DNA of 64,000 bases from Paracholeplasma manati (GTDB lineage: Bacteria; Bacillota_I; Bacilli_A; Acholeplasmatales; UBA5453), in NCBI RefSeq assembly GCF_025742995.1, contig NZ_JAOVQM010000003.1, forward strand, positions 62,001 to 126,000, in the 5' to 3' direction. Made by a program: the position numbers and the translations under genes. The notes beneath the pieces were generated by a model, which was given only the letters and a program-made list of their open reading frames with translations, did no database searches and was not told where the DNA came from. Every line of letters starts with the position of its first letter. The stretch's first letter is position 1. Shown here one piece after another: positions 1 to 64,000 of the stretch.

Positions 1-910
1 GTTTCGCTTCACCTGGGCCATTGACTTTGCAGCCCATAATCGCAACATTGATGTGTTTATTCACGCCTTGTAAGTAGGTTTCAATGCGCTTGGCGATATC
101 AATCATATCATATTGGATGCGCCCGCACGTAGGACAGCTGATTAAATTGGGAATATCATTTCTTAAGTTGAGGTTTTTGAGGATTTCTTTAGCAGCTCTG
201 ATTTCGATTTCAGGGTTATCTGTTAATGAAACACGAATCGTATTACCAATGCCTTCATGAAGTAAAATACCAATCCCCATCGCACTCTTGATGGCACCAG
301 AGAAAGCAGTACCTGCTTCAGTCACCCCTAAGTGTAGTGGGTATGGGAATGTTTTAGCGGCTAAGCGATAGGTTTCGATCATTAAGTTCATGTCAGTCGC
401 TTTTAATGACAATGCAATATCAAAGAAATTCATGCTTTCTAAGATTTCTACATGGCCTTTTGCAACCTTGATCATGTTTTCGGCAGTAGGTTCTAAACCA
501 TCGGGTAATGACCCACTATTGACACCAATACGGATGGGGATACCTTTGGCTTTACATGCATCCACGACCATTTCCACTTTGGAACGGTCTTTGATGTTCC
601 CTGGATTCAAACGAATTTTATCCACACCTTGGTTGATGGCTTCAAGTGCCAATTTGTAATCAAAATGGATGTCCGCAACCAATGGAATGTGGATTTGTCT
701 TTTAATTTCACCCAACGCTGCTGCATCCACTTTATCAAGTACTGCTACACGGACGATTTCACAACCCGCTTTTTCCAATTGATGGATTTGTTTGACGGTC
801 GATTCGATATCTTTGGTATACGTGGTTGTCATACTTTGAATATATACATGGTTGTTACCACCCATGATTAAATTGCCCACCTTGATGGGTCTTGTTTGTA
901 GTCTTTGCAT
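1..910 (-). CDS. ispG: 4-hydroxy-3-methylbut-2-enyl diphosphate synthase (IspG/GcpE), 3' end beyond window
   Basis: Reductive step of the MEP isoprenoid pathway (MEcPP to HMBPP), a 4Fe-4S enzyme. About 303 N-terminal residues are present; the remaining ~50 lie beyond base 1. The start ATG at 908-910 gives the typical opening [13 protein letters not shown]..., followed by VYIQSMTTT. Two cluster cysteines are visible in LISCPTCGR (near 110-145) plus another in the [12 protein letters not shown] motif near the window edge. AGGTGA lies just upstream as ribosome site. Family call is firm; only truncation by the window is odd. Confidence 0.96.
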
Positions 911-928
911 AAAATATCACCTAAATCG

Positions 929-946
929 ATTATATCACAAGTGATA
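929..946 (-). promoter_or_regulatory. ispG promoter -10 with adjacent palindrome
   Basis: On the minus strand an extended -10 (TGA-TATAAT, hexamer at 929-934) precedes ispG by about 20 nt. A perfect inverted repeat TATCAC-AA-GTGATA (933-946) overlaps the -10 and the spacer; no good -35 is seen. The palindrome may be a repressor site (inference). Confidence 0.55.
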
Positions 947-1004
947 AGTTTTTAAGATACAACGCTTATTTATAATTAATCTCTCTATTATTTATAAAAA
1001 AACC

Positions 1005-1033
1005 TTGATTGTTTCTACATTTGGCCTTATAAT
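1005..1033 (+). promoter_or_regulatory. Promoter of the VIT1-family gene
   Basis: -35 TTGATT (1005-1010), 17-bp spacer, -10 TATAAT (1028-1033). It lies inside the longest possible open frame of the next gene, so translation must begin downstream at ATG 1056. Confidence 0.8.
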
Positions 1034-1055
1034 GTATCTCATACGAGGTGAAACG

Positions 1056-1928
1056 ATGCAAACATTATCGAATGAACAAAAAAGGACTTATCGCGAATTT
1101 GCGAGAGAAGAGTCCTTGGCTTATCATCTTTATATGCGGATTGCGAAAAGACAAAAGAAGCCAGAAAACCGTATCATTTTGGAAGGGATTGCTTTGCAAG
1201 AAAAAAAGCACCTAGATATCTTCAATTCCTACTTAGGTAAAAAAGCCGTCAACATCGAAGTTAAAAGGCCTTCCTTCAAACTGATGTTTTATACTGTAAT
1301 CATGTACACTTTAGGTATCATTTTTACATTGCGTATATTTGAACGTTTAGAAGCACACTCTAGAAAATCTTACCGTGCAGTGATCGATGAAATTGATGAA
1401 CTTAAAGATATCTTAAAAGATGAAAAATCCCATGAAGAAGCACTGATTAATATCTTAAACGATGAAAAATTATTGTTCGCTTCATCCATTGTACTAGGTA
1501 TGAACGATGCATTGGTAGAAATTAGCGGTGCCTTGGCAGGATTTACACTTGCCATCAATGATTCGTTAAAGGTGGGGACACTCGGATTAATCACAGGCAT
1601 CAGTGCGGCGTTAAGTATGGCAGCATCTGAATTCTTATCGAGAAAACAAGACGATGAAGAAAATCCACTCATTTATGCTTTATATACAGGCATCGCTTAT
1701 GTGATTGTTGTCAGTTTATTGATTCTGCCTTATTTCCTCATCAGCATCCCACTCGTATCGATGGGTGTCATGATTGGGATTGTCATATTCATCATTTTCG
1801 CGTTCAACTATTATATCTCGATTGCGAAAAAACAACCATTGTTTAAAAACTTTATTACGATGACCTTGATTGCCTTAGTGGTTGCAAGCATCTCATTCTT
1901 AATCGGTCTATTTGTGGATTCGTTATAA
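1056..1928 (+). CDS. VIT1/CCC1-family iron/manganese transporter with N-terminal ferritin-like domain
   Basis: 290-aa membrane protein. Residues ~1-90 form a helical ferritin/rubrerythrin-like segment (EESLAYHLYMRIA, then EKKHLDIF, giving spaced Glu/His ligands); after one hydrophobic segment and a further charged EKSHEEAL stretch comes a VIT1-type core with GMNDALVEISGALAGFTLA and ALSMAASEFLSRK, ending in hydrophobic helices. The family moves Fe2+ or Mn2+ out of the cytosol; the ferritin-like part probably senses or delivers metal. Start ATG 1056 chosen because a consensus promoter covers the longer frame and GAGGTG sits 5 nt upstream. Single-gene unit divergent from ispG. Substrate metal is not decided by sequence. 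Confidence 0.88.
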   Translation: MQTLSNEQKRTYREFAREESLAYHLYMRIAKRQKKPENRIILEGIALQEKKHLDIFNSYLGKKAVNIEVKRPSFKLMFYTVIMYTLGIIFTLRIFERLEAHSRKSYRAVIDEIDELKDILKDEKSHEEALINILNDEKLLFASSIVLGMNDALVEISGALAGFTLAINDSLKVGTLGLITGISAALSMAASEFLSRKQDDEENPLIYALYTGIAYVIVVSLLILPYFLISIPLVSMGVMIGIVIFIIFAFNYYISIAKKQPLFKNFITMTLIALVVASISFLIGLFVDSL

Positions 1929-1933
1929 AACTC

Positions 1934-1962
1934 TTTACAACTGTTTTTTAAACTGTTATAAT
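1934..1962 (+). promoter_or_regulatory. rpmG distal promoter P1
   Basis: TTTACA (1934-1939), 17-bp spacer, TATAAT (1957-1962). Gives a leader of about 100 nt before rpmG that includes a small AAGGA/TCCTT hairpin. Confidence 0.75.
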
Positions 1963-2009
1963 GTGTGAGGTTATAACAAGGAATAATATCCTTTTGAGGC
2001 AACTCATAC

Positions 2010-2038
2010 TTGATATTTAATTGCTTGTTTGATATACT
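2010..2038 (+). promoter_or_regulatory. rpmG proximal promoter P2
   Basis: TTGATA (2010-2015), 17-bp spacer, TATACT (2033-2038). Gives a ~20-nt leader before rpmG. Second near-consensus promoter in the same 138-bp gap. Confidence 0.7.
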
Positions 2039-2066
2039 TTTAATGTAATGTCTGGAGGGTAGAAAC

Positions 2067-2216
2067 ATGCGTGAACTTGTTAAATTAGTTTGTACTGAAT
2101 GTGGTGAAGAAAACTACTACACAACTAAAAATAAAAAAACCACACCAAATCGTCTTGAAATCAAGAAGTATTGTCCTAAATCGCGTACTTATACGTTACA
2201 TAGAGAAAAGAAATAA
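2067..2216 (+). CDS. rpmG: 50S ribosomal protein L33
   Basis: 49-aa protein, usual L33 length, reading [18 protein letters not shown]... and ending YTLHREKK. It follows the zinc-ribbon form at Cys9, Cys12 and Cys34, but the fourth ligand position (37) is Ser (CPKS instead of CxxC), so it sits between the zinc (C+) and zinc-free (C-) types. RBS GGAGGG at 2054-2059. Monocistronic, with tandem promoters and a strong terminator. Confidence 0.95.
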
Positions 2217-2217
2217 G

Positions 2218-2240
2218 CTATTCATCGAATAGTTTTTTTT
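2218..2240 (+). terminator. rpmG terminator
   Basis: Stem CTATTC/GAATAG with loop ATC followed by eight T. Confidence 0.85.
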
Positions 2241-2253
2241 CTAAATAAAGCCC

Positions 2254-2865
2254 ATGTATATTAAAGGAAACGACGATTTATCTCATGTATATATCCTCAA
2301 ACGATTTGATGGTGCCATCCTCATCGACCCTTCACACGATGAAGCATTGATCATAGAAGCTTTAAAGGGGTATACCTTACAAGCGATTTTATTAACCCAT
2401 GGTCACATTGACCATACTGCATTGATTGACCGATTTAATGTGCCGATTTATATGCATAAGGATGATTATCTTCTCATGCAAGACCCGGAACAAAGTGGCG
2501 CGAAAGCATTGAAAATACCATTACCAAAAGCCATTTCAGCTTTGGATATTCGTTTTATCAAAGATATGGACGCCATTTCGTTTATGGACGAATCCATCAC
2601 GGTTTACCATACCCCTGGACATACCAAAGGCAGTGTCTGTTATTTGTATCGTCAAGAATTATATACTGGCGATACACTCTTTAAAGGGGCGGTTGGCAGA
2701 ACCGATTTGGTGGGTGGTTCGGCGAATATGCTCCAAAAATCGACGAAACGATTGTTTACAGATCTTTCACAAACGGTAAAGGTGTTACCAGGACATGACG
2801 GCCCTACAACGATGAAAGCTGAAAAACAAACCAACGAATTTGTTGTTAAAACACTTAAGAAATAA
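2254..2865 (+). CDS. MBL-fold metallo-hydrolase (glyoxalase II-like, YcbL type)
   Basis: 203 aa. Metal-binding motif HGHIDH near residue 50, then the third His in HTPGHTKGS, the bridging Asp in TGDTLFKGAVGRTD and a last His in PGHDGPTT: a complete dinuclear zinc site of the small glyoxalase-II/YcbL branch. It lacks the C-terminal helical domain of true glyoxalase II, so the thiolester substrate is unknown. The RBS is weak (AAAG only) and no separate promoter is seen just after the rpmG terminator, so expression may depend on read-through. Followed by a terminator. Confidence 0.88.
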   Translation: MYIKGNDDLSHVYILKRFDGAILIDPSHDEALIIEALKGYTLQAILLTHGHIDHTALIDRFNVPIYMHKDDYLLMQDPEQSGAKALKIPLPKAISALDIRFIKDMDAISFMDESITVYHTPGHTKGSVCYLYRQELYTGDTLFKGAVGRTDLVGGSANMLQKSTKRLFTDLSQTVKVLPGHDGPTTMKAEKQTNEFVVKTLKK

Positions 2866-2887
2866 TCCCAAACCATGGGATTTTTTT
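2865..2887 (+). terminator. Terminator after MBL-fold gene
   Basis: ATCCCA/TGGGAT stem, 5-nt loop, T7 tract; begins in the stop codon. Confidence 0.85.
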
Positions 2888-2892
2888 GTTTT

Positions 2893-2919
2893 TTAGCACA
2901 TTTGACTTGACAGTGCTAA
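2893..2919 (+). promoter_or_regulatory. CIRCE operator 1 (HrcA site)
   Basis: TTAGCACAT-N9-CAGTGCTAA: 15 of 18 positions match the canonical TTAGCACTC-N9-GAGTGCTAA. It covers the -35 of the hrcA promoter. Known target of the HrcA repressor. Confidence 0.93.
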
Positions 2920-2930
2920 AATCCTATAAT
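2902..2930 (+). promoter_or_regulatory. Promoter of the hrcA-grpE-dnaK-dnaJ operon
   Basis: TTGACT (2902-2907), 17-bp spacer, TATAAT (2925-2930). The -35 lies in the centre of CIRCE 1. Confidence 0.88.
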
Positions 2931-2939
2931 ACAATAGAG

Positions 2940-2966
2940 TTGGCACTGAAGTAGTGTAAGTGCTAA
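2940..2966 (+). promoter_or_regulatory. CIRCE operator 2 (HrcA site)
   Basis: TTGGCACTG-N9-AAGTGCTAA, 15 of 18 consensus positions, just downstream of the transcription start; centre 47 bp from CIRCE 1. Ends next to the hrcA RBS. Confidence 0.85.
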
Positions 2967-2978
2967 AGAGGTGAAGTT

Positions 2979-3992
2979 GTGTTAACAAATCGACAAAAAC
3001 TCATTTTAAAAGCGATTATTGAAGCGTATGTGAATGAAGGCATCCCAGTTGGGTCTAAGGCTTTGACCGATAAACCTTATCTTGGTTTTTCATCCGCAAC
3101 CCTTCGCTATGATATGGCTAAGTTAGAGGAGTTGGGTTTCTTAGAAAAGACCCATACGAGTTCTGGTAGAATCCCTTCAAACTTAGGGTATCGTTATTAT
3201 GTCGAAAATTTGGTTACGCGTGATGATAATGTCAAAGAAGTATTCCCCATCATCGACCGCATTTTCATGGAATTTGAGAATAATAAGGAAATCGCTGTTA
3301 AAGAAGCCATTAATTTGTTGTCAGAACTGACCAATTATACGTCGATGGTGCTCGGACCCAATGAACTCCTCGCACGCATTAAAAAAATTGACTTTATCCC
3401 TTTGTATAATCAAGAAGCCGTCGTCTTAATCGTTACCGACAAAGGACACGTTCAAAACGAAACGGTTCAAATCCCTGAACACATCTCACTCCTCGATTTT
3501 AAAAAGATCATATCTTCATTGAATGATTTGTTGGAAAATCAGTTTGTGAAAGATGCGAAACGCATATTGAAGAATGCCTTCATGGAAGAAAATGTCATGG
3601 AATACATGGATTACCAAGAACGCATCATCGATACGGTGGTGAACGCATTCAGACAAATGAGTGAAGAAAACGTCTACTTATCAGGGATGGGCAATATGCT
3701 CGTTCAACCAGAATTCAATGACATCAATCAAATCAAAGACCTGATGTACATGCTTGACCGGAAAGAGTTATTGAAGCTCGTTGGTCGAACCAACAAACTA
3801 TCGGTCAAAATCGGTAAAGAAGCCGATTATATGCCGACGGATACCTGTACCATCATATCTGTGCCTTACACCGTCACTGAAGAAGATACAGGCACCATCG
3901 CCATCATCGGACCGACCCGCATGGATTATTCCAAAGTCATCCCGCTGATGGAATACATCGCTAAAAATATTGCGAAACTCTATAAAAAATAA
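2979..3992 (+). CDS. hrcA: Heat-inducible transcription repressor HrcA
   Basis: 337 aa, normal family length. N-terminal winged helix (LTNRQKLILKAIIEAYVNEG, then SSATLRYDMAKLEELGFLEKTHTSSGRIPS), a central dimerisation insert and a C-terminal GAF-like domain. Represses this operon by binding CIRCE and is reactivated through GroEL in other Firmicutes. Start GTG 2979 with GAGGTG 5 nt upstream. First gene of the hrcA-grpE-dnaK-dnaJ operon, itself under two CIRCE sites. Confidence 0.97.
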   Translation: MLTNRQKLILKAIIEAYVNEGIPVGSKALTDKPYLGFSSATLRYDMAKLEELGFLEKTHTSSGRIPSNLGYRYYVENLVTRDDNVKEVFPIIDRIFMEFENNKEIAVKEAINLLSELTNYTSMVLGPNELLARIKKIDFIPLYNQEAVVLIVTDKGHVQNETVQIPEHISLLDFKKIISSLNDLLENQFVKDAKRILKNAFMEENVMEYMDYQERIIDTVVNAFRQMSEENVYLSGMGNMLVQPEFNDINQIKDLMYMLDRKELLKLVGRTNKLSVKIGKEADYMPTDTCTIISVPYTVTEEDTGTIAIIGPTRMDYSKVIPLMEYIAKNIAKLYKK

Positions 3993-4011
3993 TAAAACGA
4001 GGTGATCATTT

Positions 4012-6394
<2,383 letters not shown>

Positions 6395-6405
6395 AAATCC
6401 ACTTT

Positions 6406-6424
6406 AGGGGCTACGGCCCCTTTT
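6406..6424 (+). terminator. Weak intra-operon terminator/attenuator between dnaK and dnaJ
   Basis: AGGGGC-TACG-GCCCCT hairpin with only TTTT after it. Probably lowers dnaJ transcript relative to dnaK rather than ending the operon. Confidence 0.6.
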
Positions 6425-6440
6425 GATGAAAGGTTAACAT

Positions 6441-7556
6441 ATGGCAGATAAAAGAGATTATTATGACGTACTGGGTGTAAGTAAAACGGCATCCGAGGAA
6501 GAAATTAAAAAAGCCTACCGTTCACTTGCGAAAAAATACCATCCCGATGTCTCTAGTGAACCCAATGCAGAAGCGAAATTTAAAGAAGTTCAAGAAGCTT
6601 ACGACAACTTGGGTGACGCTGATAAACGTAGACAATACGACCAATATGGTCATAATGGTCCGTTTGGCCAAGGTAATGGTCAAGGTTTTGGTGGATTTGA
6701 AGGGTTCGGTGGATTCTCCGACATCTTCAGTTCATTCTTTGGCGGTGGGGGTCAACAACGCCGTGATCCGAATGGTCCAGCCCGCGGAGATGATTTAGAA
6801 CGACGCATGAACATCAGCTTTGAAGAAGCTGTTTTAGGTACGAAGAAAACCATTAAAATTGAAACCGAACAAGCGTGTCACACCTGTGGTGGACACGGTG
6901 GACAATCGTCTAAAGATGTGGAAACCTGTGATCGTTGTCATGGCGCAGGTTATGTTACGGTAGAACAACGTACCATCTTAGGTAGTATTCGTTCGCAAGC
7001 AGCTTGTCCAAAATGTGGCGGTCGCGGTAAGACGATTAAAAATAAATGTAAAACTTGTAACGGTTCTGGTCGTGAAAAAGTCACGAAAGATGTTGAAGTT
7101 AAAATTCCAGCAGGAATCGATAACAACATGTCACTTCGCATGCCAGGCTATGGTGAAGGCGGCGCGAATGGGGGTCCAGCCGGTGATTTGTATTTAAGAT
7201 TCACCGTCAAACCGCACAAATTCTTCAAACGCGATGGTGACAACATCATCCTTGAAGCACCGATTTCCTTTGTTCAAGCTGCCTTAGGGGATTCGATTGA
7301 TGTACCGACGATTTATGGCGATGTATCGCTTAAAATCAATCCGGGAACTCAAAATGGAACAACCCTACGCATGCGTGAAAAAGGGGTGGCGAACGTCAAT
7401 ACCGGTCGTAAAGGCGATCAATTGGTAGTCGTACAGGTGGAAGTACCGACCAATTTATCCAAGGAACAAGAAAATATCCTTAGACAATTCGAAAAAGCCG
7501 ATCCTAAACCGAAAGATACCCCTTGGGAACGATTTAAAAATCTATTTAAAAACTAA
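6441..7556 (+). CDS. dnaJ: Chaperone DnaJ (Hsp40)
   Basis: 371 aa. J domain with HPD (KKYHPDVS), Gly/Phe region (~75-110), four zinc motifs [32 protein letters not shown], then the C-terminal substrate domains. Stimulates DnaK ATPase. AAAGG RBS 7 nt upstream of ATG. Last gene of the heat-shock operon. Confidence 0.98.
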
Positions 7557-7561
7557 TCCAG

Positions 7562-7591
7562 AGAAACTGCCATGCGCAGTTTCTTTTTTTT
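7562..7591 (+). terminator. dnaJ operon terminator
   Basis: AGAAACTGC/GCAGTTTCT stem with 5-nt loop and a T8 tract. Confidence 0.9.
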
Positions 7592-7656
7592 CTGCCAATA
7601 AAATGGATTGGTTTTGCGTATATTAGGTGTAAATAATCAAAAGGAGCTGACACACA

Positions 7657-8766
7657 ATGAAAAAAACGATTTTAATGGCAGTCATGTTTTTCTTTCTTTT
7701 AGCAGGTTTGGTTGGTTGTAACTTAGCACAACAAACGATTACCTACTCAGAAAATGATGTCTATGCATTATCGATGGTATCGATGGGCGATGTACTCGCA
7801 CAGGCTCAAGTTTCTCAAACGAGTACAACCATGGAAACCACCGACGAACCTGTGGTTGATGAACCCGTGGTTGATCCAGTCACAGATACTGACCCCGTAT
7901 TGGAAAAATACTTGTTGATGGTCGAAACATTCTTGAATTCAAGTGCACCACTACAAGTGATCAATCAAGCATCAGACCGTGTTGAATACGCATTTATGTC
8001 CGTATATCAAGCCAAAGATGCCCTAGGACAAACCGTTGAATATACTGTTTATTATAATGAAGTAGAAATCGCACCGGTTACCGAACCTGAAACTGAAGAT
8101 GAAACGGATGATACATCCGATGAAACCGCAGCACTTGTTGAAAGACAAGCACGTGGTGGGGATCGAAATCACGATCATGATGATCTATTCGATGATGAAG
8201 ATGGTGATGAAATTACCACTGAACTAGAAGGTCTACTCATTGTTAATGGCATTGAATATACATTGTTAGGCCGTCAAGAAGTTGAAGGCGATGAAACTGA
8301 ATATAAGTTTATCGCGCTCATCGATGAACTTAATTTCATTCGAATCAGTTATAAAACAGAAGATTCAGAACAAAAGTTTAATTTTGTTCAAATGACCGAT
8401 GGTGTCATCATCAATCGTACCAGCATTAAAGTTGAAAACGAAGATGGTGAATCCAAAGTGATGTTGAAATATCAAACAGATACGTTAGAAGCCCGTTATA
8501 CCTTTAAGTACGCGGATAATGAAGACTATGATTTATTCATCCAATATGAAATTGATCAAGATGGTGAAGAAATTGAACGTGGTATGATCAAAATTACCAT
8601 CAATGTCGATGAACTCACTGGCGAAACCACTTATACATACCAAATTGTCGGCGAAAGACATGGTCATGGATTTGGTAAAGACGATGAAATCGAACGCGGT
8701 CACCATGGTCATGGCAATGACGATGAACAAGGCAATGACAAAGGTCATCAAGACGACCGTCGTTAG
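7657..8766 (+). CDS. Predicted lipoprotein with anti-sigma-like sensor domain and His/Asp-rich tail
   Basis: 369 aa. Lipoprotein signal peptide with lipobox LVGC (Cys21), so anchored outside the membrane. An acidic Thr/Asp/Glu linker (~50-80), a HDHDD acidic patch (~170-185), beta-rich domain and a tail rich in His, Asp, Gly (HGHGFGKDD, GHHGHGNDDE). Its extracytoplasmic part parallels that of the membrane protein two genes down almost end to end (VYALSMVSMGDVL / TYSFSAISSSTLL; EGLLIVNGIEYTLLG / EGVLVLEQQSFYLEG; TTYTYQIV / NEYRYEIT). RBS AAGGAG. I know no named family. Likely partner or decoy of the anti-sigma protein, possibly metal-binding; function unproven. Confidence 0.8.
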   Translation: MKKTILMAVMFFFLLAGLVGCNLAQQTITYSENDVYALSMVSMGDVLAQAQVSQTSTTMETTDEPVVDEPVVDPVTDTDPVLEKYLLMVETFLNSSAPLQVINQASDRVEYAFMSVYQAKDALGQTVEYTVYYNEVEIAPVTEPETEDETDDTSDETAALVERQARGGDRNHDHDDLFDDEDGDEITTELEGLLIVNGIEYTLLGRQEVEGDETEYKFIALIDELNFIRISYKTEDSEQKFNFVQMTDGVIINRTSIKVENEDGESKVMLKYQTDTLEARYTFKYADNEDYDLFIQYEIDQDGEEIERGMIKITINVDELTGETTYTYQIVGERHGHGFGKDDEIERGHHGHGNDDEQGNDKGHQDDRR

Positions 8767-8799
8767 TTTTATTCAATAGAATCAACTCTATAAATGTGG

Positions 8800-8805
8800 T
8801 ATAAT
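8800..8805 (+). promoter_or_regulatory. -10 element before the ECF sigma gene
   Basis: TATAAT 22 nt upstream of the sigma start; no convincing -35. There is no terminator between the lipoprotein and sigma genes, so the trio may also be co-transcribed. Confidence 0.5.
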
Positions 8806-8826
8806 CGTCGTGATTGGAGGGGTAAC

Positions 8827-9345
8827 ATGTCATTCAATTACGACGATTATATTGACTTAATCATAGCTAAAAATGATGATGGGTTTAAAGCTGTTTATGA
8901 TGCATCCAAAAACATCGTATATGCCATCATCAGACAAAAAATCAAAGACCCCAATACCATTGAAGATTTGATGCAAGAAACCTACATCAAAGCGATTAAA
9001 AGCATCAAAAGTTATCAAAAAAATGGCAAATTCATCAAATGGTTGTCGAGCATCGCTTACAACTTGACCATGGACTATTATCGTATTAACGCAAAAGTAT
9101 CCTATCAATCCGAAGACAGTATCAATCTTCGATTTAAGACAGCCGCAGTGAACCATGAGCAACGAGCGTTGGTTGAGGCTTTGCTCAAAGCATTAGACCC
9201 CATAGAAGCAACCATTGTGCTCTATCACATCATCGATGACTATACTTTTAAAGATATTTCGAAAATGGTGGATAAACCTTTAGGTACGGTTTTATGGATG
9301 TATCAAAATGCACTAAAGAAAATGCGAACGGAGGCGACAAAATGA
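8827..9345 (+). CDS. ECF-type RNA polymerase sigma factor
   Basis: 172 aa. Region 2 (EDLMQETYIKAIKSIKSY, then WLSSIAYNLTMDYYR) and region 4 (IVLYHIIDDYTFKDISKMV, then GTVLWMYQNALKKMR) with no region 1 or 3: the extracytoplasmic-function group. Start ATG 8827 has GGAGGGG upstream; longer in-frame start at 8794 lacks a site. Stop overlaps the next gene by ATGA, the usual coupling of ECF sigma and its anti-sigma factor. Target promoters are unknown. Confidence 0.92.
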   Translation: MSFNYDDYIDLIIAKNDDGFKAVYDASKNIVYAIIRQKIKDPNTIEDLMQETYIKAIKSIKSYQKNGKFIKWLSSIAYNLTMDYYRINAKVSYQSEDSINLRFKTAAVNHEQRALVEALLKALDPIEATIVLYHIIDDYTFKDISKMVDKPLGTVLWMYQNALKKMRTEATK

Positions 9346-10496
9346 GAGATAAAGACATCAAAGCATTGTTAAAATCGACCATGGAATCACAAATTCCAGA
9401 TGTTTTGTCGCGTATTGATCTCCAGAGTATTGACATTTTGGATGCACCAAAACCACGCTTCAATGCGATTTTCAAAGAACGTTTCGCATCGATTGCGTTG
9501 ACATTAATCGCAACCACAATGTTGATTGTTGGATTGATTTCATTGGGCAGAACACCCAACAATCCAATCGAAATACCTATGACCTTAACAGCTGAAAAAA
9601 CCTATTCATTTAGTGCAATTTCATCGTCAACTTTACTCAACGCCATCGATTTAGAGCTTAACCAAACACAAAACATGATTTTACTGAGCAGTATGATGAA
9701 CCAAGAAACCCATATGAAACAACGGGTTGCCTTATTAAATCCTTATTTCAATATGATCGAACTGTTCATCAGCAGTGACGAATCCTTGACTTTTTCAGAC
9801 CCGATTGCTTCAACGTTATCGGGATATACCTACCAAGTATCGTATGAAATCGTGAGTTTGAATAATGAAACTGCCACTTATGTTTTCCATTACAACGAAA
9901 CCCAATCTGGTGATGAAACATTGACTGAAGGGGTGCTGGTATTGGAACAACAATCCTTTTACCTTGAAGGTACTAAAGTCGTCAATGGTGAAAAAACCAT
10001 CATTACGACCAAAACATATAACAATCCTTTGTTGAAAGACCTTCAATATGTCGAATTCATCTCCACAGAAGTCGCGAATACACAATGGTTTGATTATGGT
10101 GTTTATATCAACGGTGATCAAATCGAAAGTGCAGAAGTCCGATTAGAAACCATCGGTGAAAACCTTCGTATTCGATTAACTTATGAACATGAATTAGATG
10201 ACATCGAAGTCGATATCAAAGCCATGCGTGTTCTTGACAATGGAATCGCTAAGATTCGTGCTGAATATGAATATCAAGGCGATGGCTTTGAAGAAAAAGG
10301 CAGCATTTTGGTATCCGTAGAAGTAGATCCAATCCTTAATACCAATGAATATCGTTACGAAATTACCAATTCAAAAGGTGAAAAAGATGATTTCATGGGC
10401 AATCGTGGTCACCACGATTATGGTAAAGATAAAGATCATTCCGATGATGAAGATTCGGATGATGACCACCCAGGACGTGACAATAAAAATCGATAA
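9342..10496 (+). CDS. Putative membrane anti-sigma factor with large extracytoplasmic domain
   Basis: 384 aa. Cytoplasmic N-terminus of ~50 residues (MRDKDIKALLKSTMES...), one membrane helix (FASIALTLIATTMLIVGLI), then ~310 outer residues ending in a His/Asp-rich tail (GHHDYGKDKDH, then DDEDSDDDH). Topology plus 4-nt overlap with the ECF sigma gene indicates an anti-sigma factor, though I do not see a zinc-binding ZAS motif. The outer domain is paralogous to the lipoprotein upstream. GGAGG RBS 7 nt before ATG. Ligand unknown; the tail suggests metal ions (inference). Confidence 0.8.
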   Translation: MRDKDIKALLKSTMESQIPDVLSRIDLQSIDILDAPKPRFNAIFKERFASIALTLIATTMLIVGLISLGRTPNNPIEIPMTLTAEKTYSFSAISSSTLLNAIDLELNQTQNMILLSSMMNQETHMKQRVALLNPYFNMIELFISSDESLTFSDPIASTLSGYTYQVSYEIVSLNNETATYVFHYNETQSGDETLTEGVLVLEQQSFYLEGTKVVNGEKTIITTKTYNNPLLKDLQYVEFISTEVANTQWFDYGVYINGDQIESAEVRLETIGENLRIRLTYEHELDDIEVDIKAMRVLDNGIAKIRAEYEYQGDGFEEKGSILVSVEVDPILNTNEYRYEITNSKGEKDDFMGNRGHHDYGKDKDHSDDEDSDDDHPGRDNKNR

Positions 10497-10524
10497 AAAA
10501 ATGAACTTCATGTTCATTTTTTTT
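10495..10524. terminator. Bidirectional terminator between convergent genes
   Basis: A-rich flank, ATGAAC/GTTCAT stem with 5-nt loop, T8 flank. Serves the anti-sigma gene and the minus-strand membrane gene; its stem overlaps the stop codon of the latter. Confidence 0.82.
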
Positions 10525-11158
10525 CTATTAACCATTCATTTTTGATATAAGGTAAAATCAAAATAAAGATGATAGCACCGAGTGTATTGAATATAAAATC
10601 CAACATGGTATCACGTAACGCTGCTTGACCGATGAATAAAGTTTGAGTCAGATCATCAAAATAACTTTGAGTGTTTGAACCAATAAATACATCTAAGCCA
10701 TATTCAAAGATTTCCCAAATCGTACCAAACAACGCTTGAAATCCTAGAATAAAGATAATCAACAATGGTTTGTTTGTTTCTTTAGATAGCAAGTGGTATA
10801 TATAATAACCTGTCAGTGCTAGAACAAATCCACCAATCGCATGGATAAATGAATCGTATGCGGCTACCACGCGATAAACACCCACAGCTTCACCAATGAG
10901 CAATGTTAACATAATGAAGACATAATAAGTCACTGTGATGAGTTTACTGAAAGCAACATTGAAAAACCGATTCAAAATCCATGGGAGTTGAATGACAATC
11001 CATGTTACGATCGCATTTGAAAACGCAATGACATACCAGTTTTGGACATCCCAAACGGGGTTTTGGATGAGATAAATACCTCCAATGGTCAGAAGAACCA
11101 AAGCAAATAGACCATCCAAGGTGTACAATACGTTGTTGATTCGGTTATGTCTAATCAT
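10514..11158 (-). CDS. Polytopic membrane protein, DUF2238/YjdF-like
   Basis: 214 aa from ATG at 11158 (AGGTG five bases upstream; a TTG start 11 codons earlier is less likely). About six hydrophobic helices. Conserved polar residues cluster in DSFIHAIGGF, GTIWEIFEYGLDV and DTMLDFIFNTLGA, which resembles the DUF2238 family pattern of His, Glu and Asp in membrane helices. Function unknown in that family. It lies between the ECF locus and rsmE, where prmA is usual in Firmicutes. Confidence 0.7.
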   Translation of the reverse strand: MIRHNRINNVLYTLDGLFALVLLTIGGIYLIQNPVWDVQNWYVIAFSNAIVTWIVIQLPWILNRFFNVAFSKLITVTYYVFIMLTLLIGEAVGVYRVVAAYDSFIHAIGGFVLALTGYYIYHLLSKETNKPLLIIFILGFQALFGTIWEIFEYGLDVFIGSNTQSYFDDLTQTLFIGQAALRDTMLDFIFNTLGAIIFILILPYIKNEWLIEKK

Positions 11159-11276
11159 AACATCACCTGCTTTGATACCATTATAAAACAATTTGATATA
11201 AAGTCAGTTCAAATTGATTTTATTGAACGATTTTGAATCAAATGTGATAGTATATTTATGAATTTAGGTGATGCTT

Positions 11277-11984
11277 ATGCAAAGATATTTTTTAGATGAC
11301 CAACAACAAATTAAAAAGGATGATTGGCACCACATCTTAACCGTGATGCGAATGCAATCTGGGGATGACATTGAATTATGTACCACAACGGGGCAATGTT
11401 ATTTAGCCAAACTTTCATTAGAAAATATACCACTGAAATATGAAATGATTCAACCATTGGATGTCGTTATAAACAAAGGGAAAATAACCCTCATTCAAGG
11501 GATTGGTAAAGGCGATAAGAATGAATTCGTTGTAAAGTACGCGACTCAATTTGGTGTAGATCAAATTATTTTCATAGAAATGAAGCGCAGCATTTCGAAA
11601 ATGGATGACCAAACTTGGCATAAAAAGAAAGACCGTTATGAGAAGATTGCGTTAGAAAGTGCACGACTTGCCCATCGAAATACGGTCCCTACCATTGACT
11701 TTTTACCCAATATTAAGGCTTTGAATGGTGATTTTTCACATGCGTTCGTTGCTTATGAAAATGATCGTAAAGCCGTATTTTTAGATAAAATTGAAGGGAT
11801 AAAAAATGGCGATTCGATTGCATTATTGATAGGTCCCGAAGGTGGTATCGATGAATTGGAAATGGCTTTACTAAAAGATAAGGGCTTCATTTCCGTGGGA
11901 CTCGGAAATCGCATCCTACAAACCGAAGTCGCCTGTCTTTACGGACTGGCCATCATCGATGGTGTTTTAGAAAGAAAAAGATGA
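11277..11984 (+). CDS. rsmE: 16S rRNA (uracil-1498-N3)-methyltransferase RsmE
   Basis: 235 aa SPOUT methyltransferase starting MQRYF, the common family opening. N-terminal PUA-like domain, then LIQGIGKGDKNEFVVKYATQFG, and the knotted SAM site LLIGPEGGIDELE ... LGNRILQTEVA. ATG 11277 preferred to GTG 11268/ATG 11271 because TTAGGTGAT is then correctly spaced. In Firmicutes it follows dnaJ-prmA; here prmA is missing. Confidence 0.95.
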   Translation: MQRYFLDDQQQIKKDDWHHILTVMRMQSGDDIELCTTTGQCYLAKLSLENIPLKYEMIQPLDVVINKGKITLIQGIGKGDKNEFVVKYATQFGVDQIIFIEMKRSISKMDDQTWHKKKDRYEKIALESARLAHRNTVPTIDFLPNIKALNGDFSHAFVAYENDRKAVFLDKIEGIKNGDSIALLIGPEGGIDELEMALLKDKGFISVGLGNRILQTEVACLYGLAIIDGVLERKR

Positions 11985-12002
11985 TGTTTTCCATTAAAAG
12001 GC

Positions 12003-12031
12003 TTTACAAATCTATATGAATTCGATATAAT
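12003..12031 (+). promoter_or_regulatory. rpsU promoter
   Basis: TTTACA (12003-12008), 17-bp spacer, TATAAT (12026-12031). Confidence 0.85.
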
Positions 12032-12072
12032 GATTACGGCTTTAGATTTTAAAGTGCGGAAGGAGGGCAGAC

Positions 12073-12246
12073 ATGCCTAAAATCGTAGTACGTGAATCCG
12101 AATCAATTGAAGATGCATTGCGTCGTTTTAAACGTGACGTATCCAGATCCGGTACCCTCGCAGAAGCACGTAAACGCGAATTTTATGTGAAACCAAGTGT
12201 GGATCGTAAAATGAAGCGCCAAGCAGCTAGAAGCAATAAAAAATAA
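12073..12246 (+). CDS. rpsU: 30S ribosomal protein S21
   Basis: 57 aa, usual length. [20 protein letters not shown] and the basic C-terminus ([12 protein letters not shown]) are typical. GGAGGG RBS. Own promoter and terminator ahead of the phoH operon, the same neighbourhood as in Bacillus (where yqeY intervenes). Confidence 0.96.
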
Positions 12247-12268
12247 GCACATCAAATTGTGCTTTTTT
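12245..12268 (+). terminator. rpsU terminator
   Basis: AAGCACA/TGTGCTT stem, 6-nt loop, T6. Confidence 0.87.
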
Positions 12269-12301
12269 CTTTGATAAAACCATAATTATTTAACTTTATT
12301 A

Positions 12302-12310
12302 TGATATAAT
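12302..12310 (+). promoter_or_regulatory. Extended -10 promoter of the phoH operon
   Basis: TGA-TATAAT (12302-12310), 20 nt before the phoH ATG; no clear -35. No further terminator is seen until after trmK. Confidence 0.7.
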
Positions 12311-12329
12311 AAACCGTAGGAGTGGTTAA

Positions 12330-13274
12330 ATGAAATTAAGCATTCAACTGAAGGACCCACAACTCAGTTATAACATCGTGGGGGCATTTGACAAGAACTT
12401 AGAGGTCTTTAAGACCTATTTTGACTATATGTTGGTGTTAAATGGGGATGAATTCCACACGGATGCGACAGATCCTAAAGTGATTTCGATGATGGAGTCG
12501 GTATTATCAGTGATGATGGCGATTGCACCAAAAGTAACCATTACGGAACGCGACGTCATCTATTTGATTAAATTAGCTGAAGCCAATGAGCTTGAACATG
12601 CAGCTGACTTGTTTCTAAGAAGAAAACAAATCATCATCAATCAACAAGGTAAACCCATCTATCCGAAAACATTCACCCAAGCGATTTATGCCGACGCCAT
12701 CACGCAATCGGACATGGTCTTTGGGGTTGGACCTGCAGGGACTGGTAAAACCTATTTGGCTGTCGCTTTAGCGGTCAGCTATCTAAAAGAGAATAAGGTT
12801 AAAAAACTAATTTTGACGAGACCAGCCGTTGAAGCCGGGGAATCGTTAGGATTTTTACCAGGAGATTTAAAAGAAAAAGTAGACCCTTATTTAATTCCTT
12901 TATATGATGCCTTATATGAGTTTTTAGGGGTTGAAATGACCAATGCATTATTAGAAAAAGGGGTCATTGAAATCGCACCACTCGCTTATATGAGAGGAAG
13001 AACCCTTGAAAATGCATTCATCATTTTAGATGAAGCACAAAATACGACACATACCCAAATGAAGATGTTTCTAACCCGCTTGGGATTCTCATCTAAAATG
13101 GTCATCACAGGTGACCCTTCGCAAGCAGACTTGCCTAAAGGGGTACCTTCTGGGCTGAATGAAGCGATTCAAAAGCTTCATGACATCGACGCGATTAAAG
13201 TGATACACTTCAAACGCTTAGACGTGGTTCGAAACCCACTCGTTCAAAAAATATTAGAAAGGTACGATGACTGA
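12330..13274 (+). CDS. phoH: PhoH family ATPase
   Basis: 314 aa. Walker [17 protein letters not shown] and Walker [11 protein letters not shown], with [11 protein letters not shown] sensor motif; N-terminal ~110 residues are the usual KH-like extension. Cytoplasmic ATPase thought to act on RNA, commonly paired with ybeY as here. Stop TGA shares one base with the ybeY start. Confidence 0.95.
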
Positions 13275-13690
13275 TGGATATTCAATTTTTCAATCAAACC
13301 ACAGAAGAAACCACAAGTGCAGAACAGTTGATTACGGAGATTTTTGGTTTCATATCAGAACCCCATGAAATGAACATCGTATTTTTATCTAAAGATCAAA
13401 TACAAGAAATGAATCGAAACTATCGAAATATCGATAAAGTGACCGATGTCATCAGTTTTCCAGATCAAGATGAAAACTACATTGGCGATATCTTTATTTG
13501 CTTAGACCGGGCGAGAGAACAGGCTGTAGACTACGGGCATTCAATCGAACGTGAAATCGGATTTTTAGCCGTACATGGATACTTACATTTACTCGGCTAC
13601 GACCACCATACCGAAGCAGAAGAAAAGATTATGTTTGCGAAGCAAGAAGAAATCCTTAAAAAGGCTTCGCTCGAAAGGAAATCATCATGA
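13274..13690 (+). CDS. ybeY: Endoribonuclease YbeY (rRNA maturation factor)
   Basis: 138 aa. Zinc motif [12 protein letters not shown] (three His). Family takes part in 16S rRNA 3'-end processing and 70S quality control. Overlaps phoH by 1 nt and cdd by 4 nt (ATGA). dgkA, normally next, is absent. Confidence 0.95.
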
Positions 13691-14100
13691 CAAAAGAACA
13701 ATTGGTTCAAGAAGCCATCATCGCAAGAAAACAAACCTATTCACCTTATTCCAAATTTGGGGTTGGGGCTGCATTATTGATGAAAGATGGTAAAGTCATT
13801 CATGGCGCAAATATCGAAAATGCCTCTTATGGTTTATCCAACTGTGCAGAACGCAGCGCTTTATTTCAAGCTTATAGTTTAGGCTATCGTAAAGACGATA
13901 TTGTCATGATGGCAATCACAGGGGATACCTTAAATCCAATCAGCCCATGTGGGGCTTGTCGTCAAGTGATGAATGAATTGTTGCCTAAAAACACACCGAT
14001 TTATTTATCCAATTTAACAGGTAAAATCAAAGAGACATCACTCAAAGAATTGTTGCCATATTCATTTGATGAAATTGAACACCATGAAGACAAACTTTAG
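13687..14100 (+). CDS. cdd: Cytidine deaminase
   Basis: 137 aa homotetrameric type. Zinc and catalytic motifs NCAERSA (with Glu) and [15 protein letters not shown] and IENASYG substrate segments. Deaminates cytidine/deoxycytidine to uridine forms for salvage, matching deoC, deoD, pdp and thyA elsewhere in the window. Overlaps era by 17 nt. Confidence 0.97.
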
Positions 14101-14977
14101 AAGCGGCTTTATCAGTATTGTAGGTCGTCCAAATGTCGGTAAATCGACCTTACTCAATGCCATCATCGGACAAAAGATTGCGATCACATCACCAAAACCT
14201 CAAACCACACGCAACCGAATTTTAGGGATCAAAACCACAGAAGACTACCAAATGGTATTTGTGGATACCCCAGGCATTCATAAACCCAAACATGAATTGG
14301 GGCGTTTGTTAGATCAAACCGCACAATCATCGATTGAAGGCATGGACGCGGTATTGTTTATGGTAGATGCTGAAAAAGGGTTGGCTGAAGACCACGTCAT
14401 CAAGTTATTTCAGGGCATTTCATCCCCTGTCTATTTGGTCATTAATAAAGTGGATTTGCTTAAATCCAAAATTCAAATTGATAAGATTATCATCAGTTAT
14501 ATGAATGTATATCCGTTTGCTGGATTCTTTCCGATTTCCGCGAAAGACCATACAAACATCGATCATCTAATCGAAGAACTCGTAGGTCGCTTGCCTGTGG
14601 GTTATCCATTGTTTGAATCGTCTGAAATCACCGACCAAAGTGATTTCCAGTTGATGTCTGAAATCATTCGCGAAAAAGTGCTTTATCATACCCAAGAAGA
14701 AGTGCCACACGCTGTGGCTGTAGTAATCGAGCATACAGAAATGATCGAAGACGTCTATGAAGTTCACGCCACCATCGTGGTTGAACGAAACACACAAAAA
14801 CAAATTTTGATTGGCAAAGGTGGCGATATGTTGAAACAAATCGGAACCGAAGCCAGAAAAGAAATCAATAAGATATTGAATACCAGAATTCACCTCATTT
14901 TATGGGTAAAAGTCAAAAAGGATTGGCGAAACCGACCTTCTGACTTGAAATCATTCGGCTATGACAACCACGACTAA
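14084..14977 (+). CDS. era: GTPase Era
   Basis: 298 aa. G1 GRPNVGKSTLLN, G3 DTPG, G4 NKVD, and the C-terminal KH domain (ILIGKGGDMLKQIGTEAR). Binds 16S rRNA 3' end in 30S assembly. ATG 14084 ([14 protein letters not shown]) chosen by homology; no good RBS, so translation is probably coupled to cdd, which it overlaps. Confidence 0.97.
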   Translation: MKTNFRSGFISIVGRPNVGKSTLLNAIIGQKIAITSPKPQTTRNRILGIKTTEDYQMVFVDTPGIHKPKHELGRLLDQTAQSSIEGMDAVLFMVDAEKGLAEDHVIKLFQGISSPVYLVINKVDLLKSKIQIDKIIISYMNVYPFAGFFPISAKDHTNIDHLIEELVGRLPVGYPLFESSEITDQSDFQLMSEIIREKVLYHTQEEVPHAVAVVIEHTEMIEDVYEVHATIVVERNTQKQILIGKGGDMLKQIGTEARKEINKILNTRIHLILWVKVKKDWRNRPSDLKSFGYDNHD

Positions 14978-15614
14978 TGGGTTAATCTATAAAACCCAAG
15001 ACTACAAAGAGTCGAGCAAATTGCTTTTTGTATACTCACCTTTTGGCAAGGTTACACTGGTTGCGAATGGTGTGAAAAGTTATAAACATGAGTTTCGGGT
15101 ATTGTCTCAATACTTGACAGAAATCGAATTTGCCTACCAAGACAAAGAGATGTTTGCCCTATCCAAAGCCAAACTCATCGAAGGATTTGATGGACTCAAG
15201 AAGGACTATATGTGGCTTTCAAAACAAGCCATCATCTTAGAGATTGTAGACCATTTAATCACCGATGACATTGACCATGATAAGGTTTATCCACTCATGA
15301 TTGAGTTATTAAAACACCCCTATGGGTACTTGATTTTCGCATTAAAACTCTTGTTTGGGTTCGGTTATCGACTCAATTTCGTCGGTGATGAGCCAACCGG
15401 GTTTTCCATTAAAAATGCCGCTGTAACGACCAAAAAAGACGGTGAATACGCCGATATCGATTTGGAGACTACCACCTTGATGGCATCTTTATATTTTTAC
15501 AAAACAGGCGATGATATCACATTAGCGCCACCACAAATCAAACACATTGAACATTTCATCAAAACCTTTTATCGATACCATATGGAATACGATATCAAAG
15601 GGTTAAAAGAATAG
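14961..15614 (+). CDS. recO: DNA repair protein RecO
   Basis: 217 aa, somewhat short. N-terminal OB fold (NGLIYKTQDYKESSKLLFVY, GKVTLVANG) and helical C-terminus. The CxxC...CxxC zinc ligands seen in many RecO proteins are absent (region FVGDEPTGFSIKNA has no Cys). Loads RecA in RecFOR recombination. Overlaps era by 17 nt; follows it as in Bacillus. Confidence 0.9.
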   Translation: MTTTTNGLIYKTQDYKESSKLLFVYSPFGKVTLVANGVKSYKHEFRVLSQYLTEIEFAYQDKEMFALSKAKLIEGFDGLKKDYMWLSKQAIILEIVDHLITDDIDHDKVYPLMIELLKHPYGYLIFALKLLFGFGYRLNFVGDEPTGFSIKNAAVTTKKDGEYADIDLETTTLMASLYFYKTGDDITLAPPQIKHIEHFIKTFYRYHMEYDIKGLKE

Positions 15615-15625
15615 AGAGGGTCCTT

Positions 15626-16999
15626 ATGATCAGTTTAGAGAAGTTAGTCACTTATGCAAAAGCTACCGGTTTTATTTTCCAAGGTTCAGAACTCTATGGT
15701 GGGTTAGCGAATACTTGGGATTACGGCCCATTAGGCAGTTTATTAAAAAACAACATTAAAAAGGCATGGCTTAAAAAATTCCATGATGAGAATCGCTACA
15801 ACGTCTTGTTAGATTCATCGATTTTGATGAATTCACAAGTATGGGTAGCCAGTGGCCACGTCGGTGGATTCTCCGACCCACTCACCGAATGTAAGAGCTG
15901 TAATACACGTCACAGAGCCGACAAGCTCATTGAAGATCACAGCAAAAATACAGTGAATCCAAGCGCTTGGTCACACGAACAGCTGCACAGCTATATGATG
16001 AGCGAAAAAGTCGCTTGTCCAAACTGTGGTAAAGTCAACTGGACAGAAATCAAATCGTTCAACCTGATGTTTAAAACCACCCAAGGGGTCACTGAAAGTG
16101 CGGGTAATACCGTCTATTTACGACCAGAAACAGCCCAAGGTATATTCATCAACTTCAAGAATATCCAAAGAACCACCCGTCGTAAAGTCCCATTTGGCGT
16201 ATGCCAAGTCGGTAAATCCTTTAGAAATGAAATCACCCCAGGTAACTTCATTTTTAGAACCCGTGAATTCGAACAAATGGAATTGGAATTCTTCTGCAAA
16301 CCAGGCACTGAAATCGAATGGTTCAATTACTGGCGTAGTTACGCGATCGAGTTTTTACAAACCTTAGGTTTAAAGCGTGAAAACTTAGAGTTACATGACC
16401 ATGAGCAAGAAGAATTGTCCCATTACTCAAACGCAACCACCGACGTTTTATATCGCTTCCCATGGGGATTTGATGAACTTTGGGGGATTGCATCAAGAAC
16501 AGACTTTGACCTCAATGCGCACCAAACACAATCCAAAGAAAACTTAGAATACTTAGACCCAGATACCAATGAAAAGTATTTACCATACGTCATTGAACCA
16601 TCCCTTGGGGTAGAACGTCTATTGATGGCCATCTTAATCGAAAGTTATGAAGAAGAAGTGCTTTCCGATGGACAAATTAGAGAAGTTTTACACATCCATC
16701 CAGCGTTGGCCCCTTATCAAGTAGCGATATTGCCACTGATTAAAAAGAAACATGACCAATATGCCTTAGATTTATTGGATACGGTATCGAAATTTACCCA
16801 AGCGATTTATGATGAAACACAAAACATTGGTAAACGTTATCGTCGTCAAGACCAAATCGGTACCCCATTCTGTGTAACGATTGATGATGAAACATTGGAA
16901 AACCATACCGTTACCATCCGAGAACGTGATTCTATGGCTCAAACCAGAATACCATTATCCGAACTCAAAGCATTCATTTTAGATAAAACGACTTTATAA
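15626..16999 (+). CDS. glyS: Glycyl-tRNA synthetase, dimeric class II type
   Basis: 457 aa. GSELYGGLANTWDYGPLG, motif 2 GKSFRNEITPGNFIFRTREF, motif 3 EPSLGVERLLMAIL, C-terminal anticodon domain. Cys-knuckle residues CKSCNTRH and CPNCGK are present. Single-chain alpha2 enzyme rather than GlyQ/GlyS. GAGAGGG RBS; no T-box, being inside the operon. Confidence 0.96.
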   Translation: MISLEKLVTYAKATGFIFQGSELYGGLANTWDYGPLGSLLKNNIKKAWLKKFHDENRYNVLLDSSILMNSQVWVASGHVGGFSDPLTECKSCNTRHRADKLIEDHSKNTVNPSAWSHEQLHSYMMSEKVACPNCGKVNWTEIKSFNLMFKTTQGVTESAGNTVYLRPETAQGIFINFKNIQRTTRRKVPFGVCQVGKSFRNEITPGNFIFRTREFEQMELEFFCKPGTEIEWFNYWRSYAIEFLQTLGLKRENLELHDHEQEELSHYSNATTDVLYRFPWGFDELWGIASRTDFDLNAHQTQSKENLEYLDPDTNEKYLPYVIEPSLGVERLLMAILIESYEEEVLSDGQIREVLHIHPALAPYQVAILPLIKKKHDQYALDLLDTVSKFTQAIYDETQNIGKRYRRQDQIGTPFCVTIDDETLENHTVTIRERDSMAQTRIPLSELKAFILDKTTL

Positions 17000-17020
17000 T
17001 ACGACAAAGGAGGTCTTTTT

Positions 17021-18787
17021 ATGCCGATAGACCGTCATATAATCGATGAAATCAATGAAAAGACCGACATCGTAGCGTTAGTTAGTCCATATGTGAACCT
17101 GGTTAAAAAAGGTAAAAACTATATGGGACAATGTCCATTTCACGACGATAAAAGTCCATCTTTCTCGGTTTCACCAGAAAAACATTTAGCGAAGTGTATG
17201 GCTTGTGGTGAAGGGGGTTCACCCATCACCTTTTATCAAAAAATCAAAAATGTCTCTTTTCCTGAGGCAGTTAAAGCTTTAGCAACCCCACTCGGTATCA
17301 AAGTCGATGTGGAAATTGTTGAAAACCCGACCCTCAAAGAACATGAACTCATGCAAGAAGCAGCCAACTTCTACATGTATTATCTGAATAATTCTGCTTA
17401 TGGAAAAACCGCACTGAGTTATTTGGAAAAACGTGGTTTAACAAGTGATGATCTGAAGCATTTTTCGATTGGGTTAGCCCCAAAAGAAAAAGATGCCTTG
17501 TTTCAAATCCTTAAAAATAAGGGGTTTGACCCTACCATGATGATGGATTTAGGCTTGGTCAAGCAACGTGAAGATGGTTCGTATTATGATTTAATGATTA
17601 AACGCATCACCTTCCCGATCCATGACACCCACGGGCGTGTCGTTGGATTCTCTGGCCGTGCTTTAGAAGATGACCCTGTAAAATACTTAAATACCCCTGA
17701 GACTAAGATTTTTAAAAAAGGGGAAGTCTTGTATCATTTGTTTCAAGCATCTAAAGACATTCGTATGCAAAAAAGAGTCATTTTATATGAAGGGTTCTTC
17801 GATGTCATCGCCTCCTATAAAAGTGGTTTAGGCAACGCTGTCGCAACCATGGGGACTGCCTTAACGAAGAAGCATGCAGAACTGCTTAAGCAAGTCACTT
17901 CAGACGTGATTATCGCTTATGATGGCGATAAAGCGGGTCAATCCGCTACCATGAAAGCCATTCCTATTTTAGAAGAAGTTCGCTTACGATGCGATATCGT
18001 GAGTCTTAAAGATGGTTTAGATCCTGATGACTTTTTAAAGAAGTATGGCGTCCCTGCATATCAAGCCGCGTTTAAAGAGACCATAGACCCATTGGTATTC
18101 AGTTATGACTACCACAAAAAGGGATTGGATTTGAATAACTCCAATGACATTCAAGAATTTAAGTCTCGCATTAAAAAAATGCTTAAATTTAAAGATCAAA
18201 GTATTAGAGAGATTTATTATCGAAAACTGGCTAAAGACATCGGGTCTAGTTATGATTCGGTGATGCCAAAGGATACCCAGTTTGGTACACCTGATCAAAA
18301 ACCGGTGTTACCAAAACCAAAACCAGTGACCAATAAGTCTTTAAAGAAATACTATGGTGCGGAAATCCAGCTTTTCATCGCGATGACCCAAGATTACGAT
18401 CAAGCACTTCGCATTGAACAAGCGCTTGGTACTCAATTTGTCGCCGATATGGATCTGTTTAAATTACGAGGTAGCCTGATGTTGGGTTATTATCCAAACC
18501 ATGCAGTATTCGATATAGACACCTTTAAAGATATATTAAATCCAGATTTATTGAAAGCTTTCGAAACAAAAGTACTCAGTTCATTGACTTGGAAAATCGC
18601 GCCGATTTATAAAGAAGAAGCGGTGACTGAACTCTTAAGTGTGATGCAAACCATCACCATTGAAAAAGGGATGATACAGTTGCGAGAAAACATTTTAAAT
18701 GAACCAGAGGCATTTACCAAAGCGAACTATGCAGAACAGTTTAAACAGCTTAAAAACTCCAAACTAAAAGGCAAGGTGAACTCATGA
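17021..18787 (+). CDS. dnaG: DNA primase DnaG
   Basis: 588 aa. CHC2 zinc finger (CPFHDDKSPSF ... CMACGEGG, residues ~40-65), Toprim core with EGFFDVIA and AYDGDKAGQSA, helicase-binding C-terminus. AAGGAGG RBS. Part of the ancient dnaG-rpoD macromolecular synthesis unit; overlaps the following sigma gene by ATGA. Confidence 0.97.
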   Translation: MPIDRHIIDEINEKTDIVALVSPYVNLVKKGKNYMGQCPFHDDKSPSFSVSPEKHLAKCMACGEGGSPITFYQKIKNVSFPEAVKALATPLGIKVDVEIVENPTLKEHELMQEAANFYMYYLNNSAYGKTALSYLEKRGLTSDDLKHFSIGLAPKEKDALFQILKNKGFDPTMMMDLGLVKQREDGSYYDLMIKRITFPIHDTHGRVVGFSGRALEDDPVKYLNTPETKIFKKGEVLYHLFQASKDIRMQKRVILYEGFFDVIASYKSGLGNAVATMGTALTKKHAELLKQVTSDVIIAYDGDKAGQSATMKAIPILEEVRLRCDIVSLKDGLDPDDFLKKYGVPAYQAAFKETIDPLVFSYDYHKKGLDLNNSNDIQEFKSRIKKMLKFKDQSIREIYYRKLAKDIGSSYDSVMPKDTQFGTPDQKPVLPKPKPVTNKSLKKYYGAEIQLFIAMTQDYDQALRIEQALGTQFVADMDLFKLRGSLMLGYYPNHAVFDIDTFKDILNPDLLKAFETKVLSSLTWKIAPIYKEEAVTELLSVMQTITIEKGMIQLRENILNEPEAFTKANYAEQFKQLKNSKLKGKVNS

Positions 18788-19857
18788 ACCCAAACTACGA
18801 ATGGATTGAAAACTTGTTAAACACCTACAAAGAAACCAAAAAAGTGCCACTCAATGATGTCTTAGAAATGACTGAACTTGAGGACCACGAATTTGATGAA
18901 ATCAAGCGTGCCTTGGATCAAGCTGGTTATGAAATTACCTATGAAGAGGAAAATATCCCTCTGATTGATACCTCCGTAGATAAACCAACGGATAATTATC
19001 ATCGCTATCTCAAAGAGATGGGCGAAATCAAACTATTAACACCTGATGAAGAAAAGGACATCACCAAAAAAGTGTTTATGGGTCATGAAGCCATGGCACT
19101 AGGTGTCCAATCTGACCCAGTGGCTGAACAGGCACGCCAACAAACAATTGGCATCGCTGTTGAAGCCAAAAATAGACTCATTCTATCGAACCTTCGCTTG
19201 GTCGTGTCGATTGCGAAGAAGTCCGATGGGAAAATGGAAATGTTAGACCTCATTCAAGAGGGCACCATGGGCTTGATGAAAGCCGCAGACAAATTTGATT
19301 ATCGCATGGGCAATCGATTCTCTACTTACGCAACGTGGTGGATCAAACAATCGATTTCACGTGCGATTGCCAAACAATCGAAAACCATTCGCATTCCTGT
19401 GCATCTGGTAGAAAATTTAAATCGAATGGTCAGGATTAAAAATGAACTCAGATCGAAACTCAATCGAAACCCTTCGGATGAAGAAGTTGCAGAAGCATTA
19501 GGTATCACCCTTGAAAAACTGTCCAGTTACGAACAGCTATCTCAAGAAGTGGTATCATTAGATAAATCCGTCGGTACTGAGGAGGATGCAACATTGGCTG
19601 ATTTTATCGCTTCCAATGTCTTGAATCCTGAAGAGTCCTACATGGCAATGAAAGAAAAAGAGCACATTTCATCGCTATTGAAACAACTAGGACCAAGAGA
19701 TGAACAAGTCATGCGTTACCGTTTTGGTCTTCATGATGGGAAGTATTACACCCTTGAAGAAATAGGTTACCTCATGGGACTCACCCGCGAACGCATTAGA
19801 CAAATCATTTCAAAAAGTTTGGCAACCCTTCGTCAAACCCACAAATTGCTCAAATAA
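18784..19857 (+). CDS. Second primary-like sigma-70 factor
   Basis: 357 aa, inserted between dnaG and rpoD. Contains a region-1.1-like N-terminus, 1.2 ([16 protein letters not shown]), 2.3-2.4 ([35 protein letters not shown]), 3 and 4.2 ([20 protein letters not shown]). Compared with its neighbour RpoD, region 2.4 has KQS/S for RQA/T and position after RQI is Ile not Glu, while the -35-contacting TRERIRQ is kept. Probably recognises similar but not identical promoters. Translationally coupled to dnaG by ATGA. Looks like a tandem duplication that diverged; role unknown. Confidence 0.9.
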
Positions 19858-19870
19858 TAAGGAGTTACAC

Positions 19871-21148
19871 ATGAACTTAGAAAAAGTCATTGCCGATTTA
19901 ATCAAACTCGGTAAAAAGAATAACAACGAAGTTAATTACAGCGATGTCATCAAACACGCCCCATTTGGGTCGCCAGATTATTTGGCAATCGAAGCGGCGT
20001 TGCTTGATGAAGACATCGATATCATGAATCTTGAAGTCGAAGAAGACATCATTGATGAGATTGAAACCCCTGCCCCAGTGGTTGTGGATGAACTCGATGA
20101 AGAGGAAGAAGAGTTGGATGAAGACATTGACTTCGATCAATTGTCTTTATCTTCACTTGAAATTGAAGACATCAAAGAAGAAGAACTGCTCAACATCGAG
20201 TCTTTACCATCATCGATTAAGGTCGATGACCCAGTGCGCATGTACTTAAAAGAAATCGGTCGTATTCCGCTGTTAACCAGCGATGAAGAAGTCGATTTGG
20301 CTGTCCGTGTCAATAATGGTCGTTTTGCACAAGAACAGTTGGATGACATGAAAAATGATCAAGTCGATATCCCTGAAGAAGAAAGACTCCAACTTGAAAA
20401 CATGGTAGAAGACGCGATTTATGCGAAAAATAGATTGGTTGAAGCCAATTATCGTTTGGTCGTTTCGATTGCGAAACGTTATGTGGGTCGTGGGATGTTA
20501 TTCCTCGATTTGATTCAAGAAGGTAACATGGGCTTAATGCGTGCGGTGGATAAGTTTGATCATGAAAAAGGTTTTAAATTCTCTACCTACGCCACTTGGT
20601 GGATTCGCCAAGCCATCACTAGAGCGGTTGCTGACCAAGCCAGAACCATCCGTATTCCAGTCCATATGGTTGAAACCATCAATAAATTGGTTCGTATTCA
20701 ACGTCAATTGGTTCAAGAACTTTCCCGTGAACCTTCCCCTGAAGAAATTGGTGAACGTATGGGCATCACCGCTGAACGCGTTCAAGCGATTCAAAAGATT
20801 GCCCAAGAACCGATTTCGTTAGAAGCACCCGTAGGTGAAGAAGAGGACTCTTCATTGGGCGATTTTATCTCTGATCCAACCGCGCTTAATCCATATGAAT
20901 ATACCGTTCAAGAAATGGTTAAACGTACATTAGATGAAGTATTAGAAACCCTCACAGACCGTGAAGAAAAGGTACTTAGACTTCGTTATGGTCTTTTAGA
21001 TGGTAAAACACACACACTAGAAGAAGTGGGTAAAGAATTTGGTGTCACCAGAGAACGTATCCGTCAAATTGAGTCCAAAGCTTTACGCAAACTCAGACAA
21101 CCAAGTCGTCAAAAGAAACTCAAAGATTTCAACTTAACGAGAAAATAA
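19871..21148 (+). CDS. rpoD: RNA polymerase primary sigma factor RpoD (SigA)
   Basis: 425 aa. Region 1.1, an acidic linker (~60-100), 1.2 ([17 protein letters not shown]), 2.4 ([20 protein letters not shown]), 3.0-3.2 ([15 protein letters not shown]) and 4.2 ([20 protein letters not shown]) are canonical. AAGGAG RBS. The many TTGACA/TATAAT promoters in the window fit this factor. Stop overlaps trmK start (TAATG). Confidence 0.97.
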
Positions 21149-21792
21149 TGAATCGTATCGAAACACTCAGCCAATTAACTCAAGGCATAAACACCCTGCT
21201 AGATATTGGTACTGACCACGGTTATGTGATTATCGACGCTTTAAGACATGGGTACATTCAAAACGCTATTGCATGTGATATCAATAAAATGCCTCTAGAC
21301 AATGCCAAACAAAACATCGAAGCTGCCAATCTGACAGATCGTGTGACATTTAAATTAAGCAATGGGTTTCAACACATTGATGGATCATATGATGGTGTAT
21401 TGATTGCGGGTATGGGCATGCATCTGGTCAAAGATATCTTGTCTCAAAAACATGTCGCAGCCCAAAAATATATCCTCCAATCGAACAACCATGTCGATTT
21501 GTTACGGGACTATTTATCAAAGCATGATTTCAAAATAATGGATGAAGTCGCGGTTCACGATAAATTTCATTACGTGATTTTAGTATGTGAAAAAGGTAAA
21601 ATGAACCTAAATGCGAAGGATATGTTCGTTGGACCAATCTTAAAAAACAAGAAAGAAGCGTTACCGTATTATCAACACCAAATGGCTGTATGGGTGAGAA
21701 ATCATGCGAAAGCCAAAGGTGAAAAACAAGCCAAAATGGCTGTTGAAATCGCGTATTTAAGCGATATACTAGAATTTTTGAAACAATTATAA
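21148..21792 (+). CDS. trmK: tRNA (adenine22-N1)-methyltransferase TrmK
   Basis: 214 aa Rossmann SAM methyltransferase: LLDIGTDHGYVIIDAL binding loop, ACDINKMPLDNAKQNI, and the family motif VLIAGMGMHLVKDIL; helical C-terminus. Modifies A22 in the tRNA D-loop. Directly follows rpoD as in Bacillus. Confidence 0.92.
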   Translation: MNRIETLSQLTQGINTLLDIGTDHGYVIIDALRHGYIQNAIACDINKMPLDNAKQNIEAANLTDRVTFKLSNGFQHIDGSYDGVLIAGMGMHLVKDILSQKHVAAQKYILQSNNHVDLLRDYLSKHDFKIMDEVAVHDKFHYVILVCEKGKMNLNAKDMFVGPILKNKKEALPYYQHQMAVWVRNHAKAKGEKQAKMAVEIAYLSDILEFLKQL

Positions 21793-21794
21793 AG

Positions 21795-21830
21795 CATGCG
21801 CCCGAAAGTAATCTATTCGGGTGCTTTTTT
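21795..21830 (+). terminator. Terminator of the phoH-trmK operon
   Basis: GC-rich stem around CCCGAA/TTCGGG extended by AGCA/TGCT pairing, 9-nt loop, T6 tract. Confidence 0.82.
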
Positions 21831-21880
21831 ATTGAAATCGTGTGATTTTTTAAAATATCATTACTTCTGATTACTTTTTC

Positions 21881-21910
21881 TTTACATTTTAGTAAAAAAA
21901 ACGCTATAAT
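21881..21910 (+). promoter_or_regulatory. Promoter of the marR-type gene
   Basis: TTTACA (21881-21886), 18-bp spacer, TATAAT (21905-21910). The -35 is part of an inverted repeat TTTAC-N6-GTAAA. Confidence 0.8.
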
Positions 21911-21920
21911 GATATTGTAT

Positions 21921-21940
21921 TAGTAAGGGGGGAATTACTA
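21921..21940 (+). promoter_or_regulatory. Inverted repeat enclosing the Shine-Dalgarno of the marR-type gene
   Basis: TAGTAA-GGGGGGAA-TTACTA, perfect 6-bp arms. The G-rich ribosome site is the loop and the A of the start codon ends the right arm. May be an autoregulatory DNA operator, an RNA hairpin, or both. Confidence 0.6.
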
Positions 21941-22368
21941 TGAACGAAAAACTAGTTTTTGCACAAGACTTTGAAAGAGCGTTGCAAGGCCTAAGAAAGA
22001 GTGGAATTTACCGTCACAAAAAGTACGCTTTGAGTGATGCAGATATCACACTACTATTCTCAGTCGCATTTGGTGATCCAACGGGGATTAAACCATCCGC
22101 TATCGCAAAACGCTTGAAAGTCACATTACCAGCGATCACTCACAAGATGAACAAGCTTGTGGAAGATGGCTACTTAGCACGTAGAGATTCAAAATCGGAT
22201 CACCGCGTCACTTATGTGCTTTTAACCGAAAAAGGACAAGCTTTTGTTGAAAGCGTCCAAGACGTTTACTACGCACGTATTCAAAAGTTGATGAAGCATC
22301 TTGGCGAACAAGATACGAAGACTTTATTCCGCATTTTGAATAAAATCAGTGTTGTAGGAAAAATTTAA
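21940..22368 (+). CDS. MarR-family transcriptional regulator
   Basis: 142 aa winged-helix dimer type: helix-turn-helix PSAIAKRLKVTLPAITHKMN and wing LARRDSKSDHRVTYVLLTEKG. RBS GGGGGG. Monocistronic with its own promoter and terminator and no adjacent co-oriented target, so autoregulation plus distant targets is likely. Ligand unknown. Confidence 0.9.
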   Translation: MNEKLVFAQDFERALQGLRKSGIYRHKKYALSDADITLLFSVAFGDPTGIKPSAIAKRLKVTLPAITHKMNKLVEDGYLARRDSKSDHRVTYVLLTEKGQAFVESVQDVYYARIQKLMKHLGEQDTKTLFRILNKISVVGKI

Positions 22369-22381
22369 CGGTTTTAAATTC

Positions 22382-22406
22382 AAAAGGGATGGCGACATCC
22401 CTTTTC
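22382..22406 (+). terminator. Terminator of the marR-type gene
   Basis: AAAAGGGATG/CATCCCTTTT stem with GCGA loop. Confidence 0.85.
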
Positions 22407-22445
22407 TATTTATAGAAGAAAATACTTTTTGATGAAAGTTTTGTC

Positions 22446-22474
22446 TTTACAACCGCTTTATTTTGCGTTATAAT
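22446..22474 (+). promoter_or_regulatory. Promoter of tRNA-Arg(TCT)
   Basis: TTTACA (22446-22451), 17-bp spacer, TATAAT (22469-22474), 19 nt before the tRNA. Confidence 0.8.
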
Positions 22475-22492
22475 AACCATGCTGTCAAATTT

Positions 22493-22569
<77 letters not shown>

Positions 22570-22606
22570 TTTAAGACCTTTACAAGTCATTGACTTGCTA
22601 GAAATT

Positions 22607-22635
22607 GCCCATCAATGATGGGCTTTATTTTCTTT
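22607..22635 (+). terminator. Terminator after tRNA-Arg(TCT)
   Basis: GCCCATC-AAT-GATGGGC stem followed by a T-rich tract. Confidence 0.75.
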
Positions 22636-22640
22636 TAAGG

Positions 22641-22646
22641 TATAAT
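22641..22646 (+). promoter_or_regulatory. -10 element of tRNA-Arg(CCT)
   Basis: TATAAT 17 nt before the tRNA; -35 not recognisable. Confidence 0.55.
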
Positions 22647-22662
22647 AAGAAGAAAAGCAGTG

Positions 22663-22738
22663 GGTCCGGTAGCTCAATGGATAGAGCAGTACCGTCCTAA
22701 GGTAACGGTTGAAGGTTCGAGTCCTTTCCGGATCGCCA
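22663..22738 (+). tRNA. tRNA-Arg (anticodon CCT)
   Basis: 76 nt with encoded CCA. Acceptor GGTCCGG/CCGGATC, D arm GCTC/GAGC, T arm GAAGG-TTCGAGT-CCTTT. The anticodon arm is unusual: stem GTACC/GGTAA leaves a G27-A43 mismatch and the loop starts with G32 (GTCCTAA). Decodes AGG, overlapping the TCT tRNA just upstream. Confidence 0.88.
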
Positions 22739-22759
22739 CTTTAAAATAGGGGAATAAAT

Positions 22760-24076
22760 ATGAAGAAACTCAGTATTCTAATGGTTTTATCCACCTTGGT
22801 TCTCATGCTAGTAGCTTGTGTACCAAAACAGATTACAGTCACATTTGATCCACAAAATGGTTCAGCAATCACAACCATTAATCTTGACCCAGGTATGCGC
22901 GTATCTGTACCAGAAACACCCACTTTAGAAAACCATGTCTTCGTTGGTTGGTTTATTGGTGAAACCCAATTTGATTTCAATACCAAACTCGAAGATAATG
23001 TGACCATCGTTGCGAAATGGACCAAAGTCATGAGAAACGTCTCGTTCATTACGTATGGGTCTGCAGTCCCAGCACAACAAGTCCCTCACGGTGAATCTGC
23101 GAGCACACCGACAACACCAACAAGAACGCATTATACGTTCTCACACTGGGAATACAACGATGCAGTTTATGATTTTTCGACACCAGTCACCCAAAATATG
23201 GTGATTTACGCCGTTTGGAATCCAATTGTTTATGTGGTCTCATTTGAAACCAATAACGGCACAGTTATACCAAATCAAAATGTAAACTCTGGTGGGATGC
23301 CAATCAAACCTAACAACCCTGAAAAAGAAAATCATACCTTTGATGGCTGGTATATTGGTGAAACCAAATATGAATTTGATACCCCAATCACCGGTAACAC
23401 CGTGATTTACGCCCGTTGGACTGAAGTTCAATACACAGGCTATTATTTGGGTATGGACGGGTTAACTGGTCCGAATTTGATCATTTTCTTGAACAATTTA
23501 TTGGAACAAATGACAGGCCGTCAATATTCATTTGGGAATACAGCTTTACAAGTGACTGATCGTGATCCGAATAATAGTAGCCGTTTAATCGAATTCTATA
23601 CAGGTCAATCCTACGTTGCTGCGTGGGACGGTGGTTCGACTTGGAATAAAGAACACGTATGGCCACAATCCTTGTTAGGTGAAGCAGCATCGAATACAGT
23701 GGTAAATATCGCTTCTGATTTACATAACTTAAAACCATCGAATCCGACCATCAATAGTGAAAGAAGCAACAAGTGGTATGGTCCGGTGACCAATGCGGAA
23801 TCTTACCTTCCAGCACGTGCTGAAATTCGTGGTGACATTGCGAGAATGTTGTTCTATATGGATATCCGTTGGGACCAACTCGTTCTAGTCAATTTAACTG
23901 GTCTACAAAAACCATCGATTTATCAAATGGGCGACTTACAAACTTTATTATTATGGCACATTCAAGACCCAGTCGATGATTTTGAACGTAACCGTAACGA
24001 TGTCATCTATGGCTATCAAGGCAATCGTAACCCATTTATTGATTACCCTGAATTGGTCAGCAAAATCTATAATTAA
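22760..24076 (+). CDS. Secreted endonuclease I-family nuclease lipoprotein with three InlB-type repeats
   Basis: 438 aa. Signal peptide with lipobox LVAC (Cys20). Three ~65-residue Listeria/Bacteroides (Flg_new) repeats, ~25-230, each with a GW or HW core and ending W-T/N (HVFVGWFIGE, YTFSHWEYND, HTFDGWYIGE). Then an EndA/endonuclease I domain: TWNKEHVWPQSLLG, DLHNLKPSNPTINSERSN, RGDIARMLFYMDIRW, LLLWHIQDPVDDFERNRND, YQGNRNPFIDYPE. Probably degrades extracellular DNA/RNA at the cell surface, feeding the nucleoside salvage enzymes. AGGGG RBS; starts 21 nt after a tRNA, so it may share that transcript. Confidence 0.92.
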   Translation: MKKLSILMVLSTLVLMLVACVPKQITVTFDPQNGSAITTINLDPGMRVSVPETPTLENHVFVGWFIGETQFDFNTKLEDNVTIVAKWTKVMRNVSFITYGSAVPAQQVPHGESASTPTTPTRTHYTFSHWEYNDAVYDFSTPVTQNMVIYAVWNPIVYVVSFETNNGTVIPNQNVNSGGMPIKPNNPEKENHTFDGWYIGETKYEFDTPITGNTVIYARWTEVQYTGYYLGMDGLTGPNLIIFLNNLLEQMTGRQYSFGNTALQVTDRDPNNSSRLIEFYTGQSYVAAWDGGSTWNKEHVWPQSLLGEAASNTVVNIASDLHNLKPSNPTINSERSNKWYGPVTNAESYLPARAEIRGDIARMLFYMDIRWDQLVLVNLTGLQKPSIYQMGDLQTLLLWHIQDPVDDFERNRNDVIYGYQGNRNPFIDYPELVSKIYN

Positions 24077-24090
24077 ATTCAATCATAGAC

Positions 24091-24125
24091 AAGTGAACTA
24101 TCGAAAATAGTTCACTTTTTGTCTT
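24091..24125 (+). terminator. Nuclease gene terminator
   Basis: AAGTGAACTAT/ATAGTTCACTT stem, CGAAA loop, T-rich tail. Confidence 0.85.
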
Positions 24126-24146
24126 TTAAAATAAACATCATGAGCG

Positions 24147-24152
24147 TATAAT
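24147..24152 (+). promoter_or_regulatory. -10 element of pepC
   Basis: TATAAT 24 nt before the pepC start; -35 region TTTTAA at 17 bp is weak. Confidence 0.5.
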
Positions 24153-24175
24153 TGGACATAAAGGAGTGATTCATA

Positions 24176-25498
24176 ATGAAAGCAGTATCCCTAAAAACCA
24201 TTGAAAACATGCATGAGTCCTATCAACAAAACACGCATCAAAAGGCCATTCGACGCGCCTTAGCAAAGAACCCTATGGACTCAATCGCGTATGTTACAGA
24301 AGCCGAACAAAACACCCAATTTAGATTTTCAATCGATATTGAAACCCTACCTGTAACCAATCAAAAAGCATCTGGTCGATGCTGGTTATTCGCAGGTTTA
24401 AATATTGTGCGTGAATTGGTTGCGAAAAAATATCAACTCAAAGACTTTGAACTTTCACAAAACTATCAAGCCTTTTGGGATAAATTTGAAAAGATCAATT
24501 ATTTCTTGGAAGCGATGGATGATTTTTTAACGTGCGATGGCGATGATCGCACCTTAAAACACTTATTACAAATGGGCATTCAAGATGGGGGACAATGGGA
24601 CATGTTTGTCTCTCTAGTCGATAAATATGGGATTGTTCCAAAGGACCAAATGCCTGAAACCTATGCCTCTTCCAACACAGCTGCGATGAACAAACTCATC
24701 AACATCAAATTGCGCAAATACGCTGCAGAAGCGAGAATTTTAGCATCATCCCATCTATTAAAAGAAAAAGATGCCTTGAAAGCATCTGTACTTGAAGAAC
24801 TCTATGGCTTTTTATGCACCAATTTTGGTGTGCCACCAACCAAGATTGATTTTGAATATGTAAATAAGCAAAATGAGTACAATAAATCCAGTTTTGATTC
24901 TCCAAAATCATTTTTTGATCATTTGGGTTTATCATTACACGATTATGTCTCTATCATCGATTCACCTACCCAAGACAAACCTTACATGAGAAGCTATACC
25001 ATCGCTTATTTAGGCAATGTGATTGGTGGTAAACCGATTGTGCACTTAAACTTACCGATGTCACGCTTAAAAGAACTTGTCATTGGACAACTAAAAGATA
25101 AAGAAATCGTTTGGTTTGGTGCCGATGTGGCTAGAGATGGCGACCGTGAAAAAGGGATTTGGGATGACCAAGCCTATGATTACGAAACTGCATTTCAAAT
25201 GCATTTTTCGATGACCAAAGAACAAAAATTAGACTACCTTCAAGGTGCCATGAACCACGCGATGGTCATCACGGGTGTGAACTTAGAGAATGGTCAACCC
25301 AATAAATGGAAGATTGAAAACTCCTGGGGTGCCGACCGTGGTCAAAAAGGATACTATTTGATGAGTGGTACATGGTTTGATCAAAACACATATCAAGCGG
25401 TTGTACACAAAAAATATTTAACTGAAGTCGAGTTAAATGCATATCAATCGAAACCCATTGTATTAAAACCATGGGACCCGATGGGTTCTCTAGCATAA
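24176..25498 (+). CDS. pepC: Aminopeptidase C (bleomycin hydrolase family, C1B)
   Basis: 440 aa cytoplasmic cysteine aminopeptidase. Active-site Cys in QKASGRCWLFAGLN (~70), His in NHAMVITGVN and Asn in WKIENSWGADRG; the usual hexamer-forming C-terminus ends LKPWDPMGSLA. AAGGAG RBS. Monocistronic. Confidence 0.96.
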   Translation: MKAVSLKTIENMHESYQQNTHQKAIRRALAKNPMDSIAYVTEAEQNTQFRFSIDIETLPVTNQKASGRCWLFAGLNIVRELVAKKYQLKDFELSQNYQAFWDKFEKINYFLEAMDDFLTCDGDDRTLKHLLQMGIQDGGQWDMFVSLVDKYGIVPKDQMPETYASSNTAAMNKLINIKLRKYAAEARILASSHLLKEKDALKASVLEELYGFLCTNFGVPPTKIDFEYVNKQNEYNKSSFDSPKSFFDHLGLSLHDYVSIIDSPTQDKPYMRSYTIAYLGNVIGGKPIVHLNLPMSRLKELVIGQLKDKEIVWFGADVARDGDREKGIWDDQAYDYETAFQMHFSMTKEQKLDYLQGAMNHAMVITGVNLENGQPNKWKIENSWGADRGQKGYYLMSGTWFDQNTYQAVVHKKYLTEVELNAYQSKPIVLKPWDPMGSLA

Positions 25499-25499
25499 T

Positions 25500-25525
25500 A
25501 AAAGGACAAAACTGTCCTTTTTTTA
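25500..25525. terminator. Bidirectional terminator pepC/nitroreductase
   Basis: AAAGGACA-AAAC-TGTCCTTT stem with flanking A and T runs, between convergent genes. Confidence 0.85.
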
Positions 25526-26137
25526 ATGGATTTTAGCGACTTGGTCGAAATCTAAACGAACTGAACGATGACCTGTGTCATCGGCAACACCAATTGATAT
25601 CGCCATCACGGCTTCATGGTTTTCTAAGCCAAAAGCTTGTGGCGCATTGGCTTTATCGAATCCCCCAATTGGACAAGTATCATATCCAAAATGTCTGGCT
25701 GATAACATCAAATTCATCGCGATTAAACCAGCATCAATGTAAGCTACTTTCAATACATCGAGCGAATTTGGGTTCTGACTCTTGAAATTATTGAGTTGTT
25801 TTTCTCTAACTTCCGGACTCATGGTACCAATCGATACAGCTTTATCATAAATGGCTTCGGCGCGGCTTGCATAGCGTGTATCCACGAGGATGATGATCAT
25901 CGCTGACGCGGTTTCGTATTGACTGCGATTCCATTTGAATAAATCAGAGTATTTTGCTTTCGCTTCAGCAGATTGGATGATTCGAAAAGTCCATGGTTGA
26001 AGGTTGTTGGCAGAAGGGGCTCGTAAGGCCATCTCGAAGATTGCCCTCAGGGTTGTTTCATCTATCTCAACGGGCTTATATTTACGGATTGAACGACGAT
26101 TTAAAATAATGTCGTCAAATTGATTGTTTTTTGTCAT
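25523..26137 (-). CDS. Nitroreductase-family FMN oxidoreductase
   Basis: 204 aa. FMN-binding start NRRSIRKYKP, RAPSANNLQPWTFRI, and C-terminal GYDTCPIGGFDKA with AISIGVAD. Reduces nitro compounds, quinones or similar with NAD(P)H; physiological substrate unknown. ATG at 26137 with a GAAAGGA-type site. Divergent from the phosphatase gene across a 141-bp gap with a TCGAAA-based palindrome. Confidence 0.9.
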   Translation of the reverse strand: MTKNNQFDDIILNRRSIRKYKPVEIDETTLRAIFEMALRAPSANNLQPWTFRIIQSAEAKAKYSDLFKWNRSQYETASAMIIILVDTRYASRAEAIYDKAVSIGTMSPEVREKQLNNFKSQNPNSLDVLKVAYIDAGLIAMNLMLSARHFGYDTCPIGGFDKANAPQAFGLENHEAVMAISIGVADDTGHRSVRLDFDQVAKIH

Positions 26138-26173
26138 GTCTATATCATTCCTTTCACAGATTCATTGTATCAT

Positions 26174-26195
26174 ATCGAAATGTTTCGATTTCGAA
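26174..26195. repeat. Palindromic TCGAAA/TTTCGA cluster between divergent genes
   Basis: TCGAAA-TG-TTTCGA followed directly by TTTCGAA, in the gap between the nitroreductase and phosphatase starts. Possible operator for either gene (inference). Confidence 0.4.
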
Positions 26196-26253
26196 TAATG
26201 CTTAAAAATGTACAAAACTAGGTAAATCTATACGCCATAGATGGCTTTCAGTA

Positions 26254-26262
26254 TGATATACT
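26254..26262 (+). promoter_or_regulatory. Extended -10 of the phosphatase-mutY unit
   Basis: TGA-TATACT, 17 nt before the gene start; no clear -35. Confidence 0.5.
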
Positions 26263-26278
26263 TTTATTAGGTGATTAT

Positions 26279-26818
26279 ATGACAACATTTATTTTTATTA
26301 GACATGGAGAACCGCGCTATGATGAAGTTATCGCACGCGGTTACAAAAACCAAGGCTACGATTTAGGTAAACTAACGGATCGTGGTGTTTCACAGGCTGA
26401 AGCGGTAGCGAAAGAAGAGATACTGAAAGACGCTGATTTGATTGTAGCGTCCCCATACACCAGAGCCCTTCAAACCGCGGCCATCATTTCACGCATTACC
26501 CAAATCCCATTAACGGTTGAAAATGATTTGCACGAATGGATGCCGGATACAACCTTTGGTGATCGTAAAGATTTGGACCAAGCTTATCCTGAGTTCATGG
26601 CTCAAAAAGGCATTAGAACGGCTGAAACTGTATTCCCATGGGAATCCTATGAAGTATTATCCAAGCGTACACACAACGCGATTAAACCTTATTTGAAATA
26701 CAAAAAAGTCATTGTCGTTTGTCATGGAATTGTGATGGGGACATTTACCGATATTGAAGATATGATTCCACACTGTGGTATCCGCGTTAAGACCTACGAT
26801 GAGTCATTTTTCAGATAA
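26279..26818 (+). CDS. Histidine phosphatase family protein
   Basis: 179 aa. RHGE motif (FIFIRHGEPRYD) near the N-terminus with SPYTRALQTA and the second His in VVCHGIVMG: the phosphoglycerate-mutase-like fold. Substrate unknown. AGGTGAT RBS. Overlaps mutY by 20 nt. A second member lies at 61211-61786. Confidence 0.9.
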   Translation: MTTFIFIRHGEPRYDEVIARGYKNQGYDLGKLTDRGVSQAEAVAKEEILKDADLIVASPYTRALQTAAIISRITQIPLTVENDLHEWMPDTTFGDRKDLDQAYPEFMAQKGIRTAETVFPWESYEVLSKRTHNAIKPYLKYKKVIVVCHGIVMGTFTDIEDMIPHCGIRVKTYDESFFR

Positions 26819-27824
26819 GCTCATCGCGTGGTACGTGGTGAATCCACGTGATTTACCTTGGCGACAAACAGAAAACCCTTATTACATATGGGTGTCTGAA
26901 ATCATGTTACAACAAACCCAAGCTGTTACCGTCATCCCTTATTACTTAAGGTTCATTCAAACCTTACCAACCATACAAGATTTAGCAGTCTGTGAAGAAG
27001 ATAAACTCCTCAAGTTATGGGAAGGTTTAGGCTATTATTCTAGGGTTAGAAACATGCAAAAAACAGCCATTGAAATCATGCATAAATACGATGGTGTTTT
27101 TCCCAATACTTATGATCTATTGATTCAACTTAAAGGCATCGGCGCATACACAGCAGGCGCAATCCTATCGATCGCATTCCATCAGAAAATCAGTGCTGTC
27201 GATGGCAATGTGATGCGCGTCATTTCAAGGTATTTTGGCATTCAAGATGACATCACTTTGGATACAACAAAAAAACAAATAAACCAGTTAAACACAACCT
27301 TATTAAGTGATGAGCAACCCCATTTATACACCCAAGCCATCATTGAATTAGGCGCAACTGTTTGTACCAAACACCAACCTAAGTGCGATGTTTGTCCAGT
27401 ACGATTGGACTGTATTTCAAGACAACAAAACCTTCAAAGTATCATTCCTATAAAAACAAAAGCTAAAGCCAAAAAAGAGCGTCGTTTTATCACGTTTATT
27501 TTAGAAGATGAACAAGGCAGGTTTGTGGTCGAAAAAGTCACGGATAATCTATTAAAAGGACTCTATTTATTGCCACAAGTGGAAGCCGATAGCTTGCAAT
27601 ACGCCATTGAAACCCTTGAATCTAGTGGATATCGTATCCAATATACCGAGCCTTTAGGTATCTACAAACATGTGTTCACGCATTTAATTTGGTACATGGA
27701 TGTGTATTATGGACGCATCGATTCAAGTATAAATCATGAAACTGTCTCGTCATTTGATGAAGTACCGATGGCGACGGCACATAAACAAATCACAACAAAG
27801 GAGAAAAAGAATGTCAAGTATTAG
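26799..27824 (+). CDS. mutY: Adenine DNA glycosylase MutY
   Basis: 341 aa. LPWRQTENPYYIWVSEIMLQQTQ catalytic entry with Glu, helix-hairpin-helix LKGIGAYTAGAILS then VDGNVMRV with Asp, and 4Fe-4S motif C-x6-C-x2-C-x5-C (CTKHQPKCDVCPVRLDC). C-terminal NUDIX-like 8-oxoG recognition domain. Removes A opposite 8-oxoguanine. ATG 26799 chosen because homology begins there; RBS poor, so coupled to the phosphatase gene it overlaps. Confidence 0.95.
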   Translation: MSHFSDKLIAWYVVNPRDLPWRQTENPYYIWVSEIMLQQTQAVTVIPYYLRFIQTLPTIQDLAVCEEDKLLKLWEGLGYYSRVRNMQKTAIEIMHKYDGVFPNTYDLLIQLKGIGAYTAGAILSIAFHQKISAVDGNVMRVISRYFGIQDDITLDTTKKQINQLNTTLLSDEQPHLYTQAIIELGATVCTKHQPKCDVCPVRLDCISRQQNLQSIIPIKTKAKAKKERRFITFILEDEQGRFVVEKVTDNLLKGLYLLPQVEADSLQYAIETLESSGYRIQYTEPLGIYKHVFTHLIWYMDVYYGRIDSSINHETVSSFDEVPMATAHKQITTKEKKNVKY

Positions 27825-28152
27825 AATGCAAGGTTCAGGGTCAATCGACCAAATCAGTGGGGCAATCTACACTGAAATCGTCCAAGGTTCGATCACAGGT
27901 GAATGCCGTTTAGACGTTAAACACCGTTTTGATAATGGTCAGACACGTTTAATGGTATTCGAAAAGTTTTATTATCGTGCTGGTAATCGTGCCAGTTTAA
28001 CTGTTTTGATTACAGAAAAGGACGATCAAATCTTTGTTGACGCCATCAGTACAGGTGGCTCAACTGGTGCTCTGATTCGTTTTAACTGGGGTGCGGAAAA
28101 TAGTTTTGTCGGTTTGGTTGAAAAAACGCTCAGAAATCTGGGTTTTAGATAA
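27811..28152 (+). CDS. Small protein of unknown function
   Basis: 113 aa, no signal or membrane segment. Sequence MSSIRMQGSGSIDQISGAIY... alternates beta-type stretches and carries a Gly/Ser-rich SNTGGSTGAL-like turn (AISTGGSTGALIRFNWG). AAGGAGA RBS 6 nt before ATG 27811, overlapping the end of mutY by 14 nt; longer in-frame starts inside mutY have no site. Not recognised. Ends at a perfect terminator palindrome. Confidence 0.75.
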   Translation: MSSIRMQGSGSIDQISGAIYTEIVQGSITGECRLDVKHRFDNGQTRLMVFEKFYYRAGNRASLTVLITEKDDQIFVDAISTGGSTGALIRFNWGAENSFVGLVEKTLRNLGFR

Positions 28153-28155
28153 TTA

Positions 28156-28177
28156 AAAGGCGCAAATTTGCGCCTTT
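28156..28177. terminator. Bidirectional terminator
   Basis: Perfect 22-bp palindrome AAAGGCGC-AAATTT-GCGCCTTT between convergent genes. Confidence 0.85.
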
Positions 28178-28661
28178 ATTCTTCAAATAGTGATTTAAAT
28201 CCTGTGTGTTTATTAAGGATTTTATACACAGGTAATCCAACCACATAAGTCACACCAAACTCACCAATTGCCACATACAACATCGTTAATAAAAGTGGTA
28301 ATCCCCAAACGATATGTAGGATGTAACCAACGATGATGCCGTTAAATAGGGTTGGCATAAGCAATGCGATATATTTGTTTTTGATCCATACCATGGAGAC
28401 GACACTGAGGCAGGTTGCGAGAACGCCTAAGGTTAAATCGAACGGTAATTGAGGACCAGGACTATAGAGGTTGGCAACGAATGTGCCGACTGTTAAGCCT
28501 AATACAGCTTTCTTGTCAAAAAAGACAACGATCAATAATAGTTCAGCGACACGAAATTGAATTTCACCGAAGCTGATGGGTAGAAATAGAAGCACCAAAA
28601 CCACATATAGTGCCGCAATCAAAGATTGGCGAATCCAATCTTTTAGGGTAAAATGAAACAT
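28176..28661 (-). CDS. queT: QueT-family queuosine precursor (preQ1) transporter
   Basis: 161 aa with five to six hydrophobic helices. SFGEIQFRVAELLLIVVFF is the QueT signature; it is an S-component-like substrate binder of energy-coupling-factor transport. The preQ1-I riboswitch in its leader and divergent tgt confirm the substrate class. AAGGAG RBS lies within the aptamer tail. Confidence 0.92.
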   Translation of the reverse strand: MFHFTLKDWIRQSLIAALYVVLVLLFLPISFGEIQFRVAELLLIVVFFDKKAVLGLTVGTFVANLYSPGPQLPFDLTLGVLATCLSVVSMVWIKNKYIALLMPTLFNGIIVGYILHIVWGLPLLLTMLYVAIGEFGVTYVVGLPVYKILNKHTGFKSLFEE

Positions 28662-28672
28662 ATTTAGTTATT

Positions 28673-28712
28673 CTCCTTGTTTTGTTTTCGCAGGTAACTA
28701 GTACTGCGGGCA
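28673..28712 (-). promoter_or_regulatory. preQ1-I riboswitch controlling queT
   Basis: On the minus strand: stem CGCAG/CTGCG enclosing TACTAGTTAC (compare the class-I loop TTCTAGCTAC of Bacillus), then an A-rich tail AAAACAAAACAAGG that contains the queT Shine-Dalgarno. This is the class-I H-type pseudoknot layout with translational control: bound preQ1 hides the ribosome site. Confidence 0.88.
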
Positions 28713-28725
28713 GAAGCCAATAACA

Positions 28726-28754
28726 AATATAACACTTCTGTGGTATAATTTCAA
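28726..28754 (-). promoter_or_regulatory. queT promoter
   Basis: Minus strand TTGAAA (28749-28754), 17-bp spacer, TATATT (28726-28731). It overlaps the tgt promoter on the other strand. Confidence 0.75.
28741..28749 (+). promoter_or_regulatory. tgt extended -10 promoter
   Basis: TGG-TATAAT (28741-28749), lying entirely inside the queT promoter on the opposite strand. Confidence 0.65.
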
Positions 28755-28771
28755 TGGAAAGAGGAATATAT

Positions 28772-29881
28772 ATGGCAATTAGATTTGAACTATTACATAC
28801 ATGTAAACAATCTGGTGCAAGATATGGCTTGTTGCATACACCCCATGGGACGTTTGAAACGCCCATTTTTATGCCTGTAGGCACGCTTGCTACCGTTAAA
28901 ACCCTAACCCCTGAAGAGATTAAAGAGGTCTCTGATGGGTTGATTTTAGGGAATACGTATCACCTATGGCTTCAACCGGGCGAAGACATCGTCAAAGCCC
29001 ATGGTGGCATCCGTGGCTTTATGCACTGGGATGGCGCTTTGTTAACCGATAGTGGTGGCTTTCAAGTGTTTTCCCTCACGGATATGAGAAAGATCAAAGA
29101 AGAAGGCGTGTACTTTAAACATCACAAGAGTGGTGAATCGCTATTCTTATCCCCTGAAAAAGCCATTGAAATCCAAGAAAAATTAGGTGCAGACATCATC
29201 ATGAGTTTTGATGAATGCCCACCGCATGACGCTTCTTACGAATACACAAGGGATTCATTGGCACGCACCCTCAGATGGGCTGAACGCGGTAAAAAAGCGC
29301 TCACCACAGACCAAGCTTTGTTTGGTATTGTCCAAGGTGGGTTGTATGATGATCTACGTCTTGAAAGCGCGAAAAAATTGATTGAAATGGATTTTCCTGG
29401 CTACTCCATCGGTGGATTATCTGTGGGTGAATCCAAGTCTGAAATGTATCGGATTTTGGATTTATTAAATCCAGTTATGCCTAAAGACAAACCCCGCTAT
29501 TTGATGGGTGTGGGTTCGCCAGATGACCTCGTTGAAGGGGTTATTCGCGGGGTAGATATGTTTGACTGTGTACTACCGACGAGAAATGCCAGACATGGCA
29601 CAGCATTCACAACCACAGGCAAAATCCAAATTCGCAACAAGCAATTTGAATGGGATATGACCTCGTTAGATCCTAATTTACAGACCCCATTTTCAAAGTA
29701 TTCTAAAAGTTACATTCGCCACTTATTCAAGGCAGAAGAAATCTTGGGGATGCGTATCATGACGTATCAGAACCTAGCGTTTTTAAAACAGTTGATGAAA
29801 GAAATTCGTCAAGCGATTTTAGAAGACCGCTTACTCGATTTTAAAAAAGAATTTTTTACGCGATATGGCTATTTAAAATGA
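28772..29881 (+). CDS. tgt: tRNA-guanine transglycosylase (Tgt) lacking its zinc site
   Basis: 369 aa. Exchanges G34 of GUN-anticodon tRNAs for preQ1. Catalytic and substrate motifs intact: [39 protein letters not shown]. However, the C-terminal zinc ligands (C-x-C-x2-C and a later His in THN context) are all gone: the segment reads [16 protein letters not shown] and TYQNLAF. ATG 28772 with GAGG 7 nt upstream. Divergent from queT, giving a preQ1 uptake and insertion module. Confidence 0.96.
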
Positions 29882-29895
29882 GTTGTGCTAAAATC

Positions 29896-29920
29896 GCTTA
29901 TATATCTTTTAATTATAAGC
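29896..29920. repeat. Inverted repeat in the tgt-ftsZ gap
   Basis: GCTTATA-N11-TATAAGC, no T tract after it. Could be an operator for ftsZ or a processing hairpin. A -10-like TAAAAT (29930-29935) follows. Confidence 0.35.
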
Positions 29921-29975
29921 CAATTAGTGTAAAATTAAGATAAGTTGTTTACAACAATTTTTTAGGAGGGATAGT

Positions 29976-31103
29976 ATGGTATTTGGCGAAAACGACAACT
30001 TCAACCAAAAGCCGGTCATCAAGGTCATTGGTGTTGGAGGCGGTGGCGGTAACGCCGTCAATCGCATGATTGAAAACGATGTAAAAGGTGTAGAATTCGT
30101 AGCTGTTAATACCGATGCCCAAGTATTAAGAGTGTCTCGTGCAGAGAAACGACTACAAATTGGAAAACATTTAACACGCGGGTTAGGTGCCGGTGCGAAA
30201 CCAGAAGTTGGTAAGCGTGCTGCACTGGAATCTGAAGATGAAATAAGAGCCGTATTAAGCGATGCTGATATGGTGTTTATCACTGCCGGTATGGGTGGTG
30301 GCACTGGCACAGGTGCCGCACCAATCATTGCGAGACTCGCGAAAGAAATGGGATGCTTAACGATTGGGATTGTTACCAAACCTTTCGCATTCGAAGGTCC
30401 TGCAAGAACCCAAGCAGCGATTGCTGGTTTAGAAGAACTCAAACAATTCGTGGATACGCTCATCGTCATTCCGAATGAACGACTCCTTTCCATCATTGAA
30501 CCAAACACCCAAATGTTGGATGCGTTTAGAGAAGCAGACAACGTATTAAGACAAGGGGTTCAGGGGATTGCAGAAATCATCGCTGTACCTGGCTTAATCA
30601 ACGTTGACTTCGCCGATGTACGCACTGTGATGGAAAATAAAGGGACAGCCCTCATGGGTATTGGGATTGCTGCTGGTGAAAACAGAGCTATTGAAGCTGC
30701 ACGTAAAGCGATTCATTCGAAATTGCTCGAAGTATCGATCGATGGTGCTACCGATGCAATCGTCAATATTACTACGGGTACCAACGTCACTTTATTTGAA
30801 ATATCGCAGGCTTTAGATGAAATCAGAAACGCGACAGATTTCGAACTCAATGTCATTTATGGTACAGCACTCAACGAAGACTTGAAAGATGAAATGATCG
30901 TCACCGTCATTGCGACTGGTTATGAACTCAAAGCGAAAGAATCCACCATTGATGATTTTGCGACTCAAATCTTTAAAAAGACCACCAATGATCAAGTAAA
31001 ATTGACCCCATCCGGATTTGAAAAACAATCACAGATGGTAGAAGCACCAAAAGAAGAAAAGAAAACCAATAAATTGCCATCATGGCTACAGAGTAAAAAA
31101 TAA
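29976..31103 (+). CDS. ftsZ: Cell division protein FtsZ
   Basis: 375 aa tubulin homologue. GTP-binding [14 protein letters not shown] and [14 protein letters not shown]7-loop region [12 protein letters not shown]-terminal peptide is short ([11 protein letters not shown]), the site that SepF or FtsA would bind. No ftsA next to it; sepF is three genes downstream. GGAGGG RBS. Found alone without wall genes, as in acholeplasmas. Confidence 0.97.
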
Positions 31104-31104
31104 C

Positions 31105-31131
31105 GAAAAAGGGGCCATGGCGCCTTTTTTG
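31105..31131 (+). terminator. ftsZ terminator (partial)
   Basis: AAAAAGG/CCTTTTTT outer stem with inner GCC/GGC, T6. Followed within 17 nt by ychF. Confidence 0.7.
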
Positions 31132-31147
31132 ATGAAGGAGTATTATT

Positions 31148-32248
31148 ATGTTAAGAGCAGGCATCGTCGGATTACCAAACGTTGGTAAGTCCACATTATT
31201 TAACGCAATCACCAAGAGTGCTGCACTCGCAGCCAATTATCCGTTCGCAACCATTGACCCTAACGTCGGTGTTGTAACACTTAAGGATCAACGACTCGAC
31301 GTGCTTGCGACCATGTACAAATCCGGTCGTATTGTACCAACCACAGTGGAGTTCATCGATATCGCTGGCTTGGTGAAAGGGGCTTCTAAAGGCGAAGGTC
31401 TTGGGAACCAATTTTTAAGCCACATTCGTGATGTGGATACCATCTGCCAAGTGGTGAGATTGTTTAAAGACGACAACATCATCCATGTTGAAGGTTCGGT
31501 CGATCCTTTAAGAGACATCGATATCATTCAATTAGAACTCAATATCGCTGACTACGATACCGTGATGAAGCGCATTCCAAAGATTGAAAAGAAAGCGAAA
31601 ACCGCTGGCAATCCAGAAGAAAAAGAAGAGTTCGAAGTGTTGAGTAAAATCAAACAAAGTCTTGAAGACAACGTACCAATTCGCTTGATGGATTTGAGTG
31701 ATAACGAAAAAGCCATCATCAAGAGCTATAATTTCTTATCCGCTAAGGCCATGATTTATATCGCTAACGTATCGGAATCTGAAATCAGAACCATTGAATC
31801 CAACCCAGTCTATCAACGTTTGGTTGAAAAAGGTCAACAAGAATCCGCCGATGTGGTGTATATTTCAGCCCAAATCGAATCTGAATTGGCACAACTCGAT
31901 GATGAAGAAAAAGAAATGTTCATGGCTGAATTGGGTCTTCATGAAGCCGGTCTAGACCAATTAATTCGCACCACCTACCACCGTTTAGGACTTGAAACCT
32001 ATTTTACAGCTGGACCGATGGAAGCGAGAGCTTGGACATTTAGAAAAGGCATGACTGCCCCACAATGCGCGGGCATCATTCATAGTGATTTTGAACGTGG
32101 TTTCATTCGAGCAGAAACCGTTGCTTACGACGATTTAATCAAACATGGGTCTTATCTAGCTGCCAAAGAGGCTGGACGTGTACGCCAAGAAGGTAAAGAC
32201 TACTTGGTCAAAGACGGCGACGTCATGTTATTTAAATTCAATGTCTAA
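31148..32248 (+). CDS. ychF: Redox-regulated ATPase YchF (Obg-like)
   Basis: 366 aa. GLPNVGKSTLFNAIT P-loop, switch region YPFATIDPNVG, DIAGLVKGASKGEGLG, NVSE in place of the NKxD guanine motif (hence ATP preference), C-terminal TGS domain with EARAWTFRKGMTAPQ. Ribosome-associated. GAAGGAG RBS. Overlaps the next gene by 8 nt. Confidence 0.96.
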   Translation: MLRAGIVGLPNVGKSTLFNAITKSAALAANYPFATIDPNVGVVTLKDQRLDVLATMYKSGRIVPTTVEFIDIAGLVKGASKGEGLGNQFLSHIRDVDTICQVVRLFKDDNIIHVEGSVDPLRDIDIIQLELNIADYDTVMKRIPKIEKKAKTAGNPEEKEEFEVLSKIKQSLEDNVPIRLMDLSDNEKAIIKSYNFLSAKAMIYIANVSESEIRTIESNPVYQRLVEKGQQESADVVYISAQIESELAQLDDEEKEMFMAELGLHEAGLDQLIRTTYHRLGLETYFTAGPMEARAWTFRKGMTAPQCAGIIHSDFERGFIRAETVAYDDLIKHGSYLAAKEAGRVRQEGKDYLVKDGDVMLFKFNV

Positions 32249-32864
32249 ATTGACCCTAAATACAGAACAGATTTTATCTTCGGTATCTATGTATCCCGAA
32301 GTTCAAGTCATCTGTGCATCTAAATACGTCACTGCGCTCGAGATGAAAGAGATTTATCACGCTGGTATTCGTCATTTTGGCGAAAACCATGCGCAAGTAC
32401 TATTAGAAAAGAAACAACAATTGTCAGATTTGGCTATTTGTTGGCACTTTATTGGTCACCTACAAACCAATAAAGTCAAAAAACTCATCCATGAAATCGA
32501 TTATTTACATAGCTTGGATTCGATAAAGCTCGCAAAAGAAATACAAAAGTATCGAGAAACACCCCTAAATTGCTTCATCGAAGTCAATGTTGCGAAAGAC
32601 ATGAATAAAAATGGTGTCTTTATCGATGTATTGGATGATTTCTTAAAAGAACTCGAAAATTATGATAAAATAAAGATAGTCGGTTTCATGGCTATGGGTG
32701 TCGATGAAGATCTATCCGCGACCCAACACGTATTTGAAACACTACACGCATTAAAAACGCACTATGGTGTTCAATATTTGTCCATGGGCATGACCAATGA
32801 CTATGAATTAGCCCTGTCGATGGGTACAAACTTCGTACGCATCGGTCGGAAATTCGTTTTGTGA
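32241..32864 (+). CDS. yggS: YggS/YlmE-family PLP-binding protein
   Basis: 207 aa alpha/beta-barrel PLP homeostasis protein. Lys in ICASKYVTALEM holds PLP; HFGENHAQ, WHFIGHLQTNKVK, YLSMGMTNDYELAL and RIGRKFV are family motifs. ATG 32241 by homology. In Firmicutes (ylmE) it precedes sepF, as here. Confidence 0.93.
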   Translation: MSKLTLNTEQILSSVSMYPEVQVICASKYVTALEMKEIYHAGIRHFGENHAQVLLEKKQQLSDLAICWHFIGHLQTNKVKKLIHEIDYLHSLDSIKLAKEIQKYRETPLNCFIEVNVAKDMNKNGVFIDVLDDFLKELENYDKIKIVGFMAMGVDEDLSATQHVFETLHALKTHYGVQYLSMGMTNDYELALSMGTNFVRIGRKFVL

Positions 32865-32872
32865 GGTAAACT

Positions 32873-33220
32873 ATGGCTATTTTTAGTAAATCCAAAAAAT
32901 CCGAAAGTGTCTTGCCAAACTATCAAGGGGAAACCTTATCCACTGCGTTTGACCGTGTGATCTTTGAATCTTTATCCACCGATGAAGATGCTTACATCAC
33001 CTCTTTAGCAACCGAGTTGATGGATGGTAACCCATTGGTACTCAATTTTGAAGAACTACAACCAGACCCTGCCAACAAAATTATGGCTTTCCTTTCTGGG
33101 GTTGTCTTCGCGATTGAAGGCGAAATCATCCAAATCAATAAGAAAGTATTTATGTTTGCCCGTCAACAAGAATTCAAAGACGGCACGTTGAAACAATTCA
33201 TCGATGAATACAAAGACTGA
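32873..33220 (+). CDS. sepF: Cell division protein SepF
   Basis: 115 aa. N-terminal MAIFSKSKK helix (possible membrane-binding), flexible linker, then the SepF core ending ANKIMAFLSGVVFAIEGEI and INKKVFMF. Tethers FtsZ to the membrane; with no ftsA in view it is probably the main anchor. Overlaps ylmH by 17 nt. Confidence 0.92.
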   Translation: MAIFSKSKKSESVLPNYQGETLSTAFDRVIFESLSTDEDAYITSLATELMDGNPLVLNFEELQPDPANKIMAFLSGVVFAIEGEIIQINKKVFMFARQQEFKDGTLKQFIDEYKD

Positions 33221-33911
33221 TTTTTTACGTCGTCTAAAAAACCAAAGAGATACGTTCCATCAAGACCTTTTATATCGTTTTTTAAACCCGCCAGAACGGG
33301 ATTTAGTCAAATCGATATTTAAAGGTTTTCATATTTATGAGTCTAATCCAACGGCTGAATATGCACGTGTGATTGTCTCTGATGCAGTGTTAGAACCAAA
33401 CTTTAAAACGACTTTACTTTGTAGTTCCTATCGGGATGAACAATTGACTCACAGAGATGTGCTAGGGGCTTTGATGCATCTAGGGATTGAACGAGATACC
33501 TTTGGTGATATTTATATCAGTGAAACCCATATTTACATTGAGGTCTTATCTGAACTCATACAAGTATTTAAAGATTTACATCAAATCAAACAGGATTTCA
33601 TTTATTTTGAACCCATCGATGCTTTCCCGTCTGAATTTAAGGAAAGAAGCGAATCCATCACACTGTTTTTAGACAGCTTGCGCGTGGATGCGTTGGTTGC
33701 GAAAGCCTTTAATATCCAAAGAGAAGATGTCAAAGGTCTAATCGACCAAGAAAAAGTGAAAATCAACTATTTTCCAATACAAAAGTATACAATTTTAGTG
33801 AAACCTTATGATATAATATCAGTCAGAGGATTTGGAAGAATCATCTTAACTGACGACATTGGGACATCCAAAAGTCAGAAAATTAGAATCAAATGTGAAT
33901 TGTTGCGATAA
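33204..33911 (+). CDS. ylmH: YlmH-family S4-domain RNA-binding protein
   Basis: 235 aa. N-terminal and central domain typical of YlmH (GALMHLGIERDTFGDIYI), C-terminal S4 domain (LRVDALVAKAFNIQREDVKGLI, then VRGFGRIIL). The family acts at stalled ribosomes. ylmG and divIVA, which normally flank it, are missing. An internal promoter for ileS lies near its 3' end. Confidence 0.92.
   Translation: MNTKTDFLRRLKNQRDTFHQDLLYRFLNPPERDLVKSIFKGFHIYESNPTAEYARVIVSDAVLEPNFKTTLLCSSYRDEQLTHRDVLGALMHLGIERDTFGDIYISETHIYIEVLSELIQVFKDLHQIKQDFIYFEPIDAFPSEFKERSESITLFLDSLRVDALVAKAFNIQREDVKGLIDQEKVKINYFPIQKYTILVKPYDIISVRGFGRIILTDDIGTSKSQKIRIKCELLR
33809..33817 (+). promoter_or_regulatory. Promoter for the ileS T-box transcript, inside ylmH
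   Basis: Extended -10 TGA-TATAAT about 85-90 nt upstream of the T-box leader; no clear -35. Confidence 0.55.
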
Positions 33912-34117
33912 CAATGGACACGGTATAGAAGTGGATGGTCAAAAGCGACTTAGGGATTGGTGCAAGCCTAAGCAAATCAATCTATATTATCACCAGCATA
34001 GCAACTGTAAACACGGCGTTAACGTGTAAGAGGGCTAGTAAGTTTTTTTTACTAGAACTAAGGTGGTACCGCGACAATGTCGTCCTTAGATATAATCTAG
34101 GGACGTTTTTTATTTTT
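33912..34117 (+). promoter_or_regulatory. T-box riboswitch controlling ileS
   Basis: Stem I element GATTGGTGCAAGCCTAAG, likely ATC (Ile) specifier at 33989-33991 followed by the conserved A, stem III CTAGTAA/TTACTAG, the T-box core AAGGTGGTACCGCG (34060-34073), and a terminator CGTCCTTAGA/TCTAGGGACG with T tract (34081-34110). The alternative CTAAGG/CCTTAG pairing forms the antiterminator when uncharged tRNA-Ile binds. Confidence 0.95.
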
Positions 34118-34131
34118 TAGGAGGAATAACC

Positions 34132-36825
34132 ATGGAATTAAAAGACACTTTATTATTACCACAAACCAGTTTTGAAATGCGCGGCAATTTAGGGGTAAGA
34201 GAAGTTGATTTCCAAGCAAAATGGGAAGCAATGGACTTATACAATCGCGTTTTAAAACAGAATGAAAACAACACCCCATTCGTATTACACGATGGGCCAC
34301 CGTATGCCAATGGGGCCATCCACATTGGACATTCACTCAACAAAATCCTCAAAGACTTCGTGATCAGATATAAAACCATGAAGGGTTTTTATGCGCCTTA
34401 TATCCCAGGTTGGGACACACACGGTCTGCCAATTGAACAAGCACTGACCAAAAAAGGTGTCAATCGTAAAGAGATGACTGTCTCCGACTTTAGAAAATTG
34501 TGTCATGACTATGCATTAGAACAAGTCAAGATGCAAAAGGTTCAATTTAAACGTTTGGGCATCTTGGGTGAATGGGATAACCCATACATCACATTGAACC
34601 CTGCATTTGAAGCCGATCAACTACGTGTGTTCGGTGTGATGGCAGAAAAAGGCCTCATCTATAAAGGGTTAAAACCTGTTTATTGGTCACCTAGTTCTGA
34701 ATCTGCGCTCGCAGAAGCAGAAATCGAATATGAAGATGTTACCAGCCCATCGATTTATGTCGCATTTGATGTGGTTTCTGAACAAAGAAAAGATCAAAAA
34801 CTCATCATTTGGACCACAACCCCTTGGACTTTACCAGCTAACTTAGCCATTTCTGCGAACCCAACCCTCACGTATGTGGTTGTTTTAGTGGAAGGACAAC
34901 GTTATATTGTAGTGAAATCCTTGGTTGAAAAGGTTTCAGCGGTATTGAAATGGGAAAATTACACCATCGAAGAAACCTTCCCAGGTACAGACTTAGAATT
35001 CGTTCAATATGTTCACCCTCTCAATCAACGTGTTTGCCCAGTGATTTTAGGTGAACATGTCACCGATACCGATGGTACTGGTTTGGTTCATACTGCGCCA
35101 GGCCATGGTGAAGATGACTATAATGTGGGTAAAAAATACAATTTAGACATCCTCGTACCTGTCGATGATAAAGGTGTATTTACCCAAGAAGCAGGCGAAT
35201 TTGCAGGGCTCTATTATGAAAAAGGGAACCCTGTCATCATTGAAAAACTACAACAATTGGGCAATTTATTACACGTTTCATATTTCAAACACAGCTATCC
35301 ACATGACTGGCGTACCAAAAAGCCAATCATTTTTAGAGCAACCCCACAATGGTTCGCATCGATTGATTTATTAAAACAACCTTTACTCGATGAAATCAAA
35401 CACACCAATTGGGTTCAAAAATGGGGTGAATTACGTATCCATAACATGATCAAAGACCGCAATGACTGGTGTATTTCACGTCAACGTGCATGGGGTGTAC
35501 CAATCCCGGTATTTTACGCTGAAAACGGCGAAGCGATTCTCGATCAAGCGGTGATCAATCATGTCGCGAACATCGTTGAACAAGAAGGTACCAATGCTTG
35601 GTTAGACAAGGACGCGGTTGATTTGTTGCCTGAAGGCTATCAACACCCTGGTTCACCAAACGGCATTTTCAGAAAAGAAACCGACATCATGGATGTTTGG
35701 TTTGACTCAGGTTCATCCCATAAACTTTTACAAAGACGTGGTTTGTCATACCCAGCTGATTTATATTTAGAAGGGTCTGACCAGTACCGTGGTTGGTTTA
35801 ACTCCTCCCTCATCACCGGGGTCGCATTATACGGAAAAGCGCCATATAAAGCGGTTGTTTCGCACGGTTTCGTACTCGATAAAGATGGTCGTGCGATGAG
35901 TAAGTCTTTAGGTAACACGACGGATCCATTGAAAATCACCTCTGAAATGGGTGCTGATATCTTGAGATTATGGGTATCCTCAGTGGAATATTCTTCAGAC
36001 GTGCGCATTGGCGATCAATTGATGAAACAAGTATCCGAATCCTATCGTAAGATTCGAAATACATTTAAGTTCTTGTTATCCAATCTATTTGACTTTAACC
36101 CAGCAACTGACCGAGTGCCTTATGCACAATTGGGTTCACTCGACAAAGTCATGTTGCATAAATTAGAAGATTTAAAACAAAGCGTTTATGATGCTTTTGA
36201 TGGGTATAAATTCGATGTGGTATACCGCCAAGTTAACAATTATATGATCAATGATTTATCCGCATTCTATTTGGATTACACCAAAGACATTTTATACGTA
36301 GAAGCACAAAAAGGCTTGTTACGTCGTAGCGTTCAAACGGTTTTATACGAACAATTGATGTCATTATTAAAACTATTGAACCCAATTTTACCTCACACCA
36401 CCTCCGAAGCGTATTGGGCACTCCCATTCGAACATCTCGATGATGTGTATCTAGAAAGTATGCCAGACGTGGTGAGCTATCCGGATCGTCACTTAGACAA
36501 CGCATTCGAAGATTTCATGGTGGTTAGAGATGAACTGCTCAAACAACTCGAAGATATGCGCAAAAACAAAGTGATTGGAAAATCATTGGAAGCCAAGGCT
36601 GTGGTGTCATTGCCGAAAGCCATGAAAGCATCGCTTGAGATGCTACACGTATCACTTACTCAAGTCTGGATGGTATCTGAAGTGACGCTCGTCGAATCCG
36701 ATGTCCTCAGTGTTGTTACTGAGGTTGCAGAAGGTCACAAATGTGAACGTTGCTGGAACATTGTACCTAAAGTCAATGAATCCCACGTTTGTCCACGTTG
36801 TGAAGCGGTTTTAAAAGGTGAATAA
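34132..36825 (+). CDS. ileS: Isoleucyl-tRNA synthetase
   Basis: 897 aa class I enzyme. HIGH motif PYANGAIHIGHSLNK, editing domain with TTTPWTLPANLA, KMSKS motif GRAMSKSLGNT, C-terminal zinc finger CERCWNIVP ... CPRCEAVL. Strong RBS AGGAGG. Regulated by the T-box upstream. The ylmH-ileS order matches Bacillus. Confidence 0.98.
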   Translation: MELKDTLLLPQTSFEMRGNLGVREVDFQAKWEAMDLYNRVLKQNENNTPFVLHDGPPYANGAIHIGHSLNKILKDFVIRYKTMKGFYAPYIPGWDTHGLPIEQALTKKGVNRKEMTVSDFRKLCHDYALEQVKMQKVQFKRLGILGEWDNPYITLNPAFEADQLRVFGVMAEKGLIYKGLKPVYWSPSSESALAEAEIEYEDVTSPSIYVAFDVVSEQRKDQKLIIWTTTPWTLPANLAISANPTLTYVVVLVEGQRYIVVKSLVEKVSAVLKWENYTIEETFPGTDLEFVQYVHPLNQRVCPVILGEHVTDTDGTGLVHTAPGHGEDDYNVGKKYNLDILVPVDDKGVFTQEAGEFAGLYYEKGNPVIIEKLQQLGNLLHVSYFKHSYPHDWRTKKPIIFRATPQWFASIDLLKQPLLDEIKHTNWVQKWGELRIHNMIKDRNDWCISRQRAWGVPIPVFYAENGEAILDQAVINHVANIVEQEGTNAWLDKDAVDLLPEGYQHPGSPNGIFRKETDIMDVWFDSGSSHKLLQRRGLSYPADLYLEGSDQYRGWFNSSLITGVALYGKAPYKAVVSHGFVLDKDGRAMSKSLGNTTDPLKITSEMGADILRLWVSSVEYSSDVRIGDQLMKQVSESYRKIRNTFKFLLSNLFDFNPATDRVPYAQLGSLDKVMLHKLEDLKQSVYDAFDGYKFDVVYRQVNNYMINDLSAFYLDYTKDILYVEAQKGLLRRSVQTVLYEQLMSLLKLLNPILPHTTSEAYWALPFEHLDDVYLESMPDVVSYPDRHLDNAFEDFMVVRDELLKQLEDMRKNKVIGKSLEAKAVVSLPKAMKASLEMLHVSLTQVWMVSEVTLVESDVLSVVTEVAEGHKCERCWNIVPKVNESHVCPRCEAVLKGE

Positions 36826-36826
36826 G

Positions 36827-37597
36827 ATGAATATACTGATCGTAAATGATGATGGTATATTGGAACCTGGGATTGAAGTCTTGGCGAAAACACTCGCACC
36901 ACTAGGGGACATATATGTGGTTGCTCCAGAAACCCATCAAAGCGGCCAAGGCCATGGGATTACCATCAATGAACCCTTAATTGTTAAAGATTATGGTAAC
37001 TTATATGGTGCTAAAAAAGCCCTATCTGTTTTAGGCAAACCCGCCGATTGTACGAGAATTGCAGTCGGTGTTTTGGGTGTGACCTTTGATTTGTGTGTGA
37101 GTGGCGTCAATAGTGGTTTAAATGTCGGATCAGATGTGCTTTATTCAGGTACGGTTGCGGCTGCGACAGAAGCACTCATTTTGGGGATTCCTGCAATCGC
37201 CGTTTCTGGTCCAAAGAAAAGCTTGCATATGGCTGAAAAATCGATTTATAAATTGGTGAAGTATTTGTTAGAGAACAACGCTTTAGGCAAAGAATATATT
37301 TTAAATATCAACTATCCGAGTTCGAAGTATGACATGTTTATTGGCGTGAAATGGACCACCCAAGGCAGACACCACCACGCGGCGAAATTCAATCGTGTGG
37401 GTGATAATGCTTATGAAACCGTGTACGAACTACTGGATACCACTGAAGATGAAAATAGCGATGTTACCGCGTTTAGAACAGGCTATGTTTCCATCACACC
37501 CCTATTCGAAAATAGAACCCACAACGATTTACTTCAAATCTTAGAAAACCAAAAGCAATTGAATGTCACCTCAATTTATGATAATATAATTGAGTAA
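36827..37597 (+). CDS. surE: 5'/3'-nucleotidase SurE
   Basis: 256 aa. NDDG metal motif at the N-terminus (ILIVNDDGILEPGIEVL), SGVNSGLNVGSDVLYSGTVA, and a C-terminal swap segment. Removes phosphate from nucleoside monophosphates. ATG 36827 preferred over GTG 36818, with AAAGGTG spaced correctly; begins 1 nt after ileS. Confidence 0.94.
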   Translation: MNILIVNDDGILEPGIEVLAKTLAPLGDIYVVAPETHQSGQGHGITINEPLIVKDYGNLYGAKKALSVLGKPADCTRIAVGVLGVTFDLCVSGVNSGLNVGSDVLYSGTVAAATEALILGIPAIAVSGPKKSLHMAEKSIYKLVKYLLENNALGKEYILNINYPSSKYDMFIGVKWTTQGRHHHAAKFNRVGDNAYETVYELLDTTEDENSDVTAFRTGYVSITPLFENRTHNDLLQILENQKQLNVTSIYDNIIE

Positions 37598-37609
37598 GGA
37601 TGTGTTTAT

Positions 37610-38476
37610 ATGAACGTGTTTGTGCTTCATTTTTTTAAGGAAAAAAGTCGAGCTTTTGATTATGAACGCATTTTGTCATTTTTTGACGATGTTCAAGAAG
37701 CCACACTCGGTGAAGTATCAGAAACTTCATCTGAAGTTCGTATGGAATATCGCCACCCCATTTTAAAAACAAAGGCCGATTTCGTTATTTCACGAAAATC
37801 AACCGTAACGGACATATACAAATTAGACCCCCAATATTTAGACGTTAATTTTAGGCTAGAAATGCCTTTAATGACGCCTTTTTATGGTGCTAAAAAAGTC
37901 TTTAACATCGTTGAACGTTTGTGTAAAGAGTTCAATTTCTCGATCTATCACGATATGTTCGAAGATGTACTCCACTTTAAGATGGAAGTGGTTGAAAAAG
38001 TATTCGACATTGTTCGTAAAGCTTATAAAGAGAAATATGGCTATCAATTGAAAAACTATTACTCTTTCAATGATCAAAAACTCAACGATTGTTTAAAATA
38101 CGTGGATGAACAATACGACTTGCACCGCTATTACAAGGAATTAGACATTTATGTACCAAATTACTTTGTGGTATTGGATGAAGATCAAAAAGTACATTTT
38201 TCCATTGAATGGCGCGATAACACCGTGACATTATTCCCACCGCACATCGATTATGTCTATTTTAGAACTGGCCTTGAACAAAAAATCATCCCATTCCATG
38301 AAATCATGGCTAAAATCGATAAGATGACCACTGGGGTACCTGGATTCCTTCAAAATACCAAAGTGGTTGAACCCAAGCATTTAAAAAAAGTGATGAAAAT
38401 CATTAAAAAATCTAAATTCACCCCAATCAATGCGTCATTGGTACACATTGAATTGGACCAAGTCATCGACATTTAA
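37610..38476 (+). CDS. Conserved-looking protein of unknown function
   Basis: 288 aa, charged, rich in Phe/Tyr, no signal peptide or membrane helix. Contains many Asp/Tyr/Phe segments (ISFNDQKLNDC-like region, LFPPHIDYVYFRTGLEQK) and a basic C-terminus. AAGGATG RBS; TATAAT at 37585-37590 within the end of surE may start it. I do not recognise a family. Ends in a hairpin. Confidence 0.75.
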   Translation: MNVFVLHFFKEKSRAFDYERILSFFDDVQEATLGEVSETSSEVRMEYRHPILKTKADFVISRKSTVTDIYKLDPQYLDVNFRLEMPLMTPFYGAKKVFNIVERLCKEFNFSIYHDMFEDVLHFKMEVVEKVFDIVRKAYKEKYGYQLKNYYSFNDQKLNDCLKYVDEQYDLHRYYKELDIYVPNYFVVLDEDQKVHFSIEWRDNTVTLFPPHIDYVYFRTGLEQKIIPFHEIMAKIDKMTTGVPGFLQNTKVVEPKHLKKVMKIIKKSKFTPINASLVHIELDQVIDI

Positions 38477-38496
38477 GGGTCAATTGTGACCCTTTT
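38475..38496 (+). terminator. Weak terminator
   Basis: AAGGGTCA-ATTG-TGACCCTT stem with TTTT. Confidence 0.65.
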
Positions 38497-38523
38497 AAAT
38501 ACAACTGAAGGAGGTAGTATAGC

Positions 38524-38760
38524 TTGTTTAATATTGATCCAACCATCGTCGAAATATTCGGCGTTACAGCAGGAGCACTCGTTTTAATCTCATTTTTGAT
38601 GAAAGGCGAGCGTAATATTCGTTTAATCAACATCATAGGTAGTGTGATTTTCATTGTTTATGGTGTCATGATTGGTTCTCTATCGGTAACTTTACTCAAT
38701 GTAGGGTTAACGTTGGTACACATTGTAAAATTAAGTCGCAAAGGCGAGACGGAGGTTTAG
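38524..38760 (+). CDS. Small membrane protein, YgjV-like
   Basis: 78 aa with three hydrophobic segments. [20 protein letters not shown] followed by [14 protein letters not shown] and NVGLTLVHI resembles the YgjV/Imp family. Function unknown. TTG start at 38524 is set by AAGGAGGT 8 nt upstream; no ATG gives a better fit. One nucleotide separates it from deoC. Confidence 0.75.
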
Positions 38761-38761
38761 T

Positions 38762-39442
38762 ATGTTATTGAATAAATTCATCGACCACACCAAATTAGGA
38801 CCGAGTGTGGTGGAAGCTGACATCGTTAAACTATGTGAAGAAGCGAAAACGTATGACTTCATGAGTGTGTGTGTCAATCCAAATTATGTTAAGTTGGCTA
38901 AATCCCTTTTAAAGGATACCAACGTCCTAGTATGTACCGTGGTCGGTTTCCCTTCAGGTGCTCATACCACCGAAGCAAAAGCATTTGAAACCCAACAAGC
39001 TGTCTTAGATGGGGCCGATGAAATCGATATGGTCATTTCTGTCGGCAACTTGAAAGACCGCAAATATGATGCCGTATTAAAAGACATTCAAGGGGTGGTT
39101 AAAGCCGCTTCAGGTAAATTGGTTAAAGTGATTTTAGAAACTTGTCTTTTAACCGATGAAGAAAAAATCAAAGGCTGTGAATTGTCTGTTCAAGCCAAGG
39201 CAGACTTCGTGAAGACATCCACTGGCTTTTCAACCGGTGGGGCAACCGTGCATGACATCGCATTGATGCGTAAAACGGTTGGACCTAACTATGGTGTTAA
39301 AGCTTCTGGTGGCGTGAGAAGCTACGAAGATGCCATCCAAATGATCAACGCTGGTGCAACCCGTATTGGGGCATCATCAGGGATTAAAATTGTCACACAT
39401 GAACAAGGAGAAAAATCAAATGATTCCAACACCTCATATTAG
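38762..39442 (+). CDS. deoC: Deoxyribose-phosphate aldolase
   Basis: 226 aa TIM barrel. FIDHTKLGP start, Schiff-base Lys in [14 protein letters not shown], proton relay Lys in [11 protein letters not shown]. Splits deoxyribose-5-phosphate to acetaldehyde and glyceraldehyde-3-phosphate. Overlaps deoD by 23 nt; together with pdp and cdd forms the deoxynucleoside catabolic set. Confidence 0.97.
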
Positions 39443-40139
39443 TCTTACCGATAAAAATTTAATTGCGAAAACCGTATTGATGCCGGGTGACCCACTCAGA
39501 GCGAAGATGATTGCTGAAACATTCTTAACCGATGTTGTCCAAATCAACGCTGTCAGAAACATGTATGGTTACACTGGAAAATATAAAGGCAAACCTGTGA
39601 CTGTATTTGGTTCAGGTATGGGTATGCCATCGATTGGTATTTACTCGTTTGAACTGTATAACTTCTATGGTGTTGAAAACATCATTCGCGTGGGTTCCTG
39701 CGGCGCATACACGAAAGATTTAAATCTATACGACGTTATTTTAGTCAATGAAGCGTATAGTGAATCCTCATTTGCTAAAACGATGGGATTAACAGGCTCC
39801 AAAATATTGAAAGCCAATCGCGTTTTAAACAATCGTGCCATCAAAGCAGCTGAAAAGTTAAATATCCCTTTACACGTTGGTCGAATCCACTCTTCAGACG
39901 TGTTCTACAACCTCAAAGGCTCAGTACATGAAGCCCGTTTCAATGAACAAGGCTGCATCGCCGTTGAAATGGAATCCTTCGCATTGTTTGCGAATGCTAA
40001 AGCCCTCAACAAGAAAGCAACCTGCTTATTGACCGTTTCAGATTCCTTGGTTACTCACGAAGCGACGACTGCTGACGAAAGACAAAAATCCTTCACTCGT
40101 ATGATGGAAATCGCATTAGAAGTGGCCATCAAATCATGA
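39420..40139 (+). CDS. deoD: Purine nucleoside phosphorylase DeoD
   Basis: 239 aa hexameric type. [15 protein letters not shown] phosphate site, [22 protein letters not shown], and [12 protein letters not shown] with catalytic Asp in [10 protein letters not shown]. Start ATG 39420 has AAGGAG upstream, inside the end of deoC. ATGA overlap with the next gene. Confidence 0.96.
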
Positions 40140-41347
40140 TTTTAATTGATCAAACCAAAAAGTTTAAGACTGTATTAATCACATTAAAATTCAAAAGAGT
40201 CGCTAAAGTGGATGAGTTTGCTTTCAGAACTTTATTACCAAGTGTTTTAAGAACGAAAACAAACCTATATAAAAATCGTCAACAATTCAATGAGAAACTA
40301 GAAAGTCTTTATGGCGCAAGTTTAACATCGAACACCAATAAAACGGGTATTTTGAGCATCATTCATGTTCAACTTAAATTGGTTAACCCAACCTTAGCCT
40401 TAGATGCCTCTTTATTTGAAGAAGGTTTAAACTTCTTAAAAGAGTACATCTATGGTCATAACACATTCAATGAAAAAGACTTTGAACTGGAAAAGAGTTT
40501 ATTGATTGAAGAAGTGGTTGCGAAAGAAAATGATAAGACACGCTTCGCATTGACCCGCTTATTCGAAGAAATGTGTGCGAACGAACTCTATGGTGCACGT
40601 GTGTCCGGAACAAAGGCACAATTAGAAGCATTGACTTTTAAGCAATTTAAAAAGATGTATAAAGACTTTATCCAAAAGGATGAACTACAAATCATTCTTT
40701 CTGGAGATGTCACCCCAGAAAATGTAGCCTTGACACAACGTGTTTTCCCAAATGCATCATTCTCAGCGATGGATTTCTTAGATTATGAAACCAAAGCTGT
40801 GAATACTGTGACAGAAATCGTTGAACACGATAAGATTAGCCAAACCAAGTTGAATATTGGGTATCGTTTACCAATCAGACAAGGGGATCCTAAACACGTC
40901 GCTGCTGTGTTATTTAATGCAGCATTGGGTGGCTATGTACATTCGAGATTGTTCTTAAATGTGAGAGAAAAACACTCTTTATGTTATTATGTTTCATCGG
41001 TTTATGACGCTTATAAAGGCATCATGTTCATCTATTCAGGTGTCGATGCGAAGCGTTTAGATTTAGCCAAAAAAGTCATTGATGAAGAAGTCAAACGTAT
41101 GTGTACTGAACGCATCAGTGAAAAAGAATTGGCCTTATCAAAACAAGCCTTAATCAATGATTTGAAAGAATCTGAAGATTCACAAGGCGCAAGACAAAAC
41201 CTCATGTATATACAAATGTTATTGGGTAAAACCCCAACCTTGGCTGAACGAATTGAAAAAATTGAACAAGTCACCCCAGATGATTTGTTAGAAGTGGGTA
41301 AATTGTTGTTGAAAGACACGGTTTATCTACTAGATGTGGAGCGATAA
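40136..41347 (+). CDS. M16-family peptidase-like protein without zinc motif (YmfF-like)
   Basis: 403 aa. Two M16 lobes but no HxxEH in the first half; C-terminal half keeps the Arg/Tyr-type substrate segment (YVHSRLFLNVREKHSLCYY). Such members are the inactive partner of an HxxEH subunit, here the next gene 3 nt downstream. Overlaps deoD by ATGA. Substrate unknown. Confidence 0.85.
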   Translation: MILIDQTKKFKTVLITLKFKRVAKVDEFAFRTLLPSVLRTKTNLYKNRQQFNEKLESLYGASLTSNTNKTGILSIIHVQLKLVNPTLALDASLFEEGLNFLKEYIYGHNTFNEKDFELEKSLLIEEVVAKENDKTRFALTRLFEEMCANELYGARVSGTKAQLEALTFKQFKKMYKDFIQKDELQIILSGDVTPENVALTQRVFPNASFSAMDFLDYETKAVNTVTEIVEHDKISQTKLNIGYRLPIRQGDPKHVAAVLFNAALGGYVHSRLFLNVREKHSLCYYVSSVYDAYKGIMFIYSGVDAKRLDLAKKVIDEEVKRMCTERISEKELALSKQALINDLKESEDSQGARQNLMYIQMLLGKTPTLAERIEKIEQVTPDDLLEVGKLLLKDTVYLLDVER

Positions 41348-41349
41348 TC

Positions 41350-42648
41350 ATGGAAAAAGTCTATTATGCTCATCTCAATGAGACTGTTTATCAACATACA
41401 TTAGCCAATGGATTACAAGTATACATGATTCCGAAGAATGACTTTCATAAAGTGTTCGCGACATTCACCACACATTATGGGTCATTTGATCAAAGTTTTA
41501 TTTCACCAAAAACAGGTAAGAAAGTCAATCAACCGGAAGGGATTGCACACTTCTTAGAACATAAAATGTTTTCTATGCCTGATAAAACAGATGCCTTCGA
41601 AACACTATCCAAATTTGGTGTAAACGCCAATGCGTATACCAATTTCGATCGTACAAGCTATTTGTTTTCAGGTACTAAAAACATCGAATCTGCACTCACT
41701 TATCTATTGGATTTTGTTCAAACACCATATTTCACAGTAAAATCTGTCAAAAAAGAACAAGGCATTATCGCCGAAGAATTGCGTATGTATGCCGATTATC
41801 CAAACCAACGTTTGTTCTATGGTCTCTTACAAAATCTATACCAAAAACACCCGATTCATGTTGAAATTGGTGGTACAGTAGAATCGATTCATAAAATCAC
41901 AGCGAAAAAGTTGTATGATGCCTATGAGACGTTCTATCACCCATCCAATATGGAAGTGGTTTTGGTCGGTAATTTTGACCCTGAAGCGATGGTTCAACTG
42001 ATTGAAGATAACCAATCTAAAAAAGGTTATTCCAAACAAGACCCAATCCAACGATTCATGCCTAAAGAACCTAAAGCCATCAGAACCAGTCACGCGGAAA
42101 TCGAAATGCCTGTGGTGATGCCTAAACTGGGCTTGGGTGTAAAATTGACACCATCTAGTGGCAAAGAAGCGCTAAAGAAAGACATCGCACTCGCCATCTT
42201 AATGGATATGTATTTTTCCAACTCAACCAAGAACTATCAACAACTCTTACAATCTAGATTGATCAATGAGTCGTTTGAATACACCAGCATTGAGGAAGAA
42301 AATGCATTTACCATGGCATTCTTTGGCGATACCGTGGACCCAACCTTGTTAAAATCTCGATTGACTCAAATGATTTTAGCACTCAAGCGTCAAAAACATG
42401 ACCCAGTTGTATTTGAAAGACACAAAAAGAGCACCTTGGGTTCATTTGTGATGAGTCTCAATAGTTTAGAGTCCATTTCAATGGGATTCACCAACTATTT
42501 GGCCAATGGGGTATCGATGTTTGAAGTCCCTGAAATCATTGAATCCATCACATTGAAAGACATTCAAGCGATTGCAAAAGACATTCAGCCGAAACGTATT
42601 TCAAGTTTTGTGGTCATGCCAGCGAAAGCTCAAAAAGCCTCTGTTTGA
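41350..42648 (+). CDS. M16-family zinc metalloprotease (YmfH-like)
   Basis: 432 aa. Inverted zinc motif HFLEHKMF (HxxEH) with downstream Glu in EQGIIAEELRMY; second lobe lacks zinc ligands. Cytoplasmic, no signal peptide. With the preceding gene forms the ymfF-ymfH pair of Firmicutes, likely a heterodimeric peptide-degrading enzyme. Confidence 0.92.
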   Translation: MEKVYYAHLNETVYQHTLANGLQVYMIPKNDFHKVFATFTTHYGSFDQSFISPKTGKKVNQPEGIAHFLEHKMFSMPDKTDAFETLSKFGVNANAYTNFDRTSYLFSGTKNIESALTYLLDFVQTPYFTVKSVKKEQGIIAEELRMYADYPNQRLFYGLLQNLYQKHPIHVEIGGTVESIHKITAKKLYDAYETFYHPSNMEVVLVGNFDPEAMVQLIEDNQSKKGYSKQDPIQRFMPKEPKAIRTSHAEIEMPVVMPKLGLGVKLTPSSGKEALKKDIALAILMDMYFSNSTKNYQQLLQSRLINESFEYTSIEEENAFTMAFFGDTVDPTLLKSRLTQMILALKRQKHDPVVFERHKKSTLGSFVMSLNSLESISMGFTNYLANGVSMFEVPEIIESITLKDIQAIAKDIQPKRISSFVVMPAKAQKASV

Positions 42649-42676
42649 TAAAATAAAAGCCATCCGTAAAATAATT

Positions 42677-42705
42677 AGGAAATTCACAACGAATTTCCTT
42701 TTTTT
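42677..42705 (+). terminator. Terminator of the surE-ymfH region
   Basis: AGGAAATTC-ACAAC-GAATTTCCT stem with T7. Confidence 0.88.
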
Positions 42706-42751
42706 ATATCAAAAAGAGCGATTGTTAACTTTAATACGCTCAATACTGCAA

Positions 42752-42780
42752 TTTTGTAAAGCAAAAAATATTCGTATAAT
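42752..42780 (+). promoter_or_regulatory. Promoter of the ssb-like gene
   Basis: TTTTGT (42752-42757), 17-bp spacer, TATAAT (42775-42780). Confidence 0.6.
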
Positions 42781-42800
42781 AAAGGACAAGGAGGTTAACA

Positions 42801-43157
42801 ATGCTCAATCAAGTCACTTTAATCGGCAGACTGACACACGATCCAGTCGTCAAAACAACCGAGGATGGCAAAAAAGTTTCGGATATTCAAATTGCAGTGC
42901 AGCGCGCTTTCAAAAATATGGAAGGCTTATACGAAACAGATTTCATCGGTTGTAGTTTATGGCAAGGTTCAGCTGAAATCATTGAAAACTATTGTAAGAA
43001 AGGGTCTATGGTTGCAATCCGCGGCAGGCTTCAAACCAAAAAACTCGAGTTGGCCAATAGTAAAGTTATTTCAGTGATCGAGCTTGTGGGTGAACGCGTC
43101 ATTCACTTATCTAGTACGTTCAAATCAAGTCCATCATGTCCAGAAGAAGACGCCTGA
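42801..43157 (+). CDS. ssb: Single-stranded DNA-binding protein, short form
   Basis: 118 aa OB fold: NQVTLIGRLTHDP, DFIGCSLWQGSAEIIENYCKKGSMVAIRGRLQ. Unlike a housekeeping SSB it has no glycine-rich linker and no DDDIPF tip, ending ...PEEDA. Probably a second SSB paralogue for a special task or the ancestral one with reduced partner binding. AAGGAGG RBS; monocistronic. Confidence 0.88.
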   Translation: MLNQVTLIGRLTHDPVVKTTEDGKKVSDIQIAVQRAFKNMEGLYETDFIGCSLWQGSAEIIENYCKKGSMVAIRGRLQTKKLELANSKVISVIELVGERVIHLSSTFKSSPSCPEEDA

Positions 43158-43170
43158 AAAGGGTCTTTTT
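43148..43170 (+). terminator. ssb terminator
   Basis: AGAC-(g)-CCT/AGG-GTCT stem with GAAA loop and T5, overlapping the stop codon. Confidence 0.7.
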
Positions 43171-43183
43171 CCATTTTATATCG

Positions 43184-43213
43184 ATTGTTAAAACAATGTT
43201 TTGTTGGTATAAT
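43184..43213 (+). promoter_or_regulatory. Promoter of pepV-thyA-folA-plsC
   Basis: TTGTTA (43184-43189), 18-bp spacer, TGG-TATAAT (hexamer 43208-43213). Confidence 0.7.
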
Positions 43214-43232
43214 TAAAAAAGGAGTTGATATT

Positions 43233-44609
43233 ATGAACATAAATTTTGTTGAAGAAGTGACAAAACGCAAAGAAGCCATTTTGAAAGACCTCACTGAGCT
43301 CATTCAAATTAATTCTGAATTAACCACATTTGATCCTAACCGTAAACATGCCCCATTTGGTGAAGGCATCGATGAAGCATTGACATTCATGTTAAACTTA
43401 GGTAAACGTGATGGATTCAATACGCTAAATGCGGACCATTATGCTGGCCACATCGAATACGGCAATCAAGACGCTTATGTCGGTATGGTTGGACACCTGG
43501 ACGTTGTGCCTGCAGGGTCTGGATGGTCATACCCACCTTATGGTGCAGTGATTGCTGATGGTAAGATGTATGGTCGTGGCACCGAAGATGACAAAGGCCC
43601 TACGTTAGCTGCTTATTACGCCATGAAAATATTGAAAGATCTTGGTTTACCGCTATCTAAACGCATCAAATTGATATTAGGTACCGATGAAGAAACCGCT
43701 TGGCGTTGTGTGAACTATTATTTCAAACACTATCCAGAACAACCCGTTGCTGGCTTTATTCCAGACTCTGAATTCCCATTAACCTATGGTGAGAAGGGTA
43801 TTCTTAAAGTTGTGGTTAAAGGTAAAATTGAACCATCGACATTGGTTCGTTTTGATGCTGGTTTAAGAGATAACATGGTGCCAGACCATGCCTTGGCAGT
43901 CGTTTCCGATTTAAATCTAAAAGCATCATTTGAAGCATTCTTAAAATCAAAAGGTTTGGTTGGTAAAGCGACTGAATCGAAAGAAGGTTTAATCCTTGAA
44001 GTCGATGGCAAGAGTGCCCATGGTTCTACCCCAGATGAAGGTGTAAACGCCGCTTATCTCATGGTTCATTTCTTTAACAGTGTCAGCATCAATAACGCTT
44101 TTATTGACGCCATAAACACCTATTTATTGGATGACACCAAAGGGGTTAAAATTGGGGTTGACTACCTAGATAAAGAAATGGGTCCAGTCACCGTCAATGC
44201 AGGTGTATTTAAACTTGAACAAAACCAATTCGAAATTACATTAAACCCACGTTATCCCAATGGGGTTGACCCAGAACGTTTCATCAAACGTTTTGAAACT
44301 GCTTTTGAATCGCTTGGTTTAAAGGTTGAACTTGGTAAACACCAACGCTTACTCTATGTGGATCCTAAATCTGAAATGATTCAAATCCTCATGGATACCT
44401 ATAAAAAATATTCTAACGATGTCGATGCAGTACCACTAACCACTGGTGGTGGCACATTCGCTCGAACCATGAAAAATTCAGTCGCATTCGGTCCGCATTT
44501 CCCTAATAAACCTAGTTACATCCACCAAAAAGACGAATACATCATTATGGATGATTTCTTTATGAGTATTGCGATCTATGCGGATGCGCTTTACCGTTTA
44601 GCGAAATAA
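43233..44609 (+). CDS. pepV: Dipeptidase PepV (M20 family)
   Basis: 458 aa. Zinc site [29 protein letters not shown] and PDSEFP; lid domain in the middle; C-terminal His in SYIHQKDEY. Cleaves dipeptides in the cytoplasm. ATG 43233 with AAAGGAG; stop overlaps thyA start (TAATG). Confidence 0.95.
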
Positions 44610-45475
44610 TGAAACAATATTTAGACCTTTGTCGTCATGTGATGACTCAGGGAACCGATAAAGCTGACCGAACCAATACTGGCACAAAAAGCGTATTTGG
44701 TTATCAAATGCGTTTCGATTTATTTGAAGGATTTCCATTATTAACCACTAAAAAAGTGTATTTAAGAGCCATCATTCATGAATTACTCTGGTTCATTGCT
44801 GGCGATACCAACATCAAATACTTAGTCGATCATGACGTTCGTATTTGGAATGAATGGCCCTATGAGGCTTTCAAAAAATCATCCGATTATCAACAAGAAA
44901 CCATGGATGAATTCGTTCAAAAAATAAAAAATGATCCTGAGTTCGCCAAAAAACACGGCAATCTTGGCCCTGTTTATGGTGCACAATGGCGCAATTTTAA
45001 TGGGGTAGACCAACTGATGGAAGTCATTCGTCAAATCAAGCATAACCCAGATTCGAGACGAATCATTTTATCGGCGTGGAATCCAGCAGAACTCCCGCAT
45101 ATGGCTCTACCACCGTGTCATACGTTTATGCAATTCTATGTAGCGAATGGTGAATTATCCTTACAATTGTATCAACGCAGTGGGGATATTTTTTTAGGCA
45201 TCCCATTCAATATTGCCTCATACAGTCTATTTTTAATGATGGTAGCACAAGTGACTGGTTTGAAACCAAAAACATTCGTTCATACCATAGGTGATGCGCA
45301 TATTTATGCCAATCACTTTGAACAGATTGAATTACAGTTAACAAGAACCCCTCGACCATTACCAAAGATGATCATCAATCCCAATATTAAAAACATCACA
45401 GACTTCAAATTTGAAGACTTTGAATTGGTGGATTACAACCCATATCCAGCCATCAAAGGGGCAGTTGCTGTATGA
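44609..45475 (+). CDS. thyA: Thymidylate synthase ThyA
   Basis: 288 aa. Nucleophile Cys in [24 protein letters not shown] start, [17 protein letters not shown]. Makes dTMP from dUMP with methylene-THF; next gene regenerates the folate. Overlaps folA by ATGA. Confidence 0.98.
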
Positions 45476-45945
45476 TTAAATTGATATGGGCGATGGACCA
45501 AAACTGGCTCATTGGTAAAGGGAATCAATTGCCTTGGCATTATAAAAAAGATTTGGCTTATTTCAAAGAAAAAACCAAAGGTCAACCTGTATTGATGGGC
45601 GACATGACCTATGATTCTTTGAAATCCTATTATAAAGAAAAACCACTCCCATTTGGTCAACTATATATCGCATCGGTTACCGATCGTGAATTTCCAGATG
45701 CCATTAAAGTTACTAACATCGATGCTTTTTTATCTACCCACAAAGATGATTTGTTTGTGATTGGTGGTAAGACCATCTACCGATTGAGTTTGCCTTATGC
45801 GGACCAACTCTACATCACGTTTATTGATAAATCACATGAAGGTGATGTGTATTTTCCAACGTTCGATTTGACACAATATAAACTCATCCAAGAAGATAAA
45901 GTAGATGAGTTGCGTTTCTGTGTATATGAAAAGGTGAAACCATGA
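45472..45945 (+). CDS. folA: Dihydrofolate reductase
   Basis: 157 aa. [19 protein letters not shown] with the catalytic acid region LAYFKEKT, and [14 protein letters not shown] loop. Typical thyA-folA pair. Overlaps plsC-like gene by ATGA. Confidence 0.96.
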
Positions 45946-46778
45946 TTTCAACATTATTTATTGTCATATGGTTCTTAAGTGCCGGGTTCTTTTTTGGGTT
46001 AACATCCTCAGAACTTTGGCTCATCCCAATTTGGTTGATTGTCGGTTACGGTATTGCTTGGTTATCGATGGTTACGCTCTTGGTTCTCATGATGCCTTAT
46101 ATGAAGTTTACCAAAGTCAATAATCGCTTCAAGCATTACTATATTCGTAGTATTGCGAAATTCATATCGATTTTCGCATTAAGACTTCAAATCACTGTAG
46201 AAGGTAAGCATTTATTACCTACCGATGGCAGTTTTGTGATGTATGCAAACCATAAATCTTATGCAGACCCATTCATTTTATACCAGTTGATTGACCGTCC
46301 AGCGGGCATGGCTGCGAAGAAAGGGATTTACAAACTCCCTGTCATCCGAAATTACATGCCATGGTTTGGGTGCATCCAAATCGATCGTGAAAATAATCGT
46401 GAAGCTGCAAAATCGATACTAAAGGGCATTGAACAGATCAAACAAGGCATGATCATGGCCATTTTCCCTGAAGGTGGCATTAAAGACCGCAACGATGAAC
46501 AAATGGTTGCGATGCGTGCCGGTGCGTATAAATTAGCGACCAAAGCTGAAGCACCAATTGTTCCCATCACATTGATTGGTACCACCGATGTGAAATATAG
46601 AGCGCCTTGGCGCATGACCAAGATCAAAGTGATCATTCATGAACCGATTCATAAGGAAACCTATGAACAGATGAGTACCACCGATTTAGCTGACCATGTC
46701 ATGAAATTGGTGAACAATACGATTAAAGAAAAAACACCCCTTAAACAAGGACAAAAGACCACAGGTGCTCGAAACTAG
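45942..46778 (+). CDS. plsC: 1-acylglycerol-3-phosphate acyltransferase (PlsC family)
   Basis: 278 aa. Two N-terminal membrane helices, then NHKSYADPF (HxxxxD), CIQIDRENNREA, FPEGGI and PITLIGT motifs. Adds the second acyl chain to make phosphatidic acid. Last gene of the pepV operon; its stop lies in the terminator loop. Confidence 0.92.
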   Translation: MISTLFIVIWFLSAGFFFGLTSSELWLIPIWLIVGYGIAWLSMVTLLVLMMPYMKFTKVNNRFKHYYIRSIAKFISIFALRLQITVEGKHLLPTDGSFVMYANHKSYADPFILYQLIDRPAGMAAKKGIYKLPVIRNYMPWFGCIQIDRENNREAAKSILKGIEQIKQGMIMAIFPEGGIKDRNDEQMVAMRAGAYKLATKAEAPIVPITLIGTTDVKYRAPWRMTKIKVIIHEPIHKETYEQMSTTDLADHVMKLVNNTIKEKTPLKQGQKTTGARN

Positions 46779-46790
46779 CACCTGTTTTTT
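46761..46790 (+). terminator. pepV-plsC operon terminator
   Basis: ACAGGTGCT/AGCACCTGT stem with 7-nt loop and T6; overlaps the end of plsC. Confidence 0.88.
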
Positions 46791-46791
46791 C

Positions 46792-46808
46792 TTACATGAA
46801 TATTACAT
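46792..46808 (+). promoter_or_regulatory. TTACAT direct repeat before the hybrid kinase
   Basis: TTACAT at 46792-46797 and 46803-46808, 11 bp start to start, as for OmpR/PhoB-family dimers on one DNA face. The same arrangement precedes the response regulator gene. Confidence 0.6.
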
Positions 46809-46852
46809 CTAAAGTGAAAAGTAAGAAAACATATAAATGTATCGCACATGTT

Positions 46853-46861
46853 TGGTAAAAT
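46853..46861 (+). promoter_or_regulatory. Extended -10 of the hybrid kinase gene
   Basis: TGG-TAAAAT, 22 nt before the start; -35 weak, which fits activator dependence. Confidence 0.5.
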
Positions 46862-46882
46862 ACAAGTAAGTAGGTGAGGTTT

Positions 46883-49800
46883 ATGCATGACACTAACGCT
46901 TTAATCCAACTCATCAAAAAAGTCATCGAGAACAAAGTAGATCCCCAACAATTTACCAAATTATTGAAGGATTTTTTGAATTGTGAAACACTCTTTTTCT
47001 ATGGTATACGTTATGGAAAACCATTTTTGTATCCAGATGATTCAGTTCATAAGACTGCCATCGATCTGGCCATAAAATCTGGGTTAACACAGGTGAATGG
47101 GCTATCGATCATACCGATTGCAGATCAAAGTTATATGCTAACCGATACACCTTTAGCATTCACTGAAATCGAATGCATATTGATTGAAACCGCTTGGAAA
47201 GCCATCAGTTATCGTCAATATATCCAGTTTTTATCGCTGGTTTTGGATCATTCACCAGACTTGATTGCGTATAAAGATCGCAATCAAATCTATCGTTATG
47301 CGAATAAAAAAGCCAATGATAGATGGCCTCATTTGGATACGCTGATTCACAAACATGTCAGTGAAGTCTACCCTCCATATGAAGTCGATCGAATCACTGA
47401 TATGGATAATTATGTCTATGAGAAAAAAGCACCTCACACGTCCATCATTGAAATTTTATCTGAAAATGGGTATCTTACGGTTGAAAGTACGCGGGTACCG
47501 GTTTATGATGAGGGACAAATCGAAGGTATTTTAACCATCAATAAAAATATCACGGACATTAAACGGATTGAAAAGGAACTCAAACGCAGTTATGATTTCC
47601 AAGATATTTTGATTCAAATTGCGTCGGTATTCATCAATGTGCCTGTCGAACAATCGAATGAAGCGATATCCAAAGGCCTTGGGATGGTCGGAAAACACAT
47701 CCAAGCAGACCGGGTTTATGTATTTGATTATGATTTCGAAAAAGGCATTACCAATAACACCCATGAGTATTGTAATGATGATATTGAACCGATGATTGAC
47801 TTCTTACAAAACCAACCCATCGAGATGATTGATGCCTTTTGGATGGAAAAACACAAATTGCATGATAGTGTCTATATTCCTGATATCGAAGCGATGAACC
47901 ATGATTCTGAACTCTATAAAGTATTGTCGATGCAGGACATCAAATCCCTGTTAACCATTCCGCTTTATGATGAGAATCACCTGTATGGTTTTGTTGGATT
48001 TGATGCTGTAAAAGATTATGCCAAATGGACCGATGATGAACAAAAACTATTAAAGGTACTGGCTGAACTCATCGTCAACCTTAAAGTCAAACAAGCTCAA
48101 CAACAACTCCTCATCCAAGAAAAACAAAACGCTTTGAAAGCCTCAGAAGCGAAGGGCGAATTTTTGGCAAACATGAGTCATGAAATTCGTACCCCACTCT
48201 CTGGTATTTCAAACGCATTATACCTATTAAAGAACACTGAACTGACCCCTGAACAAACCGATTATCTTGACATCGCGAAGTCTTCGATTGAAAGTTTATC
48301 TCGAATCGTCAATAACATTTTGGACTTGTCGAAGATTGAAGCAGGCAAACTCGAACTCGAAATGAGTTCATTTGACTTAGAAAATGAACTTTATCAAATC
48401 ATTAAGATGCAAGAATATGTGGCCATTGAAAAGGGCTTAACTATCGAATTTGATTATGATTATAGTATTGTTGATGAAATCATCACCGATCGAACTCGTT
48501 TTAGACAAATTGTATTAAACCTCATTTCGAATGCCATCAAATATACCGACCAAGGTAAGGTTACGGTGCGAATTCGAAAAGTATCAGATACAACGCAATC
48601 GATGTCTATTCAATTTGATGTCATTGACTCAGGCATCGGTATCCCTAGAAAATTGCTATCCAAAGTTACTGATCCATTTTTTCAGATTGATTCATCCATT
48701 ACTAAAAAATACCCAGGCACTGGACTTGGGCTACCCATCGTGAAACGGCTCTTAGGCTTATTTAATAGCCAGCTCATGATTGAATCCGAATTGGGACACG
48801 GGTCGAAATTCAGCTTCACAATGACCTTTTCGATTGGTGTGAATAACCCCTATAAACGATTGACAGGTCTTAAAGATAAACGCTTATTGATCATCGAAGC
48901 CAAAGCCGAACACGCTTTATTGGCTCAAAAGTTCTTTCAAACATTGTCTGACGTGGTCGATATCCAATCGAATTCTATTGAAACAGCAGAGCGATATGAT
49001 TTTTTGATGATACAGCGCAACATGGATGATATCGATCGTCAGCACGTGGATTACTACCGTAGTATTTATGGGACACCTGATTCTAAAGTCGTCTTGTGTA
49101 GCCGTGAAGCGGTCACACACGCACCGAAAGAACTCCAAGAAAAATCGCTGGACTACGTGTTATCCATGCCAACCACACGTGAACGTGTGCATCAGTTACT
49201 CACCAACTCAGAAAAACAAAAATCTGTGTCCAATCCACATCAAACAGCGTTTTTCAAGCATAAGAAAGTTTTGGTCGTGGATGACAATAAAGTCAACCGT
49301 CAAGCGATGCAAATCATTTTATCCAAATCGGGTTTAGAAGTCATTCTGGCATCATCAGGTCTAGAAGCCATTGAACGCGTTCAATTGACACGCATCGATA
49401 TCATATTAATGGACATTCAAATGCCAGAAATGGATGGCTATGAAACCGCGAAAAAAATCCGGGCTTTAGGCTCCAAATACCAAAAAATGCCCATCATTGC
49501 TGTAACGGCCAACGCAACAGAATCCGCCAACGAGAAAGCATTATTATCGGGGATGAATCGTTCAATCACCAAACCATTCAAACCAGAAAACTTACTAGAG
49601 ATGATTAAAACAGTGATGGATGAAACACTTCAAAAAGCAACTGAGGAACCTTTATTACAAAATTTAAATAGAGAAGCCTTATTTAAAGCCTATGATAGCG
49701 ATGCATCTCTCATCTACGAAATCTTGAAAACATTCACTGAAGACTATCATGAACAAGTTAAGAAACTAGAAGATGCACTAGAAATGAAAGATTATGATGC

Positions 49801-49999
49801 CATTGAAAAGTCAGCCCATTACTTAAAAGGATCGACCAATTATATTTTTGCAGAAAAATCTGCCCTTAGTTGTCAAGAAGTCATGAGATTGGTTCGTCAA
49901 GGTTCTTATGATATGGTAGAAGCGGCAGTCAAAACGCTAATAATCGAATTGAAACAAGTGTATGATGAAATGATTGAACACGATTATTATCGCAATTAG
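46883..49999 (+). CDS. Hybrid sensor histidine kinase (PAS-GAF-HisKA-HATPase-pseudoREC-REC-HPt)
   Basis: 1038 aa, no membrane helix. N-terminal ~115 residues unassigned, PAS (~118-235, VLDHSPDLIAYKDRNQIYRY), GAF (~245-410), dimerisation/phosphoacceptor helix SHEIRTPLSG (His433), ATPase N-box NLISNAIKYT and G-boxes DSGIGIP, GTGLGLPI, a degenerate receiver (~655-780) without the acidic pocket, a true receiver VLVVDDN ... ILMDIQMPEMDGYE (Asp844), and an HPt domain AHYLKGSTNY (His979). A complete phosphorelay, likely ending on the regulator encoded next. ATG 46883 chosen with TAGGTGAGG upstream. Confidence 0.93.
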   Translation: MHDTNALIQLIKKVIENKVDPQQFTKLLKDFLNCETLFFYGIRYGKPFLYPDDSVHKTAIDLAIKSGLTQVNGLSIIPIADQSYMLTDTPLAFTEIECILIETAWKAISYRQYIQFLSLVLDHSPDLIAYKDRNQIYRYANKKANDRWPHLDTLIHKHVSEVYPPYEVDRITDMDNYVYEKKAPHTSIIEILSENGYLTVESTRVPVYDEGQIEGILTINKNITDIKRIEKELKRSYDFQDILIQIASVFINVPVEQSNEAISKGLGMVGKHIQADRVYVFDYDFEKGITNNTHEYCNDDIEPMIDFLQNQPIEMIDAFWMEKHKLHDSVYIPDIEAMNHDSELYKVLSMQDIKSLLTIPLYDENHLYGFVGFDAVKDYAKWTDDEQKLLKVLAELIVNLKVKQAQQQLLIQEKQNALKASEAKGEFLANMSHEIRTPLSGISNALYLLKNTELTPEQTDYLDIAKSSIESLSRIVNNILDLSKIEAGKLELEMSSFDLENELYQIIKMQEYVAIEKGLTIEFDYDYSIVDEIITDRTRFRQIVLNLISNAIKYTDQGKVTVRIRKVSDTTQSMSIQFDVIDSGIGIPRKLLSKVTDPFFQIDSSITKKYPGTGLGLPIVKRLLGLFNSQLMIESELGHGSKFSFTMTFSIGVNNPYKRLTGLKDKRLLIIEAKAEHALLAQKFFQTLSDVVDIQSNSIETAERYDFLMIQRNMDDIDRQHVDYYRSIYGTPDSKVVLCSREAVTHAPKELQEKSLDYVLSMPTTRERVHQLLTNSEKQKSVSNPHQTAFFKHKKVLVVDDNKVNRQAMQIILSKSGLEVILASSGLEAIERVQLTRIDIILMDIQMPEMDGYETAKKIRALGSKYQKMPIIAVTANATESANEKALLSGMNRSITKPFKPENLLEMIKTVMDETLQKATEEPLLQNLNREALFKAYDSDASLIYEILKTFTEDYHEQVKKLEDALEMKDYDAIEKSAHYLKGSTNYIFAEKSALSCQEVMRLVRQGSYDMVEAAVKTLIIELKQVYDEMIEHDYYRN

Positions 50000-50009
50000 C
50001 CCTCATTTA

Positions 50010-50026
50010 TTACAAATATGTTACAT
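50010..50026 (+). promoter_or_regulatory. TTACAA/TTACAT direct repeat before the response regulator
   Basis: TTACAA 50010-50015 and TTACAT 50021-50026, 11 bp start to start and 14 bp upstream of the -35. Matches the kinase-gene repeat. Confidence 0.6.
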
Positions 50027-50039
50027 TTAGGTAGCTTTT

Positions 50040-50068
50040 ATGACACATTTCTGTAATTGTGATATGAT
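50040..50068 (+). promoter_or_regulatory. Response regulator promoter
   Basis: ATGACA (50040-50045), 17-bp spacer, TATGAT (50063-50068) with TGA extension. Confidence 0.75.
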
Positions 50069-50094
50069 TAAAAGTAAGAATTAGGAGGGATTGT

Positions 50095-50778
50095 ATGAAC
50101 GGTCAAATTTTATTGGTTGAAGACAACAAAACGGTTCATAAGATTTTATTAGAAGCATTGAAGAAAGAAAATTTTCAAGTGTTATCTGCTTTTGATGGGG
50201 CTCAAGCAATGTTCCATTTTGAAAAATCCAATATCGATTTGGTTGTATTGGATTTGATTTTACCTGACATTGAAGGCAAGGATATCATTGAAGCGATTCG
50301 TAAGACCGCCAACACCCCTATTTTAGTCATATCAGCCAAGAACGCCGATACCGATAAAGCAGAAATGCTCACGATTGGTGCCGATGATTATTTAGCAAAA
50401 CCATTTTCAATGATTGAGTTTGTGGCGAGAATCCATGCAGCCATACGTCGCTATCGCATGACCCACCACGATCATAAACAAGTGAAAACCATTGGTGATT
50501 TGGAATTCCACTTATATAACTATATGTTTTATAACCATGGTTTAGAAATCCCACTCACCAAGAAAGAAGCTCGAATCCTGGAATTATTCTTCAATAATCC
50601 AAATAAAATTATCACCAAGAAAATGCTGTATGAAGCGGTTTGGAATGAACCATATTATGACGATGAAAATGTCATTAATGTTCATATGAAACGCATTCGA
50701 AACAAAATCGAAAAGGATTCAACCAACCCTGAAATCATTACCACAGTATGGGGTATTGGTTATCAATTTAAGGCATAA
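50095..50778 (+). CDS. OmpR/PhoB-family response regulator
   Basis: 227 aa. Receiver with LLVEDN, phosphoacceptor Asp53 (LVVLDLILPD), Lys in DDYLAKPF; C-terminal winged helix (IPLTKKEARILELFF, VINVHMKRIRNKIE, TVWGIGYQF). Probably the output of the hybrid kinase upstream. GGAGGG RBS. Own promoter and terminator. Confidence 0.95.
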   Translation: MNGQILLVEDNKTVHKILLEALKKENFQVLSAFDGAQAMFHFEKSNIDLVVLDLILPDIEGKDIIEAIRKTANTPILVISAKNADTDKAEMLTIGADDYLAKPFSMIEFVARIHAAIRRYRMTHHDHKQVKTIGDLEFHLYNYMFYNHGLEIPLTKKEARILELFFNNPNKIITKKMLYEAVWNEPYYDDENVINVHMKRIRNKIEKDSTNPEIITTVWGIGYQFKA

Positions 50779-50789
50779 ATTCACACCAT

Positions 50790-50817
50790 AACCATTCATC
50801 TTTGAATGGTTTTTTTT
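50790..50817 (+). terminator. Response regulator terminator
   Basis: AACCATTC/GAATGGTT stem, 6-nt loop, T8. Confidence 0.88.
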
Positions 50818-50852
50818 ATCATCTTTAGTGAAAAATTTTCATGGTATTAGGC

Positions 50853-50881
50853 TTTAAATTTACTTGGATAAAGCGTATAAT
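50853..50881 (+). promoter_or_regulatory. Promoter of the ABC exporter pair
   Basis: TTTAAA (50853-50858), 17-bp spacer, TATAAT (50876-50881). Confidence 0.65.
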
Positions 50882-50913
50882 CATAGTGACTATGGTCAGA
50901 GGATACATTTATT

Positions 50914-52647
50914 ATGAAAAAAATCATTAAACACTTAAGCTGGTTTATCCAAGCTGAATGGAAACAATATACCATCATGTTCATCTTATTGGTGGGCATC
51001 TCAATCATCGCTCTAGCACCTGCAAAAGTGCTTGGTGAAGCGATTGACGTCATTGTCTCATCGAGATTAACAAAAGATCGTTTGTATTTTCTAGCGGGCT
51101 TATTATTACTCATTCCAGTGACCAGATATGGCATGTCTTTCGTCTATAACTATATGGTGACTAAGGAAGCTCAAAAATTAGCGTACCAACTCCGTCAGAA
51201 ATACTTGAAACACTTGTTCAATATGGACTCTAAATTCTACGAAATGTATGAAAAAGGGGATTTGATTTCAAGAGTTACCAGTGATTTAGACGCCATCACA
51301 CAAGCGGCCACTTCTTTATTGGAAGGCATTATTTTTAACGTGGGGTTAATCCTATTCGCAATCCTCGTGATGGGAACAACCATCAGTTGGAAATTGACCC
51401 TCATATCCATCACCATTATGCCGATTGGTATCACGATTTTAAACATTGTCAGAAGCAAAAAACGTAAATACATTAAAATCCACCGTGAAATCTATGCAGA
51501 TATGACTGAAAAAGTACTCGAAAGCGTGGAAGGACAAAAAACCATCCGTGCCTATGTTCAAGAAGAGAATGACTTAAAACGTCAAAATGAAGCCATTCAT
51601 AAAGATATTGAGTCTTGGCGATATATTGTAAAATACGAAAACTGGTTTACACCCATGTTTGAAGTTATCTATGGTATCGCCTACATTTTAGCGTTCAGTT
51701 TTGGGACATTTTACATCATCCAACAAGAAATAACCTTAGGCGGATTGATTACATTTGTCGCCTATATAGGTCAATTGTATGGTCCAATTACATCGATATC
51801 GGGCATTTTTACCCAAATTAACAATGCCCACATTTCGATTGATCGCTTTGAAGAAATCATGAAACAAAGTCCTGAAGTGCACGATGAAAGTGACTCCTTA
51901 AACATCATTGAATTCAATGAAATTCAATTCAAAAACGTGACGTTCAAATACCCATTTGATAAACATCCAGTCATTAAAAATATCGATATCAATATTAAAA
52001 AGGGCCAAACCATTGGTATTGTTGGACCAACTGGTGCTGGGAAGTCGACACTAATCCGCCAATTATTACGTGAATTTAATGTATCTGGCGGTTCGATTTT
52101 GATTGATGGTAAATCGATTGAGGCTTATAAAATCGAAGATATTCGTAATCTGGTCGGTTATGTACCTCAATCTCATATCTTATTTAGACGCAGCGTCGAT
52201 GAAAACATTCTGATTGGTAAGCCAAACGCAACCTCCCAAATGTTGGATAAAGCCGTCAAACTGGCCGATTTCGAAAAAGACTTGATGTTTCTGCATGATG
52301 GTTTGCATACGATGGTTGGGGAGTCTGGTGTGAGCTTGTCGGGTGGTCAAAAACAACGCTTGTCGATTGCGAGAGCATTGATCAAAGACCCCGAGATTTT
52401 GATCTTGGATGATTCACTCTCCGCAGTGGATGCGAAAACAGAAGATAATATCATCAATCACTTGAAAGAGTTCCGCAAAGGTAAAACCAATATCATTGTC
52501 GCCCACCGGTTTTCAGCGATTCACGACGCCGATGTTATTTTGGTGTTAGAATCCGGACAAATCACACAACGTGGTACACACCATGAATTGATTCGACAAG
52601 AGGGTTGGTATAAAACCCAATTCATCGAACAAATGACCATGAGGTAA
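50914..52647 (+). CDS. ABC exporter subunit 1 (BmrC/YheI-like)
   Basis: 577 aa, six-helix membrane domain plus nucleotide-binding domain. Walker A GPTGAGKST, signature LSGGQKQRLSIARAL, Walker B LILDDSLSAVD in which Asp replaces the catalytic Glu; H-loop AHRF. Such a Glu-to-Asp change marks the degenerate ATP site of heterodimeric exporters. Partner is the next gene 6 nt downstream. Substrates of relatives are drugs or lipids; unknown here. Confidence 0.93.
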   Translation: MKKIIKHLSWFIQAEWKQYTIMFILLVGISIIALAPAKVLGEAIDVIVSSRLTKDRLYFLAGLLLLIPVTRYGMSFVYNYMVTKEAQKLAYQLRQKYLKHLFNMDSKFYEMYEKGDLISRVTSDLDAITQAATSLLEGIIFNVGLILFAILVMGTTISWKLTLISITIMPIGITILNIVRSKKRKYIKIHREIYADMTEKVLESVEGQKTIRAYVQEENDLKRQNEAIHKDIESWRYIVKYENWFTPMFEVIYGIAYILAFSFGTFYIIQQEITLGGLITFVAYIGQLYGPITSISGIFTQINNAHISIDRFEEIMKQSPEVHDESDSLNIIEFNEIQFKNVTFKYPFDKHPVIKNIDINIKKGQTIGIVGPTGAGKSTLIRQLLREFNVSGGSILIDGKSIEAYKIEDIRNLVGYVPQSHILFRRSVDENILIGKPNATSQMLDKAVKLADFEKDLMFLHDGLHTMVGESGVSLSGGQKQRLSIARALIKDPEILILDDSLSAVDAKTEDNIINHLKEFRKGKTNIIVAHRFSAIHDADVILVLESGQITQRGTHHELIRQEGWYKTQFIEQMTMR

Positions 52648-52653
52648 CCACAA

Positions 52654-54639
52654 ATGAAAACCATGAGAAAAGTTTGGCGTTATATCGCCAAGTATAAAAA
52701 ATATTTAACCATCAGCATTTCAGCGATGATTGTGGTTCAGGTGTTGGGGCTATTCGCACCCCTCATCGTAAAATCGATTTTGGATGATTATTTAACTGGC
52801 ATTGAACGACCTTGGTATGAAACTTTAGATACCAGTGGAGTTGCCTATCATGGGAAATACTATGCCCAAGAGACCCCCAATGAGGATGTCATTTCCATCA
52901 TCATTTATCAGGGTAAATATTACGCTGTGATGGATGTGGTTGAAATGGGTACGAAGACCGTCACTGGATCACAGTTAACCGTTCAAAACAACCAAGGTGA
53001 TGTCTTTATTTATGATATTACCTTGTTATCGAAAACCGAGGTTATCGGATTTTATCAGCCATTCATAAATCCGATCATTCTATTGTTAATCTTATTGATT
53101 GCACGATTCTTTTTACAAATTCTATTTACTTACATTCAGCGAATATCGACGATGATGATCAACGTCAATATCGTTAGAGATGCCCGTCTTGACGCCATCA
53201 AGTCGCTTCAAAAGATGCCGATGAATTATTTTGAAAAAGAACCAGCAGGGAAAATCGCCAACCGCATCATCAACGATGTGGGTGGGATGATGAACTTGTT
53301 TTCGACCATCATGAACCTATTGGTCAACGCCACCATGGCGATTGTGTTTGCGTACATCGGGATGTTCTATTTGGATGCGCGTTTGGCCTTATTCACCTTT
53401 GTTATTTTCCCATTTGTATACATTTGGTTGAGATACTTCATTAAGAAACTCAATACCATCGCGGTTAAAGTCAATGAACAAAATTCGATGATTACAGCCA
53501 ATCTAAATGAGATTATCAATGGTATTTCCGTATTACAAATATTCAACTTTGAAGAACAAACGTCGGAAAAATTCAATCAACTCTCTGAAGATTTCCTAAA
53601 AGAAAAACTGAAGGAAACCAAACTTCACTTGTCGATTGGTTGGAACATGATTCGATTGATAGGTCAACTTGTGACCGCATTTGTCATTTTGTATTTTGGT
53701 GTATCGTATTTCAATGTGGCAGGATTTGTTGTGACCGCAGGGGTCATTTATGCATATAATGACTATTTATCGCGGTTGATTGAACCTGTCGGTACGCTAT
53801 TTAGAGAAATTGGGAACTTACAACACGCCATTGTTCGAACCGAACGCTTATTTGTCATCATCGATGGTGAACAAGAGGATGGGGATTTTCATCCGATTGA
53901 TCGTTATCAAGGTAAAATTGTCTTTGATAATGTTTGGTTTTCCTACGAAAAGAATAATCCCGTCCTAAAGGGGATAGATTTAAACATTGAACCAGGTCAA
54001 ATGGTTGGTTTGGTTGGACACACAGGCTCGGGCAAAACCTCACTGATGAGTTTATTGTTAAGATTCTATGACATCAAACCAGATGATATGGGTAGCATTT
54101 ACATCGATGGTGAAGACATCAGAACTTATACCAAACGTACCTATCGACAACATATTGGAATCATTTTACAAGATCCAGTCTTATTCAAAGGGACCATTGC
54201 TGACAATATACGCTTTGGTGAAGATATTGCTGATGAAGCCATTGAACGTATTTTAAGAGAAATCGGTGGCGACAAGTTATTAGACAAACTGGAAGACGGT
54301 ATCCATTCTAAAGTATCCAGACAGGGTAGCAACTTTTCGGTTGGCGAAAAACAAATCATTTCGTTTGCGAGAGCGGTTGTTCACAACCCTTCGATCCTTG
54401 TGATGGATGAAGCGACTGCGAATATCGACACGGAAACCGAAGTGATGATCCAACAAGCGTTAAATAAAGTTAAAGTGGGGAGAACCACCATTGTCATAGC
54501 ACACCGATTGTCTACGATTAAAAATGCGGATAAGATTGTTGTCCTTGAAAAGGGTATTAAAGTAGAAGAGGGCACGCATACCGCTTTACTCGAAAAAAAT
54601 GGGGTTTACGCCAATATTTATCGTTCTCAAATCAAATGA
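52654..54639 (+). CDS. ABC exporter subunit 2 (BmrD/YheH-like) with extracytoplasmic insert
   Basis: 661 aa. Between membrane helices 1 and 2 is an ~90-residue outer insert (~45-135, several YHGKYYA-type beta strands), as in YheH-type subunits. Walker A GHTGSGKTS, signature altered to FSVGEKQ, Walker B VMDEATANID with catalytic Glu, AHRLST H-loop. Complements subunit 1: the normal Walker B here pairs with the normal LSGGQ there. Terminator follows. Confidence 0.93.
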   Translation: MKTMRKVWRYIAKYKKYLTISISAMIVVQVLGLFAPLIVKSILDDYLTGIERPWYETLDTSGVAYHGKYYAQETPNEDVISIIIYQGKYYAVMDVVEMGTKTVTGSQLTVQNNQGDVFIYDITLLSKTEVIGFYQPFINPIILLLILLIARFFLQILFTYIQRISTMMINVNIVRDARLDAIKSLQKMPMNYFEKEPAGKIANRIINDVGGMMNLFSTIMNLLVNATMAIVFAYIGMFYLDARLALFTFVIFPFVYIWLRYFIKKLNTIAVKVNEQNSMITANLNEIINGISVLQIFNFEEQTSEKFNQLSEDFLKEKLKETKLHLSIGWNMIRLIGQLVTAFVILYFGVSYFNVAGFVVTAGVIYAYNDYLSRLIEPVGTLFREIGNLQHAIVRTERLFVIIDGEQEDGDFHPIDRYQGKIVFDNVWFSYEKNNPVLKGIDLNIEPGQMVGLVGHTGSGKTSLMSLLLRFYDIKPDDMGSIYIDGEDIRTYTKRTYRQHIGIILQDPVLFKGTIADNIRFGEDIADEAIERILREIGGDKLLDKLEDGIHSKVSRQGSNFSVGEKQIISFARAVVHNPSILVMDEATANIDTETEVMIQQALNKVKVGRTTIVIAHRLSTIKNADKIVVLEKGIKVEEGTHTALLEKNGVYANIYRSQIK

Positions 54640-54657
54640 TGTAAACGTTACATAGAT

Positions 54658-54683
54658 AACCGTCTATTTATAGGCGGTTTTTT
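54658..54683 (+). terminator. ABC exporter terminator
   Basis: AACCGTCTA-TTTA-TAGGCGGTT stem with T6. Confidence 0.85.
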
Positions 54684-54686
54684 ATA

Positions 54687-54715
54687 TTGACATTTTCCTT
54701 TATAAGGAATATAGT
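54687..54715 (+). promoter_or_regulatory. Promoter of the CoA-disulfide reductase fusion gene
   Basis: TTGACA (54687-54692), 17-bp spacer, TATAGT (54710-54715), the best -35 in the window. Confidence 0.85.
54695..54709 (+). promoter_or_regulatory. Palindromic operator candidate in the promoter spacer
   Basis: TTCCTT-TAT-AAGGAA, a perfect inverted repeat that fills the spacer between -35 and -10, where a bound repressor would block polymerase. Confidence 0.65.
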
Positions 54716-54736
54716 AAAAATTTGGAGGGATACGTT

Positions 54737-57193
54737 ATGTCTAATAAAATTATTATCATTGGTGGTGTCGCCGGCGGCGCTACCACAGCAGCTAGATTGC
54801 GTAGACTCGATGAATTTGCCGATATCGTCCTTTTAGAACGTGGCGAGTACATCAGTTTCGCAAACTGTGGTTTACCTTATCATGTTGGGGGTGTCATTGA
54901 ATCAAGAGATGCCTTGGTCGTTCAAACCGTTACTGACATGAAAAATAAATTCAATATCGATGTGAGAAACTTCAGTGAAGCCATCAAGATCGATACGAAT
55001 TCAAAAGTTGTACAAATCAAAGATCTTAAAACCGGTAAAGTCTATACAGAAACTTACGATAAAGTGGTTTTATCAACCGGTTCTGTACCAGTTAAACCGA
55101 GAATTCCAGGGATTGAAGAAGCCAAAACATTGTTCACGCTTCGTAACATTCCAGATATGGATCAAATCATCGCTTACATAAATAGCGAAAAACCAAAACA
55201 CGCAACCGTCATTGGTGGTGGGTTCATTGGTATTGAAATGATGGAAAACCTGCATCATTTAGGATTAAAAGTATCCTTGGTTGAAATGGCACCACAAGTG
55301 ATGGGCATGTTCGATTATGAAATGGCTCAAATCATCCACCAAAACATTGCGAATCAAGGGGTTGAACTCATTTTAAATGATGGTGTGAAATCTTTTGATC
55401 AACAAGGTAAGCAAATCACTTTATCCTCAGGTAAAGTCATCAATACCGATTTAATCATTTTCGCGATTGGTGTTCGTCCAGACAATGCGCTCGCAAAAGA
55501 GGCTGGATTGGCATTATCTGACCGCGGGTCTGTCAAAGTCAATGAGTATATGTTGACATCTAATCCAGATATTTACGCGATTGGTGACGTTGTTGAAGTA
55601 CCTAACCGTGTTTCAAATCAAATGATGATGGCCGCACTTGCTGGTCCTGCAAACCGTCAAGGTCGTATTGTTGCGAATCACATTTGTGGCATTCAAGAAG
55701 CTTATCAAGGCACATTAGCAACCTCAGCTGCTAAAATCTTTGACCAAACCGTTTCATCCACAGGTCTCAATGAAAAACAAGTGAAGAACCTCGGTTGGAA
55801 CTTTAAAGTATTACACATTCACCCAAGCAATCATGCGTCTTATTACCCAGGTTCGGAACCGATTTCGTTAAAAGTCATTTTTAACCCAGAGACCGAAGAA
55901 ATTTACGGGGCTCAAGCGATAGGTGGCGATGGTGTAGACAAACGTATCGACGTTTTAGCAACCGCCATTTTCGCGAAAGTAAAAATTACTGACCTCAAAA
56001 ACATCGATTTGGCTTATGCACCACCGTATTCATCCGCTAAAGACCCAGTCAACATGGTTGGTTATGTCGCAGAAAATATGATTAAGGGCTTGACCAAAGT
56101 CGTTACATGGCATGAAATTCAAGAATTGGCTGCTAAAGGGGCTTATATTTTGGATATTCGTGAAAATGCTGAAGTTCTCATCAATTATTTATCCGGTTCG
56201 GTCCATGTGCCACTCTCTGAGTTACGTTCCCGTTTAGGTGAATTACCGAAAACAGAAACCATTTATGTTTACTGTCAAGTCGGTACCCGTGGTTATACAG
56301 CACAACGCATCTTATCACAACACGGATTTAACGCCATTAACTTAGATGGTGGATTCAAATCATTCTCATGTGTATTTGATGCCAATGGTAGTGAAGTTTG
56401 TTTCTTCCCGGTCAATGAATTGGGCGACCCAGTATCAAAACCAGTGGTTGAAGAAACCCCAGTATCCAATAAGAGTGTGGTTGTCGTGGATGCTTGTGGC
56501 CTACAATGTCCTGGCCCAATCATGAAAGTATATCAAACCATGGAAGGGATGCAACCAGGGGAAATGCTTGAAGTCAAAGCGTCTGACCCAGGTTTCATGA
56601 AAGACATTCAAACATGGGCGACCAAGACCGGTAACACCTTGGTTAATATTGCGAAAGAAAATAAAACCATCACTGCCAAACTTCAAAAAGGCAAACCGGT
56701 GAAAGCAGAAAAAGAAGATCCGAAAAATGGATCAACCATCGTGGTATTCTCTGAAGATTTAGATAAAGCTATCGCCGCATTCATCATTGCGACTGGGGCT
56801 AAATCGATGGGTAAAGATGTCTCCTTATTCTTCACCTTCTGGGGATTAAATATCTTACGTAAGCCAAAACATGTACGTGTTAAGAAATCATTCATTGAAA
56901 AGATGTTTGGCTTTATGATGCCAAAAGGCACTGAAAAATTACCAATTTCCAAGATGAATATGCTTGGCATGGGTCCAAAAATGATTCGTTATATCATGAA
57001 GAAGAAAAACGTGGATTCGTTACAAACCTTGATGAACAATGCGATGTCCATGGGTGTTAAGATTACTGCTTGCGCCATGTCGATGGATATCATGGGTATT
57101 AAAAAAGAAGAACTCATTGATGGCATCGAAATTGCAGGTGTCGCAACCTATTTAGGCGATACCCAATCATCCAATCATAACTTATTCATATAA
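54737..57193 (+). CDS. CoA-disulfide reductase-rhodanese-TusA-DsrE four-domain sulfur protein
   Basis: 818 aa. Residues 1-~450: FAD/NAD(P)H disulfide reductase with redox Cys44 (SFANCGLPYHVGG) and TNPDIYAIGDV-like FAD motif. ~455-550: rhodanese, Cys513 in YCQVGTRG. ~580-650: TusA/SirA, DACGLQCPGP (Cys587, Cys591). ~664-818: DsrE/DrsH-like domain with IKNMAMSMG-type core (ITACAMSMDIMG). Together these could reduce CoA persulfide/disulfide and relay sulfane sulfur by thiol transfer. ATG 54737 with GGAGGG upstream. Monocistronic. Exact substrate unproven. Confidence 0.92.
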   Translation: MSNKIIIIGGVAGGATTAARLRRLDEFADIVLLERGEYISFANCGLPYHVGGVIESRDALVVQTVTDMKNKFNIDVRNFSEAIKIDTNSKVVQIKDLKTGKVYTETYDKVVLSTGSVPVKPRIPGIEEAKTLFTLRNIPDMDQIIAYINSEKPKHATVIGGGFIGIEMMENLHHLGLKVSLVEMAPQVMGMFDYEMAQIIHQNIANQGVELILNDGVKSFDQQGKQITLSSGKVINTDLIIFAIGVRPDNALAKEAGLALSDRGSVKVNEYMLTSNPDIYAIGDVVEVPNRVSNQMMMAALAGPANRQGRIVANHICGIQEAYQGTLATSAAKIFDQTVSSTGLNEKQVKNLGWNFKVLHIHPSNHASYYPGSEPISLKVIFNPETEEIYGAQAIGGDGVDKRIDVLATAIFAKVKITDLKNIDLAYAPPYSSAKDPVNMVGYVAENMIKGLTKVVTWHEIQELAAKGAYILDIRENAEVLINYLSGSVHVPLSELRSRLGELPKTETIYVYCQVGTRGYTAQRILSQHGFNAINLDGGFKSFSCVFDANGSEVCFFPVNELGDPVSKPVVEETPVSNKSVVVVDACGLQCPGPIMKVYQTMEGMQPGEMLEVKASDPGFMKDIQTWATKTGNTLVNIAKENKTITAKLQKGKPVKAEKEDPKNGSTIVVFSEDLDKAIAAFIIATGAKSMGKDVSLFFTFWGLNILRKPKHVRVKKSFIEKMFGFMMPKGTEKLPISKMNMLGMGPKMIRYIMKKKNVDSLQTLMNNAMSMGVKITACAMSMDIMGIKKEELIDGIEIAGVATYLGDTQSSNHNLFI

Positions 57194-57199
57194 GAATAA

Positions 57200-57227
57200 A
57201 AAACGTCATTCCGCGGAATGACGTTTT
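57200..57227. terminator. Bidirectional terminator
   Basis: Perfect 28-bp palindrome, arms AAAACGTCATTCCG mirrored, between convergent genes. Confidence 0.88.
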
Positions 57228-57234
57228 CATTTTC

Positions 57235-58320
57235 TTATGAGAATTTATCGTAAAAGACATTGTGTTGTTTGATTTCGTGCTTGTTCAATACTTTGATACA
57301 CGCATTGATCATGCCTGGTGAACCACACAAATAAGCTTCAGCTTCAGTCAAGTCACCGGTCAAACGGTCAACCACATCCGTGATCAAACCCGTTTCACCT
57401 TGCCAATTGTCTTCTGGCAGTGGTTCAGACAACGCAGGGATATATTCGAAATTTGGGAATTCCTTTTGAAGTGCGTCGAACTCTTCAGTCATATACAAAT
57501 CGCGTTTCGATTTTGCACCAAAGAAATATTTGACTTTACGGTTCATACCACGGTCTTTTAAGTAATACAAAATACTTCTGATCGGAGCTTTACCGGAACC
57601 ACCAGCGATACAAATCATATCGCGATTGGATTGTTCTTGAAGGTAGAAATCACCAAATGGACCTGTTAAAGTGATCTTATCCCCTACTTGAAGGGCTTTG
57701 TGCACAAACGTAGTCGCTTTTCCATTTGGAACTTGGCGAATGATGAGTTCGATTTCTTCAGGATTGGCCGGATTGGATGCGATAGAATAAGCACGAATGA
57801 CATCAATGCCGGGAACGACAATTTGTGCAAATTGACCCGGTTTAAAATTCATCACTTTTGGATTCAATAATTTAAATTTAACCAATTTGATGTCATAGGT
57901 TTGATCCGTGATGGAAACCACTTTGGTTTTATAGGATTTCGCATTGAGCAATTGCTTCGGGATTTCGATCTTCATGTCGTCCTTGACTTTGACTTGACAG
58001 GATAATCTCACGCCATTTTCTTTTTCAACAGGTGAAAGGAATGGTAATTCGGTGGGTTTAACTTCACCACCACCCTCAATTAAACGGAATTTACACGTAC
58101 CACAGGTGGCTTTTCCACCACAAGCGGACGGTAAATAAATCTTTTGTTCTGATAATGTATTTAAAACGGTATCCTCATTTTTAACGGGCACGATGATTTC
58201 ATCGTTGATCATAAGGATCTTTTCTTTACCGCCACCGAGTAACTTATCGACAACGATGAGTAATAGAGTAATGACGATCAATACCCCAACTAATATGATT
58301 GGTACAAATATGTTCATCAT
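57235..58320 (-). CDS. NqrF-like NADH dehydrogenase subunit (2Fe-2S, FAD)
   Basis: 361 aa. One N-terminal membrane helix, 2Fe-2S ferredoxin domain C-x5-C-x2-C (CGGKATCGTC) with fourth Cys in RLSCQV, FAD site RAYSIAS, NADH site CIAGGSGKAPIRS and YLCGSPGM. Electron entry from NADH. ATG-ATG start; the second (58317) has better spacing from AGGAGG. Last of five co-oriented genes of an Nqr/Rnf-type complex. Confidence 0.93.
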   Translation of the reverse strand: MMNIFVPIILVGVLIVITLLLIVVDKLLGGGKEKILMINDEIIVPVKNEDTVLNTLSEQKIYLPSACGGKATCGTCKFRLIEGGGEVKPTELPFLSPVEKENGVRLSCQVKVKDDMKIEIPKQLLNAKSYKTKVVSITDQTYDIKLVKFKLLNPKVMNFKPGQFAQIVVPGIDVIRAYSIASNPANPEEIELIIRQVPNGKATTFVHKALQVGDKITLTGPFGDFYLQEQSNRDMICIAGGSGKAPIRSILYYLKDRGMNRKVKYFFGAKSKRDLYMTEEFDALQKEFPNFEYIPALSEPLPEDNWQGETGLITDVVDRLTGDLTEAEAYLCGSPGMINACIKVLNKHEIKQHNVFYDKFS

Positions 58321-58327
58321 GATCCTC

Positions 58328-58909
58328 CTATATGCTTGCCAAGCCAGTTAAACCGATGAATGCCAACGCAAGGATGCCCAATAAGACAAACACAATGCCT
58401 TTACCTTTAAGCCCTTTTGGCACATCAGAATACTTCGCCATTTTTTCTCTTAATCCGGCAATCAACACGATGGCTAACATCCAACCTAAAGAAGAACCAA
58501 AGGAGAAGACCGCTGTTTCACTAAAGGTATATTCGCGGTTCACAAAGAAGAGCGAAACCGCCAAGACCACACAGTTTACGGTGATCAGTGGTAAGAAAAT
58601 ACCAAATGCATTGTATAGTTTAGGGACAAATTTTTCCATCAGTAATTCAAGGATTTGAACGGTAGCCGCGATGGTGATGATAAACACCAATAACGCCAAA
58701 CTGGTGGTTTCGGTTTGTTTTAACAATTGGTAGATTGGATAGTTGATGATCCCTGTTAAGGTGACGACCAAAACAACCGCAATCCCCATGCCTTTTGCAT
58801 TTTTAACGCTGGTAGATATCGCAATCAACGGACACATCCCTAAGATATAAACCAAAGCGATGTTGTGATTTAAGATGGTTGCGAAAAACAGTTCAATGAG
58901 TCTGTCCAT
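58328..58909 (-). CDS. NqrE/RnfA-like membrane subunit
   Basis: 193 aa, six membrane helices. Cys in ILGMCPLIAIST and in TVNCVVLA match the two Cys that, with two from the NqrD-like partner, hold an intramembrane 2Fe-2S cluster. Third/fourth position in the operon, 3 nt after the NqrD-like gene. Confidence 0.93.
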   Translation of the reverse strand: MDRLIELFFATILNHNIALVYILGMCPLIAISTSVKNAKGMGIAVVLVVTLTGIINYPIYQLLKQTETTSLALLVFIITIAATVQILELLMEKFVPKLYNAFGIFLPLITVNCVVLAVSLFFVNREYTFSETAVFSFGSSLGWMLAIVLIAGLREKMAKYSDVPKGLKGKGIVFVLLGILALAFIGLTGLASI

Positions 58910-58912
58910 CGA

Positions 58913-59539
58913 TTACGCCTCACTTTCATAAAACTTCAGCCATTCACGAATGCCCCAAATAAATAAAGCAATCACGAAGAAGCCGCCGGGTGCTAAAGCC
59001 ATGATCGACCAATTGGTAAAGGACGCGGGCATGACTCTAAATCCTAAAATGGTACCAAATGCTAGAGATTCACGAATAATGGAAACGACCACCAAGACAA
59101 AGGTATAACCCATACCAGCGGCGAACCCATCCACAAGTGAATATTTCACTGGGTTTTTCACTGCGTAGGCTTCAGCACGACCCATAACGATACAGTTGGT
59201 GATGATTAAGCCTACATACGCACCGAGTTGTGCAGCGATGTTTGGGAAATATGCCTCAAGTGTCATTTGAACCAAGATAACAAAGGTAGAAATGACCACC
59301 ATGTAAGTAACCATTCTCAATTTGCCTGGAATCAATTTGCGTAAAGCAGAAATGAAGGCAGAAGATGCCATGACAACGAATGTCACGCCTAATCCCATCG
59401 CGATCGCATTTTCAACTTTGTTCGATACCGCTAAGGAAGAACAAATCCCCAAAACAGTAACGACTATCGGGTTATTGACGGAAATACCGTCTTTTAGGAT
59501 ATTAAACCACTTTTTATATTTAAGTCGAATGAGTTTCAT
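58913..59539 (-). CDS. NqrD/RnfE-like membrane subunit
   Basis: 208 aa, six membrane helices. Cys in LGICSSLAVSN and LIITNCIVMGRAEAYA complete the intramembrane cluster with NqrE. Related in sequence to it by inverted-repeat topology. GGGGGTG RBS. Confidence 0.93.
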   Translation of the reverse strand: MKLIRLKYKKWFNILKDGISVNNPIVVTVLGICSSLAVSNKVENAIAMGLGVTFVVMASSAFISALRKLIPGKLRMVTYMVVISTFVILVQMTLEAYFPNIAAQLGAYVGLIITNCIVMGRAEAYAVKNPVKYSLVDGFAAGMGYTFVLVVVSIIRESLAFGTILGFRVMPASFTNWSIMALAPGGFFVIALFIWGIREWLKFYESEA

Positions 59540-59542
59540 AGT

Positions 59543-60139
59543 TTACACCCCCACGACATCCCATTTAGCCTTGTTAGCTGCATAGGTTGTATTTAGGATT
59601 TCCATAAATTTTTCAGAGGTTCTCGTGCCACCTGTGATGGCATCCACTTCATTAACCAAATTGTCTTCCTGACCATGTCGGATAATGATGTAAGGAGAAG
59701 CGGTTGCGAAAACGACGCCTTGATAAGTATCTAAATACCATCGTTCAGCCACAATACCACCTAAACCTGGGGTTTCGGATTGTTCAAGAATACTGATATT
59801 CACGACAGTTCTAAAATCACTTTCAAATGTGATAACCCCACGAATGGTTCCCCATACCCCACCACCTGAGAAGATGTAGGAGATTTGGCCTGTGCGATTG
59901 TCAATGTAAAAGGTATCTTCACCCTCATACTGAATCACTTGGATTTCATCTTCAAAAACGTCATGAATATTATTCAAGTTATAGCCAATATCATAGGCAT
60001 CCAAAATGGCTGATTTAAGGCTCGCTTCTTTATTTAAAGCGATACGGTCTTTGGTGAGTAAATCCATACCGACCAATAACCCTGAAGTCACACCACCTAA
60101 GATGATGACGAATAATAACATACGGATGTATTGTTTCAC
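59543..60139 (-). CDS. NqrC/RnfG-like FMN-binding subunit
   Basis: 198 aa. One N-terminal membrane helix, then an extracytoplasmic FMN_bind domain (SILEQSETPGLGG) with the flavin-attachment Thr in DAITGGTRTS, a TGGT variant of the S/T-G-A-T motif used by ApbE. GTG start overlapping the previous gene by 4 nt. No apbE in the window. Confidence 0.92.
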   Translation of the reverse strand: MKQYIRMLLFVIILGGVTSGLLVGMDLLTKDRIALNKEASLKSAILDAYDIGYNLNNIHDVFEDEIQVIQYEGEDTFYIDNRTGQISYIFSGGGVWGTIRGVITFESDFRTVVNISILEQSETPGLGGIVAERWYLDTYQGVVFATASPYIIIRHGQEDNLVNEVDAITGGTRTSEKFMEILNTTYAANKAKWDVVGV

Positions 60140-61056
60140 GCTGCTACCTCCAAAGAAGGTTCTTTTTTATAACTATCGATCAATGGTGCGATGGCATTCA
60201 TGATGACGATGGCAAATGCGGTACCTTCAGGATACGCACCTGCATCGGCACGAATGACCATGATGATGGCACCAATACCGATACCATAGATGAGTCGACC
60301 CCAACCAAATGTTGGCGCGGTCACTGGGTCGGTGGCTACAAAGAACGCACCAAATAGAACACTACCTACCAATAAGGATGCGACTGGGTCTCTGAATAAA
60401 TCCGGGAATAAATATCCGCCCAACCAGTTGATGACAAAGACAGACCCCAGCATACCCAATGGGATGCGCCAATCGATGATTTTTAACACGACTAAAGCAA
60501 TCCCCAATACCAAAATACCCAATCGGAAGGTTTCACCCAACGTACCAGGGACATTGCCCACGAGTAATTCCCATAAATTGTAAGCCAACGCATTGTTGTT
60601 GAGTTGGATGAGTGGGGTAGTAGAAGCTATCACATCGGTTTGAGGGTTCAACCATTGCGTGTTCAAATATCTTGGGAAAGAGATGGACACAAAGATATAT
60701 CCGACGAGTGCGGGATTAAACACGTTTTTACCCAATCCACCAAATAGCGATTTAGCGAAGAATGTCCCAAACACACTACCTATGATGACGATCCATAATG
60801 GCACAGTTGGTGGCATAATCAACGCGAAAATCAATGGTGTGATCAGTAAACTGTAATCCAATGATTTTTTTCTCACTTTTGCAAAAACGAATTCAACCGA
60901 GGCTGATCCGAGGATTGCGACCAAAGCGATTAATAAGGCGTAAAGCCCAAAGATGATACTGGATGCGACCAGTAAAATGAGTAGGAAACCTGTATAAATG
61001 CCGAGGTTTCGCTTGCTTAAAACATCTAAATGACTAGATGCTTTCGCTGTTTCCAT
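60136..61056 (-). CDS. NqrB/RnfD-like membrane subunit
   Basis: 306 aa, about nine to ten membrane helices, close to RnfD length and shorter than NqrB (~410). FGGLGKNVFNPALVGY and FVATDPVTAPTFGWGRLIYG are family motifs. The flavinylation site is atypical: DVIASTTPLIQ where D-x-x-S-G-A-T is usual; the acceptor Thr is kept. First gene of the operon; upstream lies only a leader and then an unrelated gene, so NqrA and RnfB/RnfC are not encoded here. Confidence 0.92.
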   Translation of the reverse strand: METAKASSHLDVLSKRNLGIYTGFLLILLVASSIIFGLYALLIALVAILGSASVEFVFAKVRKKSLDYSLLITPLIFALIMPPTVPLWIVIIGSVFGTFFAKSLFGGLGKNVFNPALVGYIFVSISFPRYLNTQWLNPQTDVIASTTPLIQLNNNALAYNLWELLVGNVPGTLGETFRLGILVLGIALVVLKIIDWRIPLGMLGSVFVINWLGGYLFPDLFRDPVASLLVGSVLFGAFFVATDPVTAPTFGWGRLIYGIGIGAIIMVIRADAGAYPEGTAFAIVIMNAIAPLIDSYKKEPSLEVAA

Positions 61057-61076
61057 ATAATATTCACCGCTTTCTA

Positions 61077-61100
61077 GGTTGAAGTATTGAACTTCAAACC
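61077..61100 (-). repeat. Leader hairpin of the nqr/rnf operon
   Basis: GGTT-GAAGT/ACTTC-AACC arms with one bulged base and a 5-nt loop, in the 5' leader between promoter and RBS; no T tract. Possible operator or RNA element. Confidence 0.45.
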
Positions 61101-61115
61101 TTCATATTTAACTGT

Positions 61116-61145
61116 ATTGTATCATAGCGCTTTCAATAATGACAA
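61116..61145 (-). promoter_or_regulatory. Promoter of the nqr/rnf operon
   Basis: Minus strand TTGTCA (61140-61145), 18-bp spacer, TGA-TACAAT (hexamer 61116-61121). Confidence 0.7.
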
Positions 61146-61184
61146 ATCGTTTGCACTGAAAACCGGGATAAAATGTATATGAAT

Positions 61185-61210
61185 AAAAAAATAAACCTGC
61201 AGGTTTATTT
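61185..61210 (-). terminator. Terminator of the minus-strand phosphatase gene
   Basis: AAATAAACC-TGCA-GGTTTATTT stem with a T tract on the minus strand. Confidence 0.82.
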
Positions 61211-61786
61211 TTAGAGTGCTTCAATATTGAATGCTAAATTTGTCAAAACGTTTCCATCATAGTTGAAAATACACATACTGCCATTATTTAATAATGTTTG
61301 AAAGTTATAAGACTGTGGGTCAGATAATATGAGTAGTGATTTGATGACGTGGGAATGTACTGATAACAAAATTGTTTTAGTTGGGTATTTTAAATAAATG
61401 GTTTGAATCGCCTGTTGGATGCGCTGTAATAAGGCTTCATCATGCTCATATCCATCGCATTTAAACCCTTTGACATAGATGATCGGCATCGTTTCATCCA
61501 CAGACTTGCCTTCAAACACACCAAAGTTTCTTTCGATGAATAACGGTTCAATGACGACTGGTAACTTTATTTTCATGACATTTTGAATGATTTCAACTGT
61601 TTTTAAGGTTCGACCTAAAGGTGACGAAACAATGAGATCAAACACACTGTTTTGTTCTTTTAGAAAGTGTCCTAATTGAACTGCTTGAGTCTCTCCATTC
61701 GCATTGAGCGGGTTGTCTGACCAGCCTTGTACGATGCGATTTAAATTGTGATCGGTTTGTCCGTGTCGAATGGCGTAGATTATCAT
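61211..61786 (-). CDS. Histidine phosphatase family protein
   Basis: 191 aa. RHGQTDHN at the N-terminus, SSPLGRTLKTVEII, acidic LFIERNFGVFEG, second His in LLSVHSHVI. Phosphoglycerate-mutase-like fold, closer to CobC/GpmB-type phosphatases than the protein at 26279-26818. Substrate unknown. GGGAG RBS; divergent from pdp. Confidence 0.9.
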   Translation of the reverse strand: MIIYAIRHGQTDHNLNRIVQGWSDNPLNANGETQAVQLGHFLKEQNSVFDLIVSSPLGRTLKTVEIIQNVMKIKLPVVIEPLFIERNFGVFEGKSVDETMPIIYVKGFKCDGYEHDEALLQRIQQAIQTIYLKYPTKTILLSVHSHVIKSLLILSDPQSYNFQTLLNNGSMCIFNYDGNVLTNLAFNIEAL

Positions 61787-61804
61787 AAATTCGCTCCCTT
61801 GCCT

Positions 61805-61810
61805 ATTATA
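61805..61810 (-). promoter_or_regulatory. -10 element of the phosphatase gene
   Basis: Minus-strand TATAAT ~18 nt upstream of the start; -35 weak. Confidence 0.5.
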
Positions 61811-61842
61811 ACATAAACCATTTCTATATAAAAACGTTTCTA

Positions 61843-61851
61843 TGATATAAT
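61843..61851 (+). promoter_or_regulatory. Extended -10 of pdp
   Basis: TGA-TATAAT, 22 nt before the gene start. Confidence 0.65.
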
Positions 61852-61873
61852 GTTTTTACGAGGTGTTAATACG

Positions 61874-63169
61874 ATGAGAATGTTAGATTTAATTACGAAA
61901 AAACGCGATGGCTATGCGTTAACGAAAGCCGAAATTGAGTTTATTGTGCATGGGTATACCCAAGGCAATATTCCGGATTATCAAATGTCATCCTTCTTGA
62001 TGGCCACTTACTTTAATGGGATGACTGACCAAGAGTCTACCGATTTGGCCATCGCCATGATGCACAGCGGTGATACATTCAATTTAGACGATATTGATGG
62101 CATCAAAGTCGATAAGCATTCTACCGGTGGTGTGGGTGATAAAGTCACTTTGGTTTTGGGACCATTGGTTGCTGCTTGTGGTGCGAAATTTGCGAAAATG
62201 AGCGGACGTGGTTTAGGTCATACCGGTGGTACGTTGGATAAATTGGAATCCATTCCAGGTTACAATATTGTTTTGGATGAAGATGCCTTCAAAGCACAGG
62301 TCAATAAGATTGGTATTTCAGTCATTGGACAATCTAAAAATATTACCCCAGCGGATAAGAAAATGTACGCGTTACGCGACGTCACAGGAACTGTCCCTAG
62401 TATCCCATTAATCGCATCATCGATCATGTCTAAAAAGCTTGCTTCCGGTGCGGATGCAATTTGCCTAGACGTTAAAGTGGGTAATGGAGCATTCATGACC
62501 GATTTAGAAGAAGCGAAAAAATTAGCGATTTTAATGGTTCAAATTGGTAAATTGGCAGGTAAGAGTGTCAAAGCCATTTTGACCAACATGGACGAACCAT
62601 TGGGCTTTGCAGTTGGTAATACATTGGAAGTCATCGAAGCGATTGAAACATTAAAAGGACAAGGTCCTAAAGACTTAGAGTCTGTTGTTTTAGAAATCGG
62701 TTCTTATTTATTAGAAGATGCGGGTATCGCATCCAAACAAGCAGCGATGGATTTATTAAAATCTAAACTTCACAATGGTGAAGCATTGAATAAATTGGTT
62801 GAACTTGTCAAAGCACAAGGTGGCGATGCATCCTTCATTTTAAACCCTGAAAAATTCGTTAAAGCCAGCCAAATCTTGCCATTAGTTGCAAAAGAAGATG
62901 GCTATATTGATTCGATGGTGACCATCGATATTGGCTTAGCAGCGGCCTTCTTAGGTGCTGGTCGTGAAACCGTGGATGGGATTATCGACCCTGCTGTAGG
63001 TATTGTATTTAAAAAGAAGATTGGTGATTATGTCCGTAAAGGTGATGTCATTTTAGAAGTGCATGCCAACCAAAAAGGTGTTCAAGAAGCGATGCAAACC
63101 TTAGAAAAATCCATCAAGATTGGACAACAAAAACATGAAGTTGTCTTGATTGAAGGCGTCATTTTATGA
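61874..63169 (+). CDS. pdp: Pyrimidine-nucleoside phosphorylase
   Basis: 431 aa. KHSTGGVGDKVTLVLGPLVAACG phosphate/substrate region (KHSTGGVGDK), SGRGLGHTGGTLDKLE signature, C-terminal barrel-sandwich domain. Phosphorolysis of uridine and (deoxy)thymidine, feeding deoxyribose-1-P to deoC. ATG 61874 with GAGGTG 8 nt upstream, preferred to an in-frame TTG overlapping the promoter. Overlaps the SDR gene by ATGA. Confidence 0.96.
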   Translation: MRMLDLITKKRDGYALTKAEIEFIVHGYTQGNIPDYQMSSFLMATYFNGMTDQESTDLAIAMMHSGDTFNLDDIDGIKVDKHSTGGVGDKVTLVLGPLVAACGAKFAKMSGRGLGHTGGTLDKLESIPGYNIVLDEDAFKAQVNKIGISVIGQSKNITPADKKMYALRDVTGTVPSIPLIASSIMSKKLASGADAICLDVKVGNGAFMTDLEEAKKLAILMVQIGKLAGKSVKAILTNMDEPLGFAVGNTLEVIEAIETLKGQGPKDLESVVLEIGSYLLEDAGIASKQAAMDLLKSKLHNGEALNKLVELVKAQGGDASFILNPEKFVKASQILPLVAKEDGYIDSMVTIDIGLAAAFLGAGRETVDGIIDPAVGIVFKKKIGDYVRKGDVILEVHANQKGVQEAMQTLEKSIKIGQQKHEVVLIEGVIL

Positions 63170-63927
63170 GTTACGCACTCATCACGGGTGGTGCGATCGG
63201 TTTAGGCAGAGCCTTTTCTGATTTATTGGCAGATCGAGGGTATGATATAATCATTACCTCACGTAGCTTAGACCATCTGGCAACCGCACAAAAAGAAATT
63301 CAAACCAAATATCGTGTCAAAGTACAAATATTTGTAGGCGATATTGCGAAATCAGAGTTTAGAGATAAACTCATCGAGTTTGTACAACCCTATGATATCG
63401 ATTTATTGATTAATAATGCTGGTTTCGGTCATAATGACCTATTCATCGATGCGCCTTTGGATAAAGAATTCAACATGATCGATGTAAATATCAAAGCTTT
63501 ACAACACTTAATGAAGTATTTTTATAGGTATTTCAAAGAAAAACAAGGCGGTAGAATCATCAATGTAAGTTCATTGGCTGGGTTTGTCCCAGGTGCTTAT
63601 GCAGCTACCTATTATGCGTCAAAAGCCTATGTGACTAGTCTCACTAGAGCAGCGGCTTATGAAGCGAAAGTGACCAAAAGCAATGTTCAAATTCAAGCGT
63701 TATGCCCAGGGCCATTAAAAACACAATTTTTTGAAACCGCTGGCACAAATATCAAGTTTTACAAACGTGACCCTAAACTCGCTGCTCGAGCAGTTTTGGA
63801 TGCGAAAAGGGTTATAGTTGTCCCAGGATTTAAAGAAAAAATTGCCCATGGTTTATTAAAAATCATGCCTGCAGGTTTATCGGTTAAGTTCGCAGGATTT
63901 GGCCAAAAAAGAAAGAAAATGCAATAA
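63166..63927 (+). CDS. Short-chain dehydrogenase/reductase
   Basis: 253 aa. Rossmann TGGAIGLG cofactor loop, NNAG, catalytic Ser in NVSSLAG and Tyr-x3-Lys in YYASKAYV, PGPLKTQF. NAD(P)-dependent; C-terminal ~40 residues basic and hydrophobic (LLKIMPAGLSVKF) suggest membrane contact. Substrate unknown, coupled to pdp. Confidence 0.9.
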   Translation: MSYALITGGAIGLGRAFSDLLADRGYDIIITSRSLDHLATAQKEIQTKYRVKVQIFVGDIAKSEFRDKLIEFVQPYDIDLLINNAGFGHNDLFIDAPLDKEFNMIDVNIKALQHLMKYFYRYFKEKQGGRIINVSSLAGFVPGAYAATYYASKAYVTSLTRAAAYEAKVTKSNVQIQALCPGPLKTQFFETAGTNIKFYKRDPKLAARAVLDAKRVIVVPGFKEKIAHGLLKIMPAGLSVKFAGFGQKRKKMQ

Positions 63928-63950
63928 GCCTTTGGGTTTATTGTTTTTTT
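63923..63950 (+). terminator. pdp-SDR terminator
   Basis: AATAAGCC-TTTG-GGTTTATT stem followed by T7. Confidence 0.78.
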
Positions 63951-63966
63951 CTGAAATGGCTTTAGA

Positions 63967-63995
63967 TTGCAAAAAAATCAGAAAAAAGATACAAT
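63967..63995 (+). promoter_or_regulatory. Promoter for a gene beyond the window
   Basis: TTGCAA (63967-63972), 17-bp spacer, TACAAT (63990-63995); start codon must lie past base 64000. Confidence 0.6.
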
Positions 63996-64000
63996 ATAAG

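Follow-up and report, generated by a model that had tools for sequence, protein, structure and literature searches.

The window analysed here, a stretch of 64,000 nucleotides of the Paracholeplasma manati genome (1.87 Mb in 28 contigs), contains a trio of genes located 3' of dnaK-dnaJ and a terminator-like hairpin. The trio encodes a lipoprotein, an ECF sigma factor and a one-pass membrane protein that is the anti-sigma candidate, and the coordinates given in an earlier note on this DNA proved right. By identity of the sigma factor, the nearest named relatives are Acholeplasmataceae bacterium UBA6235 (97%) and Paracholeplasma vituli (73%), a cultured species that has the trio as well (L112). 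The features of the locus are as follows.

7560..7586, + strand: terminator-like stem-loop between dnaK-dnaJ and the trio
7595..7622, + strand: ECF-type promoter motif, CCAATAAA-N14-CGTATA, 34 nt 5' of the lipoprotein start codon (0.02 expected per window by shuffling)
7657..8766, + strand: lipoprotein (P0001), 369 residues, lipobox LVGC (Cys21); duplicates the outer domain of the anti-sigma as a free protein
7741..8667, + strand: residues 29-337 of the lipoprotein, the part with homology to the outer domain of the anti-sigma (hhalign E 1.1e-51)
8800..8805, + strand: TATAAT within TGGTATAATCGTCGT, probably part of a housekeeping promoter that serves sigma and anti-sigma; seven loci of the window's clade share it in an alignment by eye
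8827..9345, + strand: ECF sigma factor, 172 residues, sigma2 and sigma4 only (Pfam PF04542, PF08281)
9342..10496, + strand: anti-sigma candidate (P0003), 384 residues, with a short cytoplasmic N-terminus, one transmembrane segment, an outer beta domain and a His/Asp-rich tail
9474..9545, + strand: transmembrane segment of the anti-sigma candidate, about residues 45-68 by hydropathy (helix 40-68 in the AlphaFold2 model)
9582..10385, + strand: outer domain of the anti-sigma candidate, residues 81-348, homologous to the lipoprotein, with two helices and about 14 antiparallel strands (hhalign, AlphaFold2)

The sigma factor, whose length is counted from the ATG adjoining the ribosome-binding site, is composed of Sigma70_r2 (4.9e-12) and Sigma70_r4_2 (5.7e-6), both above the Pfam cut-off, with no sigma1 or sigma3, and scores 65 bits against TIGR02937 sigma70-ECF (cut-off 42.9). 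Its stop codon overlaps the start codon of the membrane protein as ATGA at 9342-9345, the coupling already described in the earlier note. No Pfam anti-sigma domain was detected in P0003, and neither this protein nor the lipoprotein matched a Pfam or NCBIfam family. A sigma/anti-sigma pair is suggested by the position of a protein with a single transmembrane segment directly downstream of the sigma, an arrangement conserved in the beta-type loci. Elsewhere in the window (18784-21148), two full-length primary-type sigma factors of 357 and 425 residues are encoded in tandem behind dnaG.

Homology between the lipoprotein and the anti-sigma outer domain

The lipoprotein had previously been aligned by eye with nearly the whole outer domain of the membrane protein. 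BLASTP relates the two window proteins with 22% identity over 279 residues (E 1e-7), and the profile-profile comparison of nine lipoproteins with eleven anti-sigmas in hhalign reveals an overwhelming similarity, with a probability of 100 and the E-value given above over 257 columns. The aligned span extends from just after the lipobox or the transmembrane segment to just before the tails. A profile built from anti-sigma outer domains alone detects the lipoproteins of other loci with E-values of 1e-21 to 7e-69, and cognate pairs compared with phmmer reach 4.6e-71 (G025), 3e-52 (G043) and 1.3e-45 (G023), against 1.5e-4 at best for a reversed-sequence control. A single phmmer comparison of P0001 with P0003 found nothing, which places the window pair at the divergent end of the family. 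In agreement with the profiles, the AlphaFold2 models of both proteins have the same layout, in which helices lead into an extended antiparallel meander of 12-14 beta strands (mean pLDDT 84.8 for the anti-sigma and 75.6 for the lipoprotein). On these comparisons, the mature lipoprotein is homologous to nearly the entire outer domain of the anti-sigma candidate. This bears out the view of the earlier note that the sensor domain also exists as a free copy anchored at the surface, namely the lipoprotein.

Several known domains were considered for this region and rejected. Foldseek searches of the outer-domain models against solved structures gave no significant match, the best E-value being 0.1, and nitrobindin-type barrels reached a TM-score of 0.41 of the target. 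A LolA/RseB-like fold found no Foldseek match with E below 0.1, LolA3 of Porphyromonas giving E 0.93 and a TM-score of 0.15-0.22, and no other known fold gave a significant Foldseek or profile match. P0001 and P0003 both lack RsgI_M (PF23750) and the DINPS motif, at which RsgI is known to cut itself, and are thus not members of the RsgI family. An RsiV-type DUF3298 receptor is equally without a Pfam match in P0003, and no such match recurs among 40 lipoproteins. The trio defines a sensor domain that is widespread and unclassified.

The two copies of this domain do not evolve at the same rate. In 137 of 149 close comparisons, the outer domain of the anti-sigma shows the faster change and the lipoprotein the slower, which fits retention of a binding function by the lipoprotein. 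The distances within the lipoproteins and those within their anti-sigmas have a correlation of 0.77, a value from which shared ancestry is not separated out, and the cognate lipoprotein is not generally the nearest match of each anti-sigma. In one clade of Acholeplasmataceae, lipoproteins and anti-sigmas group by lineage and not by gene (SH-aLRT 97), and the AU test against a single lipoprotein clade is borderline (p 0.058 with 87 rows, 0.043 with 59 rows). This grouping suggests a second copying event between anti-sigma and lipoprotein domains.

Conservation of the trio, its promoter motif and the site-bearing genes

A search with the sigma alignment alone yielded 80 loci, many of them from metagenome assemblies, in which the trio recurs across Acholeplasmatales and Izemoplasmatales. 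A beta-type lipoprotein adjoins the sigma pair in 34 of the 44 intact loci that have a beta-type anti-sigma and enough flank, mostly upstream of the sigma and elsewhere downstream of the anti-sigma; a 35th locus (L127) has a beta-type lipoprotein-like protein with no recognised lipobox. Two loci carry tandem duplicated lipoproteins next to one sigma pair (L167, 2819-4941, and L126, 6790-9295), and in L126 only one of the two has a promoter site. Among 150 genomes of the order, nearly all strong matches to the lipoprotein profile have a sigma of this subfamily as a neighbour. The exceptions are G048 and G058, where the lipoprotein is present but located away from the sigma, G005, where an intact lipoprotein has neither a site nor a neighbouring sigma, and contig ends and relics. 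The lipoprotein is thus rarely found in a genome without the subfamily sigma; of the two results that the earlier note would have taken as evidence against its reading, a lack of profile similarity and a wide occurrence of the lipoprotein without the sigma pair, neither was found.

The trio also decays as a whole. A truncated lipoprotein and the promoter are left in G029, from which sigma and anti-sigma are gone, and only broken or odd copies are left in G014. In G002, one contig end (C9 end, L201) retains dnaJ, the promoter and the first few codons of the lipoprotein gene, and another contig (C7 start, L085) opens with a TnpB-like end followed by a frame that joins lipoprotein-like and anti-sigma-like pieces; here the trio has apparently been destroyed. 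This joint decay counts for the three-gene switch proposed below.

The promoter motif, CCAATAAA-N14-CGTATA or CGTTTA, was spotted by eye on the trio loci and then tested on whole genomes. An exact copy is located within 160 nt before 37 of the 43 lipoprotein genes, with a near-match at five of the other six, and before none of 445 other genes of the same loci, the definition of the motif and part of its test sharing these loci. The sites lie at a median of 31 nt 5' of the start codon, with a spacer of 14 in 33 of the 37, and 60 sites are found in 720 kb against 2 for the reversed pattern. In sigma-first operons, the sigma and the downstream lipoprotein usually each have their own site. No site is present at loci with an RsgI-type anti-sigma, and no exact one in the f3 families. 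Textbook ECF promoters have AAC in the -35 box and CGT in the -10 box; the -10 element CGTATA is conserved here, whereas the -35 element, CCAATAAA, lacks AAC. The lipoprotein gene looks as if it carries the promoter of this very sigma. From the co-occurrence of motif and sigma we infer that the sigma recognises the motif, in which case its targets probably include the lipoprotein, the copy of its own sensor. Such a promoter would give the arrangement a direction, namely that of feedback.

Exact sites are few in each genome, numbering four in that of P. manati (G000) and one to four in each of eight relatives, and the reversed pattern is near zero. Sites with one mismatch in G000 were discarded as mostly chance-like, since they total 17 including the four exact ones, against five for the control pattern. 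The genes behind exact sites encode secreted S8 subtilases (G000, G001, G004, G150, G152, G154, G155), an HI0933-like flavoprotein (G000, G001, G002, G003, G004), a Zn-ribbon membrane protein (G000, G001, G003), DUF2202 proteins (G151, G155) and RsgI_M lipoproteins (G152, G154, G035). At L206, L207, L211, L214 and L234 the site has no plausible gene behind it. The best evidence that the site-bearing genes are likely true targets is the recurrence of the same kinds of gene in different orders. Neither the promoter nor this small regulon with its secreted subtilase was part of the earlier reading.

The subtilase of G000 (C8; L196 1050-3320, minus strand), which carries Ig-like and List_Bact repeats, lies directly behind its site and has equivalents in several genomes. 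The Zn-ribbon gene of G000, encoding 114 residues, carries a site and lies directly downstream of the only PrsW gene of the genome (G000:C1:411255-413070; L194 1756-3567), and the neighbours in G003 (L202) resemble this pair. Besides PrsW, the genome encodes one RseP-type protease.

A possible surface-stress switch and its alternatives

The computed trio, homology, conserved promoter and small regulon lead us to propose a surface-stress switch of three genes, in which a duplicate of the sensor domain would provide the feedback, a reading that we regard as on balance probable. At rest, the anti-sigma would hold the sigma through its short N-terminus, as the gene coupling and the membrane topology suggest. 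A signal at the bare membrane surface would act on the outer beta domain, and the anti-sigma would then be inactivated, probably by regulated proteolysis through the encoded PrsW and RseP proteases. The free sigma would transcribe from CCAATAAA-N14-CGTATA promoters the lipoprotein gene, the secreted subtilase and a few others, and read-through from the lipoprotein promoter would reach sigma and anti-sigma in addition to their housekeeping-type promoter. The lipoprotein, as a tethered copy of the sensor domain, would soak up the same ligand, or bind and shield the anti-sigma outer domain as MucB does for MucA, and the response would shut off. The orders in question have no cell wall (PMC10868615), and with a protease in the regulon our guess is therefore that the signal is surface protein or membrane damage. 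Counting against a feedback switch are the unlinked lipoproteins of G048 and G058, the orphan of G005, the RsgI_M partners described below, the f3 families with no exact site and the -35 element without AAC.

The brake could act by direct contact instead of as a ligand sponge. In this version, the lipoprotein would be a co-receptor in a standing complex with the anti-sigma outer domain, protecting it from the first protease until a ligand or a misfolded surface protein pulls the lipoprotein away, and its induction would reset the switch. RseB and MucB are LolA-like proteins with no known homology to the outer parts of RseA and MucA, and the outer domain has no significant fold match to LolA-type proteins; we consider such a guard somewhat unlikely. 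Homologous domains often pair, however, and both proteins are anchored at the same membrane face; the correlation of their distances, from which ancestry is not separated, points the same way, and MucB, which responds to lipids, is known to shield MucA (PMC7400510). It is also rather doubtful that the lipoprotein is a plain output of the regulon, for instance a shield or binding protein at the surface with the ligand-recognising fold of the sensor and no signalling role, because it almost always adjoins the sigma pair and decays with it, whereas the subtilase and other targets lie elsewhere. Its own sigma-type promoter, its stronger conservation relative to the anti-sigma copy, its duplication in L126 and L167 and its occasional location away from the sigma would all agree with such an effector.

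The feedback could, moreover, be positive. ECF operons are usually positively autoregulated (PMC8103513), and a lipoprotein that captures the ligand and presents it to the anti-sigma would, once induced, amplify the response; no feature of the trio favours amplification over damping, and we find this co-sensor improbable. The earlier note had pointed to the His/Asp-rich tails and raised the possibility that a divalent metal is sensed. These tails are indeed present on both window proteins, but they vary freely between lineages and are not a family trait: one clade has acidic tails that lack His, and the tails of Izemoplasmatales are neither acidic nor rich in His. Since they lose His or vanish in relatives that keep trio and promoter, and no metal transporters are among the site-bearing genes seen, a metal sensor acting through them appears highly improbable.

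Compared with named systems, the proposed switch shares with the RsiW-PrsW and RsiV pairs a sigma2-sigma4 protein, a coupled one-pass anti-sigma, probable autoregulation with a CGT-type -10 element, and PrsW and RseP in the genome. It differs from them in an outer domain that belongs to no Pfam or NCBIfam family, in its -35 element and in having a paralogue of the outer domain as part of the unit. In RseA-RseB and MucA-MucB, too, the anti-sigma is accompanied by an extracytoplasmic protein of its own gene that is plausibly a brake, and the regulon includes an envelope protease; in the trio, in contrast, this partner is a lipoprotein that duplicates the sensor domain. In the sigE-cseA-cseBC system of Streptomyces coelicolor, a lipoprotein of the sigma operon, CseA, damps the system, and deletion of cseA raises the sigE promoter (PMC6767563). 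That system differs in having no anti-sigma and a sigE that does not regulate itself; CseA is believed to target a sensor kinase, and it is not reported to be homologous to the sensor. SigI-RsgI systems, which have an RsgI_M or SEAL domain and in which the periplasmic domains of RsgI cut themselves (PMC12203970), are linked to the trio through a sister trio with RsgI_M on both anti-sigma and lipoprotein, and through the RsgI_M lipoproteins that appear, in certain genomes, in the regulon of the sigma described here. P0001 and P0003 are nevertheless devoid of RsgI_M and DINPS, and the open-licence literature searched describes no lipoprotein copy for known RsgI systems.

A search of the open-licence literature produced no account of a sigma that has, in its operon and its regulon, a lipoprotein duplicating the sensor domain of the cognate anti-sigma. 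The apparent control of the lipoprotein by this sigma suggests a built-in feedback brake not seen in named systems. If real, this brake would represent a decoy-receptor style of feedback in bacterial transmembrane signalling. The same search found no extracytoplasmic-response pathway of this kind for wall-less bacteria, for which the present analysis provides the sequence of a promoter, a regulon of small size and a unit of three defined proteins.

Three types of trio can be distinguished: beta anti-sigma with beta lipoprotein, as in the window; RsgI_M on both proteins (L082 in G000, G005, G030); and a beta anti-sigma with an RsgI_M lipoprotein (for example L097). L173 combines a beta anti-sigma with two lipoproteins, one of the RsgI_M and one of the beta type. 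The sister trio of G000 (G000:C3:166.6-169.9 kb; L082 2638-5942) consists of a sigma, an RsgI_M anti-sigma and an RsgI_M lipoprotein, with DINPS in both of the latter. A beta-type anti-sigma stands beside an RsgI_M lipoprotein in L076, L079, L086 (no recognised lipobox), L096, L097, L098, L102, L103 and L189; with the two domains being unrelated, a matching domain is not always needed. We tentatively put forward, as a possible generalisation, a circuit of wall-less Bacilli in which an ECF sigma drives, as a stoichiometric brake, a tethered duplicate of the domain with which its anti-sigma senses the signal. It would have been built from two unrelated folds, the beta meander and RsgI_M, with the anti-sigma outer domain recopied from the lipoprotein in at least one lineage. 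G000 contains a third set on contig C7 (L083 8478-10153), comprising a sigma, a one-pass protein of 202 residues and a lipoprotein of 160 residues. No homology was found between the latter two, and the set is conserved in G003 and G004.
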